From Pseudomonadota bacterium (GTDB lineage Bacteria; Pseudomonadota; Gammaproteobacteria; Steroidobacterales; Steroidobacteraceae), in the NCBI GenBank assembly GCA_018241505.1, contig JAFEDS010000017.1, positions 434,001-498,000 on the forward strand: 64,000 nt of DNA. The letters are read 5' to 3'. Both the position numbers and the translations under genes were made by a program. Every line of letters starts with the position of its first letter. The first letter of the stretch is position 1. This document shows, piece by piece, positions 1-64,000 of this stretch. Under the pieces are notes generated by a model. The model did not search any database. It was not told the DNA's origin and saw nothing but the letters and a program-made list of their open reading frames with translations.

Positions 1-1010
1 CGATCCGGAAACAGGCGCTTCAGTTTGGCGGCGGCTTCCTTGTCCGTGCGGGGATCGAGCAACGGCATCACGACACCGCCGTTGGCAATGTAGAAATTCA
101 CATAACTACCCGCCAGCCGCTCGCCCGCGGGCCGTGCTTTCGTCCCCTCGCGGCTGACCACGCCGGCAGCTTCCTTCGCGCTGATTGACAGAGGCCGCGG
201 CATCGGCAGCTTGTGGACCTTCAGCTTGCGTCCCCGGGCGTCCACGGCATCCTGCAGCCGCTCCCAGGCATCCAGCGAGATTGCATGTTGGACATCCCGC
301 TTGTTGTCGGTCCAGCCGAGCGCGATTTCACCCGGCCGGATGAAACAGGCCAGGTTGTCGACGTGCCCGTCGGTCTCGTCGTTGAAGACCCCCTTGCCCA
401 ACCAGATTACTGTGCTGACACCCAGGTAGGCGCGCAACTGCTCCTCGATCTGTTCGCGGTTCAGGTGCGGATTGCGATTGGCATTCAGCAGACACTCCTC
501 GGTGACTAACACCGTGCCTTCGCCATCCACGTGCAGGGCGCCGCCTTCGTTGATGATCGCAGAGCGGTAGCGATCGCGATTCTCGACTTCGAGCACTTTG
601 CGTGCCACCAGGTCGTCCTGGTCCCAGGGAAAATACAGGCCGCCATTCAGGCCGCCCCAGGCATTGAAGTGCCAATCGACACCCCGCACGTCACGCCGCT
701 TGTTGACTACGAACGTCGGTCCAACATCCCGCATCCAACTATCGTCATGAGCCAGCTCCACTACTCGGACGCTCGGGGGCAGGAACGTGCGGGCAATCTC
801 GTAGTGCGCCGCGGATACACCTACCGTGACAGGCTCAAATTGGGCGATAGCCGTCGCCACGCCCACGAACGCGAATTGCGCCGGCCGTGCCGCCTCGCGC
901 CAATTGTCGGCGCGCTCGGGCCACAGCATCCAGCAGCCGGCATGCGGCTCGTATTCCGCCGGCATCCAGAAGCCATCCGCGGCGGGCGTTGTCGACAGAG
1001 TCTGTGTCAT
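1..1010 (-). CDS. aguA: Agmatine deiminase (partial, C-terminus off window)
   Basis: Converts agmatine to N-carbamoylputrescine plus ammonia, the first step from arginine-derived agmatine to putrescine. About 336 N-terminal residues are visible. Family motifs in order: WPERADNWRE near residue 30, HDDSWMRDVGPTF near 90, NEGGALHVDGEG near 155, and NDETDGHVDN near 215 with the active-site His. The catalytic Cys of the final GGG-x-x-HC segment lies outside the window. The start ATG overlaps the stop of the upstream amino acid permease (ATGA), so the two are probably co-translated. The partner N-carbamoylputrescine amidase is not in view. It links functionally to the putrescine genes further along. 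Confidence 0.93.
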   Translation of the reverse strand, partial: MTQTLSTTPAADGFWMPAEYEPHAGCWMLWPERADNWREAARPAQFAFVGVATAIAQFEPVTVGVSAAHYEIARTFLPPSVRVVELAHDDSWMRDVGPTFVVNKRRDVRGVDWHFNAWGGLNGGLYFPWDQDDLVARKVLEVENRDRYRSAIINEGGALHVDGEGTVLVTEECLLNANRNPHLNREQIEEQLRAYLGVSTVIWLGKGVFNDETDGHVDNLACFIRPGEIALGWTDNKRDVQHAISLDAWERLQDAVDARGRKLKVHKLPMPRPLSISAKEAAGVVSREGTKARPAGERLAGSYVNFYIANGGVVMPLLDPRTDKEAAAKLKRLFPD

Positions 1011-2449
1011 CGCTTCCTGAGCCGGCTGTGCTGGTAACCGTACAGCGCATAGATTGCGACTCCGAGTAAGGTCCAGAACAACAGCCGCCACCACGTCCCG
1101 TTTGAAAGAAAGTAAGTCATCCCGCCGCAGAACAGCGCTCCCAGCACACACGTCACCGGCGCGAAAGGAACGCGGAACGGCCGCGGAACATCGGGGCGAG
1201 TGCGCCGAAGAACTAGTACGCCGAGGCAGACGACCACGAACGCAAGCAGCACGCCGATCGAAATCAGGTCAGCCAGAATGTCCAGGGGAAACACACCGGC
1301 GACCACCGAGAAAATCACGCCACTGACGACCGTGGCGACGTGCGGCGTCTTGAACTTGGGATGAACGCGCGCGATAGCGGGCGGCAACAGACCGTCGTCG
1401 GCCATCGCAAGCAGGATTCGCGGTTGGCCCAGCAGAGATCCCAACACGACCGAGGTCATACCAACAATTGCTCCGACCTTGACGACCCATCCGAGCCAAT
1501 GAAGCTGTGGATGAGCATCGAGGGCGACTGCGACGGGGGCGTCCACGCCCAACTGCGTGAACGGCACCATGCCGGTCAGAACCGTTGCCATACCCACATA
1601 CAGCAGTACAGAGATCACGAGTGCGCCAATGATTCCGATGGGCAGGTCACGTTGCGGATTGCGGGCTTCCAGAGCGGTCGTGGAGGCCGTGTCAAATCCG
1701 ACATAGGAGAAGAAAATGATGCCCGCACCCTGCAACACACCGGTCCAGCCGAAATGTCCGAAGGTTCCCGTATTGGCCGGGATATAGGGATGCCAGTTCT
1801 TCGTGTCCATGAACGCGAGACCGGCCACAATGAACACCACGATAATGAGCACCTTCAAAGACACCATCGCGGTGTTGAGGCCGGCGGTTTCCCGCATACC
1901 CACATAACAGATGACACTCATCGCGGCGACAATGAATGCAGCAGGCACATTGAAGAGTGCGCCTGTTGTCTTGATGTGGTCGTGCTCGGCCATCAAAGGC
2001 GCGTTGGTCAGCGACGCCGGCAGGTCGATGCCCCAACCATGCAATAGATTGACTACATACGCGGACCAGCTCACAGCCACAGCGGAGGCTGACATGCCGT
2101 ACTCGAGCAGCAGGTTCCAGCCAATGAGCCAGGCGATAATTTCACCGAGCGTCGCGTAGGTGTAACTGTAGGCGCTGCCCGGCACCGGCAGGAAGGCCGC
2201 CAGCTCGGCGTAGCACAGAGCTGCGAGGGCGCTTCCGAAGGCGGCCACGAGAAGGGACAGGGTAATCGCGGGACCGGCCTGGTTCGCCGCCACCTGCCCG
2301 GTGAGTACGAACACGCCCGTGCCGATCGTCGCACCGAGACCGATCGCCGTAAGCGACCATGCGGACAGCACCTTTTTGAGCTTGCCGGAACCCTTCAGAT
2401 CGGCTTCCGTCACCGGCCGCACGGCGAAACATTGACGCAAAATGGACAT
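1007..2449 (-). CDS. APC-family amino acid permease
   Basis: Inner-membrane amino acid/polyamine/organocation transporter of 480 aa. The first helix carries the family signature GLGATIGTGVFVLTG, followed by about a dozen hydrophobic segments. It resembles cationic amino acid transporters (CAT/YfnA type); arginine or agmatine would fit the downstream agmatine deiminase, but the substrate is inferred. The ATG at 2449 is chosen over upstream in-frame starts because it is preceded by AGGGGT at good spacing and begins the conserved N-terminus. The gene is divergent from icd and overlaps aguA by four bases. Confidence 0.9.
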   Translation of the reverse strand: MSILRQCFAVRPVTEADLKGSGKLKKVLSAWSLTAIGLGATIGTGVFVLTGQVAANQAGPAITLSLLVAAFGSALAALCYAELAAFLPVPGSAYSYTYATLGEIIAWLIGWNLLLEYGMSASAVAVSWSAYVVNLLHGWGIDLPASLTNAPLMAEHDHIKTTGALFNVPAAFIVAAMSVICYVGMRETAGLNTAMVSLKVLIIVVFIVAGLAFMDTKNWHPYIPANTGTFGHFGWTGVLQGAGIIFFSYVGFDTASTTALEARNPQRDLPIGIIGALVISVLLYVGMATVLTGMVPFTQLGVDAPVAVALDAHPQLHWLGWVVKVGAIVGMTSVVLGSLLGQPRILLAMADDGLLPPAIARVHPKFKTPHVATVVSGVIFSVVAGVFPLDILADLISIGVLLAFVVVCLGVLVLRRTRPDVPRPFRVPFAPVTCVLGALFCGGMTYFLSNGTWWRLLFWTLLGVAIYALYGYQHSRLRKR

Positions 2450-2644
2450 CAAGACCCCTGGATCGTTTTGACGGGATAATTTTGTTAGACGTTTGAGCGG
2501 ACAAACCGCGGTACATTCCCCGCAGTCTCTCATAGACCGGGCCGGGAATCGCCCCACCCCTGTGCTAGCATTCGAGGCCCGGCGGCGCGGGTGCTCGTCG
2601 GCGAGCGGGCGAGCGGGCCCGCGCGAGTCACAGGAGAACGGTTC
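2450..2644. promoter_or_regulatory. Divergent promoter region, permease/icd
   Basis: This 195-bp spacer separates the minus-strand permease from plus-strand icd and should hold both promoters. The icd start is set by an AGGAGA ribosome-binding site about nine bases before the ATG at 2645. I see no clear operator. Confidence 0.5.
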
Positions 2645-3952
2645 ATGTCCACGGCTGCAGCGTCAAAGATCACGCCGCCTGCGCAAGGCGCAAAGATCTC
2701 GATCCGGGATGGCAAGCTCATTGTTCCGGACAATCCCATCATTCCGTTCATTGAAGGCGACGGAACGGGTCCTGACATCTGGCGTGCCAGCGTGCGCGTC
2801 ATGGACGCAGCCGTGCAGAAGGCCTATGGCGGCAAGCGCAAGATTCACTGGATGGAAGTGCTTGCGGGCGAAAAAGCCAACAAGCAGCTAAACACCTGGC
2901 TGCCGGATGAGACCGTCGCAGCCTGCCGCGAGTACCTGGTGTCCATCAAGGGACCGCTGACCACGCCGGTCGGCGGCGGTATCCGCTCCCTGAACGTGGC
3001 CCTGCGCCAGATGCTGGACTTGTATGTCTGCCTGCGCCCGGTCCGCTGGTTCAAGGGCGTACCTTCCCCGGTGAAGCACCCCGAGAAGGTCGACATGGTC
3101 ATCTTCCGCGAAAACACGGAAGACATCTATGCCGGTATTGAATTCGAAACCGGCACCGAGGAAAACAAGAAGTTCCTGGAGCTGTTCAAACAAAGCTTCC
3201 CCAAGGCCTTCGCCAAGATCCGCTTCCCGAACACCTCCGGAATCGGCATCAAGCCCGTGTCGAAGGAAGGCTCGGAGCGACTGATCCGCTCGGCGCTGCA
3301 ATACGCCGTGGCGAACAAGCGCAAGAGCCTGACCTTGGTGCACAAGGGCAACATCCAGAAGTTCACGGAAGGCGCCTTCCGCAACTGGGGCTACCAGCTC
3401 GCGGAGACCGAGTTCGCCGCGCAGACCTATACGTGGGAGCAGTGGGAAAGGACCAAGGCGGCGCGCAACGAGAAAGACGCCAATGCCGAGATGGACGCGG
3501 CGAAGAAAGCCGGCAAGGTCATTGTGAAGGATGCGATTGCCGACATCGCCCTGCAGCAGGTACTCACCCGCTCGGATGAGTTCGATGTGATCGCGACACT
3601 CAACTTGAACGGCGACTACCTGTCCGATGCGCTGGCCGCGCAGGTCGGCGGAATCGGCATCGCCCCGGGCGGCAACATCAATTATCTGACCGGCCACGCG
3701 GTGTTTGAAGCAACGCATGGCACCGCACCGAAGTACGCCAACCTGGACAAGGTCAACCCAGGCTCGGTGATTCTGTCCGGTGAGATGATGTTGCGCTACA
3801 TGGGCTGGCTCGAAGCTGCCGACGCCATCATCACGGCCATGGACCGCACCATCGGCCAGAAGACCGTCACGTACGATTTCGCGCGGATGATGGACGGGGC
3901 GAAGGAAGTCTCAACGAGCGGCTTCGGCGATGCGTTGATCAGCAACCTGTAA
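2645..3952 (+). CDS. icd: NADP-dependent isocitrate dehydrogenase
   Basis: TCA-cycle enzyme oxidising isocitrate to 2-oxoglutarate; 435 aa, close to the usual length of about 416. The N-terminal [12 protein letters not shown] motif, the substrate loop [12 protein letters not shown] and the C-terminal [17 protein letters not shown] and [10 protein letters not shown] motifs are all present. Ser115 in [10 protein letters not shown] aligns with E. coli Ser113, the residue AceK phosphorylates. The kinase/phosphatase lies two genes downstream on the same strand. The start is fixed by an AGGAGA site; a longer in-frame ORF upstream lacks homology. The Nudix gene follows after eight bases. Confidence 0.97.
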
Positions 3953-3960
3953 GCGCCTGA

Positions 3961-4590
3961 ATGAGCTCACCCGCGAAAGTCCTGGAGTGGGCTCGCAAAG
4001 TCCAGGCCATTGCCCAGAATGGCCTGGCTTTCACAAAAGATCCTTTCGACAAGGAGCGCTTCGAGCAGTTACAACAGCTCGTGGCCCAGATCCTGACGGC
4101 CGAGTTGGATATCGCCCCGGGCCAGCTCCAGGAGCTGTGGAAAGGCGATGAAGGCTATGCCACCCCGAAGGTCGATGTGCGCGGCGGCGTCTTCGCGGGC
4201 AACCAGGTGTTGCTGGTACGGGAGCGCTCCGATGGCAAGTGGACGCTCCCGGGCGGTTGGGTCGATGTTGGCGATGCGCCCTCCTTTGCCGTCGAGCGGG
4301 AGATCCGCGAGGAATCCGGCTACCTGGCCAAGGCAGTGAAGCTGGCCGCGGTGTTTGACCGCAGCAACCCCAGACACGGCCATCCGCCGAGCATTCTCCA
4401 CATCTACAAATTGTTTTTCCTGTGCGAGCGGACCGGCGGCACGGCCACTCTCAGCAATGAAACCGACGGGGTCGAATTCTTTGCCGTGAACCGGTTGCCA
4501 CCGCTGTCGGTGGGCCGCGCATCACAAACTCAGATCGAACGATTATACGAACATCATCTGAACCGGAATCTGCCCACCGACTTCGACTAG
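3961..4590 (+). CDS. Nudix hydrolase (ADP-ribose/nucleoside diphosphate-X type)
   Basis: Predicted cytoplasmic Nudix pyrophosphatase of 209 aa. An N-terminal helical region of about 65 residues resembles the extra domain of X-linked nucleoside diphosphate hydrolases. The Nudix box GGWVDVGDAPSFAVEREIREESGY-like segment lies at about residues 98-121; the central REIREESG is intact and the first acidic position is Asp rather than Glu. It sits between icd and aceK, eight bases after one and directly abutting the other, so it is almost certainly in their operon. The substrate cannot be read from sequence; ADP-ribose, NADH or a related dinucleotide is plausible. Confidence 0.9.
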   Translation: MSSPAKVLEWARKVQAIAQNGLAFTKDPFDKERFEQLQQLVAQILTAELDIAPGQLQELWKGDEGYATPKVDVRGGVFAGNQVLLVRERSDGKWTLPGGWVDVGDAPSFAVEREIREESGYLAKAVKLAAVFDRSNPRHGHPPSILHIYKLFFLCERTGGTATLSNETDGVEFFAVNRLPPLSVGRASQTQIERLYEHHLNRNLPTDFD

Positions 4591-4596
4591 GTGCCT

Positions 4597-6312
4597 ATGG
4601 CCGCCTCCGATTGCGCTCACCTGATTGTTGCCGCGTTCGCGGATTACAACGCCCAGTTCCGTGTCATCACGCGGCGCGCGCCCTGGCGCTTCGATGCACG
4701 GGATTCCAAGGGAAGCCAGCGCGATGCGGTCGAGCGTATCGAGCTGTACGACCGCCTGGTCAGCCAGACCATCGCGCAACTACGGTTGAAATTGGGGGAG
4801 CAAGCTCTCGATCGGGATCAGTGGGCGCATATCCGCGACGAATTCTCGGTGCTGGTGGAAGCCCTGCCGGATGCGGAATTCACCAAGACCTTCTTCAGCT
4901 CCATCACACGCCGGCTGTTCGGAACGGTGGGCGTCGCCCCCGAAATCGAGTTCGTTGCCACCGACCTCGACCCGCTGGGCAAAGTCACCACCGCTGTCGG
5001 CACCAACACCTACCTCAATCACGGCTCGCTGCTGCTGCTGTTCGAAGACGTGCTCGGCGATGTGCGCTTTCATTCGGCATGGCGCGACTTCGACCGCAGC
5101 GTGGCCTACGTCACTGCCGAAGTGAGCCGCTATCTGAAGGAAAGTGAGGAGCGGCGCGCGGTCCTGCGGGTCGAAGTCATCCGGCCTGTGTTTTATCAGG
5201 TGGCGCGTGCCTACATTGTGGGCCGGATCGTGGGCCGTGACTTCCTCATACCCCTGGTGATTGCTCTGAAGAATACGGATGGCGGTGTGTTGGTGGACGC
5301 CGTCATGTTGTCCGAGTCGGACGTCAGTATCGTCTTCAGCTTCACCAAGTCCTACTTTCACGTCGACCTGGATCGCGTCGGCGAGGTGGTCCTGTTTCTC
5401 AAGTCCGTGCTGCCCCGCAAGCCGGTGAGCGAGCTGTTCACGGTGTTAGGCCGCGCCAAGCAGGGCAAGACTGAGCGCTACCGCGAGCTCATGCGCCACC
5501 TGGAGCAGACCCGGGACCAGTTCGTCCATGCCCCCGGTGAACGCGGCCTGGTGATGGTCTGTTTCACCCTGCCCTCGTTCGATGTGGTCTTCAAGCTGAT
5601 TCGCGACAAGTTTCCCTACCCGAAGAACGTGCTGCGCGAAGAGGTCAAGGCCAAATACCAGCTCGTATTCAAGCACGACCGCGCCGGACGCCTGGTGGAT
5701 GCACAGGAGTTCAAGCAGCTTCGCTTCCCCAGGGCACTGTTTGCACCCGAGCTGTTGGAAGAGTTGCGGACCGAAACGACGTTGACAGTGCACGAGGCAG
5801 GCGAAGACCTGATTTTCGACCACATGTACATCGAGAGGCGCATGACGCCGCTCAATCTGTACCTGCGCTCAGCCACAGAAACCCAGGCCGAGCGCGCCGC
5901 GCTGGATTATGGCCAGTGCATTCGCGACCTCGCCTATACCAACATATTCGCGGGCGACCTGTTGCTGAAGAATTTCGGAGTGACGCGCCACGGCCGGGTG
6001 ATCTTCTACGACTACGATGAGCTGTGCCAGGTCACGGATTGCCGCTTTCGCGATATGCCCCAGGCCACCAACCCCGAGGATGAGATGCGCGGGGAAGCCT
6101 GGTTCTACGTGGCCGACAACGATGTCTTCCCGGAAACCTTCATCAACTTCCTCGCCTTCAATGACGCGCAGCGTGCTGCGTTCAACCGCGTTCACGGCGA
6201 AATCCTGACCGCCGCGTTCTGGCGCAGCGTGCAGGAGCGTTTGAAGGAAGGTGAGGTGTTGGAAGTGCTGCCCTACCACCCACACCGGGTGCGGGTGGCC
6301 AGCAGCGCTTAG
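4597..6312 (+). CDS. aceK: Isocitrate dehydrogenase kinase/phosphatase
   Basis: Bifunctional enzyme that phosphorylates and dephosphorylates isocitrate dehydrogenase, steering carbon between the TCA cycle and the glyoxylate bypass. It is 571 aa from the ATG chosen here; a GTG at 4591, directly after the Nudix stop codon, would add two residues. It is full length for the family (about 575). Recognisable segments include the N-terminal regulatory region FFSSITRRLFGTVG and the C-terminal kinase core IFDHMYIERRMTPLNLYL and NFGVTRHGRVIFYDYDE. No aceA or aceB is visible nearby. Confidence 0.95.
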   Translation: MAASDCAHLIVAAFADYNAQFRVITRRAPWRFDARDSKGSQRDAVERIELYDRLVSQTIAQLRLKLGEQALDRDQWAHIRDEFSVLVEALPDAEFTKTFFSSITRRLFGTVGVAPEIEFVATDLDPLGKVTTAVGTNTYLNHGSLLLLFEDVLGDVRFHSAWRDFDRSVAYVTAEVSRYLKESEERRAVLRVEVIRPVFYQVARAYIVGRIVGRDFLIPLVIALKNTDGGVLVDAVMLSESDVSIVFSFTKSYFHVDLDRVGEVVLFLKSVLPRKPVSELFTVLGRAKQGKTERYRELMRHLEQTRDQFVHAPGERGLVMVCFTLPSFDVVFKLIRDKFPYPKNVLREEVKAKYQLVFKHDRAGRLVDAQEFKQLRFPRALFAPELLEELRTETTLTVHEAGEDLIFDHMYIERRMTPLNLYLRSATETQAERAALDYGQCIRDLAYTNIFAGDLLLKNFGVTRHGRVIFYDYDELCQVTDCRFRDMPQATNPEDEMRGEAWFYVADNDVFPETFINFLAFNDAQRAAFNRVHGEILTAAFWRSVQERLKEGEVLEVLPYHPHRVRVASSA

Positions 6313-6315
6313 TCT

Positions 6316-6350
6316 ATTGGCGCGGCACTGGCCGCGCGGAGCCCGGGCCC
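6316..6350. repeat. Intergenic hairpin repeat, copy A
   Basis: GCGCGG-CACTGG-CCGCGC hairpin followed by GGAGCCCGGGC, directly after aceK and between convergent genes. The same core and tail recur at 42247-42296 and 44219-44254. It probably acts as a bidirectional terminator or a REP-like element. Confidence 0.65.
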
Positions 6351-6359
6351 TTCGCCGCT

Positions 6360-7109
6360 TTACGCCATCGCTCTTATTAGCGACCGCACGTCGTCCTTGC
6401 GGACCTCGGCAACCAACGCGGTCTCGAGGCCCAGGTCGGCAGCGGCATGGTCCAGCGCGCCCGGCACACAGAGCTCCGGCTGCAACAACTCGATGGCGAA
6501 CAACCGGCCGAAGTACACGGCCTTGCTTTCCACGGACGCATTGTTGATATCGCCGTCCGGCAGTCCGGGCACCTCAGGCAGATTCCAGCTCCGCAGCAGC
6601 CGGCCGGCCAGCTCCCCAGAATGAGTCGCGCACCACTCACGACGCGAGCTGCTGTCGAGCTTCATTCGATATTCCAGCTCGACACGGGCCAGGATCTTCA
6701 GCGCCAGCGCTTCACCTGACCGGTGCAGCAGTGCCGCCATGAACGAGGCAGCCACGCTGACACCAGCCCCCGGGCTCCGCGCGGCCGGTGCGGCGCCAGT
6801 CAGATAAGCCTGCGCTACGCGGGCCGCATACGCCGCACTCGCAAGACTTTCTTCCCACCACGCCTGCGCCTCCGCATCCCGCCCTGGAATCTGGAAGAGC
6901 CGCGCGCGGATCTCCATCAGCGCATCGCGGCACCCCGGTCGACTCAACAAGCCCCGTGGGCCGCTCTGGCTGCCCGCCAGCAACGCACGCAACGAGTCAG
7001 GAGCCGCGGGCATGCTTTGGCGCAGCGACTTGAATGCCGCCCCCAGGGCCTGCCGGAACACCAGGGCCCGGGTCGAGACCTCAGGTCGCGGAGCTTGTGG
7101 ATTGAACAT
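6360..7109 (-). CDS. HDOD-domain protein
   Basis: About 249 aa. The central part, AALLHRSGEALALKILARVE followed by HSGELAGRLLRSWNLP, matches the HDOD signature, a degenerate HD fold found in signalling proteins that usually lacks phosphohydrolase activity. A helical N-terminal region of about 100 residues has no clear family. Cytoplasmic, no signal peptide. The ATG at 7109 is one choice; another in-frame start lies at 7148. It follows the Cys/Met PLP enzyme gene by 54 bases and may be the last gene of the long puu/pot run. Its target is unknown. Confidence 0.75.
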   Translation of the reverse strand: MFNPQAPRPEVSTRALVFRQALGAAFKSLRQSMPAAPDSLRALLAGSQSGPRGLLSRPGCRDALMEIRARLFQIPGRDAEAQAWWEESLASAAYAARVAQAYLTGAAPAARSPGAGVSVAASFMAALLHRSGEALALKILARVELEYRMKLDSSSRREWCATHSGELAGRLLRSWNLPEVPGLPDGDINNASVESKAVYFGRLFAIELLQPELCVPGALDHAAADLGLETALVAEVRKDDVRSLIRAMA

Positions 7110-7163
7110 AAAGTTTGAAGCGCACGTGACAGCGCAACTCCGCGCCATCTTCTGATCGTGAGC

Positions 7164-8342
7164 CTAGGGCGTTGGCGTGCTGGCCGCCAACGCCTGATTC
7201 ACATCCTCCATGAGGTCGTCGATATCCTCCAGCCCGATAGACAGCCGGACCGTTCCCTCGGTGACGGCCGAGGTCCGTAGCTGCTCCTGCGTCAGGTCCC
7301 GACCGCCCATCATTGAGGGCGCCACCACGAGGGATTCTGTCGAACCCAGGCTCGCTGTGAGCGCAAACAGCTTCAGTGCCCCCGCAAACCGGGCACCCGC
7401 CTCGGCCCCACCCTTCAAATCAAAGCTCACGATGGTGCCGAACTGCTTCATCTGCGACTTCGCCAACTCATGTTGTGGATGCGTTGGCAGGCCCGGATAG
7501 TGAACACGCGCGACCGCCGGGTGAGCCGCAAGCAGCTCGGCCAAACGCTGCGAGCTCGCGCACTGCGCCTGGTAGCGCACAAAGTAGGTCTTGAGGCCCC
7601 GCAGAATGAGGTACGCCGCGTGTGGATCGAGAGTACCGCCGAGCGTGCCCCAGTCAGTGCGCATGCCGCGAATCAACTCGGTGCGCCCGATCACGGCGCC
7701 TCCCATCACGTCGCCGGCCCCGGATGCGTACTTGGTGAGACTGTGCAGATACAAGTCGACTTCAAATTCACCGTGCTGGTGAAACCCGGCAAACGTGTTG
7801 TCCATCACGGTGAGGGCGCCTGCGCTCTTCGCCATCCGGGTGAGCGCCGCAATATCCGCGATCTTGGTCACCGGGTTGGTGGGGCTTTCGAACATCACCA
7901 GCCGCGTCTTCTGCGCTGCCAATGCCTTCTCGACAGCGGCGGTGTCCTCGATCGACAGCATGGTATGCGTCACGCCGAAACGTGCCAGCAGGCGGCGAAT
8001 CAGGTAGCGGGTGGGATTGTAGGTTTCAATGAAGCAGACGATGTGATCGCCCTGCTTCGTCAGCGCAAGCAACGTTTGCGAGATAGCGCCGACACCCGAA
8101 GCACACACGAGACAGTCTTCGCGCCCCTGCAACTGCGCGAGCAACAACTCGAGCTGCCGCGTGGTGGGATTCGAAGCGCGCGTGTAGAAAAAGCCGGGCC
8201 GTTCGCCCCGGAAGAAGCGTTCCGTCTCATCGAGGGAGTCGAATTCAAACTTGACGCTTTGATAAATGGGCGGCACCACCGAGCGATTGTCGGCCGCAAG
8301 CTCGACCACCGGAGGATGATTGACGCGGGTGGTGTCTTTCAT
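7164..8342 (-). CDS. Cys/Met metabolism PLP-dependent enzyme
   Basis: Transsulfuration-family enzyme (cystathionine gamma-synthase, beta/gamma-lyase or O-acylhomoserine sulfhydrylase group) of 392 aa. Seen: YTRASNPTTRQLELLLAQL, the PLP-binding DNTFAGFHQHGEFEVDLYLH segment and the Schiff-base lysine in HSLTKYASGAGD. The exact reaction cannot be assigned. The start overlaps the stop of the upstream aminotransferase (ATGA), so the two are translationally coupled. Together with a methionine aminotransferase-like enzyme this suggests a sulfur amino acid function, which is unexpected at the end of a putrescine operon. Confidence 0.88.
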   Translation of the reverse strand: MKDTTRVNHPPVVELAADNRSVVPPIYQSVKFEFDSLDETERFFRGERPGFFYTRASNPTTRQLELLLAQLQGREDCLVCASGVGAISQTLLALTKQGDHIVCFIETYNPTRYLIRRLLARFGVTHTMLSIEDTAAVEKALAAQKTRLVMFESPTNPVTKIADIAALTRMAKSAGALTVMDNTFAGFHQHGEFEVDLYLHSLTKYASGAGDVMGGAVIGRTELIRGMRTDWGTLGGTLDPHAAYLILRGLKTYFVRYQAQCASSQRLAELLAAHPAVARVHYPGLPTHPQHELAKSQMKQFGTIVSFDLKGGAEAGARFAGALKLFALTASLGSTESLVVAPSMMGGRDLTQEQLRTSAVTEGTVRLSIGLEDIDDLMEDVNQALAASTPTP

Positions 8343-9493
8343 AGGCGAGCCGCAAATTCGTTGAGCCGCTGCACCGCTGCATCGAGGGTGCTGTCCTGCT
8401 TGGCAATACACAGCCGCAACACCGGCAAGGCCGGCGGCGCTGCATAGAACGGGGACAGGGGAATCGTGGCGACACCCGCCTCCGTGAGCAGACGCTCGGC
8501 GAAGGCAACATCATCGGGCGGGGCAAAGGCACTGAAGTCCAGGAGCTGGAAATAGGTTCCCTGGGCCGGCGGCAATGTGAATCCGGACTTTGCCAGCGCC
8601 GTGCGCACGCGATCGCGTTTCGCCTGAAAGAACGCCGGCAGTGCGCGCCAGGCATCCGGCTTTTCAGCCAGATAACGGGCAATCGCCACTTGCGGTGCAT
8701 GCGCGATACTGAACGTGTTGAATTGGTGGACCTTGCGCAACTCGCGGGTCAGCTCCGGCGGCGCGATGCAATAACCCACGCGGATGCCCGTCGCGTGCAT
8801 GGTCTTGCCGAAGGAAAACACGACAAACGCCTTTTCGGCCAGCTCGGGGTGCTTCAACACCGAGGCATGCGCGCGCCCGTCATAGGTAACGTGCTCGTAT
8901 ACCTCGTCGGACATGACGTATATATCGTGCCCCCGGATCACATCCGCGAGCGCGTTGAGGTCCTCAACACTCGCCGCCGTGCACGCCGGGTTATGCGGAC
9001 TGTTGAACAGAACGAGCCGCGTGCGAGGGTTGATAGCTGCCTTGACGGCATCCCAGTCGTAACGAAAGCCGGGAGGTATCAATGGCAGCCGGATGCAACG
9101 TCCGCCGGCCAGTCGCACTGCCGGTTCATAGGAGTCGTATGCCGGATCGAATGCGATGGCTTCTTCGCCTGGCCCAATGACCGCTTGAATTGTGTCGTAG
9201 ATGGCTTCCGTGGCACCGAGAGTGACAGTGATCTCGGTCTCGGAGTTTACAGTGAGCTCATAACTGGCCGACAGCTTGCGCGCAATCTGCTGCCGCAGCT
9301 CGAGCACACCTTCCATGGGTGCGTACTGATTGAACCCCTGGGCCATCGCCTCCGTCACGAGCTCCGTGAGGCGCGAATCGATGGGATAGTCCGGAAAGCC
9401 CTGACCGAGGTTGAGTGCGCCGAGCTCCCGGGCCCGACGCGACATGACCGTGAATATCGTCGTCCCAACATCGGGAAGCTTGCTGCGGAACAT
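8339..9493 (-). CDS. Class I/II aminotransferase (methionine aminotransferase-like)
   Basis: Fold-type I PLP aminotransferase of 384 aa, closest by motif pattern to the YbdL/kynurenine aminotransferase group that transaminates methionine and aromatic amino acids. Seen: LNLGQGFPDYP near the N-terminus, NSPHNPACTA, the YVMSDEVYEHV segment and the PLP lysine in SFGKTMHATGIRVGY. The ATG at 9493 begins the conserved N-terminus; an in-frame extension upstream reads into ppgK and is rejected. It starts 10 bases after the ppgK stop and overlaps the next gene by four bases. Confidence 0.88.
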   Translation of the reverse strand: MFRSKLPDVGTTIFTVMSRRARELGALNLGQGFPDYPIDSRLTELVTEAMAQGFNQYAPMEGVLELRQQIARKLSASYELTVNSETEITVTLGATEAIYDTIQAVIGPGEEAIAFDPAYDSYEPAVRLAGGRCIRLPLIPPGFRYDWDAVKAAINPRTRLVLFNSPHNPACTAASVEDLNALADVIRGHDIYVMSDEVYEHVTYDGRAHASVLKHPELAEKAFVVFSFGKTMHATGIRVGYCIAPPELTRELRKVHQFNTFSIAHAPQVAIARYLAEKPDAWRALPAFFQAKRDRVRTALAKSGFTLPPAQGTYFQLLDFSAFAPPDDVAFAERLLTEAGVATIPLSPFYAAPPALPVLRLCIAKQDSTLDAAVQRLNEFAARL

Positions 9494-9503
9494 GTGGATG
9501 CGC

Positions 9504-10247
9504 TTACGAGTCCGCCGCGGCCAACGCAGCGCCAATAACCCCCGCCTGGCCGGCAAAGGCCGCGGGTTTGATCTGCGCCTGCGAGCGCAACAGCGGCGCG
9601 AATTCGTCAAAGCGCTCGCTCACCGCGCCGCCCAGAATGAACAAGTCGGGCCAGAACAGCGCATACAACTGCTCGAGATACACATTGACCCGCTCAATCC
9701 AGGCCGGCCAGTCGAGCTTCTCCGCCGTGCGCACCGCGGCCGACGTCCACTTCTCCGCTTCGCGTCCCTTCAGCTCCATGTGGCCCAGCTCACTGTTGGG
9801 AAGAAGAATCCCGTCCACAAAAAACGCGGTGCCGATTCCGGTCCCGAAAGTGAGCATGATGACGGTGCCCTGCGTGCCTTTGCCTGCGCCCCATTTGACC
9901 TCGGCAACCCCCGCAGCGTCAGCATCGTTGAGGAATATCGCGTTCCGGCCCAGCGGCCGCTCTACCAGGGCCGGCCCGTCCACGCCAATCCAACCGTGAT
10001 CGATGTTGGCGGCGGTAAGGACCTTGCCGTGTTTGACGACGCTGGGCATTGCGATTCCCACCCGGCCCTGGGAGCCGGGAAAGCGGCCGACGAGCTGCTG
10101 GAAGACAGCCAGCATGGCGGCCGGCGTGGAGGGTTGGGGGGTGGGCGCGGATTTCAAATCACCGACGAGGCGGCCGGCATCGAGATCCACGAGCCCAGCT
10201 TTGATCGATGAGCCTCCCACATCTATTCCAATCAGTTGGCGCGGCAT
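9504..10247 (-). CDS. ppgK: Polyphosphate glucokinase (ROK family)
   Basis: Phosphorylates glucose using inorganic polyphosphate and/or ATP; 247 aa. The N-terminal phosphate motif IGIDVGGSSIKAGLVD, the central LNDADAAGVAE, the LTFGTGIGTAFF motif and SELGHMELKGREAEKW fit PpgK rather than a plain ROK glucokinase. The ATG at 10247 is the start matching the family N-terminus. The gene lies 10 bases after potI, in the same direction. Its place in a polyamine uptake operon is unusual; polyphosphate-polyamine chemistry is a tempting but unproven link. Confidence 0.88.
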   Translation of the reverse strand: MPRQLIGIDVGGSSIKAGLVDLDAGRLVGDLKSAPTPQPSTPAAMLAVFQQLVGRFPGSQGRVGIAMPSVVKHGKVLTAANIDHGWIGVDGPALVERPLGRNAIFLNDADAAGVAEVKWGAGKGTQGTVIMLTFGTGIGTAFFVDGILLPNSELGHMELKGREAEKWTSAAVRTAEKLDWPAWIERVNVYLEQLYALFWPDLFILGGAVSERFDEFAPLLRSQAQIKPAAFAGQAGVIGAALAAADS

Positions 10248-10257
10248 GATCCAAAGC

Positions 10258-11106
10258 TCAAAGGTTGGCGGATTCCGCCAGGCGCATGTCGCGCTCACGG
10301 CGTTTGTTCTGGTATCGCATCCAGAATGACGACACCACAATGCCCGATGCGACGATGAGCACCATGATGGTGGCTAGAGCGTTGACGTCGGGGCTCACCC
10401 CGAGGCGCACCTTGGAGAAGATCACCATGGGCAGTGTGCTCGAGCCGGGGCCCGCCACGAACTGCGAAATGACGAGATCGTCCCACGACAGTGTGAAGGC
10501 CAGCAGCCAGCCGGACACCAGCGCCGGCACTATCAGCGGCAGTGTGACCCGGAAAAACACAGTTGCGGGACGCGCCCCGAGATCCATGGCCGCCTCTTCG
10601 AGTGACTCGTCAAAGCCAACCAGGCGTGACTGTACCACCACTGTCACGTACGCCATGCAAAAGGTAATGTGCGCCAGCGTGATCGTGACAGCACCGCCGC
10701 CCTTGGGCCAGCCTATCGCCTGCTCACAAGCAACGAACAGCAGCAACAGTGACAGTCCGGTAATGACTTCCGGCATGACGAGCGGCGCCGTCGTCATGCC
10801 GGCCAGCAGGGCTCGGCCTCTGAAGGCGCCGAACCGCACCAGCGCCACCCCGGCCAGTGTTCCGAGGACGACCGCCCCGGTTGCAGCCACCACGGCGATC
10901 TGAATGGAGAGCCAGGCGGCCCCCAGGATCTGCTGGTTCGAAACCAGCGCCCCGTACCACTTGAGTGTGGGTGAGTTGGCGGTGTCCCAGACCGTGACCA
11001 GGCGCGAGTTGTTGAATGAAAACACCACCATCGACAGGATGGGCACGTAGAGGAAGACGAGCCCAAGCACCAGGAGCGCGCGCGAGAACAGGCCGCGCGA
11101 CTTCAC
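10258..11106 (-). CDS. potI: Putrescine ABC transporter permease PotI
   Basis: Second membrane subunit of a PotFGHI-type putrescine importer; 282 aa with about six membrane segments. The permease loop motif EEAAMDLGARPATVFFRVTLP, which contacts the ATPase, is intact near residue 175. The start is GTG at 11106, overlapping the potH stop (GTGA) and directly preceding KSRGLFSRALLVLGLVFLYV, which begins the first membrane helix. Confidence 0.93.
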   Translation of the reverse strand: MKSRGLFSRALLVLGLVFLYVPILSMVVFSFNNSRLVTVWDTANSPTLKWYGALVSNQQILGAAWLSIQIAVVAATGAVVLGTLAGVALVRFGAFRGRALLAGMTTAPLVMPEVITGLSLLLLFVACEQAIGWPKGGGAVTITLAHITFCMAYVTVVVQSRLVGFDESLEEAAMDLGARPATVFFRVTLPLIVPALVSGWLLAFTLSWDDLVISQFVAGPGSSTLPMVIFSKVRLGVSPDVNALATIMVLIVASGIVVSSFWMRYQNKRRERDMRLAESANL

Positions 11107-12002
11107 TTCCCGGCCTCCAGGGTCCGCTTCTCGAAGCGCTGGAACAACATGATCGGCACCACCAGCAGGGCCAGCATGAAAATGGCCACGGCACTGGCAA
11201 CAGGCCAATCGCGGTTCTCGAAGAACTCATCCGACAGTACCCGCCCGATCATGAGCTGATCGGTACGCCCGAGCAGAGACGGAATCACGTACTCGCCCAC
11301 GGCGGGAATGAAAACCAGCAGCGAGCCGGCAATGATTCCGGGCATGGACTGCGGCAGCGTGATGCGCCGGAATGCGGTAAAGGGGCGTGCGCCGAGATCG
11401 GCGGCCGCCTCGATCAAGGTCAGGTCGTGCTTCTCCAGGTTGGAGTACAGCGGCAGGATCATGAACGGCAGGTAGGAATAGACGATACCGATATAGACCG
11501 CGAAATCGGTCTGCAGCATGGTGAGCGGCTCGTGGATGATGCCGAGGGCCATCAACACGTTGTTGATGACGCCGTTGGTCTTCAGCAGCCCGATCCATGC
11601 ATAGACTCGCAGCAGGAACGAGGTCCAGAACGGCAGCACAATCAACATCAAGAGGACGTTGCGCGAGGTTGGACCGGCGCGCGCGATTGAATAGGCCATC
11701 GGATAGCCGAGCAACAGGCACAGCAGCGTGGAGACGGCCGCGACCTTCAACGAGTACAGGTACGAGCTGACATACAGCGCGTCCGTGAACAGGTAGTGGT
11801 AGTTGGAAAAGTTCAGCTTGACCGCCACGAGCCGGCCGTTCAGCCATTCCAACAGTGGCGTGTACGGCGGCATCGCCAGCCGCACTTCGGCAAAGGAGAT
11901 CTTGAAAACAATAATGAACGGGATCAGAAACAGGACCACCAGCCAGAGCATGGGAATACCCAGGACCAGGCGTCTTCCCGCATGTATGCTGAATTTCGGC
12001 AC
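11103..12002 (-). CDS. potH: Putrescine ABC transporter permease PotH
   Basis: First membrane subunit of the putrescine importer; 299 aa, six predicted helices starting with RLVLGIPMLWLVVLFLIPF. The EAA loop EAAADLGARPFTAFRRITLP is present. It starts four bases after the potG stop and overlaps potI by four bases, so the transporter subunits are made from one message. Confidence 0.94.
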   Translation of the reverse strand: MPKFSIHAGRRLVLGIPMLWLVVLFLIPFIIVFKISFAEVRLAMPPYTPLLEWLNGRLVAVKLNFSNYHYLFTDALYVSSYLYSLKVAAVSTLLCLLLGYPMAYSIARAGPTSRNVLLMLIVLPFWTSFLLRVYAWIGLLKTNGVINNVLMALGIIHEPLTMLQTDFAVYIGIVYSYLPFMILPLYSNLEKHDLTLIEAAADLGARPFTAFRRITLPQSMPGIIAGSLLVFIPAVGEYVIPSLLGRTDQLMIGRVLSDEFFENRDWPVASAVAIFMLALLVVPIMLFQRFEKRTLEAGK

Positions 12003-12006
12003 GGCG

Positions 12007-13122
12007 CTAGCGGGTCAGCACGACCGGACTGGCCGCGTGCCAGGACAGATAGACCGTTTCATCCCACGTGATGCGGTCATCGGCATGTCGTGCGACATTG
12101 GGGATCGTGACACGGACGGTCCTGCCGCTGTCGATGCGGACCAGATAGATCGACATGTCACCCATGTAGGCGATCTCCTTGACCACGCCCTTGACGACAT
12201 TCTCGCTGCTGGTGGCGGGCCCCTCGCGGCCGAGGTTGATTTTCTCCGGTCTGATCGCGACCCACACCGTGGCATCCGGCGCGGAGCTGATTCCGTGATT
12301 GACGTAAACGGTCCCGCTCAGCTCATCGCAGCGGATCCGGACATAGTCCGGCTCATCCTCCATCAGCTTGCCTTCGAACATGTTGACTGAGCCGATGAAG
12401 TCGGCAACGAAGCGGGTGGCCGGGAATTCATAGATGTCGGTCGGCGTTCCGACCTGCACGATCTGGCCGTGGTTCATCACGCCCATGCGCGAGGAAAGCG
12501 TCATGGCCTCCTCCTGGTCATGGGTGACGACCACGAAGGTGACACCGAGCTGTTCCTGGATGTTGATCAGCTCGAACTGCGTATGCTCGCGCAGCTTGCG
12601 ATCCAGTGCGGCGAGCGGCTCGTCCAGCAGCAGCAGCTTGGGACGCTTTACCAAGGCGCGCGCCAGCGCCACGCGCTGGCGTTGGCCGCCTGAAAGTTGG
12701 TGCGGCTTACGGCCCAGGAACTGGCCCATCTTCACAATGTCGAGAATCTCGCCCACCCGGCGCTTGATCTCGTCCCGGCCGAGCCGCTCCTGCTCCAGCC
12801 CGAACGCAACGTTCTTCTCCACTGTCATGTGGGGAAACAGCGCATACGACTGGAACATCATGTTGACCGGGCGATCGTACGGCGCAATCTCGCTCATGTC
12901 CTGGCCGTCAATGAAGATCTTGCCGGAGGTGGGCGTCTCGAAGCCGGCCAGCATGCGCAACAGGGTCGTCTTGCCGGAACCCGAGCCGCCCAACAGGCAG
13001 AAGATCTCGCCGCGCTGCACATCGAGGCAGACATCGTTCACTGCCACAAACTCACCAAACCGCTTGGTGACGTTTTCGATCCGCAGGTACGGGGCCGAGG
13101 CTCGCCCGGTCGGTGCGTTCAT
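12007..13122 (-). CDS. potG: Putrescine ABC transporter ATPase PotG
   Basis: Cytoplasmic ATPase of the putrescine importer; 371 aa. Walker A GGSGSGKTT, Q-loop FQSYALFPHMTV, signature LSGGQRQR, Walker B LLLLDEPLAALD and H-loop VVTHDQEEA are all intact, followed by a C-terminal TOBE-type domain of about 120 residues. Its start overlaps the potF stop (ATGA). Confidence 0.95.
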   Translation of the reverse strand: MNAPTGRASAPYLRIENVTKRFGEFVAVNDVCLDVQRGEIFCLLGGSGSGKTTLLRMLAGFETPTSGKIFIDGQDMSEIAPYDRPVNMMFQSYALFPHMTVEKNVAFGLEQERLGRDEIKRRVGEILDIVKMGQFLGRKPHQLSGGQRQRVALARALVKRPKLLLLDEPLAALDRKLREHTQFELINIQEQLGVTFVVVTHDQEEAMTLSSRMGVMNHGQIVQVGTPTDIYEFPATRFVADFIGSVNMFEGKLMEDEPDYVRIRCDELSGTVYVNHGISSAPDATVWVAIRPEKINLGREGPATSSENVVKGVVKEIAYMGDMSIYLVRIDSGRTVRVTIPNVARHADDRITWDETVYLSWHAASPVVLTR

Positions 13123-14246
13123 TTGCCGGTTTTGAACCGGGTCCAGGTGCGTGTCAGCAGCCGGGTGTAGTCCTGCGACCGCGGCGGTTCCGGCACCAGC
13201 TTGGCCAGGATGTCCGGCGGCGGATAGATGTTGGGATCGCCCTTCACCGAATCGGCCAGCAAGGGCGTCGCCGCGGTGTTGACGTTGGCGTACTTCATCA
13301 GGTTGGAATTCTTCGCCGCGACCTCGGGCTCCAGCAGATAGTTGATGAAGGTCCAGGCGTTCTGCGGGTGCGGGGCGTCCGCGGGCACTGCCAGCATGTC
13401 GAAATTCATGATGGTGCCTTCCTTCGGAATCCGATAGTCGATCTCGATTCCCTTGCCGGCCTCGCGGGCGCGGTCGCGTGCCTGTTTGATATCCCCGGAC
13501 CAGCCGAGCGCCAGACAGGTCTCGCCATTGGCGAGATCGTCGATATAACGCGACGAGTGGACGTAGCGCAGGTACGGGCGGATGGACATCAAGACGTTCT
13601 CGGCCGCCTGCAGATCTTCCGGCGAGCTGCTCTTGGGATCCTTGCCGAGATACATGAGCACGGAGCCAACGACTTCGGAGGCTTCATCCAGAACCGACAC
13701 GCCGCAGTCCTGGAATTTCGACACCACCTTGGGGTCGTAAACCATCCGCAGGCTGTCGACCGGTGCGTCCGGCATGCGCTCCTTGATCTTCGCGACATTG
13801 TAGCCCGGGCCGGAGGTCACCCACATGTACGGGACACTGTGCGCGTTGTCGGCGTCGTACACGGCGATCCGCTTCATCATGTCCGGATCGAGATTCTTCA
13901 GGTTCGGCAGTTTGGACTTGTCCAGGGGTTGGAACACGCCCGCAGTGATCTGGCGCTGCAGAAACGGCGCGGAGGGCACCACCACGTCGTAGTTCGTGTG
14001 CCCGGTCAACAACTTGGTTTCGAGCACCCGGTTGGAGTCGAACACATCGTAGTTGACCTTGATGCCGGTCTGCTTCGTGAATTCAGCCAGTACCGTGGGA
14101 TCGATGTAGTCGGACCAGTTGTAGACGTTGAGAACCTTCTCCTGGGCCGCGGCTCCCGCCTCTGCCGGGGGTGGCTTGCCACCCCCACTGCCACAGCCAG
14201 CCAGCACGACCCCCACACAGACAGCGCCCAGAACGAGTTTTTTCAT
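13119..14246 (-). CDS. potF: Putrescine-binding lipoprotein PotF
   Basis: Extracytoplasmic substrate-binding protein of the importer; 375 aa. The signal peptide MKKLVLGAVCVGVVLAGCGS ends in lipobox LAGC, so this PotF is probably lipid-anchored. The mature part has LNVYNWSDYIDPTVLAEF and later ALGWSGDIKQARDRA and WTFINYLLEPEVAAKNSN, all typical of PotD/PotF proteins. It lies nine bases after puuA, tying uptake to the first catabolic step. Confidence 0.94.
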   Translation of the reverse strand: MKKLVLGAVCVGVVLAGCGSGGGKPPPAEAGAAAQEKVLNVYNWSDYIDPTVLAEFTKQTGIKVNYDVFDSNRVLETKLLTGHTNYDVVVPSAPFLQRQITAGVFQPLDKSKLPNLKNLDPDMMKRIAVYDADNAHSVPYMWVTSGPGYNVAKIKERMPDAPVDSLRMVYDPKVVSKFQDCGVSVLDEASEVVGSVLMYLGKDPKSSSPEDLQAAENVLMSIRPYLRYVHSSRYIDDLANGETCLALGWSGDIKQARDRAREAGKGIEIDYRIPKEGTIMNFDMLAVPADAPHPQNAWTFINYLLEPEVAAKNSNLMKYANVNTAATPLLADSVKGDPNIYPPPDILAKLVPEPPRSQDYTRLLTRTWTRFKTGK

Positions 14247-14255
14247 CGTTTCAGT

Positions 14256-15596
14256 TTATACGTTCAGCAGCAGATGCTCACGCTCCCACGAGCTGATGAC
14301 CTGCAAAAACACCTCGTATTCGGCTTCCTTGACAATGGTGAACGCCGAGACGAACGCTTCGCCTAGAAGCTTCACCAGCGGCTCCGATTCACGCAAATTG
14401 CGCAGCGCCTCGTCCAGCGAACGCGGCAGGCCGAACGGCAGATCGTGCGCACTGCCCGTAATCGGATCACTGGGCTGCAGGTTTTCGACCATGCCGAGAT
14501 AGCCACAGGCCAGGGAGGCCGCGATGGCGATGTACGGATTGGCATCCGCCCCACCGACCCGGTTTTCCACGCGGCGGGCATCGGCGCTCGACATCGGGAC
14601 CCGCAATCCGGCCGTGCGGTTGTCGTAGCCCCAATGCACGTTGATGGGCGCAGACAGGTAGCGTGTCAGGCGGCGATAGGAATTGACGTTGGCGCAGAAC
14701 AACCCCATGGCGGCGGGCATGTATTTCTGCAGCCCGGCGATGTGGGAGAAAAAGAGCTGCGATGGCGTCCCGTCGGGATTGCTGAAGATGTTCTTGCGGG
14801 TCTTTGTGTCCACCACGCTCTGGTGGATGTGCATGGCGCTGCCAGGCTCCTTCGCATGCGGCTTTGCCATGAAGGTCGCGTAGATCTTGTGGCGCAGCGC
14901 CGCTTCGCGGGCCGTCCGCTTGAACAGAAACGCCTGGTCGGCCAGATCCAGCGGGTAGCCGTGGATCAGGTTGATCTCCATCTGTGCCGGCCCATCCTCA
15001 TGAATGAGCGTGTCGATTTCGATCTCCTGGTCCTCGCAGAACTGGTAGATGTCATCGAACAGCGGATCGAACTCGTTGACCGCCGCGATGCTGTACGACT
15101 GGCGTCCCGGCTCCGCACGGCCCGAACGGCCCACGGGCGGACGCAAGGGATAGTCGGAGTCCTTGTTCTGCTCAATCAGATAGAACTCGAGCTCGGGAGC
15201 GACAACCGGCTCCCAACCTCTTTGGGCGTAGAGTTCGAGAACATTGCGCAGAACGTGGCGTGGGGCCATCGATACGCGACGACCATCTGAATAGAAACAG
15301 TCGTGAATGACCTGCGCGGTGGGCTCCGCGGCCCACGGCACCCGGCGAACCGTCTTCGGGTCTGCCTTGAGAACAATGTCGATTTCCGCGGGGCTCATGG
15401 CATCGGCCGGCTCCGGCGGATAGTCGCCGGTGACGGTCTGAAGAAAGACACTCTCGGGCAGGCGCATGCCCTCGTCCTCGGCAAACTTCGTGGCCGGCAT
15501 GATTTTCCCGCGCGCAATGCCCGCCATGTCAGGAATGATCGCCTCGACCTCGGAGATACCGTGGTCGCGGAAGAACTGCTGAATCTCACTCGCCAT
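14256..15596 (-). CDS. puuA: Gamma-glutamylputrescine synthetase
   Basis: Glutamine synthetase-fold ligase that joins glutamate to putrescine, using ATP, in the first step of the Puu pathway; 446 aa. The N-terminal beta-grasp region is followed by catalytic motifs APELEFYLIEQNKDSDYPL, GPAQMEINLIHG and SAMHIHQSV. The pathway context (potFGHI, puuB, puuC, puuD, puuR) supports PuuA rather than GlnA. The gap to puuD is 58 bases and to potF nine. Confidence 0.94.
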   Translation of the reverse strand: MASEIQQFFRDHGISEVEAIIPDMAGIARGKIMPATKFAEDEGMRLPESVFLQTVTGDYPPEPADAMSPAEIDIVLKADPKTVRRVPWAAEPTAQVIHDCFYSDGRRVSMAPRHVLRNVLELYAQRGWEPVVAPELEFYLIEQNKDSDYPLRPPVGRSGRAEPGRQSYSIAAVNEFDPLFDDIYQFCEDQEIEIDTLIHEDGPAQMEINLIHGYPLDLADQAFLFKRTAREAALRHKIYATFMAKPHAKEPGSAMHIHQSVVDTKTRKNIFSNPDGTPSQLFFSHIAGLQKYMPAAMGLFCANVNSYRRLTRYLSAPINVHWGYDNRTAGLRVPMSSADARRVENRVGGADANPYIAIAASLACGYLGMVENLQPSDPITGSAHDLPFGLPRSLDEALRNLRESEPLVKLLGEAFVSAFTIVKEAEYEVFLQVISSWEREHLLLNV

Positions 15597-15654
15597 ACAA
15601 ATCGCCTTTGACGCTCAGCCTCAATGGACCGCGCGCCTCGTCTATCCAATGCGT

Positions 15655-16401
15655 CTATCTGATTCGGTTGCGCGCCGCGGCGCCGAAGGCCGCAAACAAC
15701 GCGCGTGAGAATGGATTGCTCATCACCTTCCACTCCGGATGCCACTGCACGGCAAGAGCAAACGTCTTCGCCTGCTCGACCCTGAATGCTTCAATGAGCC
15801 CATCGGGAGCGCGTGCCTCTACCGCGAGGCCCGGTCCCAGCCGATCAACGCCCTGGGAATGCAGGGAGTTGACCTGAATTCGATCCTGGTCTGTTAGGCC
15901 ACGTAAGGCGCCACCGGGTTCGAGCACCACCTCGTGCGCGGGCCCGTACTGCACGTCGAGCTCGCGTTGGGTGTCCTCGCGATGATCGCGCTTGCCTTCG
16001 ACCTCGTGCACTTTCTGGTGCAACGTGCCGCCGTAAGCCACATTCATTTCCTGGAAGCCCCGGCAGACTCCCAACACTGGAATTCCAGCAGCCACGGCCT
16101 TGCGGATGAGCGGCAGCGTCGTCGCGTCCCGCGCCGGGTCATGCAGGGTTCCCGGATCGCTGGCCGTCCCGGAGTAATGGTGCGGCTCCACGTTCGAGGG
16201 GCTACCGGTCAGCATCAGGCCATCGAGCCGCTCCAGCAGCTCATCCATGCCCAGCTCGTCAGCCAGGGCCGGAATCAGCAGCGGCAAGGCGCCGGCAGCA
16301 TCCAGCACCGCGCGGGCGTACTTGTCGCCCACGACATGGAAGGGGTGCAGACCGAGCATGCGCCGGTCGGCAGGAATACCGATTAACGGACGAGCGGGCA
16401 T
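15655..16401 (-). CDS. puuD: Gamma-glutamyl-GABA hydrolase
   Basis: Class I glutamine amidotransferase-like hydrolase that releases GABA and glutamate from gamma-glutamyl-GABA; 248 aa. The nucleophile Cys lies in PVLGVCRGFQEMNV and the catalytic His-Glu pair in VQWHPEW. The ATG at 16401 is chosen because it begins the conserved PARPLIGIPAD segment; the longer ORF reads through the promoter region. It is the first gene of the minus-strand puu/pot run. Confidence 0.94.
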   Translation of the reverse strand: MPARPLIGIPADRRMLGLHPFHVVGDKYARAVLDAAGALPLLIPALADELGMDELLERLDGLMLTGSPSNVEPHHYSGTASDPGTLHDPARDATTLPLIRKAVAAGIPVLGVCRGFQEMNVAYGGTLHQKVHEVEGKRDHREDTQRELDVQYGPAHEVVLEPGGALRGLTDQDRIQVNSLHSQGVDRLGPGLAVEARAPDGLIEAFRVEQAKTFALAVQWHPEWKVMSNPFSRALFAAFGAAARNRIR

Positions 16402-16419
16402 AAGGGGCGGGTGCCGGGC

Positions 16420-16440
16420 GGTGTTTATTATAATTAACAA
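16420..16440. promoter_or_regulatory. Putative PuuR operator, puuD/puuB divergent promoter
   Basis: A 21-bp sequence, GGTGTTTA-N7-TAACAA, identical outside its seven-base centre to one at 24052-24072 beside puuR. It is an imperfect inverted repeat (TGTT...AACA). The AT-rich centre contains TATAAT on both strands, so a bound repressor would cover the -10 elements. Confidence 0.75.
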
Positions 16441-16650
16441 ACCCGCCAGCCAATTCTCCAAACACGGCCTATTAGACCACAGCTCGAGGGTCCCGGGCTG
16501 CCCCCTCCTCCACGGTTCTTCATGGCTACGGAAAAGGCTCAAAGGGGCCGTTCCAGGGGGGACCGATTTGCCCGGAATGTGCGCTGGTCGCTATCCTCCG
16601 CCGGCGCGGCCACGGTGTGGCGCGTCGAAATATCCTAAACAGCTAGGACC
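16441..16650. other. Remainder of puuD/puuB intergenic region
   Basis: About 210 bases between the operator and puuB. There is no convincing ORF, and no strong Shine-Dalgarno site before the puuB ATG. It probably holds the puuB leader. Confidence 0.4.
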
Positions 16651-17934
16651 ATGACCATACAGCCCCACGCTTCTTCCTATTACGCCGCCTCCGCCCACCC
16701 GGCTCCCGTGCGTCCCGCGCTCATGGGCACCGTGGATTGCGACGTGTGCGTGGTCGGAGCCGGGATTGCCGGGTGCTCGACTGCCCTGCATCTGGCGGAG
16801 CGTGGCTACCGGGTCGTCCTGCTCGAAGAGAACCGCATCGCTTGGGGTGCCTCGGGCCGCAGCGGAGCGCAGGCGATCTACGGCCTGGCCGCGCCCCAGA
16901 GCAAGATCAAGAAGCTGGTGGGGGCTGCGGCAGCACGCACAATCTGGGACGTCTCCGTTGAAGCCCTGGACCTGATCCGTGCGCTGGTGGCCAAACATCA
17001 CATCGACTGTGACTACACCCAGGGTCACATGTTGACGGCCATCAAACCGCGCCACGACACAGACCTTCACTCCGAGCTCGCGGAGCTGCGCGATGAGTAT
17101 CAATACCACAGCATCCGTTACATGCCCCGTGACGAAGTCCGTTCGTTACTGGCTTCGGACCGTTACCTCGGTGCGCTGTATGACACTCGAAGCGGCCATC
17201 TGCATCCGCTCAACTACACGTTGGGATTGGCCGCGGCGGCGGAGCGCGCCGGCACGCTGATTTTTGAAGGCACCCGAGCAATCGATTTCGCCAACACAGC
17301 CGCCGGCGCAACCATCCGTACCGCCGGGGGCGAAGTGCGCAGCCGCTTTGTTGTGTTGAGTGGCAATGTCTTTCTGGGCGATACCGCCCCGGCACTGAAA
17401 TCGAAGATCATGGCGGTCGCCACCTACATTGTCGCCACCGAGCCTCTGGGCGCGGAGCGAGCGCAGGCGCTCATCAAGAACGGTTCGGCCGTCAGCGACA
17501 TGAACTGGGTGTTGGATTACTTCCGCCTGTCTGCGGATCACCGGCTGCTGTTCGGCGGCCGGGTCAACTACTCGGGGTTGTCATCGTTCGATGCGCCCAG
17601 CGCCACGCGCAAACGCATGCTGGGCGTGTATCCGCAGCTTGCCGACGTCAATATCGATTTCGCGTGGGGCGGCGATGTGGATATCACCTTGAATCGTGCA
17701 CCCCACTTCGGGCGGCTCGCGCCCAACGTGTATTTTCTGCAGGGATTCTCGGGACACGGCATTGCGCTGACCGGCATTGCCGGGAAGATGGTCGCCGACG
17801 CGATTGCCGGAACGGCTGAGCGGTTTGATGTGTTCGCACGCATTCCACATGCGGATTTCCCGGGCGGCGCTGCATTGCGCCGCCCGGCGTTGGTGCTCGC
17901 GATGTTGTACTACAGAATCAAGGACCTGCTGTAG
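16651..17934 (+). CDS. puuB: Gamma-glutamylputrescine oxidase
   Basis: FAD-dependent D-amino acid oxidase-family enzyme that oxidises gamma-glutamylputrescine to the aminobutyraldehyde with release of hydrogen peroxide and ammonia; 427 aa. The dinucleotide fold CVVGAGIAGCSTALHLAERG lies at residues 31-50, followed by NRIAWGASGRSGAQ and the C-terminal GFSGHGIALTGIAGKMVADA. It is divergent from puuD across the shared operator region. Confidence 0.93.
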   Translation: MTIQPHASSYYAASAHPAPVRPALMGTVDCDVCVVGAGIAGCSTALHLAERGYRVVLLEENRIAWGASGRSGAQAIYGLAAPQSKIKKLVGAAAARTIWDVSVEALDLIRALVAKHHIDCDYTQGHMLTAIKPRHDTDLHSELAELRDEYQYHSIRYMPRDEVRSLLASDRYLGALYDTRSGHLHPLNYTLGLAAAAERAGTLIFEGTRAIDFANTAAGATIRTAGGEVRSRFVVLSGNVFLGDTAPALKSKIMAVATYIVATEPLGAERAQALIKNGSAVSDMNWVLDYFRLSADHRLLFGGRVNYSGLSSFDAPSATRKRMLGVYPQLADVNIDFAWGGDVDITLNRAPHFGRLAPNVYFLQGFSGHGIALTGIAGKMVADAIAGTAERFDVFARIPHADFPGGAALRRPALVLAMLYYRIKDLL

Positions 17935-17950
17935 GTCCGGGCCAATCAAC

Positions 17951-18973
17951 CTAAAGCAACTGCTCCGCAATCTGCACCGCATTCAGTGCCGCACCCTTCA
18001 GCAACTGGTCGCCTGCGACGAACATCGCAATCGAGTGACCGCTGGGGTCACTGACATCCTGGCGGATTCTGCCCACCAGAATGGGGTCCTGCCCCGAGGC
18101 ATCCTTGGGCATGGGGAAGTAGTTCTTCTCCACATCATCGACAATCTTCACTCCGGGCGCGCCTGCCAGGCTGTCGCGCACGAACGCGGGGCTGATCGGA
18201 CGCTCGCATTCAAAAGTCAATGAAACACAGTGAGCCCGCAGCACCGGTACCCGAACACACGTCGCCGACACGCGCATTTCCGGCTCGCCGAAAATCTTGC
18301 GCGTCTCCTGGATGACCTTGGTTTCCTCCTCGTTGTAACCGGTCACCGGATCGACCGTCGTGTTGTGACTGAAGAGGTTGAACGCATACGGATGAGGCAA
18401 CACAGTGTTGCGATACTCGCGGCCATCGAGGTACGCACGGGTCGACTCACTCAACTCCGCCATCGCGGCGGCGCCGGCGCCCGAAGCCGCCTGGTAGGTG
18501 GAAATGATCAGCCGGCGGATGCGGTTGGCGCGGTGAATGGGCCACAGGGGCGTAATCGAGATAATGGCCGCGCAGTTGGGGTTGGCAATGATGCCCTGAT
18601 GCGCGCGGATGGCACCCGGGTTTATTTCCGGTACGACCAGGGGCACATCGCCGTTCATGCGGAATGCCGAAGAGTTATCGACCACGACCGCTCCCTTGCT
18701 GACGGCCACGGGCGCAAACTTCTTCGAGGTCGAGCTGCCGGCGGAAAACAACCCGATGTTGACCCCCTCGAGGCCCTTTTCCGTCAGCTCCTGCACGGGC
18801 ACTGCCTGACCGCGAAACGGCAGGGTCTTGCCCACAGAGCGGGCGGATGCGAACAACCGCAACTCCGACAACGGAAAGTTGCGGCGCTCGAGGCACCCCA
18901 ACAGCTCGATCCCGACGGCGCCGGTGGCCCCGGCAATGGCGACGACGGGCGCCGCTGAACGACCAGATTGCAT
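17951..18973 (-). CDS. asd: Aspartate-semialdehyde dehydrogenase
   Basis: Reduces aspartyl phosphate to aspartate semialdehyde, the branch point to lysine, threonine, methionine and diaminopimelate; 340 aa. The NADP-binding GATGAVGIELL, catalytic Cys in NPNCAAIISI and QAASGAGAAAMAE are present. The ATG at 18973 has a GGGAG site; an upstream in-frame ATG does not. It interrupts the putrescine genes and is preceded by a leader peptide gene and terminator (19008-19159) that look like a transcription attenuator. Confidence 0.95.
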   Translation of the reverse strand: MQSGRSAAPVVAIAGATGAVGIELLGCLERRNFPLSELRLFASARSVGKTLPFRGQAVPVQELTEKGLEGVNIGLFSAGSSTSKKFAPVAVSKGAVVVDNSSAFRMNGDVPLVVPEINPGAIRAHQGIIANPNCAAIISITPLWPIHRANRIRRLIISTYQAASGAGAAAMAELSESTRAYLDGREYRNTVLPHPYAFNLFSHNTTVDPVTGYNEEETKVIQETRKIFGEPEMRVSATCVRVPVLRAHCVSLTFECERPISPAFVRDSLAGAPGVKIVDDVEKNYFPMPKDASGQDPILVGRIRQDVSDPSGHSIAMFVAGDQLLKGAALNAVQIAEQLL

Positions 18974-19007
18974 TGAAATCTCCCAGTTCAATCAAGGATT
19001 AAGGGTC

Positions 19008-19118
19008 AAAAACGCGAAAGCCCCGCTCGTTTCCGGGCGGGGCTTCCTTCAGATCTCTTTCGCGCTTGGCTCGTCAGTCGATCAGCGCGCGTGAGCCTCC
19101 GGAAGCCCCCTGGGCTTC
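19008..19118 (-). promoter_or_regulatory. Putative asd transcription attenuator
   Basis: Reading the minus strand, four segments can pair alternately. Segment 1 GAAGCCC (19118-19112) pairs with segment 2 (19108-19102), 7 bp with a 3-nt loop. Segment 2 GGGGCTTCC (19109-19101) pairs perfectly over 9 bp with segment 3 GGAAGCCCC (19047-19039). Segment 3 AAGCCCCGC (19045-19037) pairs perfectly over 9 bp with segment 4 GCGGGGCTT (19026-19018). A T5 run follows at 19012-19008. The Lys14-Lys15 codons of the leader peptide overlie segment 1. Pairings were read by eye. Confidence 0.8.
19016..19047 (-). terminator. Rho-independent terminator upstream of asd
   Basis: Stem of 9 perfect G/C-rich pairs, extendable to 11 with one G-T pair, and a 10-nt loop. 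Three bases then TTTTT follow on the minus strand. It lies between the leader peptide gene and asd, so it ends transcription before asd unless the antiterminator forms. Confidence 0.85.
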
Positions 19119-19159
19119 TTGGCTTTAATCGTCGTGCGCTTGGTCATCGCCATCAGCAT
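19082..19159 (-). CDS. asd leader peptide (25 aa)
   Basis: A short reading frame upstream of the terminator and asd on the same strand. Residues 5-15 read MTKRTTIKAKK, so nine of eleven are Met, Thr, Ile or Lys, all end products made through aspartate semialdehyde. In-frame ATGs lie at 19159, 19153 and 19147; none has a strong Shine-Dalgarno site, so the exact start is uncertain. The stop is 35 bases before the terminator stem. This has the layout of thrL- or trpL-type leaders. Translation has not been shown. Confidence 0.72.
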   Translation of the reverse strand: MLMAMTKRTTIKAKKPRGLPEAHAR

Positions 19160-19283
19160 GGGAGTGACGCTACCGTACAAGCGCGGGTCTGTAAAGCGAC
19201 AGTTATGTTATGTGCGTGCCCGAATTGGGGGCTCGGGGTTACCCTGATGTTGACCGTTCCCACCGGAGCGCTATTCTCGAGTC

Positions 19284-19649
19284 ATGGCTGCTAAAAATAA
19301 ATTTAAAGGCCGGGGTCGGGATTCCAATTCGCGCGAGGACGCGGACCTGCAGGACCTGCTGGGACTTCATTTCCAGGCATGCCGCCGGGCTGAAGAGGTT
19401 GAAGAGCAGATCGAGGAGCTGCACGCCGCGGGAAAATTCCCCGAAGCGCGCGTGCTGCGGATGCAAGCCTTCGGCATTCAGCAGGGGCTGCGGTCCATCG
19501 AGGCGCAGGTGCGCAGCGTCGTGCGCCCGCCTACGCCCCGCCAGCCACGGACCGCGCCGAATGCGGCCCTCATGTCCGCGGGACGTTCACTTGCTGCGGA
19601 TTTCGAAGCAGCGATGGATGCGGGGATTTCGCTCGAAGTCCTTCGGTAG
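19284..19649 (+). CDS. Hypothetical protein with coiled-coil centre
   Basis: Predicted 121-aa soluble protein of no recognised family. A basic N-terminus (MAAKNKFKGRGRD) leads into a charged helix with ACRRAEEVEEQIEELHAAGK and later MQAFGIQQGLRSIEAQVR, likely a coiled coil or helical hairpin. Codon use is high in third-position G/C, as in neighbours. The last 63 bases overlap the 3' end of convergent rlmKL, whose C-terminus looks genuine, which lowers confidence a little. No signal peptide. Confidence 0.6.
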   Translation: MAAKNKFKGRGRDSNSREDADLQDLLGLHFQACRRAEEVEEQIEELHAAGKFPEARVLRMQAFGIQQGLRSIEAQVRSVVRPPTPRQPRTAPNAALMSAGRSLAADFEAAMDAGISLEVLR

Positions 19650-21977
19650 CGTGGGTGTCGAGATGTCCCGGATGTCGTAGCGCGCACCCAGCGCGTCGTC
19701 GAGTTTGAATTTCTGCGCATTGGTGGAAAACACCAGCAGCCCGCCCGGGGCCAGCAACCTGGCGCAGGCATCAATCAACGCAACGTGATCGCGCTCGATG
19801 TCGAGCACGCCCTCCATGCGTTTTGAGTTGGAGAAAGTGGGCGGATCGAGAAAGACCAGGTCGTAGCGTGGGCTCCGGGTGGCGCTCGCCAGCAACCATT
19901 CGCGGCAGTCGGCCTGGACAATCTCGTGCTGACTACCGTGAAAGCCATTGATCGACAGGTTACGTTGCGCCCAGTCGAGGTAGGTCCGCGACAGGTCCAC
20001 TGAAGTTGTCGACGTGGCGCCGCCGGCCGCGGCATACACCGTTGCCGTGCCGGTGTAGGCGAAGAGGTTCAGGAACCGCTTGCCCTCGGCGGCCTCCCGC
20101 AACCGGGCCCGGGTTATGCGGTGATCGAGAAACAGGCCGGTATCGAGATAGTCGGCGAAGTTGACCCGGAATTTCAGGCCGGCCTCCCTGATGTAGTGGA
20201 AGTGGGCCTGCTCGTCGACCTTCTTATATTGCTCACCGCGTTTGTTCTTGCGCCGCGTGCGGACCTGGATCCGCTCTTCCGGCACGCCCGTGACTTCCGG
20301 CAGCACCGACAGCGCCTCATTACGGCGGCGGCGCACGGCATCCAGCTCGATTTCGGCAGGGGCGGCATACTCCTGCACGTAGAGCCAGGTCTGGTCAGGA
20401 TCCAAGGTGCGATAGAGGTCGATCGCGAACGCATACTCCGGCATATCGGCGTCGTAGAGGCGGTAGCAGGAGATGTCAGAACGGGAGGCCCAGGTCTGCA
20501 GGCGCTTGAGATTCTTCCCGAGCCGGTTGCCAAACATCTGGGCGCCGGGTGATTCACGCAGGCTGGCGTCAGGCTTGGAGAAGCGGCCCGGCTCGCGCGC
20601 ACTGTCCGCATCGATTTTGAGGCGCAACAGTCTGCATTCGAGCGCGCCATTCCACAGTGCATGGGTTCTGTAGGCGCGGACACCGAGCTCCATGCCGAGC
20701 TCGGGGGAGCCGATGAGCACGCCGGCAATCCAGCCTTGGAAACGCTCGCGCAGCACCCGGCCCAACTCGCGATGCGTGGCCAGCGCGATGTCGTGGTCCT
20801 CGAGGCGGACACCGTAAGGTGGGTTCACGCACAGCAGGCCAGGCGCGGTTGGTAGAGCGGCCGCGTTTGATGTGGGCTCGCGCGTGTCAACCGCGGCGTC
20901 GGCAGTTGACGCGGGCGCGTTAGCCGCGCGGCCGGGCCACGCGCTTGGCGCTTCGGCAGCGGTCGGCGCAGTGTCGCGGCCCAGCGCCGGCGCGGCGTCA
21001 GCCAACGCGCGCACCTCGAACTGCACCATGCGCCCTACTCCGGCGCGATCCGCGTTGGCTTGGGCCACGCGAATGACGGTGCGATCGCGGTCGCTCCCGC
21101 GAATGAGCGATGGGCCTGGCCACGGCGATGCCGGCGTGCCTGCTCTCTGGCCTGGCCACGGCGATTCTGGCGCGCCTGCTCTCTGGCCCGGCCCCGACAA
21201 CCATCCGCCCGCGCGCGCCTTCGCGGCCTCCAGCACCTCTTGCCACACGGCCGGCTGATGGCCGCGCCACCCCATAAACCCGTAGTAATCGCGCCCGAGC
21301 CCTGGCGCGATGTCGGCCGCAATCAAGGCGGCCTCAATAACCAACGTCCCCGATCCGCACATTGGGTCGAGAAACTGCGCGCCTGCCGCGGCCATGTCGG
21401 CCGACCACCCACACCGCATCAACATCCCGGCAGCGACGTTCTCCTTCAGAGGCGCTTCGCCCGCCGCGCCGCGGTACCCGCGGCGATGCAAGCTCTCACC
21501 CGACAAATCCAGCGACACCGTGACAACCGCGCCGTTGGCATGGGCATGCACTCGGACATCAGGGCGATCAAGCGCAATGTCGGGACGCGAACCGGTGCTC
21601 TCGCGCAGCGAATCAACAATCGCATCCTTCAACTTCAATGCACCGAAATGCGTGTGATTGATCAGAGGATGTCGCCCACTGAAATCACAGGCGAGCGTCG
21701 CCCCAGGTGCCAGGTGTGCCGACCAATCGATCTCGCGAGCTGCTCGATAGAACCCCTCGGCATCGGCCACCTCGAAGCGTCCCAACTCGAGAAACACACG
21801 ATTGGCAATACGGGATTCCAGGCAAGCGCGATACGCCGTCCGCAGGCTGCCGAAAAAGGCAACTCCGGTGGAACGCTCTTTCGCGCCTTCCGCGCCAAAC
21901 GTCACCAGCTCACGCGCCAGTAGATCGGCGAGCCCCCGCGGGGCGCTCGCGAGGAACTGCAGGGTCTGCACGCTCAA
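19587..21977 (-). CDS. rlmL: Bifunctional 23S rRNA methyltransferase RlmKL
   Basis: Makes m2G2445 and m7G2069 in 23S rRNA. Order: THUMP region (about residues 45-165), RlmL methyltransferase domain with LDPMCGSGTLVIEAA and NPPYGVRL, then RlmK domain with LNLFAYTGTATVYAA and LDPPTFSNSK. At 796 aa it is about 95 longer than the E. coli enzyme (702). The excess is an Ala/Pro/Gly-rich insertion inside the first catalytic domain, including a tandem repeat (see 21115-21195). The start is TTG at 21977 or GTG at 21971. It follows puuC by 20 bases and may be read from the puuR promoter. Confidence 0.92.
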   Translation of the reverse strand: MSVQTLQFLASAPRGLADLLARELVTFGAEGAKERSTGVAFFGSLRTAYRACLESRIANRVFLELGRFEVADAEGFYRAAREIDWSAHLAPGATLACDFSGRHPLINHTHFGALKLKDAIVDSLRESTGSRPDIALDRPDVRVHAHANGAVVTVSLDLSGESLHRRGYRGAAGEAPLKENVAAGMLMRCGWSADMAAAGAQFLDPMCGSGTLVIEAALIAADIAPGLGRDYYGFMGWRGHQPAVWQEVLEAAKARAGGWLSGPGQRAGAPESPWPGQRAGTPASPWPGPSLIRGSDRDRTVIRVAQANADRAGVGRMVQFEVRALADAAPALGRDTAPTAAEAPSAWPGRAANAPASTADAAVDTREPTSNAAALPTAPGLLCVNPPYGVRLEDHDIALATHRELGRVLRERFQGWIAGVLIGSPELGMELGVRAYRTHALWNGALECRLLRLKIDADSAREPGRFSKPDASLRESPGAQMFGNRLGKNLKRLQTWASRSDISCYRLYDADMPEYAFAIDLYRTLDPDQTWLYVQEYAAPAEIELDAVRRRRNEALSVLPEVTGVPEERIQVRTRRKNKRGEQYKKVDEQAHFHYIREAGLKFRVNFADYLDTGLFLDHRITRARLREAAEGKRFLNLFAYTGTATVYAAAGGATSTTSVDLSRTYLDWAQRNLSINGFHGSQHEIVQADCREWLLASATRSPRYDLVFLDPPTFSNSKRMEGVLDIERDHVALIDACARLLAPGGLLVFSTNAQKFKLDDALGARYDIRDISTPTLPKDFERNPRIHRCFEIRSK
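21115..21195. repeat. Two-copy ~36-bp tandem repeat inside rlmKL
   Basis: Two near-identical units with core CTCTGGCCTGGCCACGGCGA on the plus strand, plus a partial third. In rlmKL they encode successive PGQRAGxPxSPWP units within the Ala/Pro-rich insertion, in frame, so copy-number change would not disrupt the protein. Confidence 0.7.
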
Positions 21978-21997
21978 ATCAACCCGCCGCCTTCACA

Positions 21998-23491
21998 TCA
22001 ACCCAGGTCCAGCCAGGTGGTCTTCAGCTCGGTGTACTTCTCGAGCGCGTGCAGCGACTTGTCGCGGCCGATGCCCGATTGTTTGAACCCGCCGAAGGGC
22101 ACCGTAATGTCATCCGCGTCATAACAGTTGATGAACACGGTACCGGCACGCAGCGCCTTGGCGGTCCGATGGGCCACCGTGATATCGCGCGTCCAGACCG
22201 CCGCCACGAGCCCGTAGATCACATCGTTCGCGATCTCAATCGCCTCGTCGATATTCTTGAACGCGAGGGTGGACAGCACCGGCCCGAAAATCTCTTCACG
22301 AGCAATCGTCATGCCGGGCCGCACGCCATCGAATACCGTCGGTTCCACAAAGTAGCCACCGCTGTCCTCGCGGACCCTGCGGCCGCCCAGGAATACGTTC
22401 GCACCGTCCTTGCGCCCTACATCGATATAACCCAACACCCGCTTGAGCTGGATATCATCGACGATGGCGCCGAGCTTGGTGTTTGAATCCAGCGGATCTC
22501 CCGGCGCGAGACTCTTGCCAATGCTGCGGATTTTCTCCAGCACCTGGTCCTTGACGCTGTCCTGGACCAGCAGCCGCGATCCGGCCGAGCACACTTCGCC
22601 CTGGTTGTCGAAAATCGCGTAGGCGGCCGCCGTCGCCGCCTTGTCCAGGTCGGGACAGTCGGCCATTACAATGTTGGGCGATTTGCCGCCACACTCGAGC
22701 GACACCCGCTTCATGTTGGATTGGCCGGCGTACTGCATGATATTGCGGCCGGTGGCCGTGGAACCGGTGAAGGCAATGCAATCAACATCCATGTGCAGCG
22801 CCAGCGCCTTGCCGGCTGTCTGGCCCAGGCCCGGCACCACGTTGAACACGCCCTCCGGGATGCCTGCTTCAACGGCAAGCTGCGCTATCCGAATAGCCGT
22901 CAGCGGCGACTTCTCGGATGGCTTGAGTACAAAAGAGTTTCCAGCGGCGAGAACGGGGCCGATCTTCCACGCGGCCATCAGCAGCGGATAGTTCCACGGC
23001 ACGATCGCGCCCACGACACCCATCGGCTCACGGGTGATTGTCGCAAGCGCGCCGGGGCCCGTCGGCGCCACTTCGTCGTAGATCTTGTCGATGGCTTCGG
23101 CGTACCACTCAATGCACCGGGCCGCCGCCGGAATGTCGACACCGAGGCTGACCGAGATGGGCTTGCCCATGTCCAGGGTTTCGAGCAGCGCCAACTCTTC
23201 GCCGTGCTGGCGGATGAGATCGGCGAAGCGTTTCAGAATGACCTGGCGTTTGTTGGGCGCAAGGTTGGACCAGACGCCCTTACGGAACGCGGCCCGGGCC
23301 GCGGCCACCGCGCGATTGATATCCTCGGTATCTCCGGAAGCAACGCGAGCCAGCAGCTTGCCCGTACCGGGGTTGATGGAGTCAAACGTCTGGCCAGAGG
23401 CGGCTTCGGTGTAGTTGCCGTTGATGAACGCCTTGGTACGGATGTCGAGACTGCGGGCACGGTCGTGCCAGGAAATCTTGTCGGCGGCCAT
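21998..23491 (-). CDS. puuC: Gamma-glutamyl-gamma-aminobutyraldehyde dehydrogenase
   Basis: NAD(P)-dependent aldehyde dehydrogenase oxidising the PuuB product to gamma-glutamyl-GABA, which PuuD then hydrolyses; 497 aa. PWNYPLLMAAWKIGPVLAAG, the glycine motif FTGSTATGRNI, the catalytic Glu in LECGGKSPNIV and the catalytic Cys in QGEVCSAGSRL are present. The ATG at 23491 has an AGGAGA site. It follows puuR by ten bases. Confidence 0.93.
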   Translation of the reverse strand: MAADKISWHDRARSLDIRTKAFINGNYTEAASGQTFDSINPGTGKLLARVASGDTEDINRAVAAARAAFRKGVWSNLAPNKRQVILKRFADLIRQHGEELALLETLDMGKPISVSLGVDIPAAARCIEWYAEAIDKIYDEVAPTGPGALATITREPMGVVGAIVPWNYPLLMAAWKIGPVLAAGNSFVLKPSEKSPLTAIRIAQLAVEAGIPEGVFNVVPGLGQTAGKALALHMDVDCIAFTGSTATGRNIMQYAGQSNMKRVSLECGGKSPNIVMADCPDLDKAATAAAYAIFDNQGEVCSAGSRLLVQDSVKDQVLEKIRSIGKSLAPGDPLDSNTKLGAIVDDIQLKRVLGYIDVGRKDGANVFLGGRRVREDSGGYFVEPTVFDGVRPGMTIAREEIFGPVLSTLAFKNIDEAIEIANDVIYGLVAAVWTRDITVAHRTAKALRAGTVFINCYDADDITVPFGGFKQSGIGRDKSLHALEKYTELKTTWLDLG

Positions 23492-23501
23492 CTGAATTCT
23501 C

Positions 23502-24050
23502 CTAGAAACTCGGCGGGGTGCTGGCGCTGATGATCTCACACGTCTCGCGCCCGACATTCCGGAATCGGTGCGGTAACTGGCTGGCAAAGTAATACGCTTC
23601 GCCTGGGCCCAGTACGCGGGTGTTTCCGCCGACCGTGACTTCGAGGCGCCCTCGCACCACCACACCACCCTCTTCGCCGCGATGAACGATCATTTCATCG
23701 CCGGTACCAGCACCAGCAGCATAGCGCTCGTGAAGTATCGTGAGTTGCCGTCCAGGGCGCTGAGCAGCCAGCAGCCGTAATGAGACTTCCTCATTGCCCA
23801 GCTCCACGAGCTCGTCCGTGCCAAAGAACGTCTGTGGTGGCGTGCCGAGATCGAGGGTGAAAAACTCAGCAAGCGACATCGGCACGCCATCGAGCACCTT
23901 CTTGAGAGAGCTCACCGAGGGGCTGACCCGGTTCTGCTCAATCAAGGAAATCAATCCGTTGGTGACGCCCGCCCGCCGCGCCAGCTCACGCTGCGAAAGG
24001 CCGAACGTGGTGCGGATTCCGCGCAGCCGGGCTCCCACATCAATACTCAT
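23502..24050 (-). CDS. puuR: Putrescine-responsive repressor PuuR
   Basis: XRE-family helix-turn-helix plus C-terminal cupin; 182 aa. The DNA-binding part is LSQRELARRAGVTNGLISLI (about residues 18-37) and the cupin holds GEEGGVVVRGRLEVTVGG and GPGEAYYFASQLPHRF. E. coli PuuR represses puu genes until putrescine binds. The ATG at 24050 has no Shine-Dalgarno site and lies two bases from the operator-like repeat, so the message may be leaderless or nearly so, and autorepression is likely. Confidence 0.93.
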   Translation of the reverse strand: MSIDVGARLRGIRTTFGLSQRELARRAGVTNGLISLIEQNRVSPSVSSLKKVLDGVPMSLAEFFTLDLGTPPQTFFGTDELVELGNEEVSLRLLAAQRPGRQLTILHERYAAGAGTGDEMIVHRGEEGGVVVRGRLEVTVGGNTRVLGPGEAYYFASQLPHRFRNVGRETCEIISASTPPSF

Positions 24051-24051
24051 G

Positions 24052-24072
24052 GGTGTTTAAGATTTTTAACAA
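24052..24072. promoter_or_regulatory. Putative PuuR operator, puuR/aminotransferase divergent promoter
   Basis: Second copy of GGTGTTTA-N7-TAACAA; the outer 14 bases match the copy at 16420-16440 and the total length is the same. It sits between puuR and the plus-strand aminotransferase, so it could control both. A TTGACA on the minus strand (24111-24106) is a possible -35. Confidence 0.75.
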
Positions 24073-24156
24073 GATAGCCGGAATGTCGCCCCGGATAGCC
24101 TCTTTTGTCAAATTTCCTTATCATCAGGGTACCTTCCCCAACTGCCCGAGCGCACC

Positions 24157-25467
24157 ATGTCCCGATCCGAACTCGAAGCCTTTTGGATGCCGTTCACCTC
24201 GAACCGGCAGTTCAAGTCAAAGCCCCGGCTGTTGAGCAAGGCCTCGGGCATGCACTACTGGACACCGGACGGCCGGCAGGTCCTCGATGCTGTAGCGGGA
24301 CTGTGGTGTGTGAATGCCGGACACGGCCGGCGTGAGATCACGCAGGCGGTCGCAAGCCAGTTGGAGACCATGGACTATGCGCCGCCATTTCAAATGGGAC
24401 ACCCCCCGGCGTTTGAGCTGGCCAATCAGATCGTCAAGATCACGCCTCCGGAGCTCGATCATGTGTTCTTCACAAACTCCGGCTCGGAGTCTGTAGACAC
24501 CGCGCTCAAGATTGCACTCGCTTACCACCGCGCTCGTGGCGAAGCGACACGTACGCGGCTCATCGGACGCGAGCGCGGCTATCATGGCGTTGGGTTCGGT
24601 GGCATTTCGGTGGGCGGCATTCTTCCGAACCGGAAGATGTGGTCCAACTCATTACTTCCCAGCGTCGATCATCTTGCTCACACGCACGATCTGGGGAAGA
24701 ACGCGTTCACGCGAGGCCAGCCAGAGCACGGCGCGAACCTCGCTGAAGAATTGGAGCGACTGGTCACGCTGCATGATGCGTCAACCATTGCGGCGATCAT
24801 TATTGAGCCAATTGCCGGATCGACCGGTGTGTTGATTCCGCCGAAGGGATACCTGAAGCGCATTCGAGAGATCTGCGACCGGCACGGCATTCTGTTGATA
24901 TTCGACGAAGTCATTACGGGATTCGGCCGCACCGGCTCACCGTTCGCGGCCCAGGAGTTTGGTGTTACCCCGGACCTGCTGACACTGGCCAAGGGCCTCA
25001 CGAACGGTTGCATTCCCATGGGAGCGGTCGTTGCGCGCAAGTCGGTGTACGAAGCGTTCATGCAGGGACCCGACAATGCCATCGAGTTGTTTCACGGCTA
25101 CACGTATTCAGCCCACCCGGCAGCGTGCGCGGCGGGACTTGCAACGCTCGGCATCTACGAGCGGGAAGGTCTTCTCACGCGCGCCAAGTCGATGGCCAAG
25201 ACTTGGGAAGACGCGGCTCATTCGCTCCGCGGCCTGCCGCACGTCATCGACGTTCGCAACTACGGGCTCATCCTGGGCCTCGAGTTGGAATCGATTGCCG
25301 GCAAGCCCGGCGCGCGCGCGTTCGAGGTCTATACGAAGTGTTTCGAGCGAGGCTTGCTGATCCGGCAGACGGCGGACATTATTGCGCTGTCACCGCCGCT
25401 CATTGTCGAGCCGGCACAGATCGATCAGATCTTCTCCACCCTGCGCGATGTACTGAAGAGCCTGTAA
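24157..25467 (+). CDS. Class III omega-aminotransferase (beta-alanine/GABA/putrescine:pyruvate type)
   Basis: PLP enzyme of 436 aa in the omega-amino acid:pyruvate aminotransferase group. Seen: MPFTSNRQFKSKPRLLSKA at the N-terminus, FFTNSGSESVDTALKIA for phosphate binding, LIFDEVITGFGRTG and the Schiff-base Lys in LTLAKGLTNGCIPMGA. With PuuD releasing GABA, a role in GABA or direct putrescine transamination is the natural reading; beta-alanine is an alternative. It is divergent from puuR across the operator. Confidence 0.9.
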   Translation: MSRSELEAFWMPFTSNRQFKSKPRLLSKASGMHYWTPDGRQVLDAVAGLWCVNAGHGRREITQAVASQLETMDYAPPFQMGHPPAFELANQIVKITPPELDHVFFTNSGSESVDTALKIALAYHRARGEATRTRLIGRERGYHGVGFGGISVGGILPNRKMWSNSLLPSVDHLAHTHDLGKNAFTRGQPEHGANLAEELERLVTLHDASTIAAIIIEPIAGSTGVLIPPKGYLKRIREICDRHGILLIFDEVITGFGRTGSPFAAQEFGVTPDLLTLAKGLTNGCIPMGAVVARKSVYEAFMQGPDNAIELFHGYTYSAHPAACAAGLATLGIYEREGLLTRAKSMAKTWEDAAHSLRGLPHVIDVRNYGLILGLELESIAGKPGARAFEVYTKCFERGLLIRQTADIIALSPPLIVEPAQIDQIFSTLRDVLKSL

Positions 25468-25480
25468 GCCCACAGAAGGA

Positions 25481-26659
25481 CTACCAATCGCCCACGCTGC
25501 CATCGCGATAAAACACCCGCTGGGGCAACTCCTGCTCAAACGGGTGGCGCGCGATCTCAGCCTCATCCAACTCTATACCCAACCCGGGCGCGCTCCCGGG
25601 TTGCACTGTGCGGGTGCCCAGGTCGACCTGGAAGCCTTCTTTCACAACGGCCGAGCGCCAGGGAACATCCTCGTGCACCGTTTCGCAGATCACATAGCTG
25701 GGCTCGGCGAACCCTAGTTGAATGGAGGCCGCTGTGCTCACCGGCCCCTGAGGATTGTGCGGGGCGAGCGCTGTGCGAGTCGCCTCCGCCAGGGCAGCAA
25801 TCCTTCGTGCGGCCGACAGGCCACCGCAGTGAGTGATGTCAGGCTGCGCCACGCTGCAACCGCGCAGTGTCAGAAGGCGATGGAACTGATCCAGACTCGT
25901 CAGGCGCTCTCCGGTTGCAATCGGCGTCGACACCGACGCGGCGATGTGGGCGAGTGCTTCGGGCATCTCCGGCCAACACGGCTCCTCGAGGAAATACAAA
26001 CCGTACGGCTCGAGCGCCTTGGCGAACTGTAGGCCCATCGCGGGTGATGGGCGCGCGTGACAATCGACCATGATGTCGATGTTGTCACCCACAGTCTCAC
26101 GCATCGCGCGAACACACTTCTCGGCAGCTCTAACGGGACCGAGTCCTTCCAACGGAAGAGTCGGCGGCACCGCCATGCACTTGAATGCACTGAACCCATG
26201 CTCCACGGCTCGTTCAGCCAATTCCGCGAAGCGCCTGGCTTCTCCGACATCGGTCTCGTAGAAGGACTCCATGCGGCCGCCGCCCAAGTGGCAATACAAG
26301 CGAACGCGGTCACGCACGGGCCCGCCCCATAGTTTGTGACACGGCATCCCGGTCACCTTCCCCAGGATGTCCCAAAGCGCAATATCGATTCCCGAGAGCG
26401 CCGTGCCGCGCACGATTCCATTGGAATGCCAGAAATGCTGCCGGAACATCGTCTGCCACAGGTACTCGATCCGGGTGGGATCCTCACCAAGCAACAGCGG
26501 CTTCAGATCCTCAATCGCCCCGCACACCGCGCGCGTATGCCACTCGAGCGTCGCCTCGCCCCAGCCGAACAGCCCGGGCTGATCCGTCAGGACTTTGACG
26601 AAGATCCAGTTGCGCATGCGCGCGTTGCAGACATGGGCCTGGATGTCAGTGATTTTCAC
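25481..26659 (-). CDS. Enolase-superfamily sugar acid dehydratase (galactonate dehydratase-like)
   Basis: Mandelate racemase/muconate lactonizing superfamily protein of 392 aa. Metal and catalytic motifs resemble D-galactonate dehydratase: VDCHARPS with Asp and His, [21 protein letters not shown] and the catalytic His in LAPHNPQGP. It would dehydrate an aldonate to a 2-keto-3-deoxy acid. The precise sugar acid is not readable. Its start overlaps the upstream aminotransferase stop (ATGA). Confidence 0.88.
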
Positions 26660-27993
26660 CTGAGCACCCGTCCCAATACCTGATCAAACTTCTCGAGCGT
26701 GAAGTCGACATCGGCCGCGGTATGGGCGGTTGACAGGGAACACTGCTTGGTTGCAATGGGAATGAAGAACACGCCTTCCGCAATGAGTCCGCGCCGCAAC
26801 GCCATATCGAGCTCGAAGTTGTGGTTCACGATGATGTCGTGCAGATCCCGCGGCGCCTCGCGCATGAAGTAACAGGCAAACGCGGATCCCTGGCGCGCCA
26901 CACAGGCCTCGACGCCGCGGCGGGCAGCGATCTCCAGGATGCCGCTTTCCATCCGTTTGCCCAGCGCGTCCACGGCCGGATACAACTCGCTTGCGTGCGC
27001 GGCGAGATACTCGACCGTGCTCACGGCCGCCGCGACCGCTACCGGATGGCCGTTGTAGGTACCCGCCAGGAAAGGCCTGCGCCGCGGATCGGGATGTGAC
27101 GCGAAGTCCATGTAGTCGCGGCGGCCACCCACGACCGCAAGGGGAAAACCGTTGGCAACGGCCTTCCCATACACGACCAGGTCGGGCTTGACTCCACACA
27201 GCGAGCTGTAACCGCCCAGCGCATGCCGGAAGCCGGTCTTGACCTCATCGAAAATCAACAGGAAGCCGAGCTCATCGGCGAGCTTTCGCAGCCCCTGGAG
27301 GTAGCCCGGCTGCGGCTTGACGACACCGATGTTCTGCAGGATCGGCTCGGTGATCACGGCGGCGATCGGATAGCGCCGGCAGAGGTAGCGCACTGACTCC
27401 AGGTCGTTGAAATTGATGACGTGAACGAACCGCGTGTCCTCGATGGTGGTGCCGGCGCCCAGGGGGCGCAGCGGATACTCGCCGGGGCTGACACGCGGAC
27501 CGATGTCCGCGAGCGTGTTGAATACGTTGCAGGCCAACTCATCATGGTTGCCGTTGTAACCACCCTGCATCACGATGAAGTGTTTGCGCTCGGTGATGGC
27601 ACGACTCAATTTGATCGCGAAAGAGGTCGCTTCGCTGCCCGTATTGAGGAACACGACCTTCTCGACCGGACCGGCGACTTTCTCGCACAGGAGCTGTGCC
27701 AGCCGGCCCTCGATCTGCGAAGGCCCGGCGCCGAACAGGCTGTCACCCGCCTGCAGCACGTCCATGGCCGCCCGGTTGACCGGCGCGAAGTTGTGGCCCA
27801 GGAAATAGGGAGCGAACGCGGCGTGATAGTCGACATAACGCTTGCCGTCGACATCCCACAGGTGCGCGCCCGATCCCCGGACAAAGGCGATCGGCGGATC
27901 GATGATGCGGTTGGCCGAGCTGATGCCGGCCGGGATATAGGTTTGATTGCGCGCCAGAAGCTCGGCGAGCCGTGTCGAGGGGGTTGTGTCCAT
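26656..27993 (-). CDS. HemL-like class III aminotransferase
   Basis: Glutamate-1-semialdehyde aminomutase-like PLP enzyme of 445 aa. Seen: [50 protein letters not shown] and the PLP lysine in [18 protein letters not shown]. Its place in a sugar-acid cluster suggests transamination of an amino sugar or amino acid intermediate rather than haem synthesis. The ATG at 27993 is preferred; an ATG at 28038 lies inside the operator palindrome. It is divergent from the LacI regulator. Confidence 0.88.
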
Positions 27994-28037
27994 TTTGTTT
28001 TCGTCCAGCGCTGTGCGGCCAGCCGGTGCGTGATACA

Positions 28038-28049
28038 TGTAACGTTACA
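28038..28049. promoter_or_regulatory. LacI-type operator 1
   Basis: Perfect 12-bp palindrome TGTAACGTTACA between the divergent aminotransferase and lacI-family genes. It matches copies at 31154-31165 (11 of 12) and 37512-37525. A central CG palindrome of this kind is typical of LacI-family sites. Confidence 0.85.
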
Positions 28050-28167
28050 ATGTCTTTCCAACGAACGCAATCCTGCCGCGCCGGAGCACGAAAAGTGCCG
28101 CGGTTCCTGCCATAATGCCCAGCACGCGGAACCGCCGGGGAATGCAACAACCGCCTCCAGCCCAGAC

Positions 28168-29199
28168 ATGAAACGCTCACGTTCCAATTCCGTAACGCTC
28201 GCCGATGTCTCCAGGGATGCCGGGGTCTCCGTGATGACGGTGTCCAACGTCGTGCGCGGCAGGGCCGATCTGGTCAAGCTGGAAACGCGGCGCCGGGTCG
28301 AGGAGTCGATTGCCAAACTCAACTATCGCCCGAACCTGAGCGCGCGCAGCCTGCGGCTGTCGCAGAACCGTTCGGTCGGCATCGTCATTGCGGATACCGA
28401 CCCGGCCTATCTCACCGACCCGTTTATTTCCCGGCTGGTCAGCGGGTTGAGCAATTACCTGAGCGGCCGGGACTACACGCTGGACATTCAGGGTGTGGCG
28501 CCTGAGCGCTTCGAGAACGCCACCATCCTCAGGAAGGCCGGCAATGATGCCCTTTGCGCGATCCTGTGCGGTCCGCGCCAACTGCGCAAGGCACACTTCG
28601 AGTATCTGCAGAAGCTGGGACCGCCGCTCATCGTCTTCCAGGAAGTGTTTCAATCGCGCGCCGAGCACGTGGCCCTCGTCCACCAGGACGATCAGGCCGG
28701 TGGAGCAGCGCTGGCTCGCCACCTGTTGAAGCGCAAGATCCGCTCGATTGTGTTTGTCAGGCCGATGCTGGATTGGTGCGCCGTCGAGCAGCGCGAAAAA
28801 GGGCTGCGCAGCGTGTTGGCAAAAGACGGCAGACAGGTGGAGGTCAAGACTTTGCTGGCGCCGACCGAAGGCTTCGACGACGTCCAGCGGACAGTCGCGG
28901 AGTATCTCGGCTCGCGCGTTCCGGATGCGATAGTTTCCGCCACCGATTCATTGGCGGGCGCGGTCTTGAGCGCGTGCGAGTCGCGGGGACTGAGCGTGCC
29001 GAAGGACATCGCGGTAACGGGTTTCAATGGATTCGACGTCTGGCGCTACACCCGTCCCTCGCTGACCACAGTCATGTCGCCTGCTTATGAGATGGGCAGC
29101 TTCGCGGGCGAATTGCTGATGCAGAGGCTGCACGGTGACCCGTTCTCGAAGCACAACACGATCTTTCCCGTCTCCTTGCACGAAGGCGAGTCCGCGTAG
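28168..29199 (+). CDS. LacI-family transcriptional regulator
   Basis: DNA-binding repressor/activator of 343 aa. The helix-turn-helix is TLADVSRDAGVSVMTVSNVV (residues about 10-29) with hinge YRPNLSARSLR, followed by a periplasmic-binding-like sensor domain (SVGIVIADTDPAYLTDPF to VAVTGFNGFDVWRYTRPSLT). The ATG at 28168 begins the family N-terminus; a long in-frame extension upstream is antisense to the aminotransferase and is rejected. Three nearby palindromes make it the likely controller of the 25.5-41.5 kb cluster. The next gene starts immediately after its stop codon. Confidence 0.95.
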   Translation: MKRSRSNSVTLADVSRDAGVSVMTVSNVVRGRADLVKLETRRRVEESIAKLNYRPNLSARSLRLSQNRSVGIVIADTDPAYLTDPFISRLVSGLSNYLSGRDYTLDIQGVAPERFENATILRKAGNDALCAILCGPRQLRKAHFEYLQKLGPPLIVFQEVFQSRAEHVALVHQDDQAGGAALARHLLKRKIRSIVFVRPMLDWCAVEQREKGLRSVLAKDGRQVEVKTLLAPTEGFDDVQRTVAEYLGSRVPDAIVSATDSLAGAVLSACESRGLSVPKDIAVTGFNGFDVWRYTRPSLTTVMSPAYEMGSFAGELLMQRLHGDPFSKHNTIFPVSLHEGESA

Positions 29200-30117
29200 A
29201 TGGCGGTCAGCGCTATCCTTCTGCGCCGCGGCGCCTTGACTGTTGGGATAGCGCCCGAGGCCGGAGGCTCCATCAGCCGGTTGGACCTGAGGAGCGGCGG
29301 CCGGTGTTTCGATATTCTGCGCCGCGCCGCCGTCGGGCCGGTGCGGATTGCGCCCGCCCTCAACATGTCATCCTTTCCCCTGGTCCCTTACTGCGGCCGG
29401 CTACGCGACGGCCGCTTCGAATTCGCAGGCCGCTCCATTGCCTACCCTCTCAATGCCCTGCCGGAACCCAACTCATCGCATGGAGATGGGTTCACGCGCG
29501 AGTGGCACCTGACTGAGCTCGAACGGGACCGCGCCGTCATGCGCATTGCGCCGCGAGCCGATGCTCCGATTCAATTTGAGTGCACACAAACCGTGCGCGT
29601 GGAGCCCGACCGCGTGTCGATCGAGCTGCGGGCCTGCAATCTCGAAGAGCAGCCCATTCCCCTCGAGATGGGATTTCATCCGTATTTCGCCGACCGCAAC
29701 GGGGCCCGGATCACCGCTTCGTTGCCCCTGCGGACACATTGGGACGCGCAGTTGATGCCGACATTCACTGCCGCCAACGACCTGCAATGCGCCTTCGCCT
29801 CCGGACTGGCCGCGACCGAGCTCCCCTGGGCGGCGGAATACGGCGGTTGGAATGGGCAGGCGCTGATCGAATGGCCGGCTTCACACATCGCGGTCGAGCT
29901 GCGCACCCGGCCGGCACTGGCGCACGCGGTCGTCTGGGCTCCCGTTGGCGAAAAGTTCTTTTGTTTCGAGCCGTTGAGCCACCCGACCGACTCGTTCAAC
30001 CGTCACAGCCGCGATCCTGAAGTGGCACCGCCACGCAGGCTTTTGCCGGGCGAATGCACAGTCCAGGAATTGTCCTTCAGCGTACGTACTGACAATGCGG
30101 GCCGAACTGATCGTTGA
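29200..30117 (+). CDS. Aldose 1-epimerase family protein
   Basis: Galactose mutarotase-like protein of 305 aa. Seen: PLVPYCGRLRDGRFEFAG, the His in SSHGDGFTREW and EMGFHPYFADRNG, which fit the catalytic and sugar-binding motifs of the family. It would interconvert sugar anomers before oxidation. No signal peptide. Its ATG follows the LacI stop with no gap and its 3' end overlaps the next gene by 23 bases. Confidence 0.9.
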   Translation: MAVSAILLRRGALTVGIAPEAGGSISRLDLRSGGRCFDILRRAAVGPVRIAPALNMSSFPLVPYCGRLRDGRFEFAGRSIAYPLNALPEPNSSHGDGFTREWHLTELERDRAVMRIAPRADAPIQFECTQTVRVEPDRVSIELRACNLEEQPIPLEMGFHPYFADRNGARITASLPLRTHWDAQLMPTFTAANDLQCAFASGLAATELPWAAEYGGWNGQALIEWPASHIAVELRTRPALAHAVVWAPVGEKFFCFEPLSHPTDSFNRHSRDPEVAPPRRLLPGECTVQELSFSVRTDNAGRTDR

Positions 30118-31039
30118 CTGCCGCAACGCTCTCGGGGAAATGCCCGTGTGGGACCCCTCGGGCGCCCGTCTGCTTTGGCTCGACGTGCCGGCGCCAGGGC
30201 GTCTGTTTCAATTCGACACGCACGCGCGGGACGTGGATTTTTTCCAGTTCGAACACGCAGTTACCGGACTGGCGCGAGTCGCGGCGGGCCACCGCCTGTT
30301 GCTCGCGGGCGAGCGTGAGATCTGGACCCTGGATCCCGGCAATCTGCAAACCAACATCGTGGCCAGGCTGCCGGATGAGCCACCGTTGCATCGCTTCAAT
30401 GACGGCGCGGTGGATGCGGCGGGACGATTCTGGGTCGGCAGCATGCCCAACAACCTGGCGGAACCCTACCGGTCAGCCTCGCACCTGAATGCTACAGGCC
30501 GGATGTACGTAGTCAGTGGCGATGGCAGCATGTGCTCGTTTGAGCATCGATTCGCCTGCCCCAACGCGATCTGCTGGTCCCCTGACGGCACTGTGCTGTA
30601 TGCGGCCGACTCGGTGAGCGGTTGGATCCATGCCTACGAGTTCGATGCGGCCGCCGCGGAAATCCGCCACGGCCGCCCGTTCTGCCGGCTCGACGGACTC
30701 GGAATCCCCGATGGGGCCGCGGTCGACGCCGACGGCTACATCTGGAATGCACGCTGGGGCGCCGGTGTTGTAGCGAAGATAGATCCCCGGGGACGCCTGG
30801 CCGAAACCATTGCGCTGCCGGTAACAAATCCAACCGCCTGCTGTTTCGGCGGCGCCGCTGGGCGCACTCTGTACGTAACCAGCGCGCGCTACGGGCTCGA
30901 TCCGGGGCAACTGCTGCGTGAAACGCATGCGGGCAGCGTGTTTGCCATTGAAACTTCGAGCCGCGGGACGGCCTCCAACACGTTCAACCCCGCCGCGGCG
31001 GGCGTCGCGCGGGGACCACAAAACAACGACAGCCGTTGA
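30095..31039 (+). CDS. SMP-30/gluconolactonase-family lactonase
   Basis: Six-bladed beta-propeller hydrolase of 314 aa. Candidate metal ligands are the Glu in ALGEMPVWD, the Asn/Asp in FNDGAVDAAGRFWVGSM and the Asp in LYAADSVSGWIHAYEF. It would open an aldonolactone to the aldonate, the substrate for the enolase-superfamily dehydratase across the regulator. The C-terminal 25 residues are low complexity. Confidence 0.9.
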   Translation: MRAELIVDCRNALGEMPVWDPSGARLLWLDVPAPGRLFQFDTHARDVDFFQFEHAVTGLARVAAGHRLLLAGEREIWTLDPGNLQTNIVARLPDEPPLHRFNDGAVDAAGRFWVGSMPNNLAEPYRSASHLNATGRMYVVSGDGSMCSFEHRFACPNAICWSPDGTVLYAADSVSGWIHAYEFDAAAAEIRHGRPFCRLDGLGIPDGAAVDADGYIWNARWGAGVVAKIDPRGRLAETIALPVTNPTACCFGGAAGRTLYVTSARYGLDPGQLLRETHAGSVFAIETSSRGTASNTFNPAAAGVARGPQNNDSR

Positions 31040-31153
31040 CGCGGCAATTTCGTCAAGCTATGTTCCCGACTGTTGCCCCCTTCGCGTTCGCACTCTGACC
31101 GGGCAGGAAAATCAGCGCTACATCGTCGTCGCGCTTTATTTCGCACAAAAAAA

Positions 31154-31165
31154 TGTAACGTTAAA
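31154..31165. promoter_or_regulatory. LacI-type operator 2, upstream of TonB receptor
   Basis: TGTAACGTTAAA, one mismatch from the palindrome at the other two sites. It lies five bases before the TGGAGG ribosome-binding site of the TonB-dependent receptor, so binding would block its transcription or early elongation. Confidence 0.75.
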
Positions 31166-31184
31166 CTTTTTGGAGGTCCTCGAA

Positions 31185-33674
31185 ATGTGCACGAATTCCC
31201 AGCCGAAACCGCCCCGTGCGGGCCGTGGACAAAGGACCTGTCTCGGTTCGGTTCTGATCCTGGCGCTCGCCGGTGGCGTGGCGGAGGAGCCGGCGCATGC
31301 TGCGGCTGCGGCCGATGCCGAAGCGGCGGATGCAGCGGATGGCGCAGTGCAGGAGATTGTGGTGACCGCGCAGAAGCGCGAGGAGCGCGCCAGGGATGTC
31401 CCGGTAACCATCACAGCGCTCGATGGCGTGGCGCTCGAGCAGCGCGGGCTCACCGGCCTCAATGACTACGCGAAGTTTGTTCCAGGCCTGATTTACAACG
31501 GTTCCGGCCTCGGCGAGCGTTCCGGTCCGGACATCGTCATCCGCGGCGTTGCCAATTCCCGGCTGTTCGACTTCGAGACCAATATCGCCACCGCGACGAC
31601 GGGGTTCATGTACGGGGAGCTGCCGGCCTATTCGTTCGACCCCGAGCTGGTGGATGTGCAGCGTGTCGAGGTGCTGAAAGGCCCCCAGGGTACGCTCTAC
31701 GGCGCGGCCGCCATGGGCGGCCTCGTCAAGGTGGTGCCCAACCAGCCGCAGTTCTCGGGGTTCTCAGGCAGCCTGCAGGGCGGACTGTCGACACTCGACA
31801 ATGTCGGCGCTACCGGTGGCCTCGGTTGGAACGGCGCGGGCGTCATCAACCTACCGCTGAGCGATGTGCTCGCCCTGCGCTTCTCCTTCCACGGCTCGCA
31901 CGATCCGGGCTGGCTCAACATTCATACCCTCACCGGCAATCCGAACGAGGCCTATGGCCGCAACGGGCTGGTGGGATTCAACTCGCTGGCAGCCAATGTC
32001 TACGGTGCCGGTGAGTTTCAGAAGAACGTGAACACGAGCGAATCCGGCGGTGGCCGCGTCGCGCTGCGCTTCAAGCCGGATGAGCATTTCGATGCCACAC
32101 TGGCCTTCATGTACGACTCGCGCCACCTGGACTCGCTGCCGAACTATGAGCCCGTGCTGTCGGTACGTCAGAGCCGGCTGACAGCCGATCAGTTCCAGTT
32201 GCAGCCCTCCGCCACCAACTATTCGCTAGCCTCGCTCGAGATGAGCTATGACTTCGGGCTGGCGACCCTGCATTCCATCAGCGGTTGGATCCAGCGCGAG
32301 CACAACTCCTCGGTGGACTTCGCAGGCACCACCTACGGCGCGCTCGGCGGCGACGGGCTCGTACCGCTGCCCACGCCCGCGCCGGTCACGTTCGCAGTGA
32401 CCGAGCACATCATCAGCCAGGAGCTGCGCCTGCAAGGTGAGCAGAAGGATCTGCTGTGGAGCGGTTCCGGTCTCGACTGGACCATCGGCGGCTTCTACCA
32501 GCGCGAGAATCGCGATGCGGTGGGAGGCGTCACCGTGGGCGCCGACTGGCTCACGGATGCGCAACTGCCGTTGCGGGCACCGCCAAGCGGCACCCAGACC
32601 GTGTGGGACGGCGAATACGTCGCCCGCTACACCAACCAGTCAGGATTCGCGGACATCACGGCTCACCTGATGCCGCGACTGTCGGTCTCCGCAGGCATCC
32701 GTTACTCAAAGCAGGACGTTGAGGCGACGCGAACCGATTTCAGCAACGTGTTCGCAAGCGCGCCGCCCACCGGCAACAGCTCCATTCAGGAGCCCGTGGC
32801 CGAGAAGAGCACGACCCCACGCGCCACGATCGTTTACGGACTGAACGACGATATCAACCTGTACGCGGCCTATTCCAAGGGGTTCCGTATCGGCGGTCAC
32901 AACCCCATTGGCAATCTGACCACGGCCGGTTGCGCCAATGCACTGAAGAAATTCGGCATCACGGACCCGGAAAGCGCGGCGGAGTTCAAGTCGGACAAGA
33001 TCCGCAACATTGAAGCCGGCATCAAGAGCGCCTTCCAGGGTGGACGCATCGTGGCCAACGTCACGGGCTTCCGCGTCGATTGGACCGACCTGCAGACCGC
33101 CATTCAGCTCGACCAGTATGACATCGGCTGCGGCGCTTCGTTCGTGGGCAATGCCGGCGCCGCGCGGATCACGGGTGTGGATGCGGAAGTGAAAGCCGCT
33201 CTGGACCGGCACTGGCAGGTAGCCCTGTCCGGACAGTATGCCGACGGCAAGATCGTGAAAGTGGTTGCAGGATCGCCGGGCACGCTCGGCGCCCCGCTGG
33301 AGAGCACACCGAAGACACAACTCACAGCGGGTGTCGACTATCGGATGAGCCCCCGCGACCAGTGGGACGCGGACATCCGCCTCGACTACGCCTATGTCGG
33401 TGCCAGGAACTTCAGCAACACGAACACACCCGTGGATCCGAACTACCAGTTACCGGGGTACTCAACGGTCAACCTGCGTCTGACCGCCTCGCACGACAGT
33501 TGGGAATACACAACGTTCGTGAACAATCTGACAAATGCCATCCCGCAGCTCGGTGTGCAGATCTTCTCAGGGGGTCCCGGCGACTACAGCGGCGCCTACG
33601 CGCCACGCGCGCAGCGTTTCGTGGCCACATCGGCGCCGCGGACGTTCGGCGTGTTGGTCAAGAAGAACTTCTGA
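31185..33674 (+). CDS. TonB-dependent outer membrane receptor
   Basis: Outer membrane active transporter of 829 aa. Signal peptide with CLGSVLILALAGGVAEEPAHA, then a TonB-box-like EIVVTAQKREERARDVPVTI, a plug domain with VDVQRVEVLKGPQGTLYGA, and a C-terminal beta-barrel ending in aromatic Phe (VLVKKNF). The start at 31185 is set by TGGAGG. It resembles the large Caulobacter/xanthomonad receptors used for carbohydrates and other plant- or polymer-derived substrates. It probably brings in the cluster's substrate. Confidence 0.94.
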   Translation: MCTNSQPKPPRAGRGQRTCLGSVLILALAGGVAEEPAHAAAAADAEAADAADGAVQEIVVTAQKREERARDVPVTITALDGVALEQRGLTGLNDYAKFVPGLIYNGSGLGERSGPDIVIRGVANSRLFDFETNIATATTGFMYGELPAYSFDPELVDVQRVEVLKGPQGTLYGAAAMGGLVKVVPNQPQFSGFSGSLQGGLSTLDNVGATGGLGWNGAGVINLPLSDVLALRFSFHGSHDPGWLNIHTLTGNPNEAYGRNGLVGFNSLAANVYGAGEFQKNVNTSESGGGRVALRFKPDEHFDATLAFMYDSRHLDSLPNYEPVLSVRQSRLTADQFQLQPSATNYSLASLEMSYDFGLATLHSISGWIQREHNSSVDFAGTTYGALGGDGLVPLPTPAPVTFAVTEHIISQELRLQGEQKDLLWSGSGLDWTIGGFYQRENRDAVGGVTVGADWLTDAQLPLRAPPSGTQTVWDGEYVARYTNQSGFADITAHLMPRLSVSAGIRYSKQDVEATRTDFSNVFASAPPTGNSSIQEPVAEKSTTPRATIVYGLNDDINLYAAYSKGFRIGGHNPIGNLTTAGCANALKKFGITDPESAAEFKSDKIRNIEAGIKSAFQGGRIVANVTGFRVDWTDLQTAIQLDQYDIGCGASFVGNAGAARITGVDAEVKAALDRHWQVALSGQYADGKIVKVVAGSPGTLGAPLESTPKTQLTAGVDYRMSPRDQWDADIRLDYAYVGARNFSNTNTPVDPNYQLPGYSTVNLRLTASHDSWEYTTFVNNLTNAIPQLGVQIFSGGPGDYSGAYAPRAQRFVATSAPRTFGVLVKKNF

Positions 33675-33690
33675 GCAGGAAGCCGCCGCT

Positions 33691-35094
33691 ATGATGACCG
33701 GTGCACCGAGCCGAATGGCGAACCCGGAGTTCCGGGGCCGAATGGGCGTGGCGAGACAGGACATCACGCCCCCTGTTGGGATTCATTCGCGCACCTGGGG
33801 AAGTGCCCGGCACGAGGTGGCCGAGGGCGTGCATCGCCCTCTGCTCGCCACGTGCTTGGCACTGAGCGACAGCGACGGCGGCAACGAGCTGTTTCTGATT
33901 ACCCTGGATGCGCTGGTGTTCTGGTCATTGGGCGCGCAGCAGATCCGCAATGCCGTCCAGAACCGATTCAACCTGCGCCCGGAGCAGGTCATTTTTCACC
34001 CCTCCCACTCGCACAGCTCGCCGTTCATGGACGCGCGCCATCTGAGCAAGCCGGGCGGGGACCTGATTGGTCCCTACCTGGAGCGCATGCCTGGGCTGTG
34101 TTGCGATTTGATCGTCGCGGCGCGCGCCGCGGCGGTCAGCGGCACCTTGTCATGGGCGTATGGCCGTTGTGCTCTCGCTTTCAACCGGGATGCGCTCGAT
34201 GCCGCTACCGGGCGGGATATCTGCGGGCTCAATCTGCTCGAATCGGCCGATGACACGGTGTTGGTCGGCCGGGCGATGAGCGATGGCGGCAAGGTCATTG
34301 CCACACTCGTCAACTATGCCTGCCATCCGGTCTCCCTGGGCGGAGGTAACCGGCTGCTGTCACCCGACTACATCGGGTCCATGCGCGAAGTGGTCGAAAG
34401 AGAAACTGGAGGCGCGCCGTGCCTGTTTCTGCACGGGGCGTCCGGTGATCTCACACCGCGTCGCAGTTACGAGGCCGACGTGGCGGCTGCCGAGCAAAAC
34501 GGCAAGGAGTTGGGTTATGCAGCAATGGCGGCGCTGACATCGCTATTCCCTCCCGGTCAGCGGCTCGAGTACGAAGGAATCGAAGAGTCGGGCACGCCGT
34601 TGGGGCGCTGGCGGCTGCACCCCAAGCAGGAGGTCGCAACCGCTATCACCGCGCGCGTCGCCACCGCCAGGTTGCAACTACGTCCGATGCCCAGCCGTCG
34701 CGAGATCGAGGAAAAGCTGGCCGTGGCGACCGAGCGCTACGAAATCGAACGTCTCGAGCGCACAATGGCCCGCCGAATTCAGGTGGGCGATGAGGACTGG
34801 AACTCCTTCACTTTTACGATTTGGCGATTGGGTGATGGCTTCGTCGTCTCGACGTCCGCGGAGCCCTACAGTCGCTTTCAGCTCGAGCTGCGCAAACGCT
34901 TTCCGGACATCGCCATCGCGGTGCTCAATCTATCGGACGGTACAACAACCTACCTGCCACGCCCGGCCGCTTTCGAGCGGGATGTCTACCAGTCACGGAT
35001 CGCCTTCTATGAGCCGAAATCGCTCGAACTGGTGACCGCTGCCGCCTGCGATGCGATTGCGACTATGATCACGAGCACCAGGCACGACAGGTAG
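33691..35094 (+). CDS. Ceramidase-like amidohydrolase 1
   Basis: Neutral/alkaline non-lysosomal ceramidase N-terminal domain protein, 467 aa, without the C-terminal domain of true neutral ceramidases. Candidate zinc ligands: HxH in PSHSHSSPFMD and His in NYACHPVSLGG; the segment around the nucleophile reads FLHGASGDLTPR. Classic ceramidases have GDVSP there, so the nucleophilic Ser position is Thr. No signal peptide is evident. A paralogue lies at 37580. The 3' end overlaps the convergent MFS gene by 88 bases. Confidence 0.85.
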   Translation: MMTGAPSRMANPEFRGRMGVARQDITPPVGIHSRTWGSARHEVAEGVHRPLLATCLALSDSDGGNELFLITLDALVFWSLGAQQIRNAVQNRFNLRPEQVIFHPSHSHSSPFMDARHLSKPGGDLIGPYLERMPGLCCDLIVAARAAAVSGTLSWAYGRCALAFNRDALDAATGRDICGLNLLESADDTVLVGRAMSDGGKVIATLVNYACHPVSLGGGNRLLSPDYIGSMREVVERETGGAPCLFLHGASGDLTPRRSYEADVAAAEQNGKELGYAAMAALTSLFPPGQRLEYEGIEESGTPLGRWRLHPKQEVATAITARVATARLQLRPMPSRREIEEKLAVATERYEIERLERTMARRIQVGDEDWNSFTFTIWRLGDGFVVSTSAEPYSRFQLELRKRFPDIAIAVLNLSDGTTTYLPRPAAFERDVYQSRIAFYEPKSLELVTAAACDAIATMITSTRHDR

Positions 35095-36170
35095 CACGCC
35101 CCCGCCACGACGGCGATGGCGGCATAGCCGCTCTGACCCCCAAGGAGCGCGGCCGCCAGCGCGGGCCCGAGCGCCGAACCCAGCGTCGAGACCAACACGC
35201 ACGCGATGTTGGCCCGGCCCTGGGGATCGAGAGCGGCGAGCCAACCCGACAGATAAGGCAGGCCAAAAAACCACGAAAACGCAATGAGTGCGCAGGCGAG
35301 GCCATACGTCAGGGGATCCGCGCCCACCACCAACAGAATGGCTGCGAAGACTGACAGCACGAGAGCCAGGATCTGAGGCCGCACGCGTCCCCACGCGAGC
35401 CCCAGCCACGTCGCAAGCAGCGAGCCTGCAACGCCCCATATGAGCATCGACGAGCCCAACAGGGAGCCAATCCGTTGCTTCGGAATGCCTGCCGCGATAC
35501 CGATGCGCTCCTGATAGGCCCAAATGCCGCCATGGCCAACATACAGACAAAGCGTCGCGGCGAGCAGCAGGACCACGGAAATGTTGAGCCGGCCGACAGG
35601 CTCCCGGCCCGCCGCCGCCGGCAAGGAAGCCGGTGTCCACAGTATCGTAGGCGATACCAGCAGCGCGATGGCGCCCATGCTCAGAAAAATCCCGGGTAGC
35701 TGTCCCAGCTCCATCAGTTTGGGAGCAACCCAGACGAATGCGCCCGCGTAGCCGATGGAAGTGGCATTGACGAGACCGAACACACGCTCCGGACGGCTGC
35801 TCGAAGCAGCCAGCACGGGGAAAATCGCGTACGCGATTGCGGAGCCTGCGCCCGCGAGCATCCTCACTGCGAACATCAACGGGAATGTCTTTACAGCACA
35901 GGCAATCAGGTCGGCCGTCACCACGATGGCAATGCCCACGTACGCGAGCACTCGCCGATCAACACGGTGTACGAATGTGAGCAGGGCCATCCCTGCCAGC
36001 GAGAATCCCGTGAGCTCAGCCGAGGCCACCAGGCCGGCCTCGCGTTGCGAAAAATGAAGATAGTCGACGAGTCCCCCGACCACCATGGGCTGGACGGCCA
36101 GCACGGTGTTGCCAACCAGCGAGAAAGCCACCATGGTCAGCAACGCCCGCGCCGAATCCTGGTAACGCAT
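35007..36170 (-). CDS. MFS transporter
   Basis: Twelve-helix major facilitator permease of 387 aa with typical loop-2 basic residues (HRVDRRVLAYVG). The last helix YLSCLVLVIIVAIASQ looks genuine, so the 88-base overlap with the ceramidase-like gene is real rather than a misread end. It probably moves the substrate or a product across the inner membrane. It is read with the Rieske and desaturase genes (six-base gap). Confidence 0.88.
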   Translation of the reverse strand: MRYQDSARALLTMVAFSLVGNTVLAVQPMVVGGLVDYLHFSQREAGLVASAELTGFSLAGMALLTFVHRVDRRVLAYVGIAIVVTADLIACAVKTFPLMFAVRMLAGAGSAIAYAIFPVLAASSSRPERVFGLVNATSIGYAGAFVWVAPKLMELGQLPGIFLSMGAIALLVSPTILWTPASLPAAAGREPVGRLNISVVLLLAATLCLYVGHGGIWAYQERIGIAAGIPKQRIGSLLGSSMLIWGVAGSLLATWLGLAWGRVRPQILALVLSVFAAILLVVGADPLTYGLACALIAFSWFFGLPYLSGWLAALDPQGRANIACVLVSTLGSALGPALAAALLGGQSGYAAIAVVAGACYLSCLVLVIIVAIASQAAAVTSSSDFGS

Positions 36171-36176
36171 CAGCCG

Positions 36177-36488
36177 CTACCTCGGTCGCAGCTCGATCTT
36201 GCCTCCATTCAGCCGCACCTCGTACGTGCGTAACGGCTCGCACGCGGGAGCGCTCAACGCGGCGCCGGTCCGCACGTTGAATCGTCCCTGGTGAACCGGA
36301 CACTCGATGACCTCTCCATCCAGATAGCCTCGCAGCAGATCGGCGCCCTGATGAGTACAGCGCCGATCGGTCGCAAACAATCCTTGCGGCGTGCGATACA
36401 CAATTACGCGGCGCTCGGCGTATTGCCCAGTCACCATGTCATCCTCACCGAGGGCGCTCTCCTCGGCTACTACCTGCCAATCGCTCAT
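36177..36488 (-). CDS. Rieske [2Fe-2S] ferredoxin-like protein
   Basis: Small electron-transfer protein of 103 aa. The cluster ligands are CTHQGADLL and CPVHQGRF, the C-x-H...C-x-x-H pattern of Rieske ferredoxins. The ATG at 36488 overlaps the desaturase stop (ATGA), so the two are coupled and the protein is the likely electron donor to that membrane diiron enzyme. No separate reductase is in the cluster. Confidence 0.92.
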   Translation of the reverse strand: MSDWQVVAEESALGEDDMVTGQYAERRVIVYRTPQGLFATDRRCTHQGADLLRGYLDGEVIECPVHQGRFNVRTGAALSAPACEPLRTYEVRLNGGKIELRPR

Positions 36489-37471
36489 GAGACTCCGAGA
36501 TTGAAGCCCGGCTCGCGCCGCTGCCGGCGGATAGCGCGGACGATTGCAAAATTCGCACTCCACACGCCCGCTGTCGGAGCCGGCAGCTCCCCGCCCACGA
36601 CCGCATTCAACTTGGGCAGCGCGTGGAACGGAACCGCGGGATACAGATGGTGCTCAATGTGATAGTTCATGTTCCAGTAGAGCACCCGTTCGATGGGATT
36701 GCACCGGATCGAGCGCGTGGTGCGGCGGTGATCCTTCAGATCCTCCGCCATGCACATGTGCTGGGTGTTGATGTACAGATTGACCACGCAACCGCCGATG
36801 TAGCGGGGAATGAAGTACAGAACAAACGGCCACGGGCTCAAAAGCAGCACGCCCCACGCCAACAATCCAACATAGATCGCGAGCATCAGCCGGGAATCGA
36901 GGCTCACCCGGCGCTGCTCCGCCGCGGGCAGGAAGCCGCGCTCCTGCTCATCGAAGCGCCCGAGCGAATGTCGGATCAGGCGCCGCAGGGCATCCTGGTA
37001 AAACGTGAGCAGGAAGGTCTCTTTGACGTAGCGCCAGGCGCTGAGCGGGTTGCCATACGGCTTCTGCGGATCTGACCCATTGAACCAGGTGTAAGTATGA
37101 TGATCGGCATGGGCATAGCGGCGATAGACGGCCTCCTCCATGAAGATCACGGAAGTGATCCAGAATACCGTCTCGTTCAGCCAACGCGTGCGAAATGCCG
37201 TGCCGTGCGAGCACTCGTGCGAGGCGGCATAGGAGAAACTGAGGAAAACCCCGTAAATCACCACGGCGGGAATGAGCCATCCGGTATCGAGCGTCAGGAC
37301 CACCAATGAACCGCTGCACAGGCACAACACCAACCACAGGCCGATGTGGGTCAGCCCCTGCCAGTTCGACCTTTGCGACAGTCCGCGCAACTGGGGGCGC
37401 GAGAGCTTGGGAAAGTACCAATCGGCGACCGGATCGCCGTCAAAGGAGTGGGCCTGGGAGGAATCGCTCAT
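36485..37471 (-). CDS. Membrane fatty acid desaturase/hydroxylase family protein
   Basis: Integral membrane non-haem diiron oxygenase of 328 aa. The three histidine boxes are intact: HECSHGT, HADHHTYTW and YHIEHHLYP, with an additional NTQHM. It could desaturate or hydroxylate an acyl chain or other hydrophobic substrate. The ATG at 37471 is chosen; a GTG at 37492 would add seven residues. Neither has a good Shine-Dalgarno site. The LacI-type palindrome lies just upstream. Confidence 0.9.
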   Translation of the reverse strand: MSDSSQAHSFDGDPVADWYFPKLSRPQLRGLSQRSNWQGLTHIGLWLVLCLCSGSLVVLTLDTGWLIPAVVIYGVFLSFSYAASHECSHGTAFRTRWLNETVFWITSVIFMEEAVYRRYAHADHHTYTWFNGSDPQKPYGNPLSAWRYVKETFLLTFYQDALRRLIRHSLGRFDEQERGFLPAAEQRRVSLDSRLMLAIYVGLLAWGVLLLSPWPFVLYFIPRYIGGCVVNLYINTQHMCMAEDLKDHRRTTRSIRCNPIERVLYWNMNYHIEHHLYPAVPFHALPKLNAVVGGELPAPTAGVWSANFAIVRAIRRQRREPGFNLGVS

Positions 37472-37511
37472 GGGCGGGGCAGTTACCGGCACAGTGGCGT
37501 CAAGTTGCGGG

Positions 37512-37525
37512 TTGTAACGTTACAA
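37512..37525. promoter_or_regulatory. LacI-type operator 3
   Basis: Perfect 14-bp palindrome TTGTAACGTTACAA between the divergent desaturase and second ceramidase-like gene. It contains the same 12-bp core as operator 1 and could control both directions. Confidence 0.88.
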
Positions 37526-37579
37526 GGTACTGTAGCGGTATTAGTACCACGAAGATCATCGCTGTCAAGGTGACTCTCC

Positions 37580-38989
37580 ATGAACGCGCAGCAACCGCCG
37601 GTTAGTGCTCCCGCGAGCTTGAGACAGAGTGAATTCAAGGGCCTGATCGGGGTTGCCCGTCAGGACATAACTCCACCCACCGGTATTTATGCCCGCCTGT
37701 GGGGCAGCGCCCGGCACAATGTTGCGGAAGGGGTACACAAGCCGCTTCTGGCCACGTGCCTGTATTTTGCGGCGGCGGACAACACGGCCCCCTTGGCGCT
37801 GCTCGCCCTGGACCTGAGCTGGTGGCGCTCCACTGCCGATGAGTTGGAAATCCGCCGTGCCATTCTCGAGCACTGCGGCCTGGACGAGAGCCAGGTCATG
37901 CTCCACGTATCGCACAGCCATGCCGCGCCGCCAACCGAGCGCGAGCTCGCGAGCCGCCCCGGCGGGCATCTGATCGAGGCCTTCCGCGAGCGTATCGCCG
38001 CGGCGTGCAAGTCGATTGTCGGCGCCGCGCTGCAAAGCGCGCGGCCCGCGACAATGAGTTGGGCGACCGGCTCCTGCCGCCTGGCATTCAACCGCGACCT
38101 CGTCTCGCCGGTCGACGGTAAAGTCATTGTAGGACTCAATCCCGCGCACCCCGCTGACCAAACTTTGCTCGCAGGCCGCGCCGCCACCGATTCCGGCGAG
38201 ATCATCGCGACCGTAGTCAACTATGCCTGCCATCCAACTTCGGTCGGTGGCGCAAATCGATTGATCTCCCCGGACTACGTGGGTGCGCTGCGTGAGACCG
38301 TGGAGAAGCACACGAGCGGTGCGCCGTGCCTGTTTTTGCACGGCGCCTCGGGTGACCTGACACCGCGCCACAGCTTCGCGGCCGGCGTCGCTGCCGCGGA
38401 TCGCAACGGCGCCGAGATCGGGCACGCGGCCCTCGCAACGCTTGCCTCAATGTATTCGCCGGGCACGGCGTTGGAATACGCGGGGATCCAGGAGTCGGGA
38501 GCCAAGCTGGCACTGTGGCGGGAAGGCTCGAGCCCGACATCGCCGGTTCTGCGTGCGCAACACACAACCGTCGGCCTCGAGTTCGTTAAAATGCCCACCC
38601 AACAGGAGTTGCGACGGGCGTTGGAGTCGGAGCCGGAGGACTACATGCGGGAGCGTCTGCGCCGCAAGATGGGTCTGCGCGCCGTGATGGATGACGCCGG
38701 TAAGCCGGACTTTCCGTATCTGATCTGGCGCGTGGGCGATGCATTCATTGTGGCGCTGCCGGGCGAAGCTCACAGTCCCTTTCAAATCGGCTTGCGCAAG
38801 CGCTTCCCGGATAACGCCATCGCCGTTCTCAACATTACAAACGGCTATCGCAGCTACCTGCCACCCCGCGAAGCCTACGACCTGAACACCTATCAGGCCC
38901 AGGTGGCCATTTACGCGCAGGGCGCGGCCGAAAAGCTCCTGGATTCGGTTACCCGAACCATTACAGAGCTGCTCAACACCGCAAACTGA
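37580..38989 (+). CDS. Ceramidase-like amidohydrolase 2
   Basis: Paralogue of the protein at 33691, 469 aa, with the same motif order: VARQDITPPTGIYARLWGSA, HVSHSHAAP, NYACHPTSVGG and FLHGASGDLTPR. It too has Thr where classic ceramidases carry the nucleophilic Ser (GDVSP). No signal peptide, so it probably acts in the cytoplasm on an imported amide. It starts the plus-strand operon with the SSS symporter and SDR, 55 bases after the LacI-type palindrome. Confidence 0.85.
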   Translation: MNAQQPPVSAPASLRQSEFKGLIGVARQDITPPTGIYARLWGSARHNVAEGVHKPLLATCLYFAAADNTAPLALLALDLSWWRSTADELEIRRAILEHCGLDESQVMLHVSHSHAAPPTERELASRPGGHLIEAFRERIAAACKSIVGAALQSARPATMSWATGSCRLAFNRDLVSPVDGKVIVGLNPAHPADQTLLAGRAATDSGEIIATVVNYACHPTSVGGANRLISPDYVGALRETVEKHTSGAPCLFLHGASGDLTPRHSFAAGVAAADRNGAEIGHAALATLASMYSPGTALEYAGIQESGAKLALWREGSSPTSPVLRAQHTTVGLEFVKMPTQQELRRALESEPEDYMRERLRRKMGLRAVMDDAGKPDFPYLIWRVGDAFIVALPGEAHSPFQIGLRKRFPDNAIAVLNITNGYRSYLPPREAYDLNTYQAQVAIYAQGAAEKLLDSVTRTITELLNTAN

Positions 38990-39011
38990 CACCGGCCCGA
39001 GGAGGCTCTCA

Positions 39012-40748
39012 TTGGAAGCGTTTGGCGCCCTGCCCCTGCAGGCGATTGACTACTGGGTCTTCGGCGGCTTTCTGTGCGCCCTGGCGGCAGTGGGCTACTT
39101 CTCCGGCCGCGGCGAACGCGACTCCGCCGAGGACTACTTCCTCGCAGGCAGAAATCTGCCCTGGTACGTGGTCGGCGGCAGCTACATTGCCGCGAACATC
39201 AGCACCGAGCACTTCATCGGGATGGTGGGCGCCAGTTACATCCTGGGCGTCTCCACCGCGCTGTGGGACTGGCTGAACGCGTTCACGTTCATTTTCATGA
39301 TCTTCGTGTTTATCCCGTTCCTGATGTCCTCCCGCGTGGTCACCATTCCGGAGTATCTGGAACGCCGCTACAGCCCGGGCGTACGCCGCAGCTTCGCGGT
39401 CATCACCATCATTGCCAACATCATCATCTTCATGGCGGCGGTGTTATATGCCGGGGGGCTGGCGCTGAGCGGCTTCCTGGGCTGGCCGCTCGTCACCTGC
39501 ATCGTGTTGACAGGCCTGTTTGCCGGTGGCTGGGCCATCTATGGAGGACTGGCTTCGGTTGCCTGGACCGGGGTGTTCACCGCCGTCATCAAGCTGGGTG
39601 GCGTTGCCACTCTGTCCGTGTTCGGACTGCTGGCGGTTGCCGGCGATGGCAACATTCTGCATGGCTTTCACGAAGTGCTGGCACGAAATCAGGCGGACAG
39701 CGGGCCGTGGCACGCCGCCCTGCTGGCGAGCGCCCCGCACCTGAGCGTGACCGGTCGCTACGATCGCATGAGTGTCATCCAGGGGCCTGACCACCCGATG
39801 ACACCCTGGACCAGCCTGGCGTTCATGATCCTGTCCGTCAGTATCTGGTACAACGTCCTCAATCAGTTCATTGTCCAGCGCCTGTTTGGCGCACGTAACA
39901 TCTGGCATGCCCGCATGGGAGTTGTTTTCGCGGGCTATCTGAAGCTGGTCCTGCCCATCGTCACTGTGCTTCCCGGGCTCATATTGTTCGCGCTGCATCC
40001 GGAGTACATGAGCGGCGACTGGGCCGACGCGCAACACGCCGCGGATGCCGGCTTCGTCACACTCGTGAAGGAGCTCCTGCCGGTCGGCTTTCGCGGGCTG
40101 ATGATTGCGGCTCTGTTCAGCGCGGTGCAATCGACGGTCACTTCAGTCGTCAACTCCACGGCGACCGTCGTCACTTTCGATCTGTGGCTGCCGTTGGTCC
40201 GCCCCGGCGCCTCCGACAAACAACAGGTGAGCATCGGTGTAGCGGCCTCCACAATCACCGTCGTCACCGGAATTCTGATGGCGATCTGGGTCAGCACGCT
40301 GAACGGTGGCATCTTCCAGTACGTGCAGACCCTGAACGCGTTCTTTGCGCCACCCTTCGCGGCCGTGTTCCTACTGGGGCTGTTGTGGCGAAGGGCCAAT
40401 CCGCGCGGCGCCATCACGGCGATTGTCGGCGGCTTCCTGGTTGCACTGGGTATCAAATTGGTGGCGTGGCAGTTCGCCATGCCCGCGTGGTTCTATCCGT
40501 TTGCCAACCAGGCCGCCATGGTGTGGGCTGGAGCGATGTTGCTGTGCATTCTTGGCACGTTGGCGGGACCTGCCACGTCCAAGATCCCGGGAGCCTCGAC
40601 CTCAGCACGCAATTCGCTCACCCTGTGGGATAACTCGCAGGTCCTGGGAGAAGGCCTGGGAGAGCGCTGGTATCAGAGCGTGTTTCTGTGGTCCGGCGGC
40701 TTTTTTGTGCTGGCCCTGTGGATCATGTGGACTTTTACGGATCATTGA
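39012..40748 (+). CDS. Sodium:solute symporter (SSS family)
   Basis: Inner-membrane Na+-coupled transporter of 578 aa with about 13-14 hydrophobic segments; YFLAGRNLPWYVVGGSYIAANIS near residue 40 is the usual SSS signature region. It is closest in appearance to the SGLT-type sugar carriers. The start is TTG at 39012, supported by a GGAGG site at 39001. It is read between the second ceramidase-like gene and the SDR. Confidence 0.92.
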   Translation: MEAFGALPLQAIDYWVFGGFLCALAAVGYFSGRGERDSAEDYFLAGRNLPWYVVGGSYIAANISTEHFIGMVGASYILGVSTALWDWLNAFTFIFMIFVFIPFLMSSRVVTIPEYLERRYSPGVRRSFAVITIIANIIIFMAAVLYAGGLALSGFLGWPLVTCIVLTGLFAGGWAIYGGLASVAWTGVFTAVIKLGGVATLSVFGLLAVAGDGNILHGFHEVLARNQADSGPWHAALLASAPHLSVTGRYDRMSVIQGPDHPMTPWTSLAFMILSVSIWYNVLNQFIVQRLFGARNIWHARMGVVFAGYLKLVLPIVTVLPGLILFALHPEYMSGDWADAQHAADAGFVTLVKELLPVGFRGLMIAALFSAVQSTVTSVVNSTATVVTFDLWLPLVRPGASDKQQVSIGVAASTITVVTGILMAIWVSTLNGGIFQYVQTLNAFFAPPFAAVFLLGLLWRRANPRGAITAIVGGFLVALGIKLVAWQFAMPAWFYPFANQAAMVWAGAMLLCILGTLAGPATSKIPGASTSARNSLTLWDNSQVLGEGLGERWYQSVFLWSGGFFVLALWIMWTFTDH

Positions 40749-40753
40749 ACCCT

Positions 40754-41530
40754 ATGACAACTCGCTTCGCTGGACGGGTGGTGGTCGTCACCGGCGCCGC
40801 CGATGGAATCGGATATGGAATCGCGGCAGGGTTCCTGCAGGCCGGTGCTCTCGTACATGCGCTCGACATCAACGCTGCCGGCCTGGAGTCAGCTCAGCGC
40901 AGAATCGGCGCTCCGAATGAGCGATTCAGGACGCAGGTCGTGGATGTGTCCCGGCCGGAGGAGGTGACTCGCGGCACGCAGCAGATACTGCGCGAGTCTC
41001 CTCAGGTGGATGTGTTGGTGAACAACGCCGGCATCAACATGTTCAAGCGGTTGAATGAGCTCGAGCCCGGTCACTGGGATCGGGTCATGGATACGAACCT
41101 GAAGAGCATCTACATGATGTGCAAGGCGTTCTGGCCCGGATTCATCCAGCAGCGCAGCGGCGTCATCATCAACATTTCGTCGATTATGGGTCAGGCCGGC
41201 GGGGTCGGCGCACCCGCCTACTGCAGCAGCAAGGCGGGTATCATCATGTTGTCGCGCTGCCTGGCCAAGGACGGGGCCGGCTACGGAATCCGGGTCAACA
41301 GTATCTGCCCCGGCTACATTGACACGCCGATCATGGAACGTCAGTACGCAGAGCAGCCCGACCCGGTGGCGGCGCGGAAACAGGTCCTGGACAAGCAACC
41401 ACTGGGGCGGATCGGCACCCCGCGGGACATCGCCAACGGCGCGTTGTTTCTAGCCTCCGATGAGGCCTCGTTCATCAGCGGCACTGAGTTGACGATCGAC
41501 GGCGCGGTCACGGCTACACAGATCGACTAG
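40754..41530 (+). CDS. Short-chain dehydrogenase/reductase
   Basis: Classical SDR of 258 aa. Cofactor motif TGAADGIGYG, NNAGI, and the catalytic Ser and YxxxK in ISSIMGQAGGVGAPAYCSSK are present, as is CPGYIDTPIM. Asp near the end of beta-2 (ALDINAAG) suggests NAD. It may be the sugar dehydrogenase producing the lactone for the SMP-30 enzyme. It begins five bases after the symporter gene. Confidence 0.92.
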   Translation: MTTRFAGRVVVVTGAADGIGYGIAAGFLQAGALVHALDINAAGLESAQRRIGAPNERFRTQVVDVSRPEEVTRGTQQILRESPQVDVLVNNAGINMFKRLNELEPGHWDRVMDTNLKSIYMMCKAFWPGFIQQRSGVIINISSIMGQAGGVGAPAYCSSKAGIIMLSRCLAKDGAGYGIRVNSICPGYIDTPIMERQYAEQPDPVAARKQVLDKQPLGRIGTPRDIANGALFLASDEASFISGTELTIDGAVTATQID

Positions 41531-41535
41531 CGAAA

Positions 41536-41565
41536 ACGGCCGAAGCGTTCGAGCGCTTCGGCCGT
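41536..41565. terminator. Hairpin terminator after SDR
   Basis: Perfect 12-bp inverted repeat ACGGCCGAAGCG/CGCTTCGGCCGT with a six-base loop, six bases after the SDR stop. There is no adjoining T-run on the plus strand. It separates this operon from the convergent small membrane protein gene. Confidence 0.75.
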
Positions 41566-41599
41566 AGTATCGACATCCAACATTTTTACACGCGTCCGG

Positions 41600-41755
41600 T
41601 TAGAGTCGGGGTTCCTGCTGTTCGCGGCCACGCAACTGCTTCATCTTCGCGACAATCATCCAGGCCAGGACGGCCACAATGACGGCGCTTCCAACGAGCA
41701 TTTCCATGTCCGAAACCGTGAATCCCCGGGACGCGGCGACAGTGACTGTCTCCAT
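41600..41755 (-). CDS. Small single-pass membrane protein (51 aa)
   Basis: A short gene with a strong ribosome-binding site (GGAGG, seven bases before the ATG). The protein has a 19-residue N-terminus, one hydrophobic helix MLVGSAVIVAVLAWMIVA, then a basic-to-acidic tail KMKQLRGREQQEPRL. No family is recognised. It probably sits in the inner membrane with the tail in the cytoplasm. Confidence 0.75.
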   Translation of the reverse strand: METVTVAASRGFTVSDMEMLVGSAVIVAVLAWMIVAKMKQLRGREQQEPRL

Positions 41756-41870
41756 GGCGTGCCTCCAATTGATGAACATGCATAGTTTTCCACGGAACGC
41801 GGCGGTGGCGCGCTACCGCGTAGTGGATCTGCGACATGTATCACCGGACAGGTGAATTATGTTCACCCGG

Positions 41871-42224
41871 CTAGGACGCCGAAGCCTCGAAAATAGCGTA
41901 AATCTTGCTGCAATCCTCCAGCACCTCCCAGGTACCGGAAAAGCCGGCGGGAACCACGAAAGCATCGCCGCTGGTGAATGTGCAGCGCTCGCCCGATGAG
42001 CTTTCAATGACCACGGTCCCTGCGGTCATGACGCACAACTCGTTCTCGGTATAACTGACTCGCCATTTGCCGCGCGTGGCCGACCAACGGCCGGCGTGGA
42101 ATTGTTGGGTTGAGTCGCTGAAATAGTTGGCCACGCGGGCGATCGGTTTGCCACTCAGCAGCCGCTCGGCTGCCACCTCGGAAGCCTCGGCCGCGACCGA
42201 ATCATTGATGATGACGAGTTTCAT
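41871..42224 (-). CDS. Cupin-domain protein
   Basis: Single-domain cupin of 117 aa, similar to the EutQ-like/DUF861 group. The barrel core reads ENELCVMTAGTVVIESSSGE and GDAFVVPAGFSGTWEVLE; the usual metal-binding His residues are largely missing, so binding rather than catalysis is possible. Function unknown. Confidence 0.82.
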   Translation of the reverse strand: MKLVIINDSVAAEASEVAAERLLSGKPIARVANYFSDSTQQFHAGRWSATRGKWRVSYTENELCVMTAGTVVIESSSGERCTFTSGDAFVVPAGFSGTWEVLEDCSKIYAIFEASAS

Positions 42225-42246
42225 GGCCCGATCCTACGCTGGTTTG

Positions 42247-42296
42247 ATTGGCGCGGCACTGTCCCTGCTACGGAAAGTGCCGCGCGGAGCCCGGGC
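42247..42296. repeat. Intergenic hairpin repeat, copy B
   Basis: A longer version of the element at 6316-6350. GCGCGGCACTGTCC pairs with GGAAAGTGCCGCGC over 14 positions with one mismatch, then comes the shared tail GGAGCCCGGGC. It lies upstream of the cupin gene and downstream of the OmpA-like gene. Confidence 0.65.
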
Positions 42297-42303
42297 TTCA
42301 TTT

Positions 42304-42335
42304 CAGCCGGCAAAAAGCGTCGTTTTTGCCGGCTG
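42304..42335. terminator. Bidirectional hairpin terminator
   Basis: Perfect 13-bp stem CAGCCGGCAAAAA/TTTTTGCCGGCTG with a six-base loop, just past the end of the minus-strand OmpA-like gene. The A/T half of the stem is typical of bidirectional intrinsic terminators. Confidence 0.75.
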
Positions 42336-42368
42336 TGTGTGTACAAGGCGCGTGGGGGCCGCGAAGCT

Positions 42369-43154
42369 TCAATTCTTGGCAACGGCTTCAGGGCTCGTAC
42401 GCTCGATCCGCACGGTCACCCGGCGGTCGAACGCATACCCATCCGTGTCGCCGTCCGTGCTGGTCGCTTCGCTCTTTCCATGAGCGGCCACAACGATGCG
42501 GTCGGGAGCAACACCCGCCGAGGCGAGCACCGCTGCGACAGCCTCTGCGCGCCGCTTCGACAGGACCTCGTTCACGGCCTCCGAGCCACGGGGGTCGGCA
42601 TAGCCGTCAACTCGAACCTTCGCATCCGGCAGCGCGGCAGCCAAGGCTCCCAACTTCATCAGCGGGGGCAGCGACTGCGTCTGGATTGCGTCGTCATTGG
42701 TCCTGAATCCCACATCCGTCTGCACCTCATCGGTGTGGCTCAGAGCGAGATCCAATTGTTCGCCGCGCTCCTGGCTATGCGCGAGCGTGCCGTTCAGCTC
42801 GCTCACGTTCTGCGCCAGTCGAGTGCGCTCACTTTCACTCAGGTCGAGCCCTTTTTCGGCGTCACGGCGCGCGACAATCTGCTTGTGGTAGTGATCGCCC
42901 ATCCAGGCCCCAGCGGCTGCGCCGATCATGGCCCCGATGGGGCCACCGGCAGCGGCGCCCACGGCCAGGCCGGTCACGATGCCGATGTTCTCCTGCTTGG
43001 AGGCGGATTTCGGCTGGGCGGCCGGCATCGGCGCCGGCTTCGAAGTGTCGGTCTGTACGGTGACTGTGCTGGTTTCCGCGTGCACAGGCAGCGCAGCCAC
43101 GCAAGCAACTGCAACGGCCAGGGCAACTGAGCGATAACGTGTCTGGGTCTTCAT
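42369..43154 (-). CDS. OmpA-family envelope protein with glycine zipper
   Basis: Exported protein of 261 aa. Signal peptide MKTQTRYRSVALAVAVACVA...PVHA, then a glycine-zipper segment GAAAGGPIGAMIGAAAG near residue 70, a helical linker, and a C-terminal OmpA peptidoglycan-binding domain with VDGYADPRGSEAVNEVLSKRR and AHGKSEATSTD. The ATG at 43154 is preceded by AGGAGAGG. It is divergent from the lipoprotein gene. Confidence 0.9.
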   Translation of the reverse strand: MKTQTRYRSVALAVAVACVAALPVHAETSTVTVQTDTSKPAPMPAAQPKSASKQENIGIVTGLAVGAAAGGPIGAMIGAAAGAWMGDHYHKQIVARRDAEKGLDLSESERTRLAQNVSELNGTLAHSQERGEQLDLALSHTDEVQTDVGFRTNDDAIQTQSLPPLMKLGALAAALPDAKVRVDGYADPRGSEAVNEVLSKRRAEAVAAVLASAGVAPDRIVVAAHGKSEATSTDGDTDGYAFDRRVTVRIERTSPEAVAKN

Positions 43155-43310
43155 GATCGGGTCCTCTCCTGCTTCGGCTGTCTGTTTCCGGTGGGACGAT
43201 CCGTCCCGACCTGTGAACAGTTCACTGCACAGAACAGTGGCCGCCATGGCGGAAATGCGGCAGGCTGACGATGAGTCATGGCGAAATGTGGCAAGCCAAA
43301 GGACCTTCGG

Positions 43311-43691
43311 ATGATGACCCGCACCCTGTGGACGTTCGGCTGGCTGCTACCGGTGCTGCTCGGGGCCTGTGCCACCGATCATTCCAAGGCGCCCGCCGCT
43401 GCCGGTAAAGTGACTCCCCAGATGCGCTCCGGCAGCAACGAGCTACGCACGTACCAGCTCCTGGAGTGGATTGCGCCGGATGATCACAACCTGATTGTGA
43501 ATGCCGTCGACCGTTCGCTGTACCGGGCCCGGTTCAAGCGGCAATGCACCGGTCTGCGCACGGTGGACACGCTTGCTTTCATTGTCGAAACCCCTCCGCT
43601 GCCGGAGAAGACCGAAGGGGTTGTACTTCCGAACGGAACACGCTGTGTCTTCACGTCGCTGACAAAGCTCGACACGGGACCCGATAAATGA
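43311..43691 (+). CDS. Small lipoprotein (DUF6491-like)
   Basis: Exported 126-aa protein with lipobox LLGAC after a hydrophobic signal (TLWTFGWLLPVLLGACAT). The mature part, LYRARFKRQCTGLRTVDT and LPNGTRCVF with paired Cys, resembles DUF6491 proteins; this assignment is tentative. Its stop overlaps the start of the sigma factor gene (ATGA), so the two are co-expressed. Confidence 0.78.
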   Translation: MMTRTLWTFGWLLPVLLGACATDHSKAPAAAGKVTPQMRSGSNELRTYQLLEWIAPDDHNLIVNAVDRSLYRARFKRQCTGLRTVDTLAFIVETPPLPEKTEGVVLPNGTRCVFTSLTKLDTGPDK

Positions 43692-44218
43692 CGGGAGTTG
43701 CACCCGAAGTCCGGCTGCTTGCGGCCGAGCTGCTGCCCGCCTTTTACGACCAACTCAAGAACATCGCCCAGCGCACGCGCTCACGTCTCGGCGGAAATCA
43801 AACATTGCAGACGACCGCATTGGTGCACGAGGCATTTCTACGCCTGCGGCAGTCGTCGGCCTTCACGGACGAGACTCACTTTCTACGTGCCGCGGCACTC
43901 GCGATGCGCCACGCACTCATCAACTACGCGGCAGCGCGTGTTACTGACAAACGCGGCGGTGGCCAGTTGCACCTCACCCTGTCGGATGCGGAAACCATCG
44001 GAGTGGACACCGATGAAGGCCTGCTGGCCCTGAATGAGGCGCTGGAGCGGCTTTCCACCCAGATACCGCGGCTGGCGGAAGTCATTGAATGCCGCTTTTT
44101 CGGCGGCTACAGCGAAGAAGATACAGCGCGGACGCTGGGCCTGTCCCTGCGCACGGTGCAACGCGATTGTTTGAAGGCGCGTGCCTGGCTGTACAGAGAG
44201 CTCGGCGGCACGCTCTAG
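43688..44218 (+). CDS. ECF-like sigma factor, Ser/Thr kinase-associated type
   Basis: RNA polymerase sigma factor of 176 aa in the group described as ECF-like and kinase-associated (TIGR02999/ECF39 style). Region 2 includes LVHEAFLRLRQSSAF and the region 4 helix-turn-helix is YSEEDTARTLGLSLRTVQRD. No anti-sigma gene adjoins it; a Ser/Thr kinase is encoded convergently 39 bases away, the expected partner. Confidence 0.9.
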   Translation: MTGVAPEVRLLAAELLPAFYDQLKNIAQRTRSRLGGNQTLQTTALVHEAFLRLRQSSAFTDETHFLRAAALAMRHALINYAAARVTDKRGGGQLHLTLSDAETIGVDTDEGLLALNEALERLSTQIPRLAEVIECRFFGGYSEEDTARTLGLSLRTVQRDCLKARAWLYRELGGTL

Positions 44219-44254
44219 CTGATGAGCGCGGCACTGGCCGCGCAGAGCCCGGCC
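44219..44254. repeat. Intergenic hairpin repeat, copy C
   Basis: GCGCGG-CACTGG-CCGCGC followed by AGAGCCCGGCC, one or two bases different from copy A. It fills the gap between the convergent sigma factor and kinase genes, consistent with a bidirectional terminator role. Confidence 0.65.
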
Positions 44255-44257
44255 GTC

Positions 44258-46960
44258 TCAGAGACTCTGGGGTAAGCGCTGCGACTCGGCAACCGCCAAC
44301 GCCCGGACGGTGTCCGGGTGCGATGCGCCCAGCTCGGTACGAAGCACCGGAATCGCCTGACTCAACATTTGCGCCGCTCCCGGCTGATGGGCCGCGATCA
44401 GGGCCTCGGCGAGCCGTTCCCGCATTACCGCCAGATTGCAGCCGCTCGCGGCGAACCGGCCCAGGAGCGCCGACCCTTCCTGTAACAGGGCGATGGCATC
44501 CGCCGGCCGCCCCGCCGCCTGGTCGATTTCCGCCAGATATTGCAGCGCCTGGGCCAGAACCGCATCCGCACGGCCACCCAACTCGCGCAACTGCCCAATC
44601 GCCGCCAAAAGCTGCGCACGTCCACCCACCGCATCCCCCTGCCTGAATTTCAACCACGCCACGCTCGTCTGTGCAGTCAAAGTGGCGAGGTTGTTGGGAC
44701 CATACTGCTCCAGCGTCGCCTCATACACCGCGGTCGCCGACGCCCGCGCCGCCTTCAGATCGCCATTGACCAGTTGTGCGTCCGCCAGAAACAGCCGGTT
44801 GCGGACGGCAACGGGACTGACGGGACCTGTGTAACGGATCGCCAGATCGACCGCCTCCTGGTTGATGGGAATCGCCTGTGCCGCGCGCTGGGTGCGAGTC
44901 AGCACCTGACCATACAATCCCATGACCGCCGCAACGGCCGCGGAATCGCCGGCAAGGGCGCGCTCGCGCTGGAACGCGACTTTCAACAATCCTTCCGCCT
45001 CGCGAAGGTGTCCGGTCCGCACCTCGAGCGTTCCCATGTTGCCGAGGACAATCTGGGCATCGAGCTCATTGTCGAGTCCCAACGCTTTATAGATAGCGGT
45101 GGTTTCGCGATATGCCGCCAGCGCATCGTCGAGCCGGTTTGCAGCCGTCAGCGTAATGCCGTGTGAGTTGTACAGGATGGCGGTTTCGCGGTTGACTCGT
45201 CCCGAGAACGCGATTCGCTGCGCGATTGCCGCGGTTTCCGTGGCGCTCGCGGCCTCGAGATCGCCGGTTGCGCGCAGCACTCGCGCCTTGACGGTCAGGC
45301 CCTCGAGGCGTTCTTCTGTATACCGACCCGGTACCGACTTCCAAAAGGTCTGCGCCTGCGAAACCAACTCCAGGGCGCGCGTGGTATTGCCCTCCAGTAC
45401 CACATGGGTGGCCAGCTTCTGCCGGGCGTCCGCCAGGGACGCAGGATCGGTACCCGGGCCCGCCTGTTTGACAAAGCTCTCCAACAGGGTCGAAGCGCCC
45501 TTCTCATCCGACAGCGCCGCGTACAGATCCGCCAGCGTGAGGACGATCTGACCTTCGAGTTGCGGCTGCGACCGGTACTCCTTCAACACACGCAAGGCGC
45601 TGTTGTCGATCATCGCTTTCGCGGTGGCGGGCTGCGAACCGCGCTCTTCGATCGCAGTCCGGAACAGCCTCGTCAACTGGTAGCGCACCGCCTCCTCGCG
45701 AGCCGCGTCCCGGCGAGCGACATTCCGCTCCAGCTCGGCTCGATGCCACTGCCATGCCGCGGTGCCCAGACCCACCGCGAGCGAAACCAACACAGCGGCT
45801 ACGGCGACCGTCACCCACCGGTAACGGCGCAGGGTGCGCCCAAACACGTACAGACGCGCACCCGATCGGGCCATCACCGGCTCGCCAGCCAGCGCACGGT
45901 AGATATCCCCCTCGAGAGAGTCGACGGTGGCGTACCGGTGTTGCGGCTCCTTTCGGGCTGCCTTCGCCACGATCGCATCGAAATCGCCACGCAGCATTCG
46001 TGCCGGAAACGGGGCGCTGCCCAACTCCGCGGCGCGCCGGCTCGGCACCGGCACCGGCTCGTCGAGAATGACCCTGACGGCCTGGGCAATCGGACCGCCG
46101 GCACGCAGCCAGGGCCGGCTGTCAGTCAGCAGCTCAAACAACAACAGGCCGAGCGCATAGACATCAGTCGCCGTGGTGACGGGTTGCCCGAGCAACTGCT
46201 CCGGAGCGGCAGCCAGGGGTGTCAGGGGCGCCGCCGCCGTCTGCGTCAGGTCCGGGTGCTCCAGGTCGATGAGCTTGGCGATCCCGAAGTCCAGCAGCTT
46301 GACCTGTCCTGCGGGGGTTACCAGGATGTTGGCCGGCTTCAGATCCCGATGCACGATCAGGTTGCGATGGGCGTAGGCCACGGCCTCGCACACCTGGACA
46401 AACAACTTCATGCGCTGCTCGAGCGATGCGTGGCGCGACGAGCAGTATTCGGTGATGGGCTGTCCCTCGACAAACTCCATCACCATGTAGGGACGTCCGT
46501 CCGAGGTAACGCCGCCATCGTAGAGCCGCGCGACGCCAGGATGCTCGAGACTGGCGAGAATCTGCCGCTCAATATGAAACCGCGGCAGCTCGGCGACCGA
46601 CTCCTGACGCAGCAGCTTTACCGCGACCCGCTGCTGGAAATCGCCTTCGGCGCGCTCCGCCTCATAGACAACTCCCATGCCGCCGCGGCCGATGCGGCGC
46701 AGGATCCGCCAGGCACCGATCCGGGTGCCTGGGGCGATGTCTTCCTCCAACAATGGTTCCGTAGCCAGCGTGGCGGGGGCGGACAGGAAGCCGCCCACCG
46801 CCTTCGCCGCCTTCAGCAGGCTGCGTACCTCGGCCAGCACGGCCGGATCGTCCGTGCATTTCCGTTCCAACGCGGACGGGCGCGACTCGGCCGGCAGATC
46901 CAGCAGCTCATCGAGCAACTCATCGACGCGGGCGAGTTGATTGGCGGTGAGTCCGGTCAC
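44258..46960 (-). CDS. Membrane Ser/Thr protein kinase with TPR-type sensor region
   Basis: Hanks-type kinase of 900 aa. After about 80 residues the kinase domain shows GRGGMGVVYEA, AVKLL, catalytic HRDLKPANIL and LLDFGIAKL. One membrane helix (WVTVAVAAVLVSLAVGLG) lies near residue 385, followed by about 480 residues of TPR-like helical repeats, probably outside the cytoplasm. The GTG start overlaps the exported methyltransferase stop (GTGA). It likely signals to, or is regulated with, the facing ECF-like sigma factor. Confidence 0.92.
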   Translation of the reverse strand: MTGLTANQLARVDELLDELLDLPAESRPSALERKCTDDPAVLAEVRSLLKAAKAVGGFLSAPATLATEPLLEEDIAPGTRIGAWRILRRIGRGGMGVVYEAERAEGDFQQRVAVKLLRQESVAELPRFHIERQILASLEHPGVARLYDGGVTSDGRPYMVMEFVEGQPITEYCSSRHASLEQRMKLFVQVCEAVAYAHRNLIVHRDLKPANILVTPAGQVKLLDFGIAKLIDLEHPDLTQTAAAPLTPLAAAPEQLLGQPVTTATDVYALGLLLFELLTDSRPWLRAGGPIAQAVRVILDEPVPVPSRRAAELGSAPFPARMLRGDFDAIVAKAARKEPQHRYATVDSLEGDIYRALAGEPVMARSGARLYVFGRTLRRYRWVTVAVAAVLVSLAVGLGTAAWQWHRAELERNVARRDAAREEAVRYQLTRLFRTAIEERGSQPATAKAMIDNSALRVLKEYRSQPQLEGQIVLTLADLYAALSDEKGASTLLESFVKQAGPGTDPASLADARQKLATHVVLEGNTTRALELVSQAQTFWKSVPGRYTEERLEGLTVKARVLRATGDLEAASATETAAIAQRIAFSGRVNRETAILYNSHGITLTAANRLDDALAAYRETTAIYKALGLDNELDAQIVLGNMGTLEVRTGHLREAEGLLKVAFQRERALAGDSAAVAAVMGLYGQVLTRTQRAAQAIPINQEAVDLAIRYTGPVSPVAVRNRLFLADAQLVNGDLKAARASATAVYEATLEQYGPNNLATLTAQTSVAWLKFRQGDAVGGRAQLLAAIGQLRELGGRADAVLAQALQYLAEIDQAAGRPADAIALLQEGSALLGRFAASGCNLAVMRERLAEALIAAHQPGAAQMLSQAIPVLRTELGASHPDTVRALAVAESQRLPQSL

Positions 46961-47700
46961 TTCTTCCTGGGTTTACGGAACTTGAAAAGGAACTGGTCGG
47001 TCTTGCCCCGGATGCCCGACTCGAAGACCTTGGCGCTACGGTCGTCCTGCGGGTTCGCGAGCACCTTGCTCTCGCCGACAAACTCAAACCCGGCCGCCGT
47101 CACCTCAGACTTCACCGTCGCCGGATCGATCCGGTGCAGTGTCGAGGTATCACGTGCGCCGGATCCGTCCGCAGCGGCGTGGTCCTCTACGATGAAAACG
47201 CCACCCGGCTTCAGGACATCGAACACTGTCTTGTTGAAGGCCGCCATGTCGATGTTGGCTACGTTGTGAACGTCATGATAATTCTGAGCGGTAAACACGA
47301 CGTCAGCGGGTACGAAAACGTTGAGTACCGGCGGTTTCGCCACCCGCACCACGACGTTTGAGTAGGCCGGATCCGAGGCGATCGCTCTCGTTGCCGCCGA
47401 AGAGTCCGGAACGCGGGGCGGGGACACTGCGTACACCTTGCCCTTCGGGCCCACAACCTTGCTGAAGATCCGGGTGAAGTAGCCTTTGCCGGGGAACAGC
47501 TCGACGACAGTCGACCCTGGTTTGACGCCCGCGAACGCCAACGTCTCGGCCGGCTTGCGATTCGCATCGCGCTCTTTGTCTTCAGCCGGCCGGCCGGAGT
47601 CGGCCACCGCGGCAGTGATGTATGAGGGGATTTTCTCGGCCGCCTGCAGCGACATCGCTCCCAGACCGAGCACGGCAATGAAAACAGCATTACGCAGCAT
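46957..47700 (-). CDS. Exported class I methyltransferase-like protein
   Basis: 247 aa. A clear signal peptide (MLRNAVFIAVLGLGAMSLQA) precedes a Rossmann methyltransferase core: VVELFPGKGYFTRIFSKVVG for SAM binding, and DVLKPGGVFIVEDH. It resembles the COG4798 group of predicted methyltransferases. Export is odd for a SAM-dependent enzyme, so it may have lost catalysis. The ATG at 47700 starts the signal peptide. It is translationally coupled to the kinase gene. Confidence 0.85.
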   Translation of the reverse strand: MLRNAVFIAVLGLGAMSLQAAEKIPSYITAAVADSGRPAEDKERDANRKPAETLAFAGVKPGSTVVELFPGKGYFTRIFSKVVGPKGKVYAVSPPRVPDSSAATRAIASDPAYSNVVVRVAKPPVLNVFVPADVVFTAQNYHDVHNVANIDMAAFNKTVFDVLKPGGVFIVEDHAAADGSGARDTSTLHRIDPATVKSEVTAAGFEFVGESKVLANPQDDRSAKVFESGIRGKTDQFLFKFRKPRKK

Positions 47701-47818
47701 GAGCCTCTCTCTCCTTAAGGACGGGGAGCGAAGTGTGCCCGAATTTGCCCGAATTGCTCCATGGCTCCAGCGCAATCGCGGTCCACAGTAATCCTCGAGT
47801 CGCCACGAGGATCGTCCC

Positions 47819-48550
47819 ATGCTGCCGAATTTCAAGGTCTGGCTGAATCATTTCGAGTATCACGCCGAGCATCCGCGTCGCCTGCCGGAAGCCGTTCCCA
47901 ACGTACTGACTGTCACGGAGCGGCACCTGATCGCCCCGTCCATCGCGACTTTTCAACTGGGTGAGCAGTCCTCGGGCAGCAACCTGCTGCGAGCGGCCTA
48001 TCGCTTCGCACAGCAGCACTCAGCCCCGGAGGTCGCACGCATCACGGAGCTGTTGATTGGGGAGGAACAACAGCACGCGGCGTTGTTGAAAGGCTTTATG
48101 GCGGCGCACGGCATCCCCACCCGGCAACACCACTGGACTGACCGGGCGTTCCGGCGAATCCGCAAGCGGGCCGAGCTGGAGCTATCCCTCGGCGTGCTGC
48201 TCACGGCAGAGCTCATCGGAAACGTGTACTACCGGGCCCTGGAGATGGCCACGGAGTGCCAGCGGTTGCGGCTGCTGTGCCGGATGATGGTGGCCGACGA
48301 GCTGGCGCACATCGGTTTTGAATCCGATCTATTGCTGTCGATCCGGGCGGGGAAACCGGCGCCGGTGAAGTTCGCGCTGGACGGGGCTCACCGGGCGTTT
48401 CTCATGGCTACAGCCCTGGTGGTGTGGACGACGCACCGCGCCGTCCTCGCAAAAGCGGGTTATGGGCTGGCCGGGTTTCTCAGGGCCTGCGGGGAGCAGT
48501 ACCGATTTTACTTACTGCCGCCGGTCAGACCTTATCAGCCGGTGCGGTAG
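47819..48550 (+). CDS. Ferritin-like diiron protein
   Basis: Predicted four-helix-bundle protein of 243 aa. Helices carry EEQQHAALLKGF, AELIGNVYYRALE and DELAHIGFES, the spaced Glu and ExxH motifs of the ferritin-like superfamily, so it probably binds two irons. The specific reaction is unknown. It is divergent from the exported methyltransferase and its last 26 bases overlap convergent pbpG. Confidence 0.75.
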   Translation: MLPNFKVWLNHFEYHAEHPRRLPEAVPNVLTVTERHLIAPSIATFQLGEQSSGSNLLRAAYRFAQQHSAPEVARITELLIGEEQQHAALLKGFMAAHGIPTRQHHWTDRAFRRIRKRAELELSLGVLLTAELIGNVYYRALEMATECQRLRLLCRMMVADELAHIGFESDLLLSIRAGKPAPVKFALDGAHRAFLMATALVVWTTHRAVLAKAGYGLAGFLRACGEQYRFYLLPPVRPYQPVR

Positions 48551-49403
48551 TCAGCAGCCTGGCTTCCATCCACCTGCGAATCCGTACAGCATCGGCCACC
48601 CGCGTGTTCTTGCCCACGGAGTTCAGGAGAACGATGACCACCGTACGGCCCTGGATGACGGCCTGCATCACGAGGCAACGGCCTGCTTCGGTGATGTAGC
48701 CCGTCTTCTGGACAATGATGTTCCAGGTCGGATTGTTCACCAGCGCATTGGTATTGCGGAACTCGAGCATCTTGCGGCCGACCTTCACCGAATATTCGGG
48801 GTCGGTGGAGTATTCGCGGATGACCGGATTATCGGAGGCCGCGACTACGAGTTTGGACAGGTCCTCGGCGCTGGCGACGTTGTCACAGGACAGGCCGGCC
48901 GGGTCGACGAAATGAGCCGTGGTCATGCCCAGCTTGCGGGCCTTGGCATTCATGGCCTGGACAAAGGCCGGCAGTCCGCCCGGGTAGTTACGTCCCAGCG
49001 CATGGGCCGCCCGGTTCTCGGAGGACATCAGGGCCAGGTGAATCAGGTCGCCGCGGGTCAGGGTGGTGCCCAGGACCAGGCGCGAGGCAGCCCCTTTGCC
49101 CATGATGCGGTCTTCGGTGGTGAGCTGGATGGGCTCATCCAGGGGCTGGTGGGCATCGGCAACCACCAGGACCGTCATCAACTTGGTGATGGAGGCGATG
49201 GGGGCAGCCAGGTCCGCCCGGCGCGAATACAGTACCGACTTGTGAGTCGTATCCAGAACCAACGCGGAACTGGAACGCAGGTCCGGTTCATCTGTGCGCA
49301 CGCGCACACTATGGTGGGTGCGGTGATGGGCGGCCTGGGAGACTGAGGAGATCAGGGCCATTGCAAAGAGACCCATCACTGACAGTTGCTTGCTCAGAAT
49401 CAT
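48525..49403 (-). CDS. pbpG: D-alanyl-D-alanine endopeptidase (PBP7 type)
   Basis: Low-molecular-mass penicillin-binding protein that cuts peptidoglycan cross-links in the periplasm; 292 aa. Signal peptide ends near SSVSQA. The catalytic motifs are SITK, SSENRAA (S-x-N) and KTGYI, in order and at normal spacing. The C-terminus is short, as in PbpG, rather than having the amphipathic anchor of DacA-type enzymes. Confidence 0.93.
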   Translation of the reverse strand: MILSKQLSVMGLFAMALISSVSQAAHHRTHHSVRVRTDEPDLRSSSALVLDTTHKSVLYSRRADLAAPIASITKLMTVLVVADAHQPLDEPIQLTTEDRIMGKGAASRLVLGTTLTRGDLIHLALMSSENRAAHALGRNYPGGLPAFVQAMNAKARKLGMTTAHFVDPAGLSCDNVASAEDLSKLVVAASDNPVIREYSTDPEYSVKVGRKMLEFRNTNALVNNPTWNIIVQKTGYITEAGRCLVMQAVIQGRTVVIVLLNSVGKNTRVADAVRIRRWMEARLLTTAPADKV

Positions 49404-49568
49404 TCGACGTGTTGCCTTCTACCCGACGCCCTGTTGGAGTGTATCAGAGCATATGGCAAACCGGTGGAACGTGATCCAACCTGAGGTTCCGTTCCGCTGC
49501 GTGCGCTCTTATGTCACGGCGGCGGCGGCGCGCTTTAATTAATGCGCCGGGGTGGTACACAATCGACT

Positions 49569-49967
49569 ATGGCCGAAGTATCCGTCAGCTTCCGAGTTGA
49601 TTTCAGCCCCGAGTGTGCGGTGGGTCCGGGCAAGATCGCCCTGCTGGAGCACATCGACAGCAGCGGCTCGCTGTCCGAGGCCGCCCGCAAGTTGCAGATG
49701 AGCTACCGGCGGGCGTGGCTGCTGCTCGAGGATCTCAACACCTCATTTCAACAACCGGTGGCGCGGATGAGTGTCGGCGGCCGCGGCGGCGGCGGCGCTT
49801 CCTTGACACCCTTCGGAGCGGAGCTGGTGGCAGCCTACCGTGCCTTCGAAGCGCAGATCCGCAAGCGTGCCCAGACGGCTTTCCCCGCAACGGCGTTACC
49901 CGCGGCGCCCGCCTCGACTTCGCGGCGACCGGTGAGCAGGCACCGGCTGGTCCGCTCTAAGCGTTAG
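49569..49967 (+). CDS. ModE-like winged-helix regulator
   Basis: 132-aa protein made of the N-terminal LysR/ModE-type winged helix only: GPGKIALLEHIDSSGSLSEA, then ARKLQMSYRRAWLLLEDLN and FGAELVAAYRAFE. It lacks the molybdate-binding domains of full ModE. The ATG at 49569 begins the conserved part. No molybdate transport genes are nearby. The last 11 bases overlap convergent doxX. Confidence 0.87.
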   Translation: MAEVSVSFRVDFSPECAVGPGKIALLEHIDSSGSLSEAARKLQMSYRRAWLLLEDLNTSFQQPVARMSVGGRGGGGASLTPFGAELVAAYRAFEAQIRKRAQTAFPATALPAAPASTSRRPVSRHRLVRSKR

Positions 49968-50415
49968 TACGGCCGAGCCAGCGGCTGATGGGGGCATCCA
50001 GGGAGACGGGCCCGGCGCCGGCGATGGCCAGCCACAGGAACAGCGCCAGGTACTCAAACTCATCGAACCCGAGCAGGGTCTCGAGGGAATCCACATCGCC
50101 CCACTTCGCGGCTTTGATGGCCACAATCATGGTGACGCCGAGCGCACCCGCGGAAATGCGCGTCAGCAGGCCCAGCAACAAAAACAACCCGCCGAAGAAT
50201 TCGATGCCGGAGGTGAGGGGCGTGAAGAAATGCGGGAAAGGGATGCCCCAGCCCACGAAATTCTCGGTCACCTGCGGCAGATTGTTGAGCTTGCCCCAGC
50301 CGCTCAACAGAAATACCCACCCCACGGTGAAGCGGGCAAACAGGGGCCCGAGCCAGGTGAGATGGCGGGCGACCCGCTCCGGCCAACCAATCAGCCAATC
50401 CGCCAACATCCGCAT
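49957..50415 (-). CDS. DoxX-family membrane protein
   Basis: Four-helix inner-membrane protein of 152 aa. Seen: RFTVGWVFLLSGWGKLNNLP and FFGGLFLLLGLLTRISAGAL, both typical of DoxX/DoxD proteins. The role in this family is poorly defined and often tied to redox stress. It is divergent from the ECF sigma gene. Confidence 0.88.
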   Translation of the reverse strand: MRMLADWLIGWPERVARHLTWLGPLFARFTVGWVFLLSGWGKLNNLPQVTENFVGWGIPFPHFFTPLTSGIEFFGGLFLLLGLLTRISAGALGVTMIVAIKAAKWGDVDSLETLLGFDEFEYLALFLWLAIAGAGPVSLDAPISRWLGRTNA

Positions 50416-50517
50416 GTGTCTCTCCTGCCCAGGTGTCTTGTCGTTGGCAGCATAGACCGTGGCCCGCGGCGCCTTATTGCATGAAATGATTCGCGCGGCG
50501 GGCGGGTCTTCTGCAAC

Positions 50518-51114
50518 GTGAGCTATCAGAGTGCCGCCCAGTCGATCGTTCCGCTACAGTATGCGACTCGAACCGCGCGTTTGGGTCGCCAAATACACAT
50601 GATTGAATCCGGGCGGGGGGAAGCCACTGACGAGCAGCTATCGCGGCTGCTGGAATCGTTCCGTCCCGATCTGCTGCGCTTCGCCTTCTGGCTGGCGCGT
50701 GACCGCTCCATTGCCGAAGACGTCGTCCAGGAAACCCTGTTGCGGGCCTGGAAGGCCCGTAGCGAGCTGCGGAAAACTTCCGCCACCCGCCCCTGGCTGC
50801 TGACCATCGTGCGCCGCGAACACGCCCGGTTGTATGAGCGCAAGCGGCTGCCGACCGTGGATCTCGATGAGGTCATCGCCAACCAGGACGTCGCGCTGGC
50901 ACTCAATGATACGGACCCGGAAATCGGCGACCTGCGCCGCGCCATCCTGGCCCTGCCCGATGAATACCGAGAACCGCTCGTTCTGCAGGTGCTCGGTGGA
51001 TTTTCGACCGGAGAAATAGCAAAGGAGCTGGACCTCACCGTGCCCGCCGTACTGACCCGGCTGTTTCGCGCCCGCAATAAGCTCAAGGAAATGTACGGAG
51101 TCGGCGCGCCATGA
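50518..51114 (+). CDS. ECF RNA polymerase sigma factor
   Basis: Sigma-70 family ECF factor of 198 aa from the GTG at 50518, or 171 from the ATG at 50599, which starts nearer the conserved region. Region 2 reads FAFWLARDRSIAEDVVQETL and region 4 is FSTGEIAKELDLTVPAVLTRL. Its stop overlaps the anti-sigma gene (ATGA), the normal arrangement for a sigma/anti-sigma pair. Confidence 0.92.
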   Translation: MSYQSAAQSIVPLQYATRTARLGRQIHMIESGRGEATDEQLSRLLESFRPDLLRFAFWLARDRSIAEDVVQETLLRAWKARSELRKTSATRPWLLTIVRREHARLYERKRLPTVDLDEVIANQDVALALNDTDPEIGDLRRAILALPDEYREPLVLQVLGGFSTGEIAKELDLTVPAVLTRLFRARNKLKEMYGVGAP

Positions 51115-51920
51115 CGCATGACGAGGCGCTCGAGCTGATCGGTGCTGTGCCGGGCGAGGTGTCCGCGGAGCTTCAGGCACATCTGAACACGTGTGCCGAA
51201 TGCCGGGCTCATCGCGATCAGATGCTTGCGTTCGATGCGAAGCTGCGCCAGGCGTTGGAGTTGGATTGGCACAAGATTGCGGGCACTGCGCCCCCAGGCG
51301 GTCCGATACCCAAACCGCCCGCACAGGCGAGTCGGTCCGTACCGAATCCGGCCGGCGCAGACCCAAACGCCCCGGCGCGCGCGACCGTCACGCCGTTGAC
51401 CCCGAAAGCAACCGCGCCCCTGGCGAAGCACACACGCCCGCGGGTGTTTGCTTTAGCGGCGAGCGTGGCAGCAGCGCTTGTGGTCGGCGGGGTGCTGTGG
51501 TTGACCCGTCCCGCGGAAAGCCTTGCCGCTGAAGTCGTCACGCACGTGGAGGGCGAGCCGCATAGCTGGGAGAAGACCGAACCGGTCACTACCGAGAAGC
51601 TCGATGCGGTGTTGCGCAAGAGCGGTGTCAATCTCGGACCCGGAATGCAAACGGTTGTGTATGCCAGCCCTTGCTGGTTCAGAGGTCACTACGTACCACA
51701 CGTCGTGGTGACTACGAAGGACGGCCCTGTCACGGTGATGATCCTGATGCACGAGCGGGTAAAGGCGCCCCAACAATTCAACGAAGCCGGTTACTCCGGC
51801 CTGCTGGTTCCCGCCCCCACGGGCAGCGTCGCTGTGTTGAGCCGCACGCCAATGGATCTCGAGAAGCCGGCTGCCAATGTCGTCCATGCATTGGAAACAG
51901 CCGGCCCCACGTCACTTTAG
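51111..51920 (+). CDS. Membrane anti-sigma factor (DUF3379-like)
   Basis: 269 aa. The N-terminal zinc-finger-like region HLNTCAECRAHRD is the usual sigma-binding module; a Pro/Ala-rich linker follows, then one membrane helix (VFALAASVAAALVVGGVLWL, near residue 115) and a C-terminal exported domain. The layout and match to DUF3379 proteins indicate an anti-sigma factor for the upstream ECF gene. Its TAG stop interlocks with the TAA of the convergent amidohydrolase. Confidence 0.85.
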   Translation: MTHDEALELIGAVPGEVSAELQAHLNTCAECRAHRDQMLAFDAKLRQALELDWHKIAGTAPPGGPIPKPPAQASRSVPNPAGADPNAPARATVTPLTPKATAPLAKHTRPRVFALAASVAAALVVGGVLWLTRPAESLAAEVVTHVEGEPHSWEKTEPVTTEKLDAVLRKSGVNLGPGMQTVVYASPCWFRGHYVPHVVVTTKDGPVTVMILMHERVKAPQQFNEAGYSGLLVPAPTGSVAVLSRTPMDLEKPAANVVHALETAGPTSL

Positions 51921-53254
51921 TTGCCTACGTCAACGCTCTTGCCGTCGCGCTTGTAGACGACGCCTTCCTTCATAACGAAGCTGACTTTCTTCATCAGGCT
52001 GATGTCGTCGACGGGATTGCCCGGTACGGCCACCAGGTCAGCGAACTTGCCTGCGGCAACGCTACCGAGGTCCTTGTCGTGCTTGAGCAGATCCGCCGCG
52101 TGGGTCGTGGCAGCCTGCAGCACAAACATGGTGGGCATTCCCGCCTGCACCATCAGTTCAAACTCGTGGGCGTTGTCCCCATGGGGATACACACCGGCAT
52201 CGGTGCCAAAGGCAATCTTCACTCCGGCCTTGTATGCCTTGCCGGCCGTGTTGATGATGAGCGGCCCGATGGCCGCCGCTTTCGCTTGGACCGCGGGTGG
52301 AAAGTAGCCGGGCACTTTGGCCTTCTGCGCCACGAAGTCTCCGGCAATGATGGTCGGGACGTAGTACGTGCCGTGCTCCTTCATCAGCTTCATGTCCGCA
52401 TCGTCCATGTACGTACCATGCTCGATGGAATCGACTCCGCCGATAACGGCACGGCGAATCGCTTCAGCACCATGCGCATGAGCGGCCACCGTGAAGTTGT
52501 AGTCGTGCGCGGTGCTGACAATGGCCTTGATTTCTTCGAGGGTAAGCTGCGAGTTATCGCCGCTCGAGCTCTGATCGAGCACACCGCCCGAGGGCATGAT
52601 CTTGATGACATCATCGCCCTTCTTGTAGTGCTCGCGGACCGCCTTGATGGCCTCGTCCGGACTGTTGATGATGCCGTCCATCACACCCGGGTCGCCGGCC
52701 AGATCATCGCGGTAACCATCGGTCGGATCGGCATGCCCACCTGTGGAACCGATTGGACGGCCAGCCGTGTAGATACGGGGGCCGGCCAGAATGCCCGCAT
52801 TGATGGCGTTGCGAAGCGAGGCAATTTCGTTGACACCGTCGCCGAGGTTGCGAACCGTCGTGAAGCCGGCCAACAGCGTGCGCCGCGCGTAGACAGTTGA
52901 TCTGACCGCGTAGTCGGCTGTGTTCCAATGAAACACGTCAGTGTATCCGGTAGGGCTCGTCTCGTGGCTGAGGTGAGTGTGGGTGTCGATCAGTCCCGGC
53001 AGGCAGGTCTGCGAGGACAGATCGATTTCAGTCGCACCGGCGGGCGCGGAGCCCGAGCCGGCAACCACTTCGCGCACCCGCTTGCCATCAACGATGACGG
53101 TGGTCGCGCCCAAGACCTTACCGGCGACGACATCGACCAGGTGCCCACAATGGATCACACTCACCGGGGCCTCGGCAGCCACGGCCGCGGACCCGCCCAG
53201 GGCCAGGATCAGTGCAGTGGTGCCGGGAAGAGAGCTCTTTATAGTTCGAATCAC
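51917..53254 (-). CDS. Exported amidohydrolase (prolidase-like)
   Basis: Metal-dependent hydrolase of 445 aa in the amidohydrolase superfamily. Signal peptide near TALILALGGSAAVAAEA; metal motifs LIDTHTHLSHE, VAAHAHGAEAIRRA, SIEHGTYMD and FGTDAGVYPHG. It resembles Xaa-Pro dipeptidase/imidazolonepropionase-like proteins. The GTG at 53254 has AGGAGT at seven bases. A longer frame from a TTG is rejected because it overlaps the divergent M16 gene. Confidence 0.9.
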   Translation of the reverse strand: MIRTIKSSLPGTTALILALGGSAAVAAEAPVSVIHCGHLVDVVAGKVLGATTVIVDGKRVREVVAGSGSAPAGATEIDLSSQTCLPGLIDTHTHLSHETSPTGYTDVFHWNTADYAVRSTVYARRTLLAGFTTVRNLGDGVNEIASLRNAINAGILAGPRIYTAGRPIGSTGGHADPTDGYRDDLAGDPGVMDGIINSPDEAIKAVREHYKKGDDVIKIMPSGGVLDQSSSGDNSQLTLEEIKAIVSTAHDYNFTVAAHAHGAEAIRRAVIGGVDSIEHGTYMDDADMKLMKEHGTYYVPTIIAGDFVAQKAKVPGYFPPAVQAKAAAIGPLIINTAGKAYKAGVKIAFGTDAGVYPHGDNAHEFELMVQAGMPTMFVLQAATTHAADLLKHDKDLGSVAAGKFADLVAVPGNPVDDISLMKKVSFVMKEGVVYKRDGKSVDVGN

Positions 53255-53296
53255 GTGGTTACTCCTGGGTAGGACAGGTGCGCTAAGGTATACGAG

Positions 53297-55969
53297 ATGC
53301 AAAAAAAGTGGTTAACCGTGTGGCTCGCGGGCCTGCTCGCGCTCCTATTCTGGTCTTCTGTGAAGATTGCTCGAGCGGACGAAGCGGTGGTCCGCGCCAC
53401 GCTTTCCAACGGACTGCGCGTGATCATTGTGCGCAACTCCCTCGCGCCGGTGGTTTCCACCTCGGTCAACTATCTGAGCGGCTCCGTCGAAACTCCGCCT
53501 GGTTTTCCCGGCACCGCGCACGCAATGGAGCACATGATGTTCCGCGGCAGCCCCGGCCTTTCGGCCGAGCAGTTGGCCAACATCGGCAATGTCATGGGCG
53601 GCAACTTCAACGCCAACACCCGGGAGAGCCTCACTCAGTACCTGTTTACCGTGCCGGCCGAAGATCTCGATGTGGCGCTGCGTATTGAAGCGATCCGCAT
53701 GCAGGCCGTGCTCGAATCGGCTGACGGCTGGCAACAGGAACGCGGCGCCATTGAGCAGGAGGTGGCGCAGGACCTGTCGAACCCGAGTTACATCCTGTAC
53801 TCGAAAATCCGTTCCGCCATGTTTGCCGGCACTCCCTATGCGTATGACGCGCTCGGGACGCGGCCGTCCTTTGAGAAGACCACGGCGGCGGCGCTCAAGA
53901 AATTTCATGACACCTGGTACGCGCCCAACAATGCCATTCTCGTCGTGGTGGGCGATGTCGATCCGCAGGCGACCCTGACTGAAATCAAGTCTTTGTTCGG
54001 CACCCTGAAGGCCAAGAAGCTGCCGGCGCGTCCCGCGATCGAGCTGCAGGCGCCCAAAGCCGTCTCGTTTACTGTTGATACGGATCGGCCCAACGGCACC
54101 CAGTTGATTGCCATGCGCGTGCCCGGGCTGGACAGCCCGGACTTTCCAGCGTTGGAAGTGCTGTCCGATGTGCTGAGCAATCACCGCTTCGATCTCTACG
54201 GGCTGGTGCCGCAGGGCAAGGCGCTCGATGCCGAGTTCCTGCTCGATCCCTTGCCGAAGGCCGGCATTGCCTACGCCAATGTCGCGTTTCTCGCCGGCGA
54301 GGATCCGAAAGTCACCGAAACGGCGGTGCGCGCCATTCTGGCCAAGGTCGTGAAGGACGGCGTGCCGCCCGAGTTGGTGGAAGCGGCCAAGATCCAGGAG
54401 CGCAGTGCCGCCCAGTTCCAGAAGAACTCCATTGGCGAGTTGGCCTCGATCTGGTCCGATGCGGTCGCGCTGTATGGACTCAACTCCCCGGAGGAAGACC
54501 TGCAGCGCATCGAGAAAGTCACGGTCGACGATGTCAATCGCGTGGCGCGCAAGTACCTCGACCTGGATCACGCGGTGTCCGCGGTCATGCTGCCGCGGGG
54601 CTCAGGAAAGCCCGTTGCCTCGAGTGCCACGGGGTTTGGCGGCAAGGAGTCGATTTCGCTGGGTGAGGCCAAGCCCACTCCCCTGCCGAAGTGGGCCGAA
54701 ACCGCCCTCCACCGGGTCAACGTCCCCCCGTCCACACTCCACCCTGTAGTGAGTGTGCTGCCGAACGGCCTGACGCTGATTGTTCAGACCGAAGATGTCA
54801 GCGACACCATCAGTTTGTACGGTCACATTCGCAACCGGCCGGAAACCCAAGAGCCTGCAGGTCGCGAGGGCGTCAACACGGTACTCGACGAGCTGTTCTC
54901 CTACGGTAGTGAGAAGCTCGACCGGGTCGCCTTCGAACGGGCGTTGGATGCCATCGGCGCCCGCGAGCGGGCCGGCCTGGACTTCGGTGTGCAGACTCTG
55001 GCGGAACATTTCGACGGCGGTGTGGCGCTGTTGGCCGATAACGAGCTTCATCCAGCGTTGCCGCAACCCGCGATGACCATCATCCAGGGACAGGTTGCCC
55101 AGGGTGTGGAGGCACGAAGTCACAGTCCGGGCTTCCTCACGCAGCGCTCCTTGCGCCAGGCGATGTTTCCGAAGGATGACCCCAGCCTGCGCATACCAAC
55201 AGCGGAAACGGTACGGTCGCTGACACTCGACCAGATCAAGGAGTACTACCGTTACGCGTTCCGGCCAGACCTCACGACGATCGTTGTGATCGGCAAGGTG
55301 ACGGCGGCGCAGGCACGTTCAACGGTCGAGAAGTATTTCGGGTCGTGGAGCGCCACGGGTCCAAAGCCACCCACCGAACTGCCCAGCGCGCCGCCGAACC
55401 GGCCGAGCGTGATTGCTGTCCCCGACGACAGCCGCGTACAGGATGTGGTGGTGCTCGCCCAGAACCTGGCTCTGACCCGCACCGATCCTGACTACTACGC
55501 GCTGTCGCTCGGAAACGCCCTCCTGGGCGGTGGTTTCTACTCAACCCGGTTGAGTATAGACCTGCGCAAGAACGCGGGACTGGTGTACTCGGTGGGATCG
55601 GTACTGCAGGCGGGGCGGACCCGCGGCGCGTATCTCATCGAGTACGCATGCGATCCCGGCAATGTGTCGAAGGCAGCGGACCTCGCCATCCGCGAGATCA
55701 AGGCGATGCAGACAGGGCCAGCCACGGCCGATGAGTTGGTGCGCATCAAGGCGATGCTCATCCGGCAGATTCCACTGGGGGAATCGAGTGTCGATGAAAT
55801 TGCCCACGGGCTGGTGGAACGGGCGGACTTCGGCTTGCCGTTGGACGAGCCGACGCGGGCCGCGCGCCGCTATGTGGAGCTTGGCGCAGGAGAGGTGCAG
55901 GCAGCGTTTGCGAAGTGGATGCGGCCGGATGACATGGTGCGCGTGACACAAGGACCACCGCCGCAATAG
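53297..55969 (+). CDS. Exported M16-family zinc peptidase (two-domain)
   Basis: 890-aa insulinase/pitrilysin-type peptidase with signal peptide (WLAGLLALLFWSSVKIARA). The first M16 domain has the inverted zinc motif HAMEH near residue 77 and the downstream Glu in ERGAIEQE. The second domain, starting near residue 480, lacks HxxEH (GVNTVLDELF at that place), as in the non-catalytic halves of such proteins. It is divergent from the amidohydrolase across 42 bases. Confidence 0.93.
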   Translation: MQKKWLTVWLAGLLALLFWSSVKIARADEAVVRATLSNGLRVIIVRNSLAPVVSTSVNYLSGSVETPPGFPGTAHAMEHMMFRGSPGLSAEQLANIGNVMGGNFNANTRESLTQYLFTVPAEDLDVALRIEAIRMQAVLESADGWQQERGAIEQEVAQDLSNPSYILYSKIRSAMFAGTPYAYDALGTRPSFEKTTAAALKKFHDTWYAPNNAILVVVGDVDPQATLTEIKSLFGTLKAKKLPARPAIELQAPKAVSFTVDTDRPNGTQLIAMRVPGLDSPDFPALEVLSDVLSNHRFDLYGLVPQGKALDAEFLLDPLPKAGIAYANVAFLAGEDPKVTETAVRAILAKVVKDGVPPELVEAAKIQERSAAQFQKNSIGELASIWSDAVALYGLNSPEEDLQRIEKVTVDDVNRVARKYLDLDHAVSAVMLPRGSGKPVASSATGFGGKESISLGEAKPTPLPKWAETALHRVNVPPSTLHPVVSVLPNGLTLIVQTEDVSDTISLYGHIRNRPETQEPAGREGVNTVLDELFSYGSEKLDRVAFERALDAIGARERAGLDFGVQTLAEHFDGGVALLADNELHPALPQPAMTIIQGQVAQGVEARSHSPGFLTQRSLRQAMFPKDDPSLRIPTAETVRSLTLDQIKEYYRYAFRPDLTTIVVIGKVTAAQARSTVEKYFGSWSATGPKPPTELPSAPPNRPSVIAVPDDSRVQDVVVLAQNLALTRTDPDYYALSLGNALLGGGFYSTRLSIDLRKNAGLVYSVGSVLQAGRTRGAYLIEYACDPGNVSKAADLAIREIKAMQTGPATADELVRIKAMLIRQIPLGESSVDEIAHGLVERADFGLPLDEPTRAARRYVELGAGEVQAAFAKWMRPDDMVRVTQGPPPQ

Positions 55970-56059
55970 GGCCGTCCCGGTTCGCGGCGCCGGTGCGGCC
56001 ACCGCAATCGAGGGCCGTCGGGCCGCACTGGCGGCGCCAACACCGCAATCGGGGGCCGC
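55955..56059. repeat. Three degenerate direct repeats at M16 gene end
   Basis: ACCG-CGCAAT-x-GGGCCG-like units begin at about 55955, 55999 and 56039, 40-44 bases apart; the first covers the M16 stop codon. Between them GGCGCC...GCGGCC and GGCCGC...GGCGCC can form a hairpin. The gap to the ArsR gene holds nothing else. Confidence 0.45.
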
Positions 56060-56109
56060 GCTCTGCCGAAGCGGCCCTCCCCCGGCCCGCCAGCGCCGGT
56101 GGTGGCGCC

Positions 56110-56469
56110 CTACGGTGCTTCTTCCACCGCGCGCTTCAAGGACTGGAGCGCCTGGTCCCACTGCTGCGCAATGATGTCCAGCGAGCGGCGGGCTTCATCC
56201 AACCGGTCCAACTCAAACTCCCACAAGCGCTCGCGGCCGGTTTTGACATCCCGCACCAGACCCGCCTCCGCCAGCACGTGCAGATGTTTGGTTACCGCTT
56301 GCCTCGTGATCTGGGTGCCCGAAGTGAGTTGCGTGATGGACATCGCGCCACCCGCACACAGCACGGCGACGAGCCGCAAACGCGTCTCGTCGCCGAGGGC
56401 CGCAAATATCGGCGCGGTATTGCGAAGCGCCGCGGCCCCGAAGCCGGCCGAGCTAGGAAGCTGTGACAT
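56110..56469 (-). CDS. ArsR-family transcriptional regulator
   Basis: Winged-helix repressor of 119 aa: PIFAALGDETRLRLVAVL, recognition helix region ITRQAVTKHLHVLAEAGLV. No metal-binding Cys cluster, so it fits the metal-independent ArsR group often paired with SRPBCC proteins. Its start lies within the 3' end of the SRPBCC gene (17-base overlap). Two inverted repeats upstream of the pair are its likely operators. Confidence 0.9.
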   Translation of the reverse strand: MSQLPSSAGFGAAALRNTAPIFAALGDETRLRLVAVLCAGGAMSITQLTSGTQITRQAVTKHLHVLAEAGLVRDVKTGRERLWEFELDRLDEARRSLDIIAQQWDQALQSLKRAVEEAP

Positions 56470-56914
56470 ACTTGTTGATGTTCTGCACCTGGATGTCCCA
56501 ACCCTCGCTGTTGCCGCGAAAAGCCGTCAAGCGCCGCTCGGGCGGGATCTGGTCGAAACCGGACTCCACCACCGTCAACAGGGTGCCGTCCGCCGCATCT
56601 TCCAGTCGGAACTCCACGAGTGACGTGGGCTCGCTCGAATAGTCCTTGTGAGGATCCACCGCGTGCGGATGCCAGCGCCAGGACAACATTTTCTCAGGCT
56701 CACAGCGTTGAATGGTGACCTCCATGGTGATGTGCTCATAGCCTGGGTAGGTCACGTTGCCGCTAAAGAGCTCGCCGGCGGCAAACTCCCTGCCCTTCAG
56801 GCGCACGCCGAACCAGCTATTGAATTCTTCTATGTGGGTCAGAGCGCGCCAGACCCTGGCGCGGGTGGCCTTGATGACAATCTTGCGCTCAATACGATCT
56901 GTTGATGTAGTCAT
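56453..56914 (-). CDS. SRPBCC/AHSA1-family protein
   Basis: START-like lipid- or ligand-binding fold of 153 aa. Seen: IVIKATRARVWRALTHIEEFNSWF at the start of the domain and LTVVESGFDQIP near the end, typical of AHSA1 proteins. The ATG at 56914 has an AGGAGG site that sits in the loop of a 24-bp inverted repeat. It is co-transcribed with the ArsR gene. Ligand unknown. Confidence 0.88.
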   Translation of the reverse strand: MTTSTDRIERKIVIKATRARVWRALTHIEEFNSWFGVRLKGREFAAGELFSGNVTYPGYEHITMEVTIQRCEPEKMLSWRWHPHAVDPHKDYSSEPTSLVEFRLEDAADGTLLTVVESGFDQIPPERRLTAFRGNSEGWDIQVQNINKYVTAS

Positions 56915-56936
56915 ATGCAACCTCCTGGTTGCATAT
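56913..56936. promoter_or_regulatory. ArsR operator-like inverted repeat 1
   Basis: Perfect 10-bp arms ATATGCAACC/GGTTGCATAT around TCCT. On the minus strand the loop region contains the SRPBCC Shine-Dalgarno site AGGAGG, so the repeat could act as a protein operator, an RNA hairpin hiding the ribosome site, or both. Confidence 0.75.
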
Positions 56937-56942
56937 TACCCC

Positions 56943-57125
56943 TTAGCGTTTTGAATGCAACCTTTTAGTTGCGCTTTTGTTCTCGGCCTTCTGCGGCGGC
57001 GCCGGAGCCTGGCTGTGCACCTCAGGCGCAGCCGCATCCGCGCGGTCGAACAGTCCGTGTTGCCACGCGAGGGCTGAGATGACGCCCAGCAGGCCGATGA
57101 AAGCGACAACTTTTCTCAACGCCAT
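56943..57125 (-). CDS. Small membrane-anchored hypothetical protein
   Basis: 60-aa ORF with one N-terminal hydrophobic helix (VVAFIGLLGVISALAW) and a Pro/Ala/Lys-rich tail. Codon use matches neighbours but the ribosome site is weak. The second ArsR-like inverted repeat lies in its 3' end. No family recognised; may be real. Confidence 0.5.
   Translation of the reverse strand: MALRKVVAFIGLLGVISALAWQHGLFDRADAAAPEVHSQAPAPPQKAENKSATKRLHSKR
56957..56972. promoter_or_regulatory. ArsR operator-like inverted repeat 2
   Basis: GCAAC-N6-GTTGC, the same half-sites and spacing as in repeat 1, centred 40 bases further from the SRPBCC start. The pair suggests two ArsR dimers bound about four helical turns apart. 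Confidence 0.65.
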
Positions 57126-57263
57126 GAACAGACCAAAGCATTAACAGAGCATTAACGGGGCGCGAGTGTACCGATCCCGCGCGCGAAATCACATCCCGGC
57201 ACAACGCTTGCTCCCAACACTCCCGCAGACCGCACCAGGTTGGTTGCAACGGAGCGAAAGACC

Positions 57264-57503
57264 ATGGGATCGAAAGTACAGGGTGAAGGCGACTACGAGT
57301 CGGCCCGTCACTATAACGACGAAACCCGCAAGTTCGTTGACGAGAAAACCAAGGCCGGCAAACCGCTGAAGGGCGACGCGGCCAAGGCGTCCGACGAGCT
57401 CACGCCGTCCGAGCAGGAGGCGCTCTCCCATGCGAAGAGCGGCTCACAGGACAAAAAGGATGCGAAGATCCTGAGTGACATGGAGCGCAACCACCGGCGC
57501 TGA
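57264..57503 (+). CDS. Small hydrophilic conserved protein
   Basis: 79-aa highly charged protein beginning MGSKVQGEGDYESARHYND, with repeated Lys/Asp/Glu and no hydrophobic core. Similar short proteins are common in Proteobacteria and are often stress-related; function unknown. The ATG at 57264 has a GGAG site; an upstream GTG is less likely. Confidence 0.72.
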   Translation: MGSKVQGEGDYESARHYNDETRKFVDEKTKAGKPLKGDAAKASDELTPSEQEALSHAKSGSQDKKDAKILSDMERNHRR

Positions 57504-57522
57504 CATGCCGCATCGGCTGGGG

Positions 57523-57562
57523 CGCCGGCTCGCGGCCTCGTGGGGCCGCGAGCGCCGGCGGC
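57523..57562. terminator. Bidirectional hairpin between convergent genes
   Basis: GCCGGC-TCGCGGCC pairs with GGCCGCGA-GC-GCCGGC, 14 bp with a two-base bulge and a six-base loop, between the small hydrophilic protein and DUF481 genes. No T-run. Confidence 0.6.
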
Positions 57563-57569
57563 CGGTAGC

Positions 57570-58355
57570 TCATTGCGGAGTCGGAAAGGCGTACACCACG
57601 TTCAGGGTGGTGATGGTGTCGGTACGCTTTACGTCATCGGCCGGCTTGGTGTTGTGCAGGACACTGTAGCCCGCCGCCAGCGCAAGCTTCTTTGACATTT
57701 TCACCTCCAGCGCCAGGTCGTTCTTGATCGAGGTGTTGCTGGAGCCGCTTTCCACAATCAGCTTGTTGGTGAGCTTGGTGCTGCTGTTGAACTGGTGCAT
57801 GAAATCGACACCGGCCGTGCCGACCGCCTCCGATTCACGCTCCAGGGGGGTGCGGCTGATGACCGCCCCGCTGTCGGCATCCTTCACCAGGATTTCAGGC
57901 CGCAGCACCCGGTAACCAACACCGGCCTGTGCCGAAAGCTTGGTGGTGTCCGAATCGAAGAACTTGTAACCGAGACCGCCGGAGGCGCTGGCCTGGTACT
58001 GGAAGCCGCTGAAGCGGTCATCCTGGTAGGCAAGCGCGCCGAAGGAGAACAGCTTGGTGGTGATGGTGTAGTCGGATTGCAGACGCAGATCCCAGCGTTC
58101 AGCGGAAGTCACCTGCGCGCTGCGGCCATACAATCCCTCGAGCGTGAACGCGTGCTTCCACTCCGGGGTGAGCAGAAACAGATCTACCTTGGCATTGGCG
58201 GCGTCGGTTTCACTGTTGCCGCGGGACATGACGTAGCCCGCCTGCCCCTTGCCGCTGAATCCCTGTGGCAGGTCCTCGGCGCCCGCGCTGATCGGCACGC
58301 CGATCAACAGTGCGCCAATGATACTTCGCAACAATGACTGCCCTGCAATGCTCAT
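57570..58355 (-). CDS. DUF481-family outer membrane protein
   Basis: 261-aa exported protein with signal peptide ending ...ISAGAED. The mature part has GFSGKGQAGYVMSRGNSETD and repeated amphipathic beta-strands ending LNVVYAF, as in DUF481 (salt-induced/YdiY-like) proteins, which are predicted small beta-barrels. The ATG at 58355 has GAGGA; a GTG at 58367 is an alternative. Confidence 0.88.
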   Translation of the reverse strand: MSIAGQSLLRSIIGALLIGVPISAGAEDLPQGFSGKGQAGYVMSRGNSETDAANAKVDLFLLTPEWKHAFTLEGLYGRSAQVTSAERWDLRLQSDYTITTKLFSFGALAYQDDRFSGFQYQASASGGLGYKFFDSDTTKLSAQAGVGYRVLRPEILVKDADSGAVISRTPLERESEAVGTAGVDFMHQFNSSTKLTNKLIVESGSSNTSIKNDLALEVKMSKKLALAAGYSVLHNTKPADDVKRTDTITTLNVVYAFPTPQ

Positions 58356-58475
58356 GCTTGTCCTCACTGAAGAAACTCAAAAAAATTTCGCGGCGGAAGG
58401 ATAGAGAAATGCAACTCGTATGGCCACCCGCGAGTGCGGTCGCGCGGGGTGCCGCCGCCGTGCGACAATGGCTGC

Positions 58476-59066
58476 ATGAACATCTTGCGCGAATCGAACT
58501 ACACCAGCGTACCCTGGAAAAACGGGGGCGGCGTGACGCGGGAGATTCTTCGCTCACCGGCGGATGGCGCCGAGTTCGACTGGCGCCTGAGCCTTGCGAC
58601 CATCGCCGCGCCGGGGCCCTTCTCCACATTTGCGGGCTATCACCGGACCCTCGTGCTGGTGGGGGGCGCCGGCGTGGAGTTGAATTTCGCCCAACACGGC
58701 AGCGCGCGTTTGAGCGTGCCGGGACAATCGGTGGAATTCGACGGTGCCTGGCAGACGAGTTGCACGCTTGTGGACGGCCCCAGCACCGATTTGAATCTCA
58801 TTGTGTCGAGCGCGCGCGCGCAATCGGTGCGACACGCCATGGCCCTGACGGACCGGCACACGGTTCAAACTGCAGACTGGACGGAAGTGTTCGTGTGTTG
58901 TGTGTCGGGAGCGATCCGAGTCACCAACACGGCAGGCGAGGTTCGAGCGCTGCGGGCGGTGGATGTAGCCCGCTGCGCACCATCCGATGGCGCGATCGTC
59001 TGCGCGCCCGACGGTAGCGGAACTGCCAATGTGTTTATTGCCGCCGTACGGCGGCGGAGCGCCTGA
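58476..59066 (+). CDS. hutD: HutD-family protein
   Basis: Bicupin of 196 aa. The N-terminus YTSVPWKNGGGVTREILRSP and FDWRLSLATIAAPGPFSTF are the HutD hallmarks. In pseudomonads HutD is tied to histidine use, perhaps limiting hut expression; no hut genes are in this window. The ATG at 58476 fits the family; an earlier in-frame GTG is unlikely. Confidence 0.9.
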   Translation: MNILRESNYTSVPWKNGGGVTREILRSPADGAEFDWRLSLATIAAPGPFSTFAGYHRTLVLVGGAGVELNFAQHGSARLSVPGQSVEFDGAWQTSCTLVDGPSTDLNLIVSSARAQSVRHAMALTDRHTVQTADWTEVFVCCVSGAIRVTNTAGEVRALRAVDVARCAPSDGAIVCAPDGSGTANVFIAAVRRRSA

Positions 59067-59068
59067 AG

Positions 59069-59443
59069 TCAGCCCGTCAGGGTCCGTTCCAGCATCGCGA
59101 ATTCCACGGGTTTGGTGAGGTGAGCGTCGAAACCGGCTTCCCGGGCACGGCGCCGGTCATCCGAGCGGCCGTAACCTGTCACGGCCACGAGCCTGATGTT
59201 GCGCAGTCCCGGCAGCTCGCGCATTTTCTGGGCCACTTCGTAACCATCCATGCCGGGTAAGCCAATATCGAGCAGCACCACGTCCGGCTTGAAGTCGGCG
59301 GCCCGTTGCAAGGCAGCCGTGGCTGTATACACCGAATAGGTTTCGTGCCCGCCCAGCTTCAGAATCAACGCCAGCGAATTCGCTGCATCTTCATTGTCAT
59401 CGACAATGAGAACGCGCCGCGGAGGAGACTTGAAATCAGTCAT
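59069..59443 (-). CDS. Single-domain response regulator
   Basis: CheY-like receiver of 124 aa with no output domain. VLIVDDNEDAAN supplies the acidic pocket, VVLLDIGLPGMDGYEV the phospho-acceptor Asp, AVTGYGR the Thr and LTKPVE the Lys. It resembles the receivers often found on hybrid kinases. The sensor partner is not in the window. Confidence 0.92.
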   Translation of the reverse strand: MTDFKSPPRRVLIVDDNEDAANSLALILKLGGHETYSVYTATAALQRAADFKPDVVLLDIGLPGMDGYEVAQKMRELPGLRNIRLVAVTGYGRSDDRRRAREAGFDAHLTKPVEFAMLERTLTG

Positions 59444-59527
59444 TTTTGGATGCTAATCGGTGACGGGTAACGTTGCCAATGAACTGCGCTATATTTCGAG
59501 TGATACACGGCACCCGTGAGAGCCTCC

Positions 59528-61225
59528 ATGAATCAGCAACGGACTGGCATTTGTGTAACGCTGGCGGCGCTCGGCAGCGCCGTTGCACCGAACCTGGCCG
59601 CGGCCGTCGATCCCGAGGCCGGTAAAGGGGTGTTTCAGCAGCAATGCAGCGTCTGTCATACCGCCGAACCGAATGACAATGGCGGCGCTCAGGGCCCGTC
59701 GTTGCAGGGACTCTACGGCCGCAAGGCGGCCGGCGATCCCTCGTTCAGCTACACCCAGGCGCTGCGGGACGCGAAAATCACCTGGAATGAGCATTCACTC
59801 AACCGCTTTCTGTCGGCGCCCGCGGAAATGGTTCCGGGAACCGCCATGGCGGTCGCGGTGACCGATCCGCGGCAACGCGCGGACCTCGTGGCGTATTTCA
59901 AGTGGATCAAAGCGCATCCCCCGGCGAAAGGCCCCGCGGCTGCCACGGCAGCGGTGACAGGAGAGAGTGACTGGAAGAAAGACGCTCCAGGCCGCACTCA
60001 CAAGATCGATCTGCGCGCCCTTCCGGCACCCTTTGCAACGGCGTCCGCGCGCAACAATCCCAAGCTCGTGGCGCGACCGGCCAACGCCGAGTTGTTGGTA
60101 CCGAAGGGTTTCAAAGTGGGCCTGTTTGCACAGGGCCTGGAGGGTCCACGCAAGATTGCGGTCGCTGCGGATGGCGACCTGTTCGTGACCGAAACGCGGG
60201 GCGGCCGCGTGTCGGTGCTGCACCCCGCGCCGGATGGGCGCACTTCAGCTAAAACCGCTGTGTTCGCCGCCGGACTCGACAGGCCGTTCGGCATTGCGTT
60301 CTATCCGAGCGCCGCGGATCCGAAGTGGTTGTATGTTGCCGAAACCAACCGCGTGATCCGCTTTGCGTTCAAGAAAGGTGACATGAAGCCGAGCGGCGCT
60401 GCGGAGGTGGTGGTTGCGCAGTTGGCGCCGACGGGAGGCGGGCATTCGACGCGCGATATTGCGTTCTCAGCGGATGGCCGGCGCATGTACGTCTCAGTCG
60501 GTTCACAATCCAACGTCGCCGAATCGATGTCGAAGAAGTCGCCGCAGCAGCTCAGGGAGTGGGAGACGGCGCACGGCCTGGGAGCGGCCTGGGATGCCGA
60601 GGAGAACCGTGCCGATGTCCTGGTGTTTGACGTGGACTCCAAAGGGCCCGGCAAGGTCTTCGCCACCGGCATCCGCAACTGCGTCAGCCTGACGATGCAA
60701 CCCCAAACCAACAGCCTGTGGTGTACCACGAACGAGCGCGACCTGTTGGGGGATGACCTGGTCCCTGACTATTCAACTCGCGTGACGGAAGGCAGCTTCT
60801 TCGGCTGGCCGTGGTATTACATGGGATCGCACGAAGATCCGCGCTTGAAAGGCGAGCGCCCCGACCTGAAAGACAAGGTATCCGTTCCCGATGTCCCCTA
60901 CACCGCGCACTCCGCCTCGCTCGGCCTGATCTTCTACACAGCGACGTCCGGCAAGTCGGCTTTCCCAGCCGAGTACGTGGGTGACGGATTTGCCATGCTC
61001 CACGGGTCCTGGAACCGCGGGTTCCGCACCGGACACAAGGTGGTTCGTGTGAGAATGAACAACGGGGTGCCCACCGGGGAGTACGATGACTTCCTGACCG
61101 GCTTCATTGTGGATGACGGGGATGCCTGGGGACGGCCGGTCTCCGGGGCGGTCCTCGCCGACGGCTCGCTCCTGGTGAGCGACGATGGCGGAAACGCGAT
61201 TTTCCGCGTTTCGTACCAACCCTGA
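59528..61225 (+). CDS. Cytochrome c-sorbosone dehydrogenase fusion
   Basis: Exported 565-aa protein. Signal peptide, then a class I cytochrome c domain with haem motif CSVCH (about residue 42) and a Met-ligand region near VPGTAMAV, joined by a linker to a six-bladed PQQ-type sugar (sorbosone/glucose) dehydrogenase domain: GLDRPFGIAFYP, GGGHSTRDIAFSADG, GSWNRGFRTGHKV and LLVSDDGGNAIFRV. Electrons from sugar oxidation would pass to the fused haem. The ATG at 59528 is chosen over a GTG four codons earlier. Confidence 0.9.
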   Translation: MNQQRTGICVTLAALGSAVAPNLAAAVDPEAGKGVFQQQCSVCHTAEPNDNGGAQGPSLQGLYGRKAAGDPSFSYTQALRDAKITWNEHSLNRFLSAPAEMVPGTAMAVAVTDPRQRADLVAYFKWIKAHPPAKGPAAATAAVTGESDWKKDAPGRTHKIDLRALPAPFATASARNNPKLVARPANAELLVPKGFKVGLFAQGLEGPRKIAVAADGDLFVTETRGGRVSVLHPAPDGRTSAKTAVFAAGLDRPFGIAFYPSAADPKWLYVAETNRVIRFAFKKGDMKPSGAAEVVVAQLAPTGGGHSTRDIAFSADGRRMYVSVGSQSNVAESMSKKSPQQLREWETAHGLGAAWDAEENRADVLVFDVDSKGPGKVFATGIRNCVSLTMQPQTNSLWCTTNERDLLGDDLVPDYSTRVTEGSFFGWPWYYMGSHEDPRLKGERPDLKDKVSVPDVPYTAHSASLGLIFYTATSGKSAFPAEYVGDGFAMLHGSWNRGFRTGHKVVRVRMNNGVPTGEYDDFLTGFIVDDGDAWGRPVSGAVLADGSLLVSDDGGNAIFRVSYQP

Positions 61226-61293
61226 GCTGGGCCTCGTCATGAAATTTTCACGCTGTGGGGACGGTCTACTGCAGTAACTGAAACAGCTTCCGG

Positions 61294-61845
61294 ATGGGCT
61301 ACATGCAACGCAGGACGGTACTCACCTTCGCAATGGCTGCCGCGCTGGCGGGCCGCTTCGGCCACCGGACCTGGGCCGCCGGCGCAGGACAAAAGGTGTC
61401 CATAGAGCAGTTCTCCGCCGCCGGCAAAAGCGAAGGAATCACGCAGGTCGACAAGGTCATCAAGAGCGAAGCCGAATGGCGTGCGGCGTTGTCACCCGCC
61501 TCCTTCCAGGTGGCGCGGAAAGCCGGCACGGAAGTGCCGTTCTCCGGCGAATACGATCACAACAAGGCCGACGGGTTGTACCGCTGCATCTGCTGCAACA
61601 CCGCCTTGTTTGATTCAAAAACCAAGTTTGATTCCGGGACCGGCTGGCCGAGCTTCTTTCGCGCCATTTCCAAGGTGAATGTGGTGAAGTCCACCGATCG
61701 CTCGTTCGGCATGATCCGCGACGAGATTACCTGTCACCTGTGCGATGCCCACCTGGGACACGTGTTTGAGGACGGCCCGGCGCCCACCGGCCTGCGCTAC
61801 TGCATGAATTCAGTCGCGTTGCATTTCGTCCCCCGCGCCGCCTGA
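61294..61845 (+). CDS. msrB: Exported peptide-methionine (R)-S-oxide reductase
   Basis: Reduces R-methionine sulfoxide in proteins; 183 aa from this ATG or 180 from the one at 61303. A twin-arginine signal ([15 protein letters not shown]) indicates Tat export. Zinc-binding CICC and CHLC pairs, SGTGWPSF and the catalytic Cys in [11 protein letters not shown] are intact. It is followed after 15 bases by msrA, giving a periplasmic pair that repairs both sulfoxide forms. Confidence 0.93.
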
Positions 61846-61860
61846 ACCGGAGAGCCCGTC

Positions 61861-62571
61861 ATGAAATTCGCTCGCAGCTCGATCCTCCCCACCCTGTTGG
61901 CCATCGCCGGAGTGACATGGCAACTGGCCTCGTGCGCCGCCGAGGCCCCCGTCAACATTCCACCCCCGGCCGTGGACAACCCGAAGCAGGCCGGTCCGCT
62001 GCAGACCGCCGTACTCTCAGGCGGCTGCTTCTGGGGCGTGCAGGGCGTTTTCGAACACGTCAAAGGGGTGCAGAAAGTGGTTTCCGGATATGCCGGGGGC
62101 AACCGGTCCACTGCGGACTACGAGCAGGTAGGCACCGGCACCACCGGCCATGCAGAGTCGGTGCAGATCACGTTCGATCCCGCCAAAGTGTCTTACGGGG
62201 AGTTGCTGCAGGTCTTCTTTTCAGTGGCTCACGATCCCACCCAATTGAATCGGCAGGGGCCGGACGTGGGTAGCCAGTATCGCTCGGTGATTGCCTACAG
62301 TGACGATACCCAGAAGCACATTGCCACCACCTACATTGCCCAGTTGAACAAGGCTGGTGCGTTTTCGCGGCCGATTGTCACAAAGGTGGACCCCTTGCGG
62401 GGCTTCTACGAGGCGGAGAGCTATCACCAGGACTTTCTGGCCCTGAACCCCACCAATCCCTACATTGCGTACAACGACCTACCCAAAATAGCGAGTCTTC
62501 AGCGCCTGTTCCCGGACTACTATACTGACCACCCCGTGCTGCTGGCAGCCGGAGATGGGAGCAGGAAATAA
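61861..62571 (+). CDS. msrA: Exported peptide-methionine (S)-S-oxide reductase
   Basis: Reduces S-methionine sulfoxide; 236 aa. A signal sequence ending in LASC may be a lipobox. The catalytic GGCFWGVQGVFE, GYAGG, GTGTTGHAESV and YRSVI motifs of MsrA are present. With MsrB it forms an extracytoplasmic repair system. The next gene starts directly after its stop. Confidence 0.94.
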   Translation: MKFARSSILPTLLAIAGVTWQLASCAAEAPVNIPPPAVDNPKQAGPLQTAVLSGGCFWGVQGVFEHVKGVQKVVSGYAGGNRSTADYEQVGTGTTGHAESVQITFDPAKVSYGELLQVFFSVAHDPTQLNRQGPDVGSQYRSVIAYSDDTQKHIATTYIAQLNKAGAFSRPIVTKVDPLRGFYEAESYHQDFLALNPTNPYIAYNDLPKIASLQRLFPDYYTDHPVLLAAGDGSRK

Positions 62572-63249
62572 GTGGCGACGGTTGAGCAGGCCCTGTTGGG
62601 CGCACAGCACAAGGCTGAAAATCTGTTTGCGGCGATTGTGGACCAGGGCCTGATCCGGCCGGGTGTGCTCGAAAGCGAGCTCAGCCGCGAAATCCACGAA
62701 CTGGCGAAGCGCGACTTCGGCCTGAAACGTCACTGGCACAAGCGGGTTGTAAGGGCCGGCCCCAACACTGTTCTGAGCTACTACCACGAGCCGCCCGACC
62801 GCCGCGTGGCAGCAGACGATGTTGTGTACCTCGATTTCGGCCCGCTCTTTGATGAGTGGGAAGCTGACTACGGACGAACCTACGTACTCGGCAACGATCC
62901 GCTCAAACACAAACTCGTTGCCGATATTGAAACGGCATTCAAGCGCGGCAAGCAACGGTTCATGGAAGACACCGAGCTGACCGCCGGCGGCCTGTATGAC
63001 TACGTCAGCGGACTAGCCCGGGAAGCCGGCTGGGAATTCGCGGCCCCGACGGCGGGGCACCTGGTGGGCCACTTCCCGCATGAGACCGCGCCCGGGGATC
63101 AGCCGCGCTTTTCAATCCGTTCCGGCAATCCCATCAGCCTGCGGGAGCCGAATGCAAAGGGTGAGCGCCGTCATTGGATCTTGGAAATCCACTTCGCCGA
63201 TGCGGCACGCACCTATGGCGGGTTCTGCGAAGAGCTACTGACAATCTGA
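62572..63249 (+). CDS. M24-family (Xaa-Pro peptidase-like) protein
   Basis: 225-aa pita-bread-fold protein. DFGPLFDEWEADYGRTY carries the two Asp metal ligands, GHLVGHFPHE the His, and LEIHFAD the Glu, so the metal site looks complete. It is shorter than a full aminopeptidase P because the N-terminal domain is absent. The GTG start abuts the msrA stop. The substrate is unknown. Confidence 0.85.
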   Translation: MATVEQALLGAQHKAENLFAAIVDQGLIRPGVLESELSREIHELAKRDFGLKRHWHKRVVRAGPNTVLSYYHEPPDRRVAADDVVYLDFGPLFDEWEADYGRTYVLGNDPLKHKLVADIETAFKRGKQRFMEDTELTAGGLYDYVSGLAREAGWEFAAPTAGHLVGHFPHETAPGDQPRFSIRSGNPISLREPNAKGERRHWILEIHFADAARTYGGFCEELLTI

Positions 63250-63252
63250 GCG

Positions 63253-63399
63253 TCAGGCGCGCTTCAGGAAGCCGATCACCAGCATGGCGATGCCGATGAG
63301 GACCAGCAGGTGGATGGCGGCAAAGGTGATTTTCACAAACAGCCACAACACCAGCCACGCCACAATCAACACAACCCCGATCGCTCGCAAAACGCCCAT
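63253..63399 (-). CDS. Small membrane protein (lmo0937/DUF5670 type)
   Basis: 48-aa protein with two hydrophobic helices (GVVLIVAWLVLWLFV and LLVLIGIAMLVIGFL) and a basic end KRA. It matches the short lmo0937-type family. The ATG at 63399 has CAGGAGG at good spacing. Function unknown. Confidence 0.82.
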   Translation of the reverse strand: MGVLRAIGVVLIVAWLVLWLFVKITFAAIHLLVLIGIAMLVIGFLKRA

Positions 63400-63480
63400 G
63401 AGTCCTCCTGGGCGCTCGGATACAGCGGCGCCCATAATCTAACCGGCGCGGCGCGGGGCCGCGCGCAACCCGGATGCTGT

Positions 63481-64000
63481 TCAATCGCTGGCCCGCTTGT
63501 AGGCGAGCAGGTGGCGGAACGACTCGCGCCGGTTGCCGGCACGCTCGTGCAGGCGCGCCAGATTGAAGTGCGCATCGGCCAGCTCCGGGTCGGCCTCCAG
63601 GGCCTCCCCATAGACCTGCAGCGCTTCTTCTTCGCGGCCCGAATCCTCCAGCAGCACTGCTAGATTAAAGAGTACGGTGGCGTTGGGTTCCTTTGCGCCC
63701 CGATATATCTTCTCCGCCTCGTCGAGTCGGCCCGCCAGGTGCAACAGGCGACCGCAGTTGATTCGGGCCTCGAGGTGCGATTCATTGGCGGCAATACACC
63801 GTTGGTAAGCCGCAATGGCCGCGCTCGGGTCGCCGTCTTCCAATTCGTAAGCCTTGTCGTAGTGGAGGGAGCCATCATCGACCGGAGGAGCTTCCTCCCG
63901 CGCAATCAACTGCACTTCACCGCCGGCCTCAACGCTGACATCCAACGCGAGGAGATATTGGCGCGACTCCGTATCCCAGTGTTGAAGCCCTTCCCGCACC
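63481..64000 (-). CDS. TPR protein, C-terminal part (runs off window)
   Basis: The visible 172 residues hold a lead-in REGLQHWDTESRQYLLALDV, then three to four TPR motifs (AAIAAYQRCIAANESHLEAR, EEALQVYGEALEADPELADA). The lead-in resembles MerR-like helix-turn-helix proteins with C-terminal TPRs, whose DNA-binding part would lie beyond the window. The in-frame GTG at 63999 is probably internal. Confidence 0.8.
   Translation of the reverse strand, partial: VREGLQHWDTESRQYLLALDVSVEAGGEVQLIAREEAPPVDDGSLHYDKAYELEDGDPSAAIAAYQRCIAANESHLEARINCGRLLHLAGRLDEAEKIYRGAKEPNATVLFNLAVLLEDSGREEEALQVYGEALEADPELADAHFNLARLHERAGNRRESFRHLLAYKRASD

Follow-up and report, generated by a model that had tools for sequence, protein, structure and literature searches.

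The DNA upstream of asd in this Steroidobacteraceae genome raises the question of whether a very short reading frame and a hairpin, both lying between a promoter and the gene, set asd transcription by amino acid supply. Asd is a shared step toward lysine, threonine, methionine and isoleucine, and in E. coli the threonine operon attenuator, thrL, combines a leader peptide rich in the pathway end products with alternative hairpins and a terminator. Analysis of the window (the whole stretch of 64,000 nucleotides) and of related loci indicates, with a probability of about 0.85, that asd is controlled here by a ribosome-mediated transcription attenuator responsive to the supply of lysine and threonine. 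This reading builds on a codon cluster, on mutually exclusive helices whose changes compensate each other, on where the promoter lies, and on the conservation of the leader and its inheritance together with asd. Because attenuator-like leaders recur before asd in other bacteria, the element looks like a real genetic switch, and one that has received little description. Its kind, the attenuator, is known; the target asd and the Lys/Thr codon specificity are new. The asd leader shares with thrL a peptide rich in pathway residues, clustered Thr codons, alternative hairpins and a terminator, and differs from it in acting on the asd branch-point step, in having Lys as a main codon and in the placement of the start codon next to the -10 box; it also has no match to the attenuator leaders of Rfam.

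The features of the locus are listed in Table 1. The asd product scored 382.7 bits against TIGR01296 (cut-off 324.2) and 410.5 bits against NF011456 (cut-off 223). The 25-codon frame that the original prediction had placed upstream of asd on the same strand was located base for base (19159 to 19082), and its residues 5-15 (M T K R T T I K A K K), described as almost all Met, Thr, Ile or Lys, belong to that set at 9 of 11 positions. The proposed helices were recovered at their exact coordinates: a 7-bp 1:2 pairing, a perfect 9-bp 2:3 pairing (GGGGCTTCC at 19109-19101 with GGAAGCCCC at 19047-19039) and a perfect 9-bp 3:4 pairing (AAGCCCCGC at 19045-19037 with GCGGGGCTT at 19026-19018), and the two Lys codons said to overlie segment 1 (19120-19115) do overlap GAAGCCC (19118-19112). 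Two elements needed revision. The 1:2 pause hairpin is present with its 7 bp, and its family form is extended by a second arm, AGCGC (19140-19136) with GCGCT (19088-19084), which we call segment 0 and its partner; the terminator has its hairpin and T5 tail, the latter displaced 3 nt from the stem (19012-19008) and weaker than in 14 of the 22 same-genus leaders described below. RNAfold formed the 3:4 hairpin with 11 bp plus 2 at -25.3 kcal/mol (z -3.8), and the complete window leader outfolded all 200 dinucleotide shuffles (z -3.4); a consensus terminator scan was by itself unremarkable, with 3 sites in the region vs 2.5 in shuffles.

Table 1. Positions of the asd leader features in the window
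Feature	Position	Strand	Remark
-35 hexamer TTTACA	19190..19195	-	in all 22 same-genus leaders, 17-nt spacer
-10 hexamer TAGCGT	19167..19172	-	-10-to-ATG distance 6-10 nt in 22/22
Leader peptide frame, MLMAMTKRTTIKAKKPRGLPEAHAR and stop codon	19082..19159	-	family alignments A1 and A2
Control codon cluster, Thr Lys Arg Thr Thr Ile Lys Ala Lys Lys	19115..19144	-	
Segment 0, AGCGC in Lys-Arg codons	19136..19140	-	pairs with GCGCT at stop codon
Segment 1, GAAGCCC	19112..19118	-	7 bp with segment 2; family helix 82.8% paired
Segment 2, GGGGCTTCC	19101..19109	-	alternative partner of segments 1 and 3
GCGCT at leader stop codon	19084..19088	-	segment 0 partner; invariant in 22 A1 rows
Segment 3, GGAAGCCCCGC	19037..19047	-	9 bp with segment 2, 9-11 bp with segment 4; compensatory changes in both
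Segment 4, terminator 3' arm, GCGGGGCTTTC	19016..19026	-	family 3:4 helix 94.6% paired
Terminator T5 tract	19008..19012	-	inside tail of terminator scan
asd, aspartate-semialdehyde dehydrogenase, 340 aa	17951..18973	-	TIGR01296, NF011456, PF01118, PF02774

The frames flanking asd (window 14256-17934 and 21998-25467) appear by eye to belong to an amine or polyamine catabolism cluster, with neighbours that are glutamine-synthetase-like, amidotransferase-like, an FAD oxidoreductase (the one that was domain-tested), an aldehyde dehydrogenase and an aminotransferase. The host genome carries two asd genes, 44% identical (window 17951-18973 and G000:C1:94192-95181); in the upstream stretch examined of the second, canonical gene (L049) no Lys/Thr-rich frame was seen.

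An asd protein search covered 60 genomes including the window's own, 59 of them with a match. Among the 37 genomes of the window's genus (Steroidobacteraceae-type MAGs), 34 have a window-type asd with readable upstream DNA, and the leader is present in 22 of these loci (window included), absent from 11 (L003, L004, L005, L010, L013, L014, L019, L020, L023, L024 and L035) and undecidable in one, L033, where the contig begins and the frame is unrecognisable. The 22 leaders share a promoter, a start codon 6-10 nt past the -10 box, a frame of 23-26 codons and a GC-rich hairpin before asd; TTTACA, found in all of them, is also the anchor by which they were extracted, and it is kept in 9 of the 11 leaderless asd upstream regions. 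In the window, 7 nt separate the end of the promoter-like TTTACA-17-TAGCGT from the leader start codon. Since the start codon follows the -10 hexamer this closely in 22 of 22 leaders, transcription should initiate on the start codon or only a few bases away from it, giving an mRNA that is probably leaderless or almost leaderless.

The helices were followed in two alignments, A1 with the 22 genus rows and A2 with 39 leaders (mean column identity 59%), the starts and frames of the wider set being chosen by the analyst's reading. A2 omits the near-copies L015, L026 and L027 from 42 cores and is also without L033, L034 (a contig end), L093 and L101. The Lys/Thr-rich frame and the 2:3 and 3:4 pairings are kept in the 39 leaders, with compensatory changes, as the original prediction would have it. 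For the 0/1:2 and 3:4 helices together, drawn like all helices from the single row L009, 88.3% of the cells are paired vs 29-48% when the arms are slid, and 36 cells carry two-sided changes, counted per sequence and not per event, vs 12.4 in shuffles (0 of 500). Two-sided changes affect 10 pairs (1 of 500 shuffles) and the covariation score was reached by 0 of 500 shuffles; further pair types were barely above shuffles (35 of 500). The segment 0 arm is paired in 79.5% of cells with 3 of 5 pairs changed on both sides (G-C to A-U, 7 rows), and the 3:4 helix has 5 of 11 pairs so changed. The 2:3 helix is paired in 78.9% of cells vs 35-57% when slid, with 24 two-sided cells vs 10.8 in shuffles (0 of 500); the number of its pairs with a two-sided change, 5, does not stand out, being reached in 259 of 500 shuffles, and for further pair types the excess was slight (52 of 500).

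The 2:3 pairing was also assessed by a duplex permutation test, which leans less on the alignment than pair counts do. The leaders' own duplexes with segment 3 beat re-paired ones (0 of 20,000 permutations for the 39 rows; 2 of 20,000 for 22 rows chosen by the analyst), and in 37 of 39 leaders they exceeded the mean strength of synonymous variants, significantly at 0.05 in just 16 of 39. The covariation of the arms is visible by eye: CTTCC/GGAAG in the window, CTCTGG/CCAGAG in most of the genus and CTTCGG/CCGAAG in Bradyrhizobium. Coordinates and folding simulation both place the control codons so that they overlap or abut segment 1 and a stall frees segment 2; simulated stalls from the fourth codon onward gave at least 7 expected 2:3 pairs in 39 of 39 leaders, and stalls at codons 2-3 did not free segment 2 in some rows. 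The full-length RNA forms 3:4 (mean 10.0 pairs), with the exception of L085, where 2:3 outweighs 3:4, and at equilibrium the released RNA before segment 4 divides about equally between 2:3 and 0/1:2 (means 7.5 and 7.4 pairs).

The T runs behind the hairpin bear on how the leader would act. Six or more T follow it in 14 of the 22 genus leaders, five in the window and L012, and four or fewer in 6. The weak tracts in the window and 7 other leaders, together with alphaproteobacterial leaders that by eye have a hairpin and no T run (L103, L187, L188, L190 and L191), would suit control by the same leader through Rho or through asd translation instead of an intrinsic terminator. We consider this unlikely, given the longer runs in the majority and given that 22-60 nt separate the 3' arm of the hairpin from the asd start (45 nt in the window by the same count), so that the asd start region is not itself covered.

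A still smaller chance falls to the view that the hairpin is a constitutive terminator of the upstream rlmKL gene or of stray transcription, with the frame present by chance. By eye, an rlmKL-like frame does end just upstream in L006, L007 and L012; against this, a promoter-like pair lies between the upstream gene and the hairpin in the 22 leaders, the hairpin is retained beside differing upstream neighbours (by eye), the frame composition and 2:3 are conserved, and 428 nt lie between the end of rlmKL and the leader start in the window.

The codons themselves argue for attenuation by lysine and threonine. At codons 2-14 of the 39 leaders we counted 24.3% Lys, 23.9% Thr, 7.3% Ile and 2.8% Met, and Lys plus Thr make up 48%; reading this DNA in frames +1 and +2 gives 11% and 6% (8.1 and 4.1% Lys, 3.2 and 2.2% Thr). 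Core columns 1, 7 and 8 of the 22 genus leaders hold only Lys, Thr (12 cells), Met (1 cell) and a gap (1 cell). The Arg of the core fits the RNA, because its codon belongs to the arm that pairs with the stop-codon region. Lys and Thr are the conserved control codons and Ile and Met are minor; of the residues first noted in the frame, Lys and Thr stand, Ile (7%) and Met (3%) recede, and the extra Met codons are not conserved in the family. Constraint on the peptide itself is weak: a dN/dS-like test on the leader frame revealed no strong purifying selection (pN/pS 0.77 over 9 codons and 19 rows, three rows having been dropped for gaps), so that conservation concerns composition and not the exact peptide.

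These observations leave very little probability to two other explanations. A metabolite riboswitch, of the lysine class or new, would account for a structured 5' region before an amino-acid gene, and lysine riboswitches before asd exist, but conservation here falls on a reading frame and its two kinds of codon, little is conserved between that frame and the hairpin, and Rfam returned 0 families at gathering score in the window and, up to E 1 in 34 loci including the window's, no riboswitch, T-box or attenuator family, only weak unrelated matches. That the frame is a small protein acting in trans, with incidental hairpins, has precedents in S. meliloti, where SEP5 is detectable as a tagged protein and the function of peTrpL goes beyond attenuation, according to the sections available of PMC10117765; it is just as improbable here, since the RNA is under stronger constraint than the weakly constrained peptide, which in the L006 group bears a 2-nt length change near its C-terminus. 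A trans role of the leader peptide could be an addition to attenuation.

SEP5 is also a partial precedent for the asd attenuator, which had been presented as undescribed. According to the available sections of PMC10117765, SEP5 is a short frame, shown to be translated, within the 5' UTR of a gene named 'aspartate dehydrogenase' by the authors; six Thr and three Lys codons lie towards its 3' end, it is said to be conserved only in Sinorhizobium, and it is suggested as a possible leader peptide. By description alone, it resembles the asd leader as a Thr/Lys-rich short frame proposed to be a leader peptide; unlike for the asd leader, no terminator, antiterminator or wider family is given in those sections. 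The same sections describe the S. meliloti trpL/rnTrpL, which is leaderless, with the frame starting at the RNA 5' end, as is probable for the asd leader, and which differs from the asd leader in being a Trp attenuator before trpE (PMC10117765). The attenuator specificities named in the 2013 text, as far as available, are His, Leu, Thr and Trp, plus Ile/Val and Phe, with Lys not among them (PMC3766115), and term searches of PMC2965389, PMC3766115 and PMC4833913 returned no mention of asd. Searches of a collection of open-access full texts yielded no described asd attenuator; subscription papers may contain an earlier prediction.

Under the proposed attenuation, translation of the frame, stalling, termination in vivo and the ligands are all predicted from the sequence, and the switch would work as follows. 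The RNA would begin with the leader start codon or a few bases from it, and the first ribosome would load on a leaderless mRNA. With ample Lys- and Thr-tRNA the ribosome would pass segment 2 and reach the stop codon, the 0/1:2 hairpin would re-form, segment 3 would be left free to build the 3:4 terminator, and asd would mostly remain unread. With Lys or Thr short (in some species perhaps Ile or Met), the ribosome would stall in the cluster and cover segments 0 and 1, segment 2 would pair with segment 3, and with the terminator blocked RNA polymerase would enter asd. By counting both Lys and Thr codons, such a leader would give the asd branch point a simple sensor with two inputs. Lys/Thr attenuation before asd would also make sense of SEP5 in S. 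meliloti, and as Bradyrhizobium carries relatives of the switch, direct testing is possible. The alignment and covariance model should aid the annotation of short frames skipped by genome annotation.

In the named collection the nearest relatives, among the best 80 of 156, carry the labels Steroidobacteraceae and other Pseudomonadota MAGs. With a DNA profile built from the 22 leaders, the unit was also found upstream of asd in Bradyrhizobium, Acetobacteraceae, Desertibaculum and others, with leader peptides such as MMSATTKTTTKTKPSGGAGGVRA and MRRSTDKRTTTSTKTPAGVVEACAR. Among the matches listed, at least 16 of 192 Alphaproteobacteria (181 with an asd match) have a window-type asd, and the leader precedes 12 of these 16 genes, 11 recognised by a Lys+Thr share above 22% and L186 by eye. 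All 16 have at least two asd matches each, among the matches listed.

An asd tree of 117 rows, built by a quick method and with many weak inner branches, placed all 52 rows with a profile-type leader inside one clade of 69 rows (SH-aLRT 99), and the profile-type leader needs at least 5 changes on this tree vs 38.5 for shuffled labels. The labels cover the profile-type leader only, rows outside the clade being labelled by the lack of a profile match. The simplest reading of these sequence data is a single origin of the profile-type leader in Pseudomonadota, followed by inheritance jointly with asd and by several losses among Steroidobacteraceae and their close kin. In L035, L055 and L061 a terminator-like hairpin and the promoter region are kept before asd and the leader frame is gone; such a terminator without a switch should hold asd low, or serves another role. 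The asd genes of L094 (a MAG labelled Bordetella parapertussis) and L082 (a MAG labelled Marinimicrobia) group with Bryobacterales and an alphaproteobacterial row, and because of this grouping both labels look wrong.

A search of 274 gammaproteobacterial genomes with model R1 matched 82 of them at E 0.001, none above 47 bits except the window's own genome (84.5 bits). Asd adjoins the match in 8 of the 45 loci L132-L176 (L132, L152-L157 and L167), and 11 others are leaders of other genes. The remaining loci were attributed to GC-rich terminators of a generic kind, on individual inspection in the case of four (L133, L160, L164 and L165).

Lys/Thr-rich frames also precede asd genes of other types. 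We examined 110 alphaproteobacterial asd upstream regions (30 loci and 80 stretches taken from a ranked list, not at random; 16 window-type and 94 canonical) for frames with 7 or more Lys/Thr in 11 residues, and found them before 18 of the 110 genes, 9 window-type and 9 of the 94 canonical. Controls gave 0 of 2200 and 1 of 1100 shuffles, 0 of 110 reverse complements and 0 of 416 other windows. Under a fixed rule, a terminator follows 7 of the 9 frames before canonical asd and is absent in L264 and L279. The threshold of 7 would count just 2 of the 22 genus leaders (14 score 6 and 6 score 5); lowering the threshold to 6 makes RT and RS frames no rarer than KT frames in the 110 regions (22, 22 and 21), but shuffles also score highly for RT and RS, at 122 and 234 of 1100, vs 1 for KT.

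Scanning 52 named loci without a profile-type leader revealed Lys/Thr frames in two Phycisphaerae, L104 (MLTTTTKGTTSTK) and L107 (MTFTKSTTKTTA), and by eye a third Phycisphaerae locus, L113, has ATGAAAACGACCAAGCGCTAG before asd, with a minimal Met-Lys-Thr-Thr-Lys-Arg frame (MKTTKR). A frame with score 6 in L117 apparently lies within the end of the upstream gene. The Phycisphaerae frames are not of the profile type, so the count of changes on the tree is valid for the profile type alone. The Planctomycetota frames and the leaders of canonical asd genes would be separate inventions or far older kin of the profile-type leader.

In 299 Pseudomonadota genomes the asd leader model recognised 27 places at E 1e-6, several of them at other genes. 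A Thr-rich leader (MNKLRSAALTTTATAHGGSPSGRAR and alike) with a terminator precedes a short threonyl-tRNA-synthetase-like gene in L158, L159, L161, L169 and L171, the L169 product being above the TIGR00418 cut-off. Lys-Lys leaders (MITKPCAAISKKGPHPGASDFCAH and MITKSCARVSKKGPHPGTSECCAR) with a terminator stand before a dapA-like gene in L170 and L176, the L170 product reaching 202.4 bits vs a cut-off of 206.15. A leader and terminator with no clear control amino acid precede a DUF1127 gene in L175 (domain-tested) and, by eye, in L168, L173 and L174. Several of these genomes are, judging by their asd genes and leaders, probably Bradyrhizobium. The thrS-type and dapA-type leaders, found by the asd leader model, are similar to the asd leader in length and 3' part, and the thrS-type shares with the asd leader a GCGCGC close to the stop as well as a GGCCCCGCCGG-type terminator; both differ from it in control codons and targets, and the dapA-type also in terminator sequence. 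The codons follow the target, Thr before thrS and Lys-Lys before the dapA-like gene, which supports the attenuation reading.

We tentatively suggest, as an idea with rather less than even odds, that these leaders form a family of leaderless attenuator cassettes in Alphaproteobacteria and Steroidobacteraceae, in which a shared 3' module of GCGCGC close to the leader stop and a GC-rich terminator (often GGCCCCGCCGG) was copied to several genes and retuned by exchange of the codon cluster (Lys and Thr for asd, Thr for threonyl-tRNA synthetase, Lys for the dapA-like gene and an unknown signal for DUF1127), and that Lys/Thr leaders were, in addition, invented more than once before asd (canonical alphaproteobacterial asd, Planctomycetota). 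If so, two-amino-acid sensing at the asd branch point would be a recurrent solution. A further frame was seen in the host genome at L287 (G000:C1:32442-32529), where the Gln-rich MSFLFQATSQQQQPFQQGRRPCLLQT is followed by a strong hairpin with a T run and then, by eye, by a LysE-type exporter-like gene.
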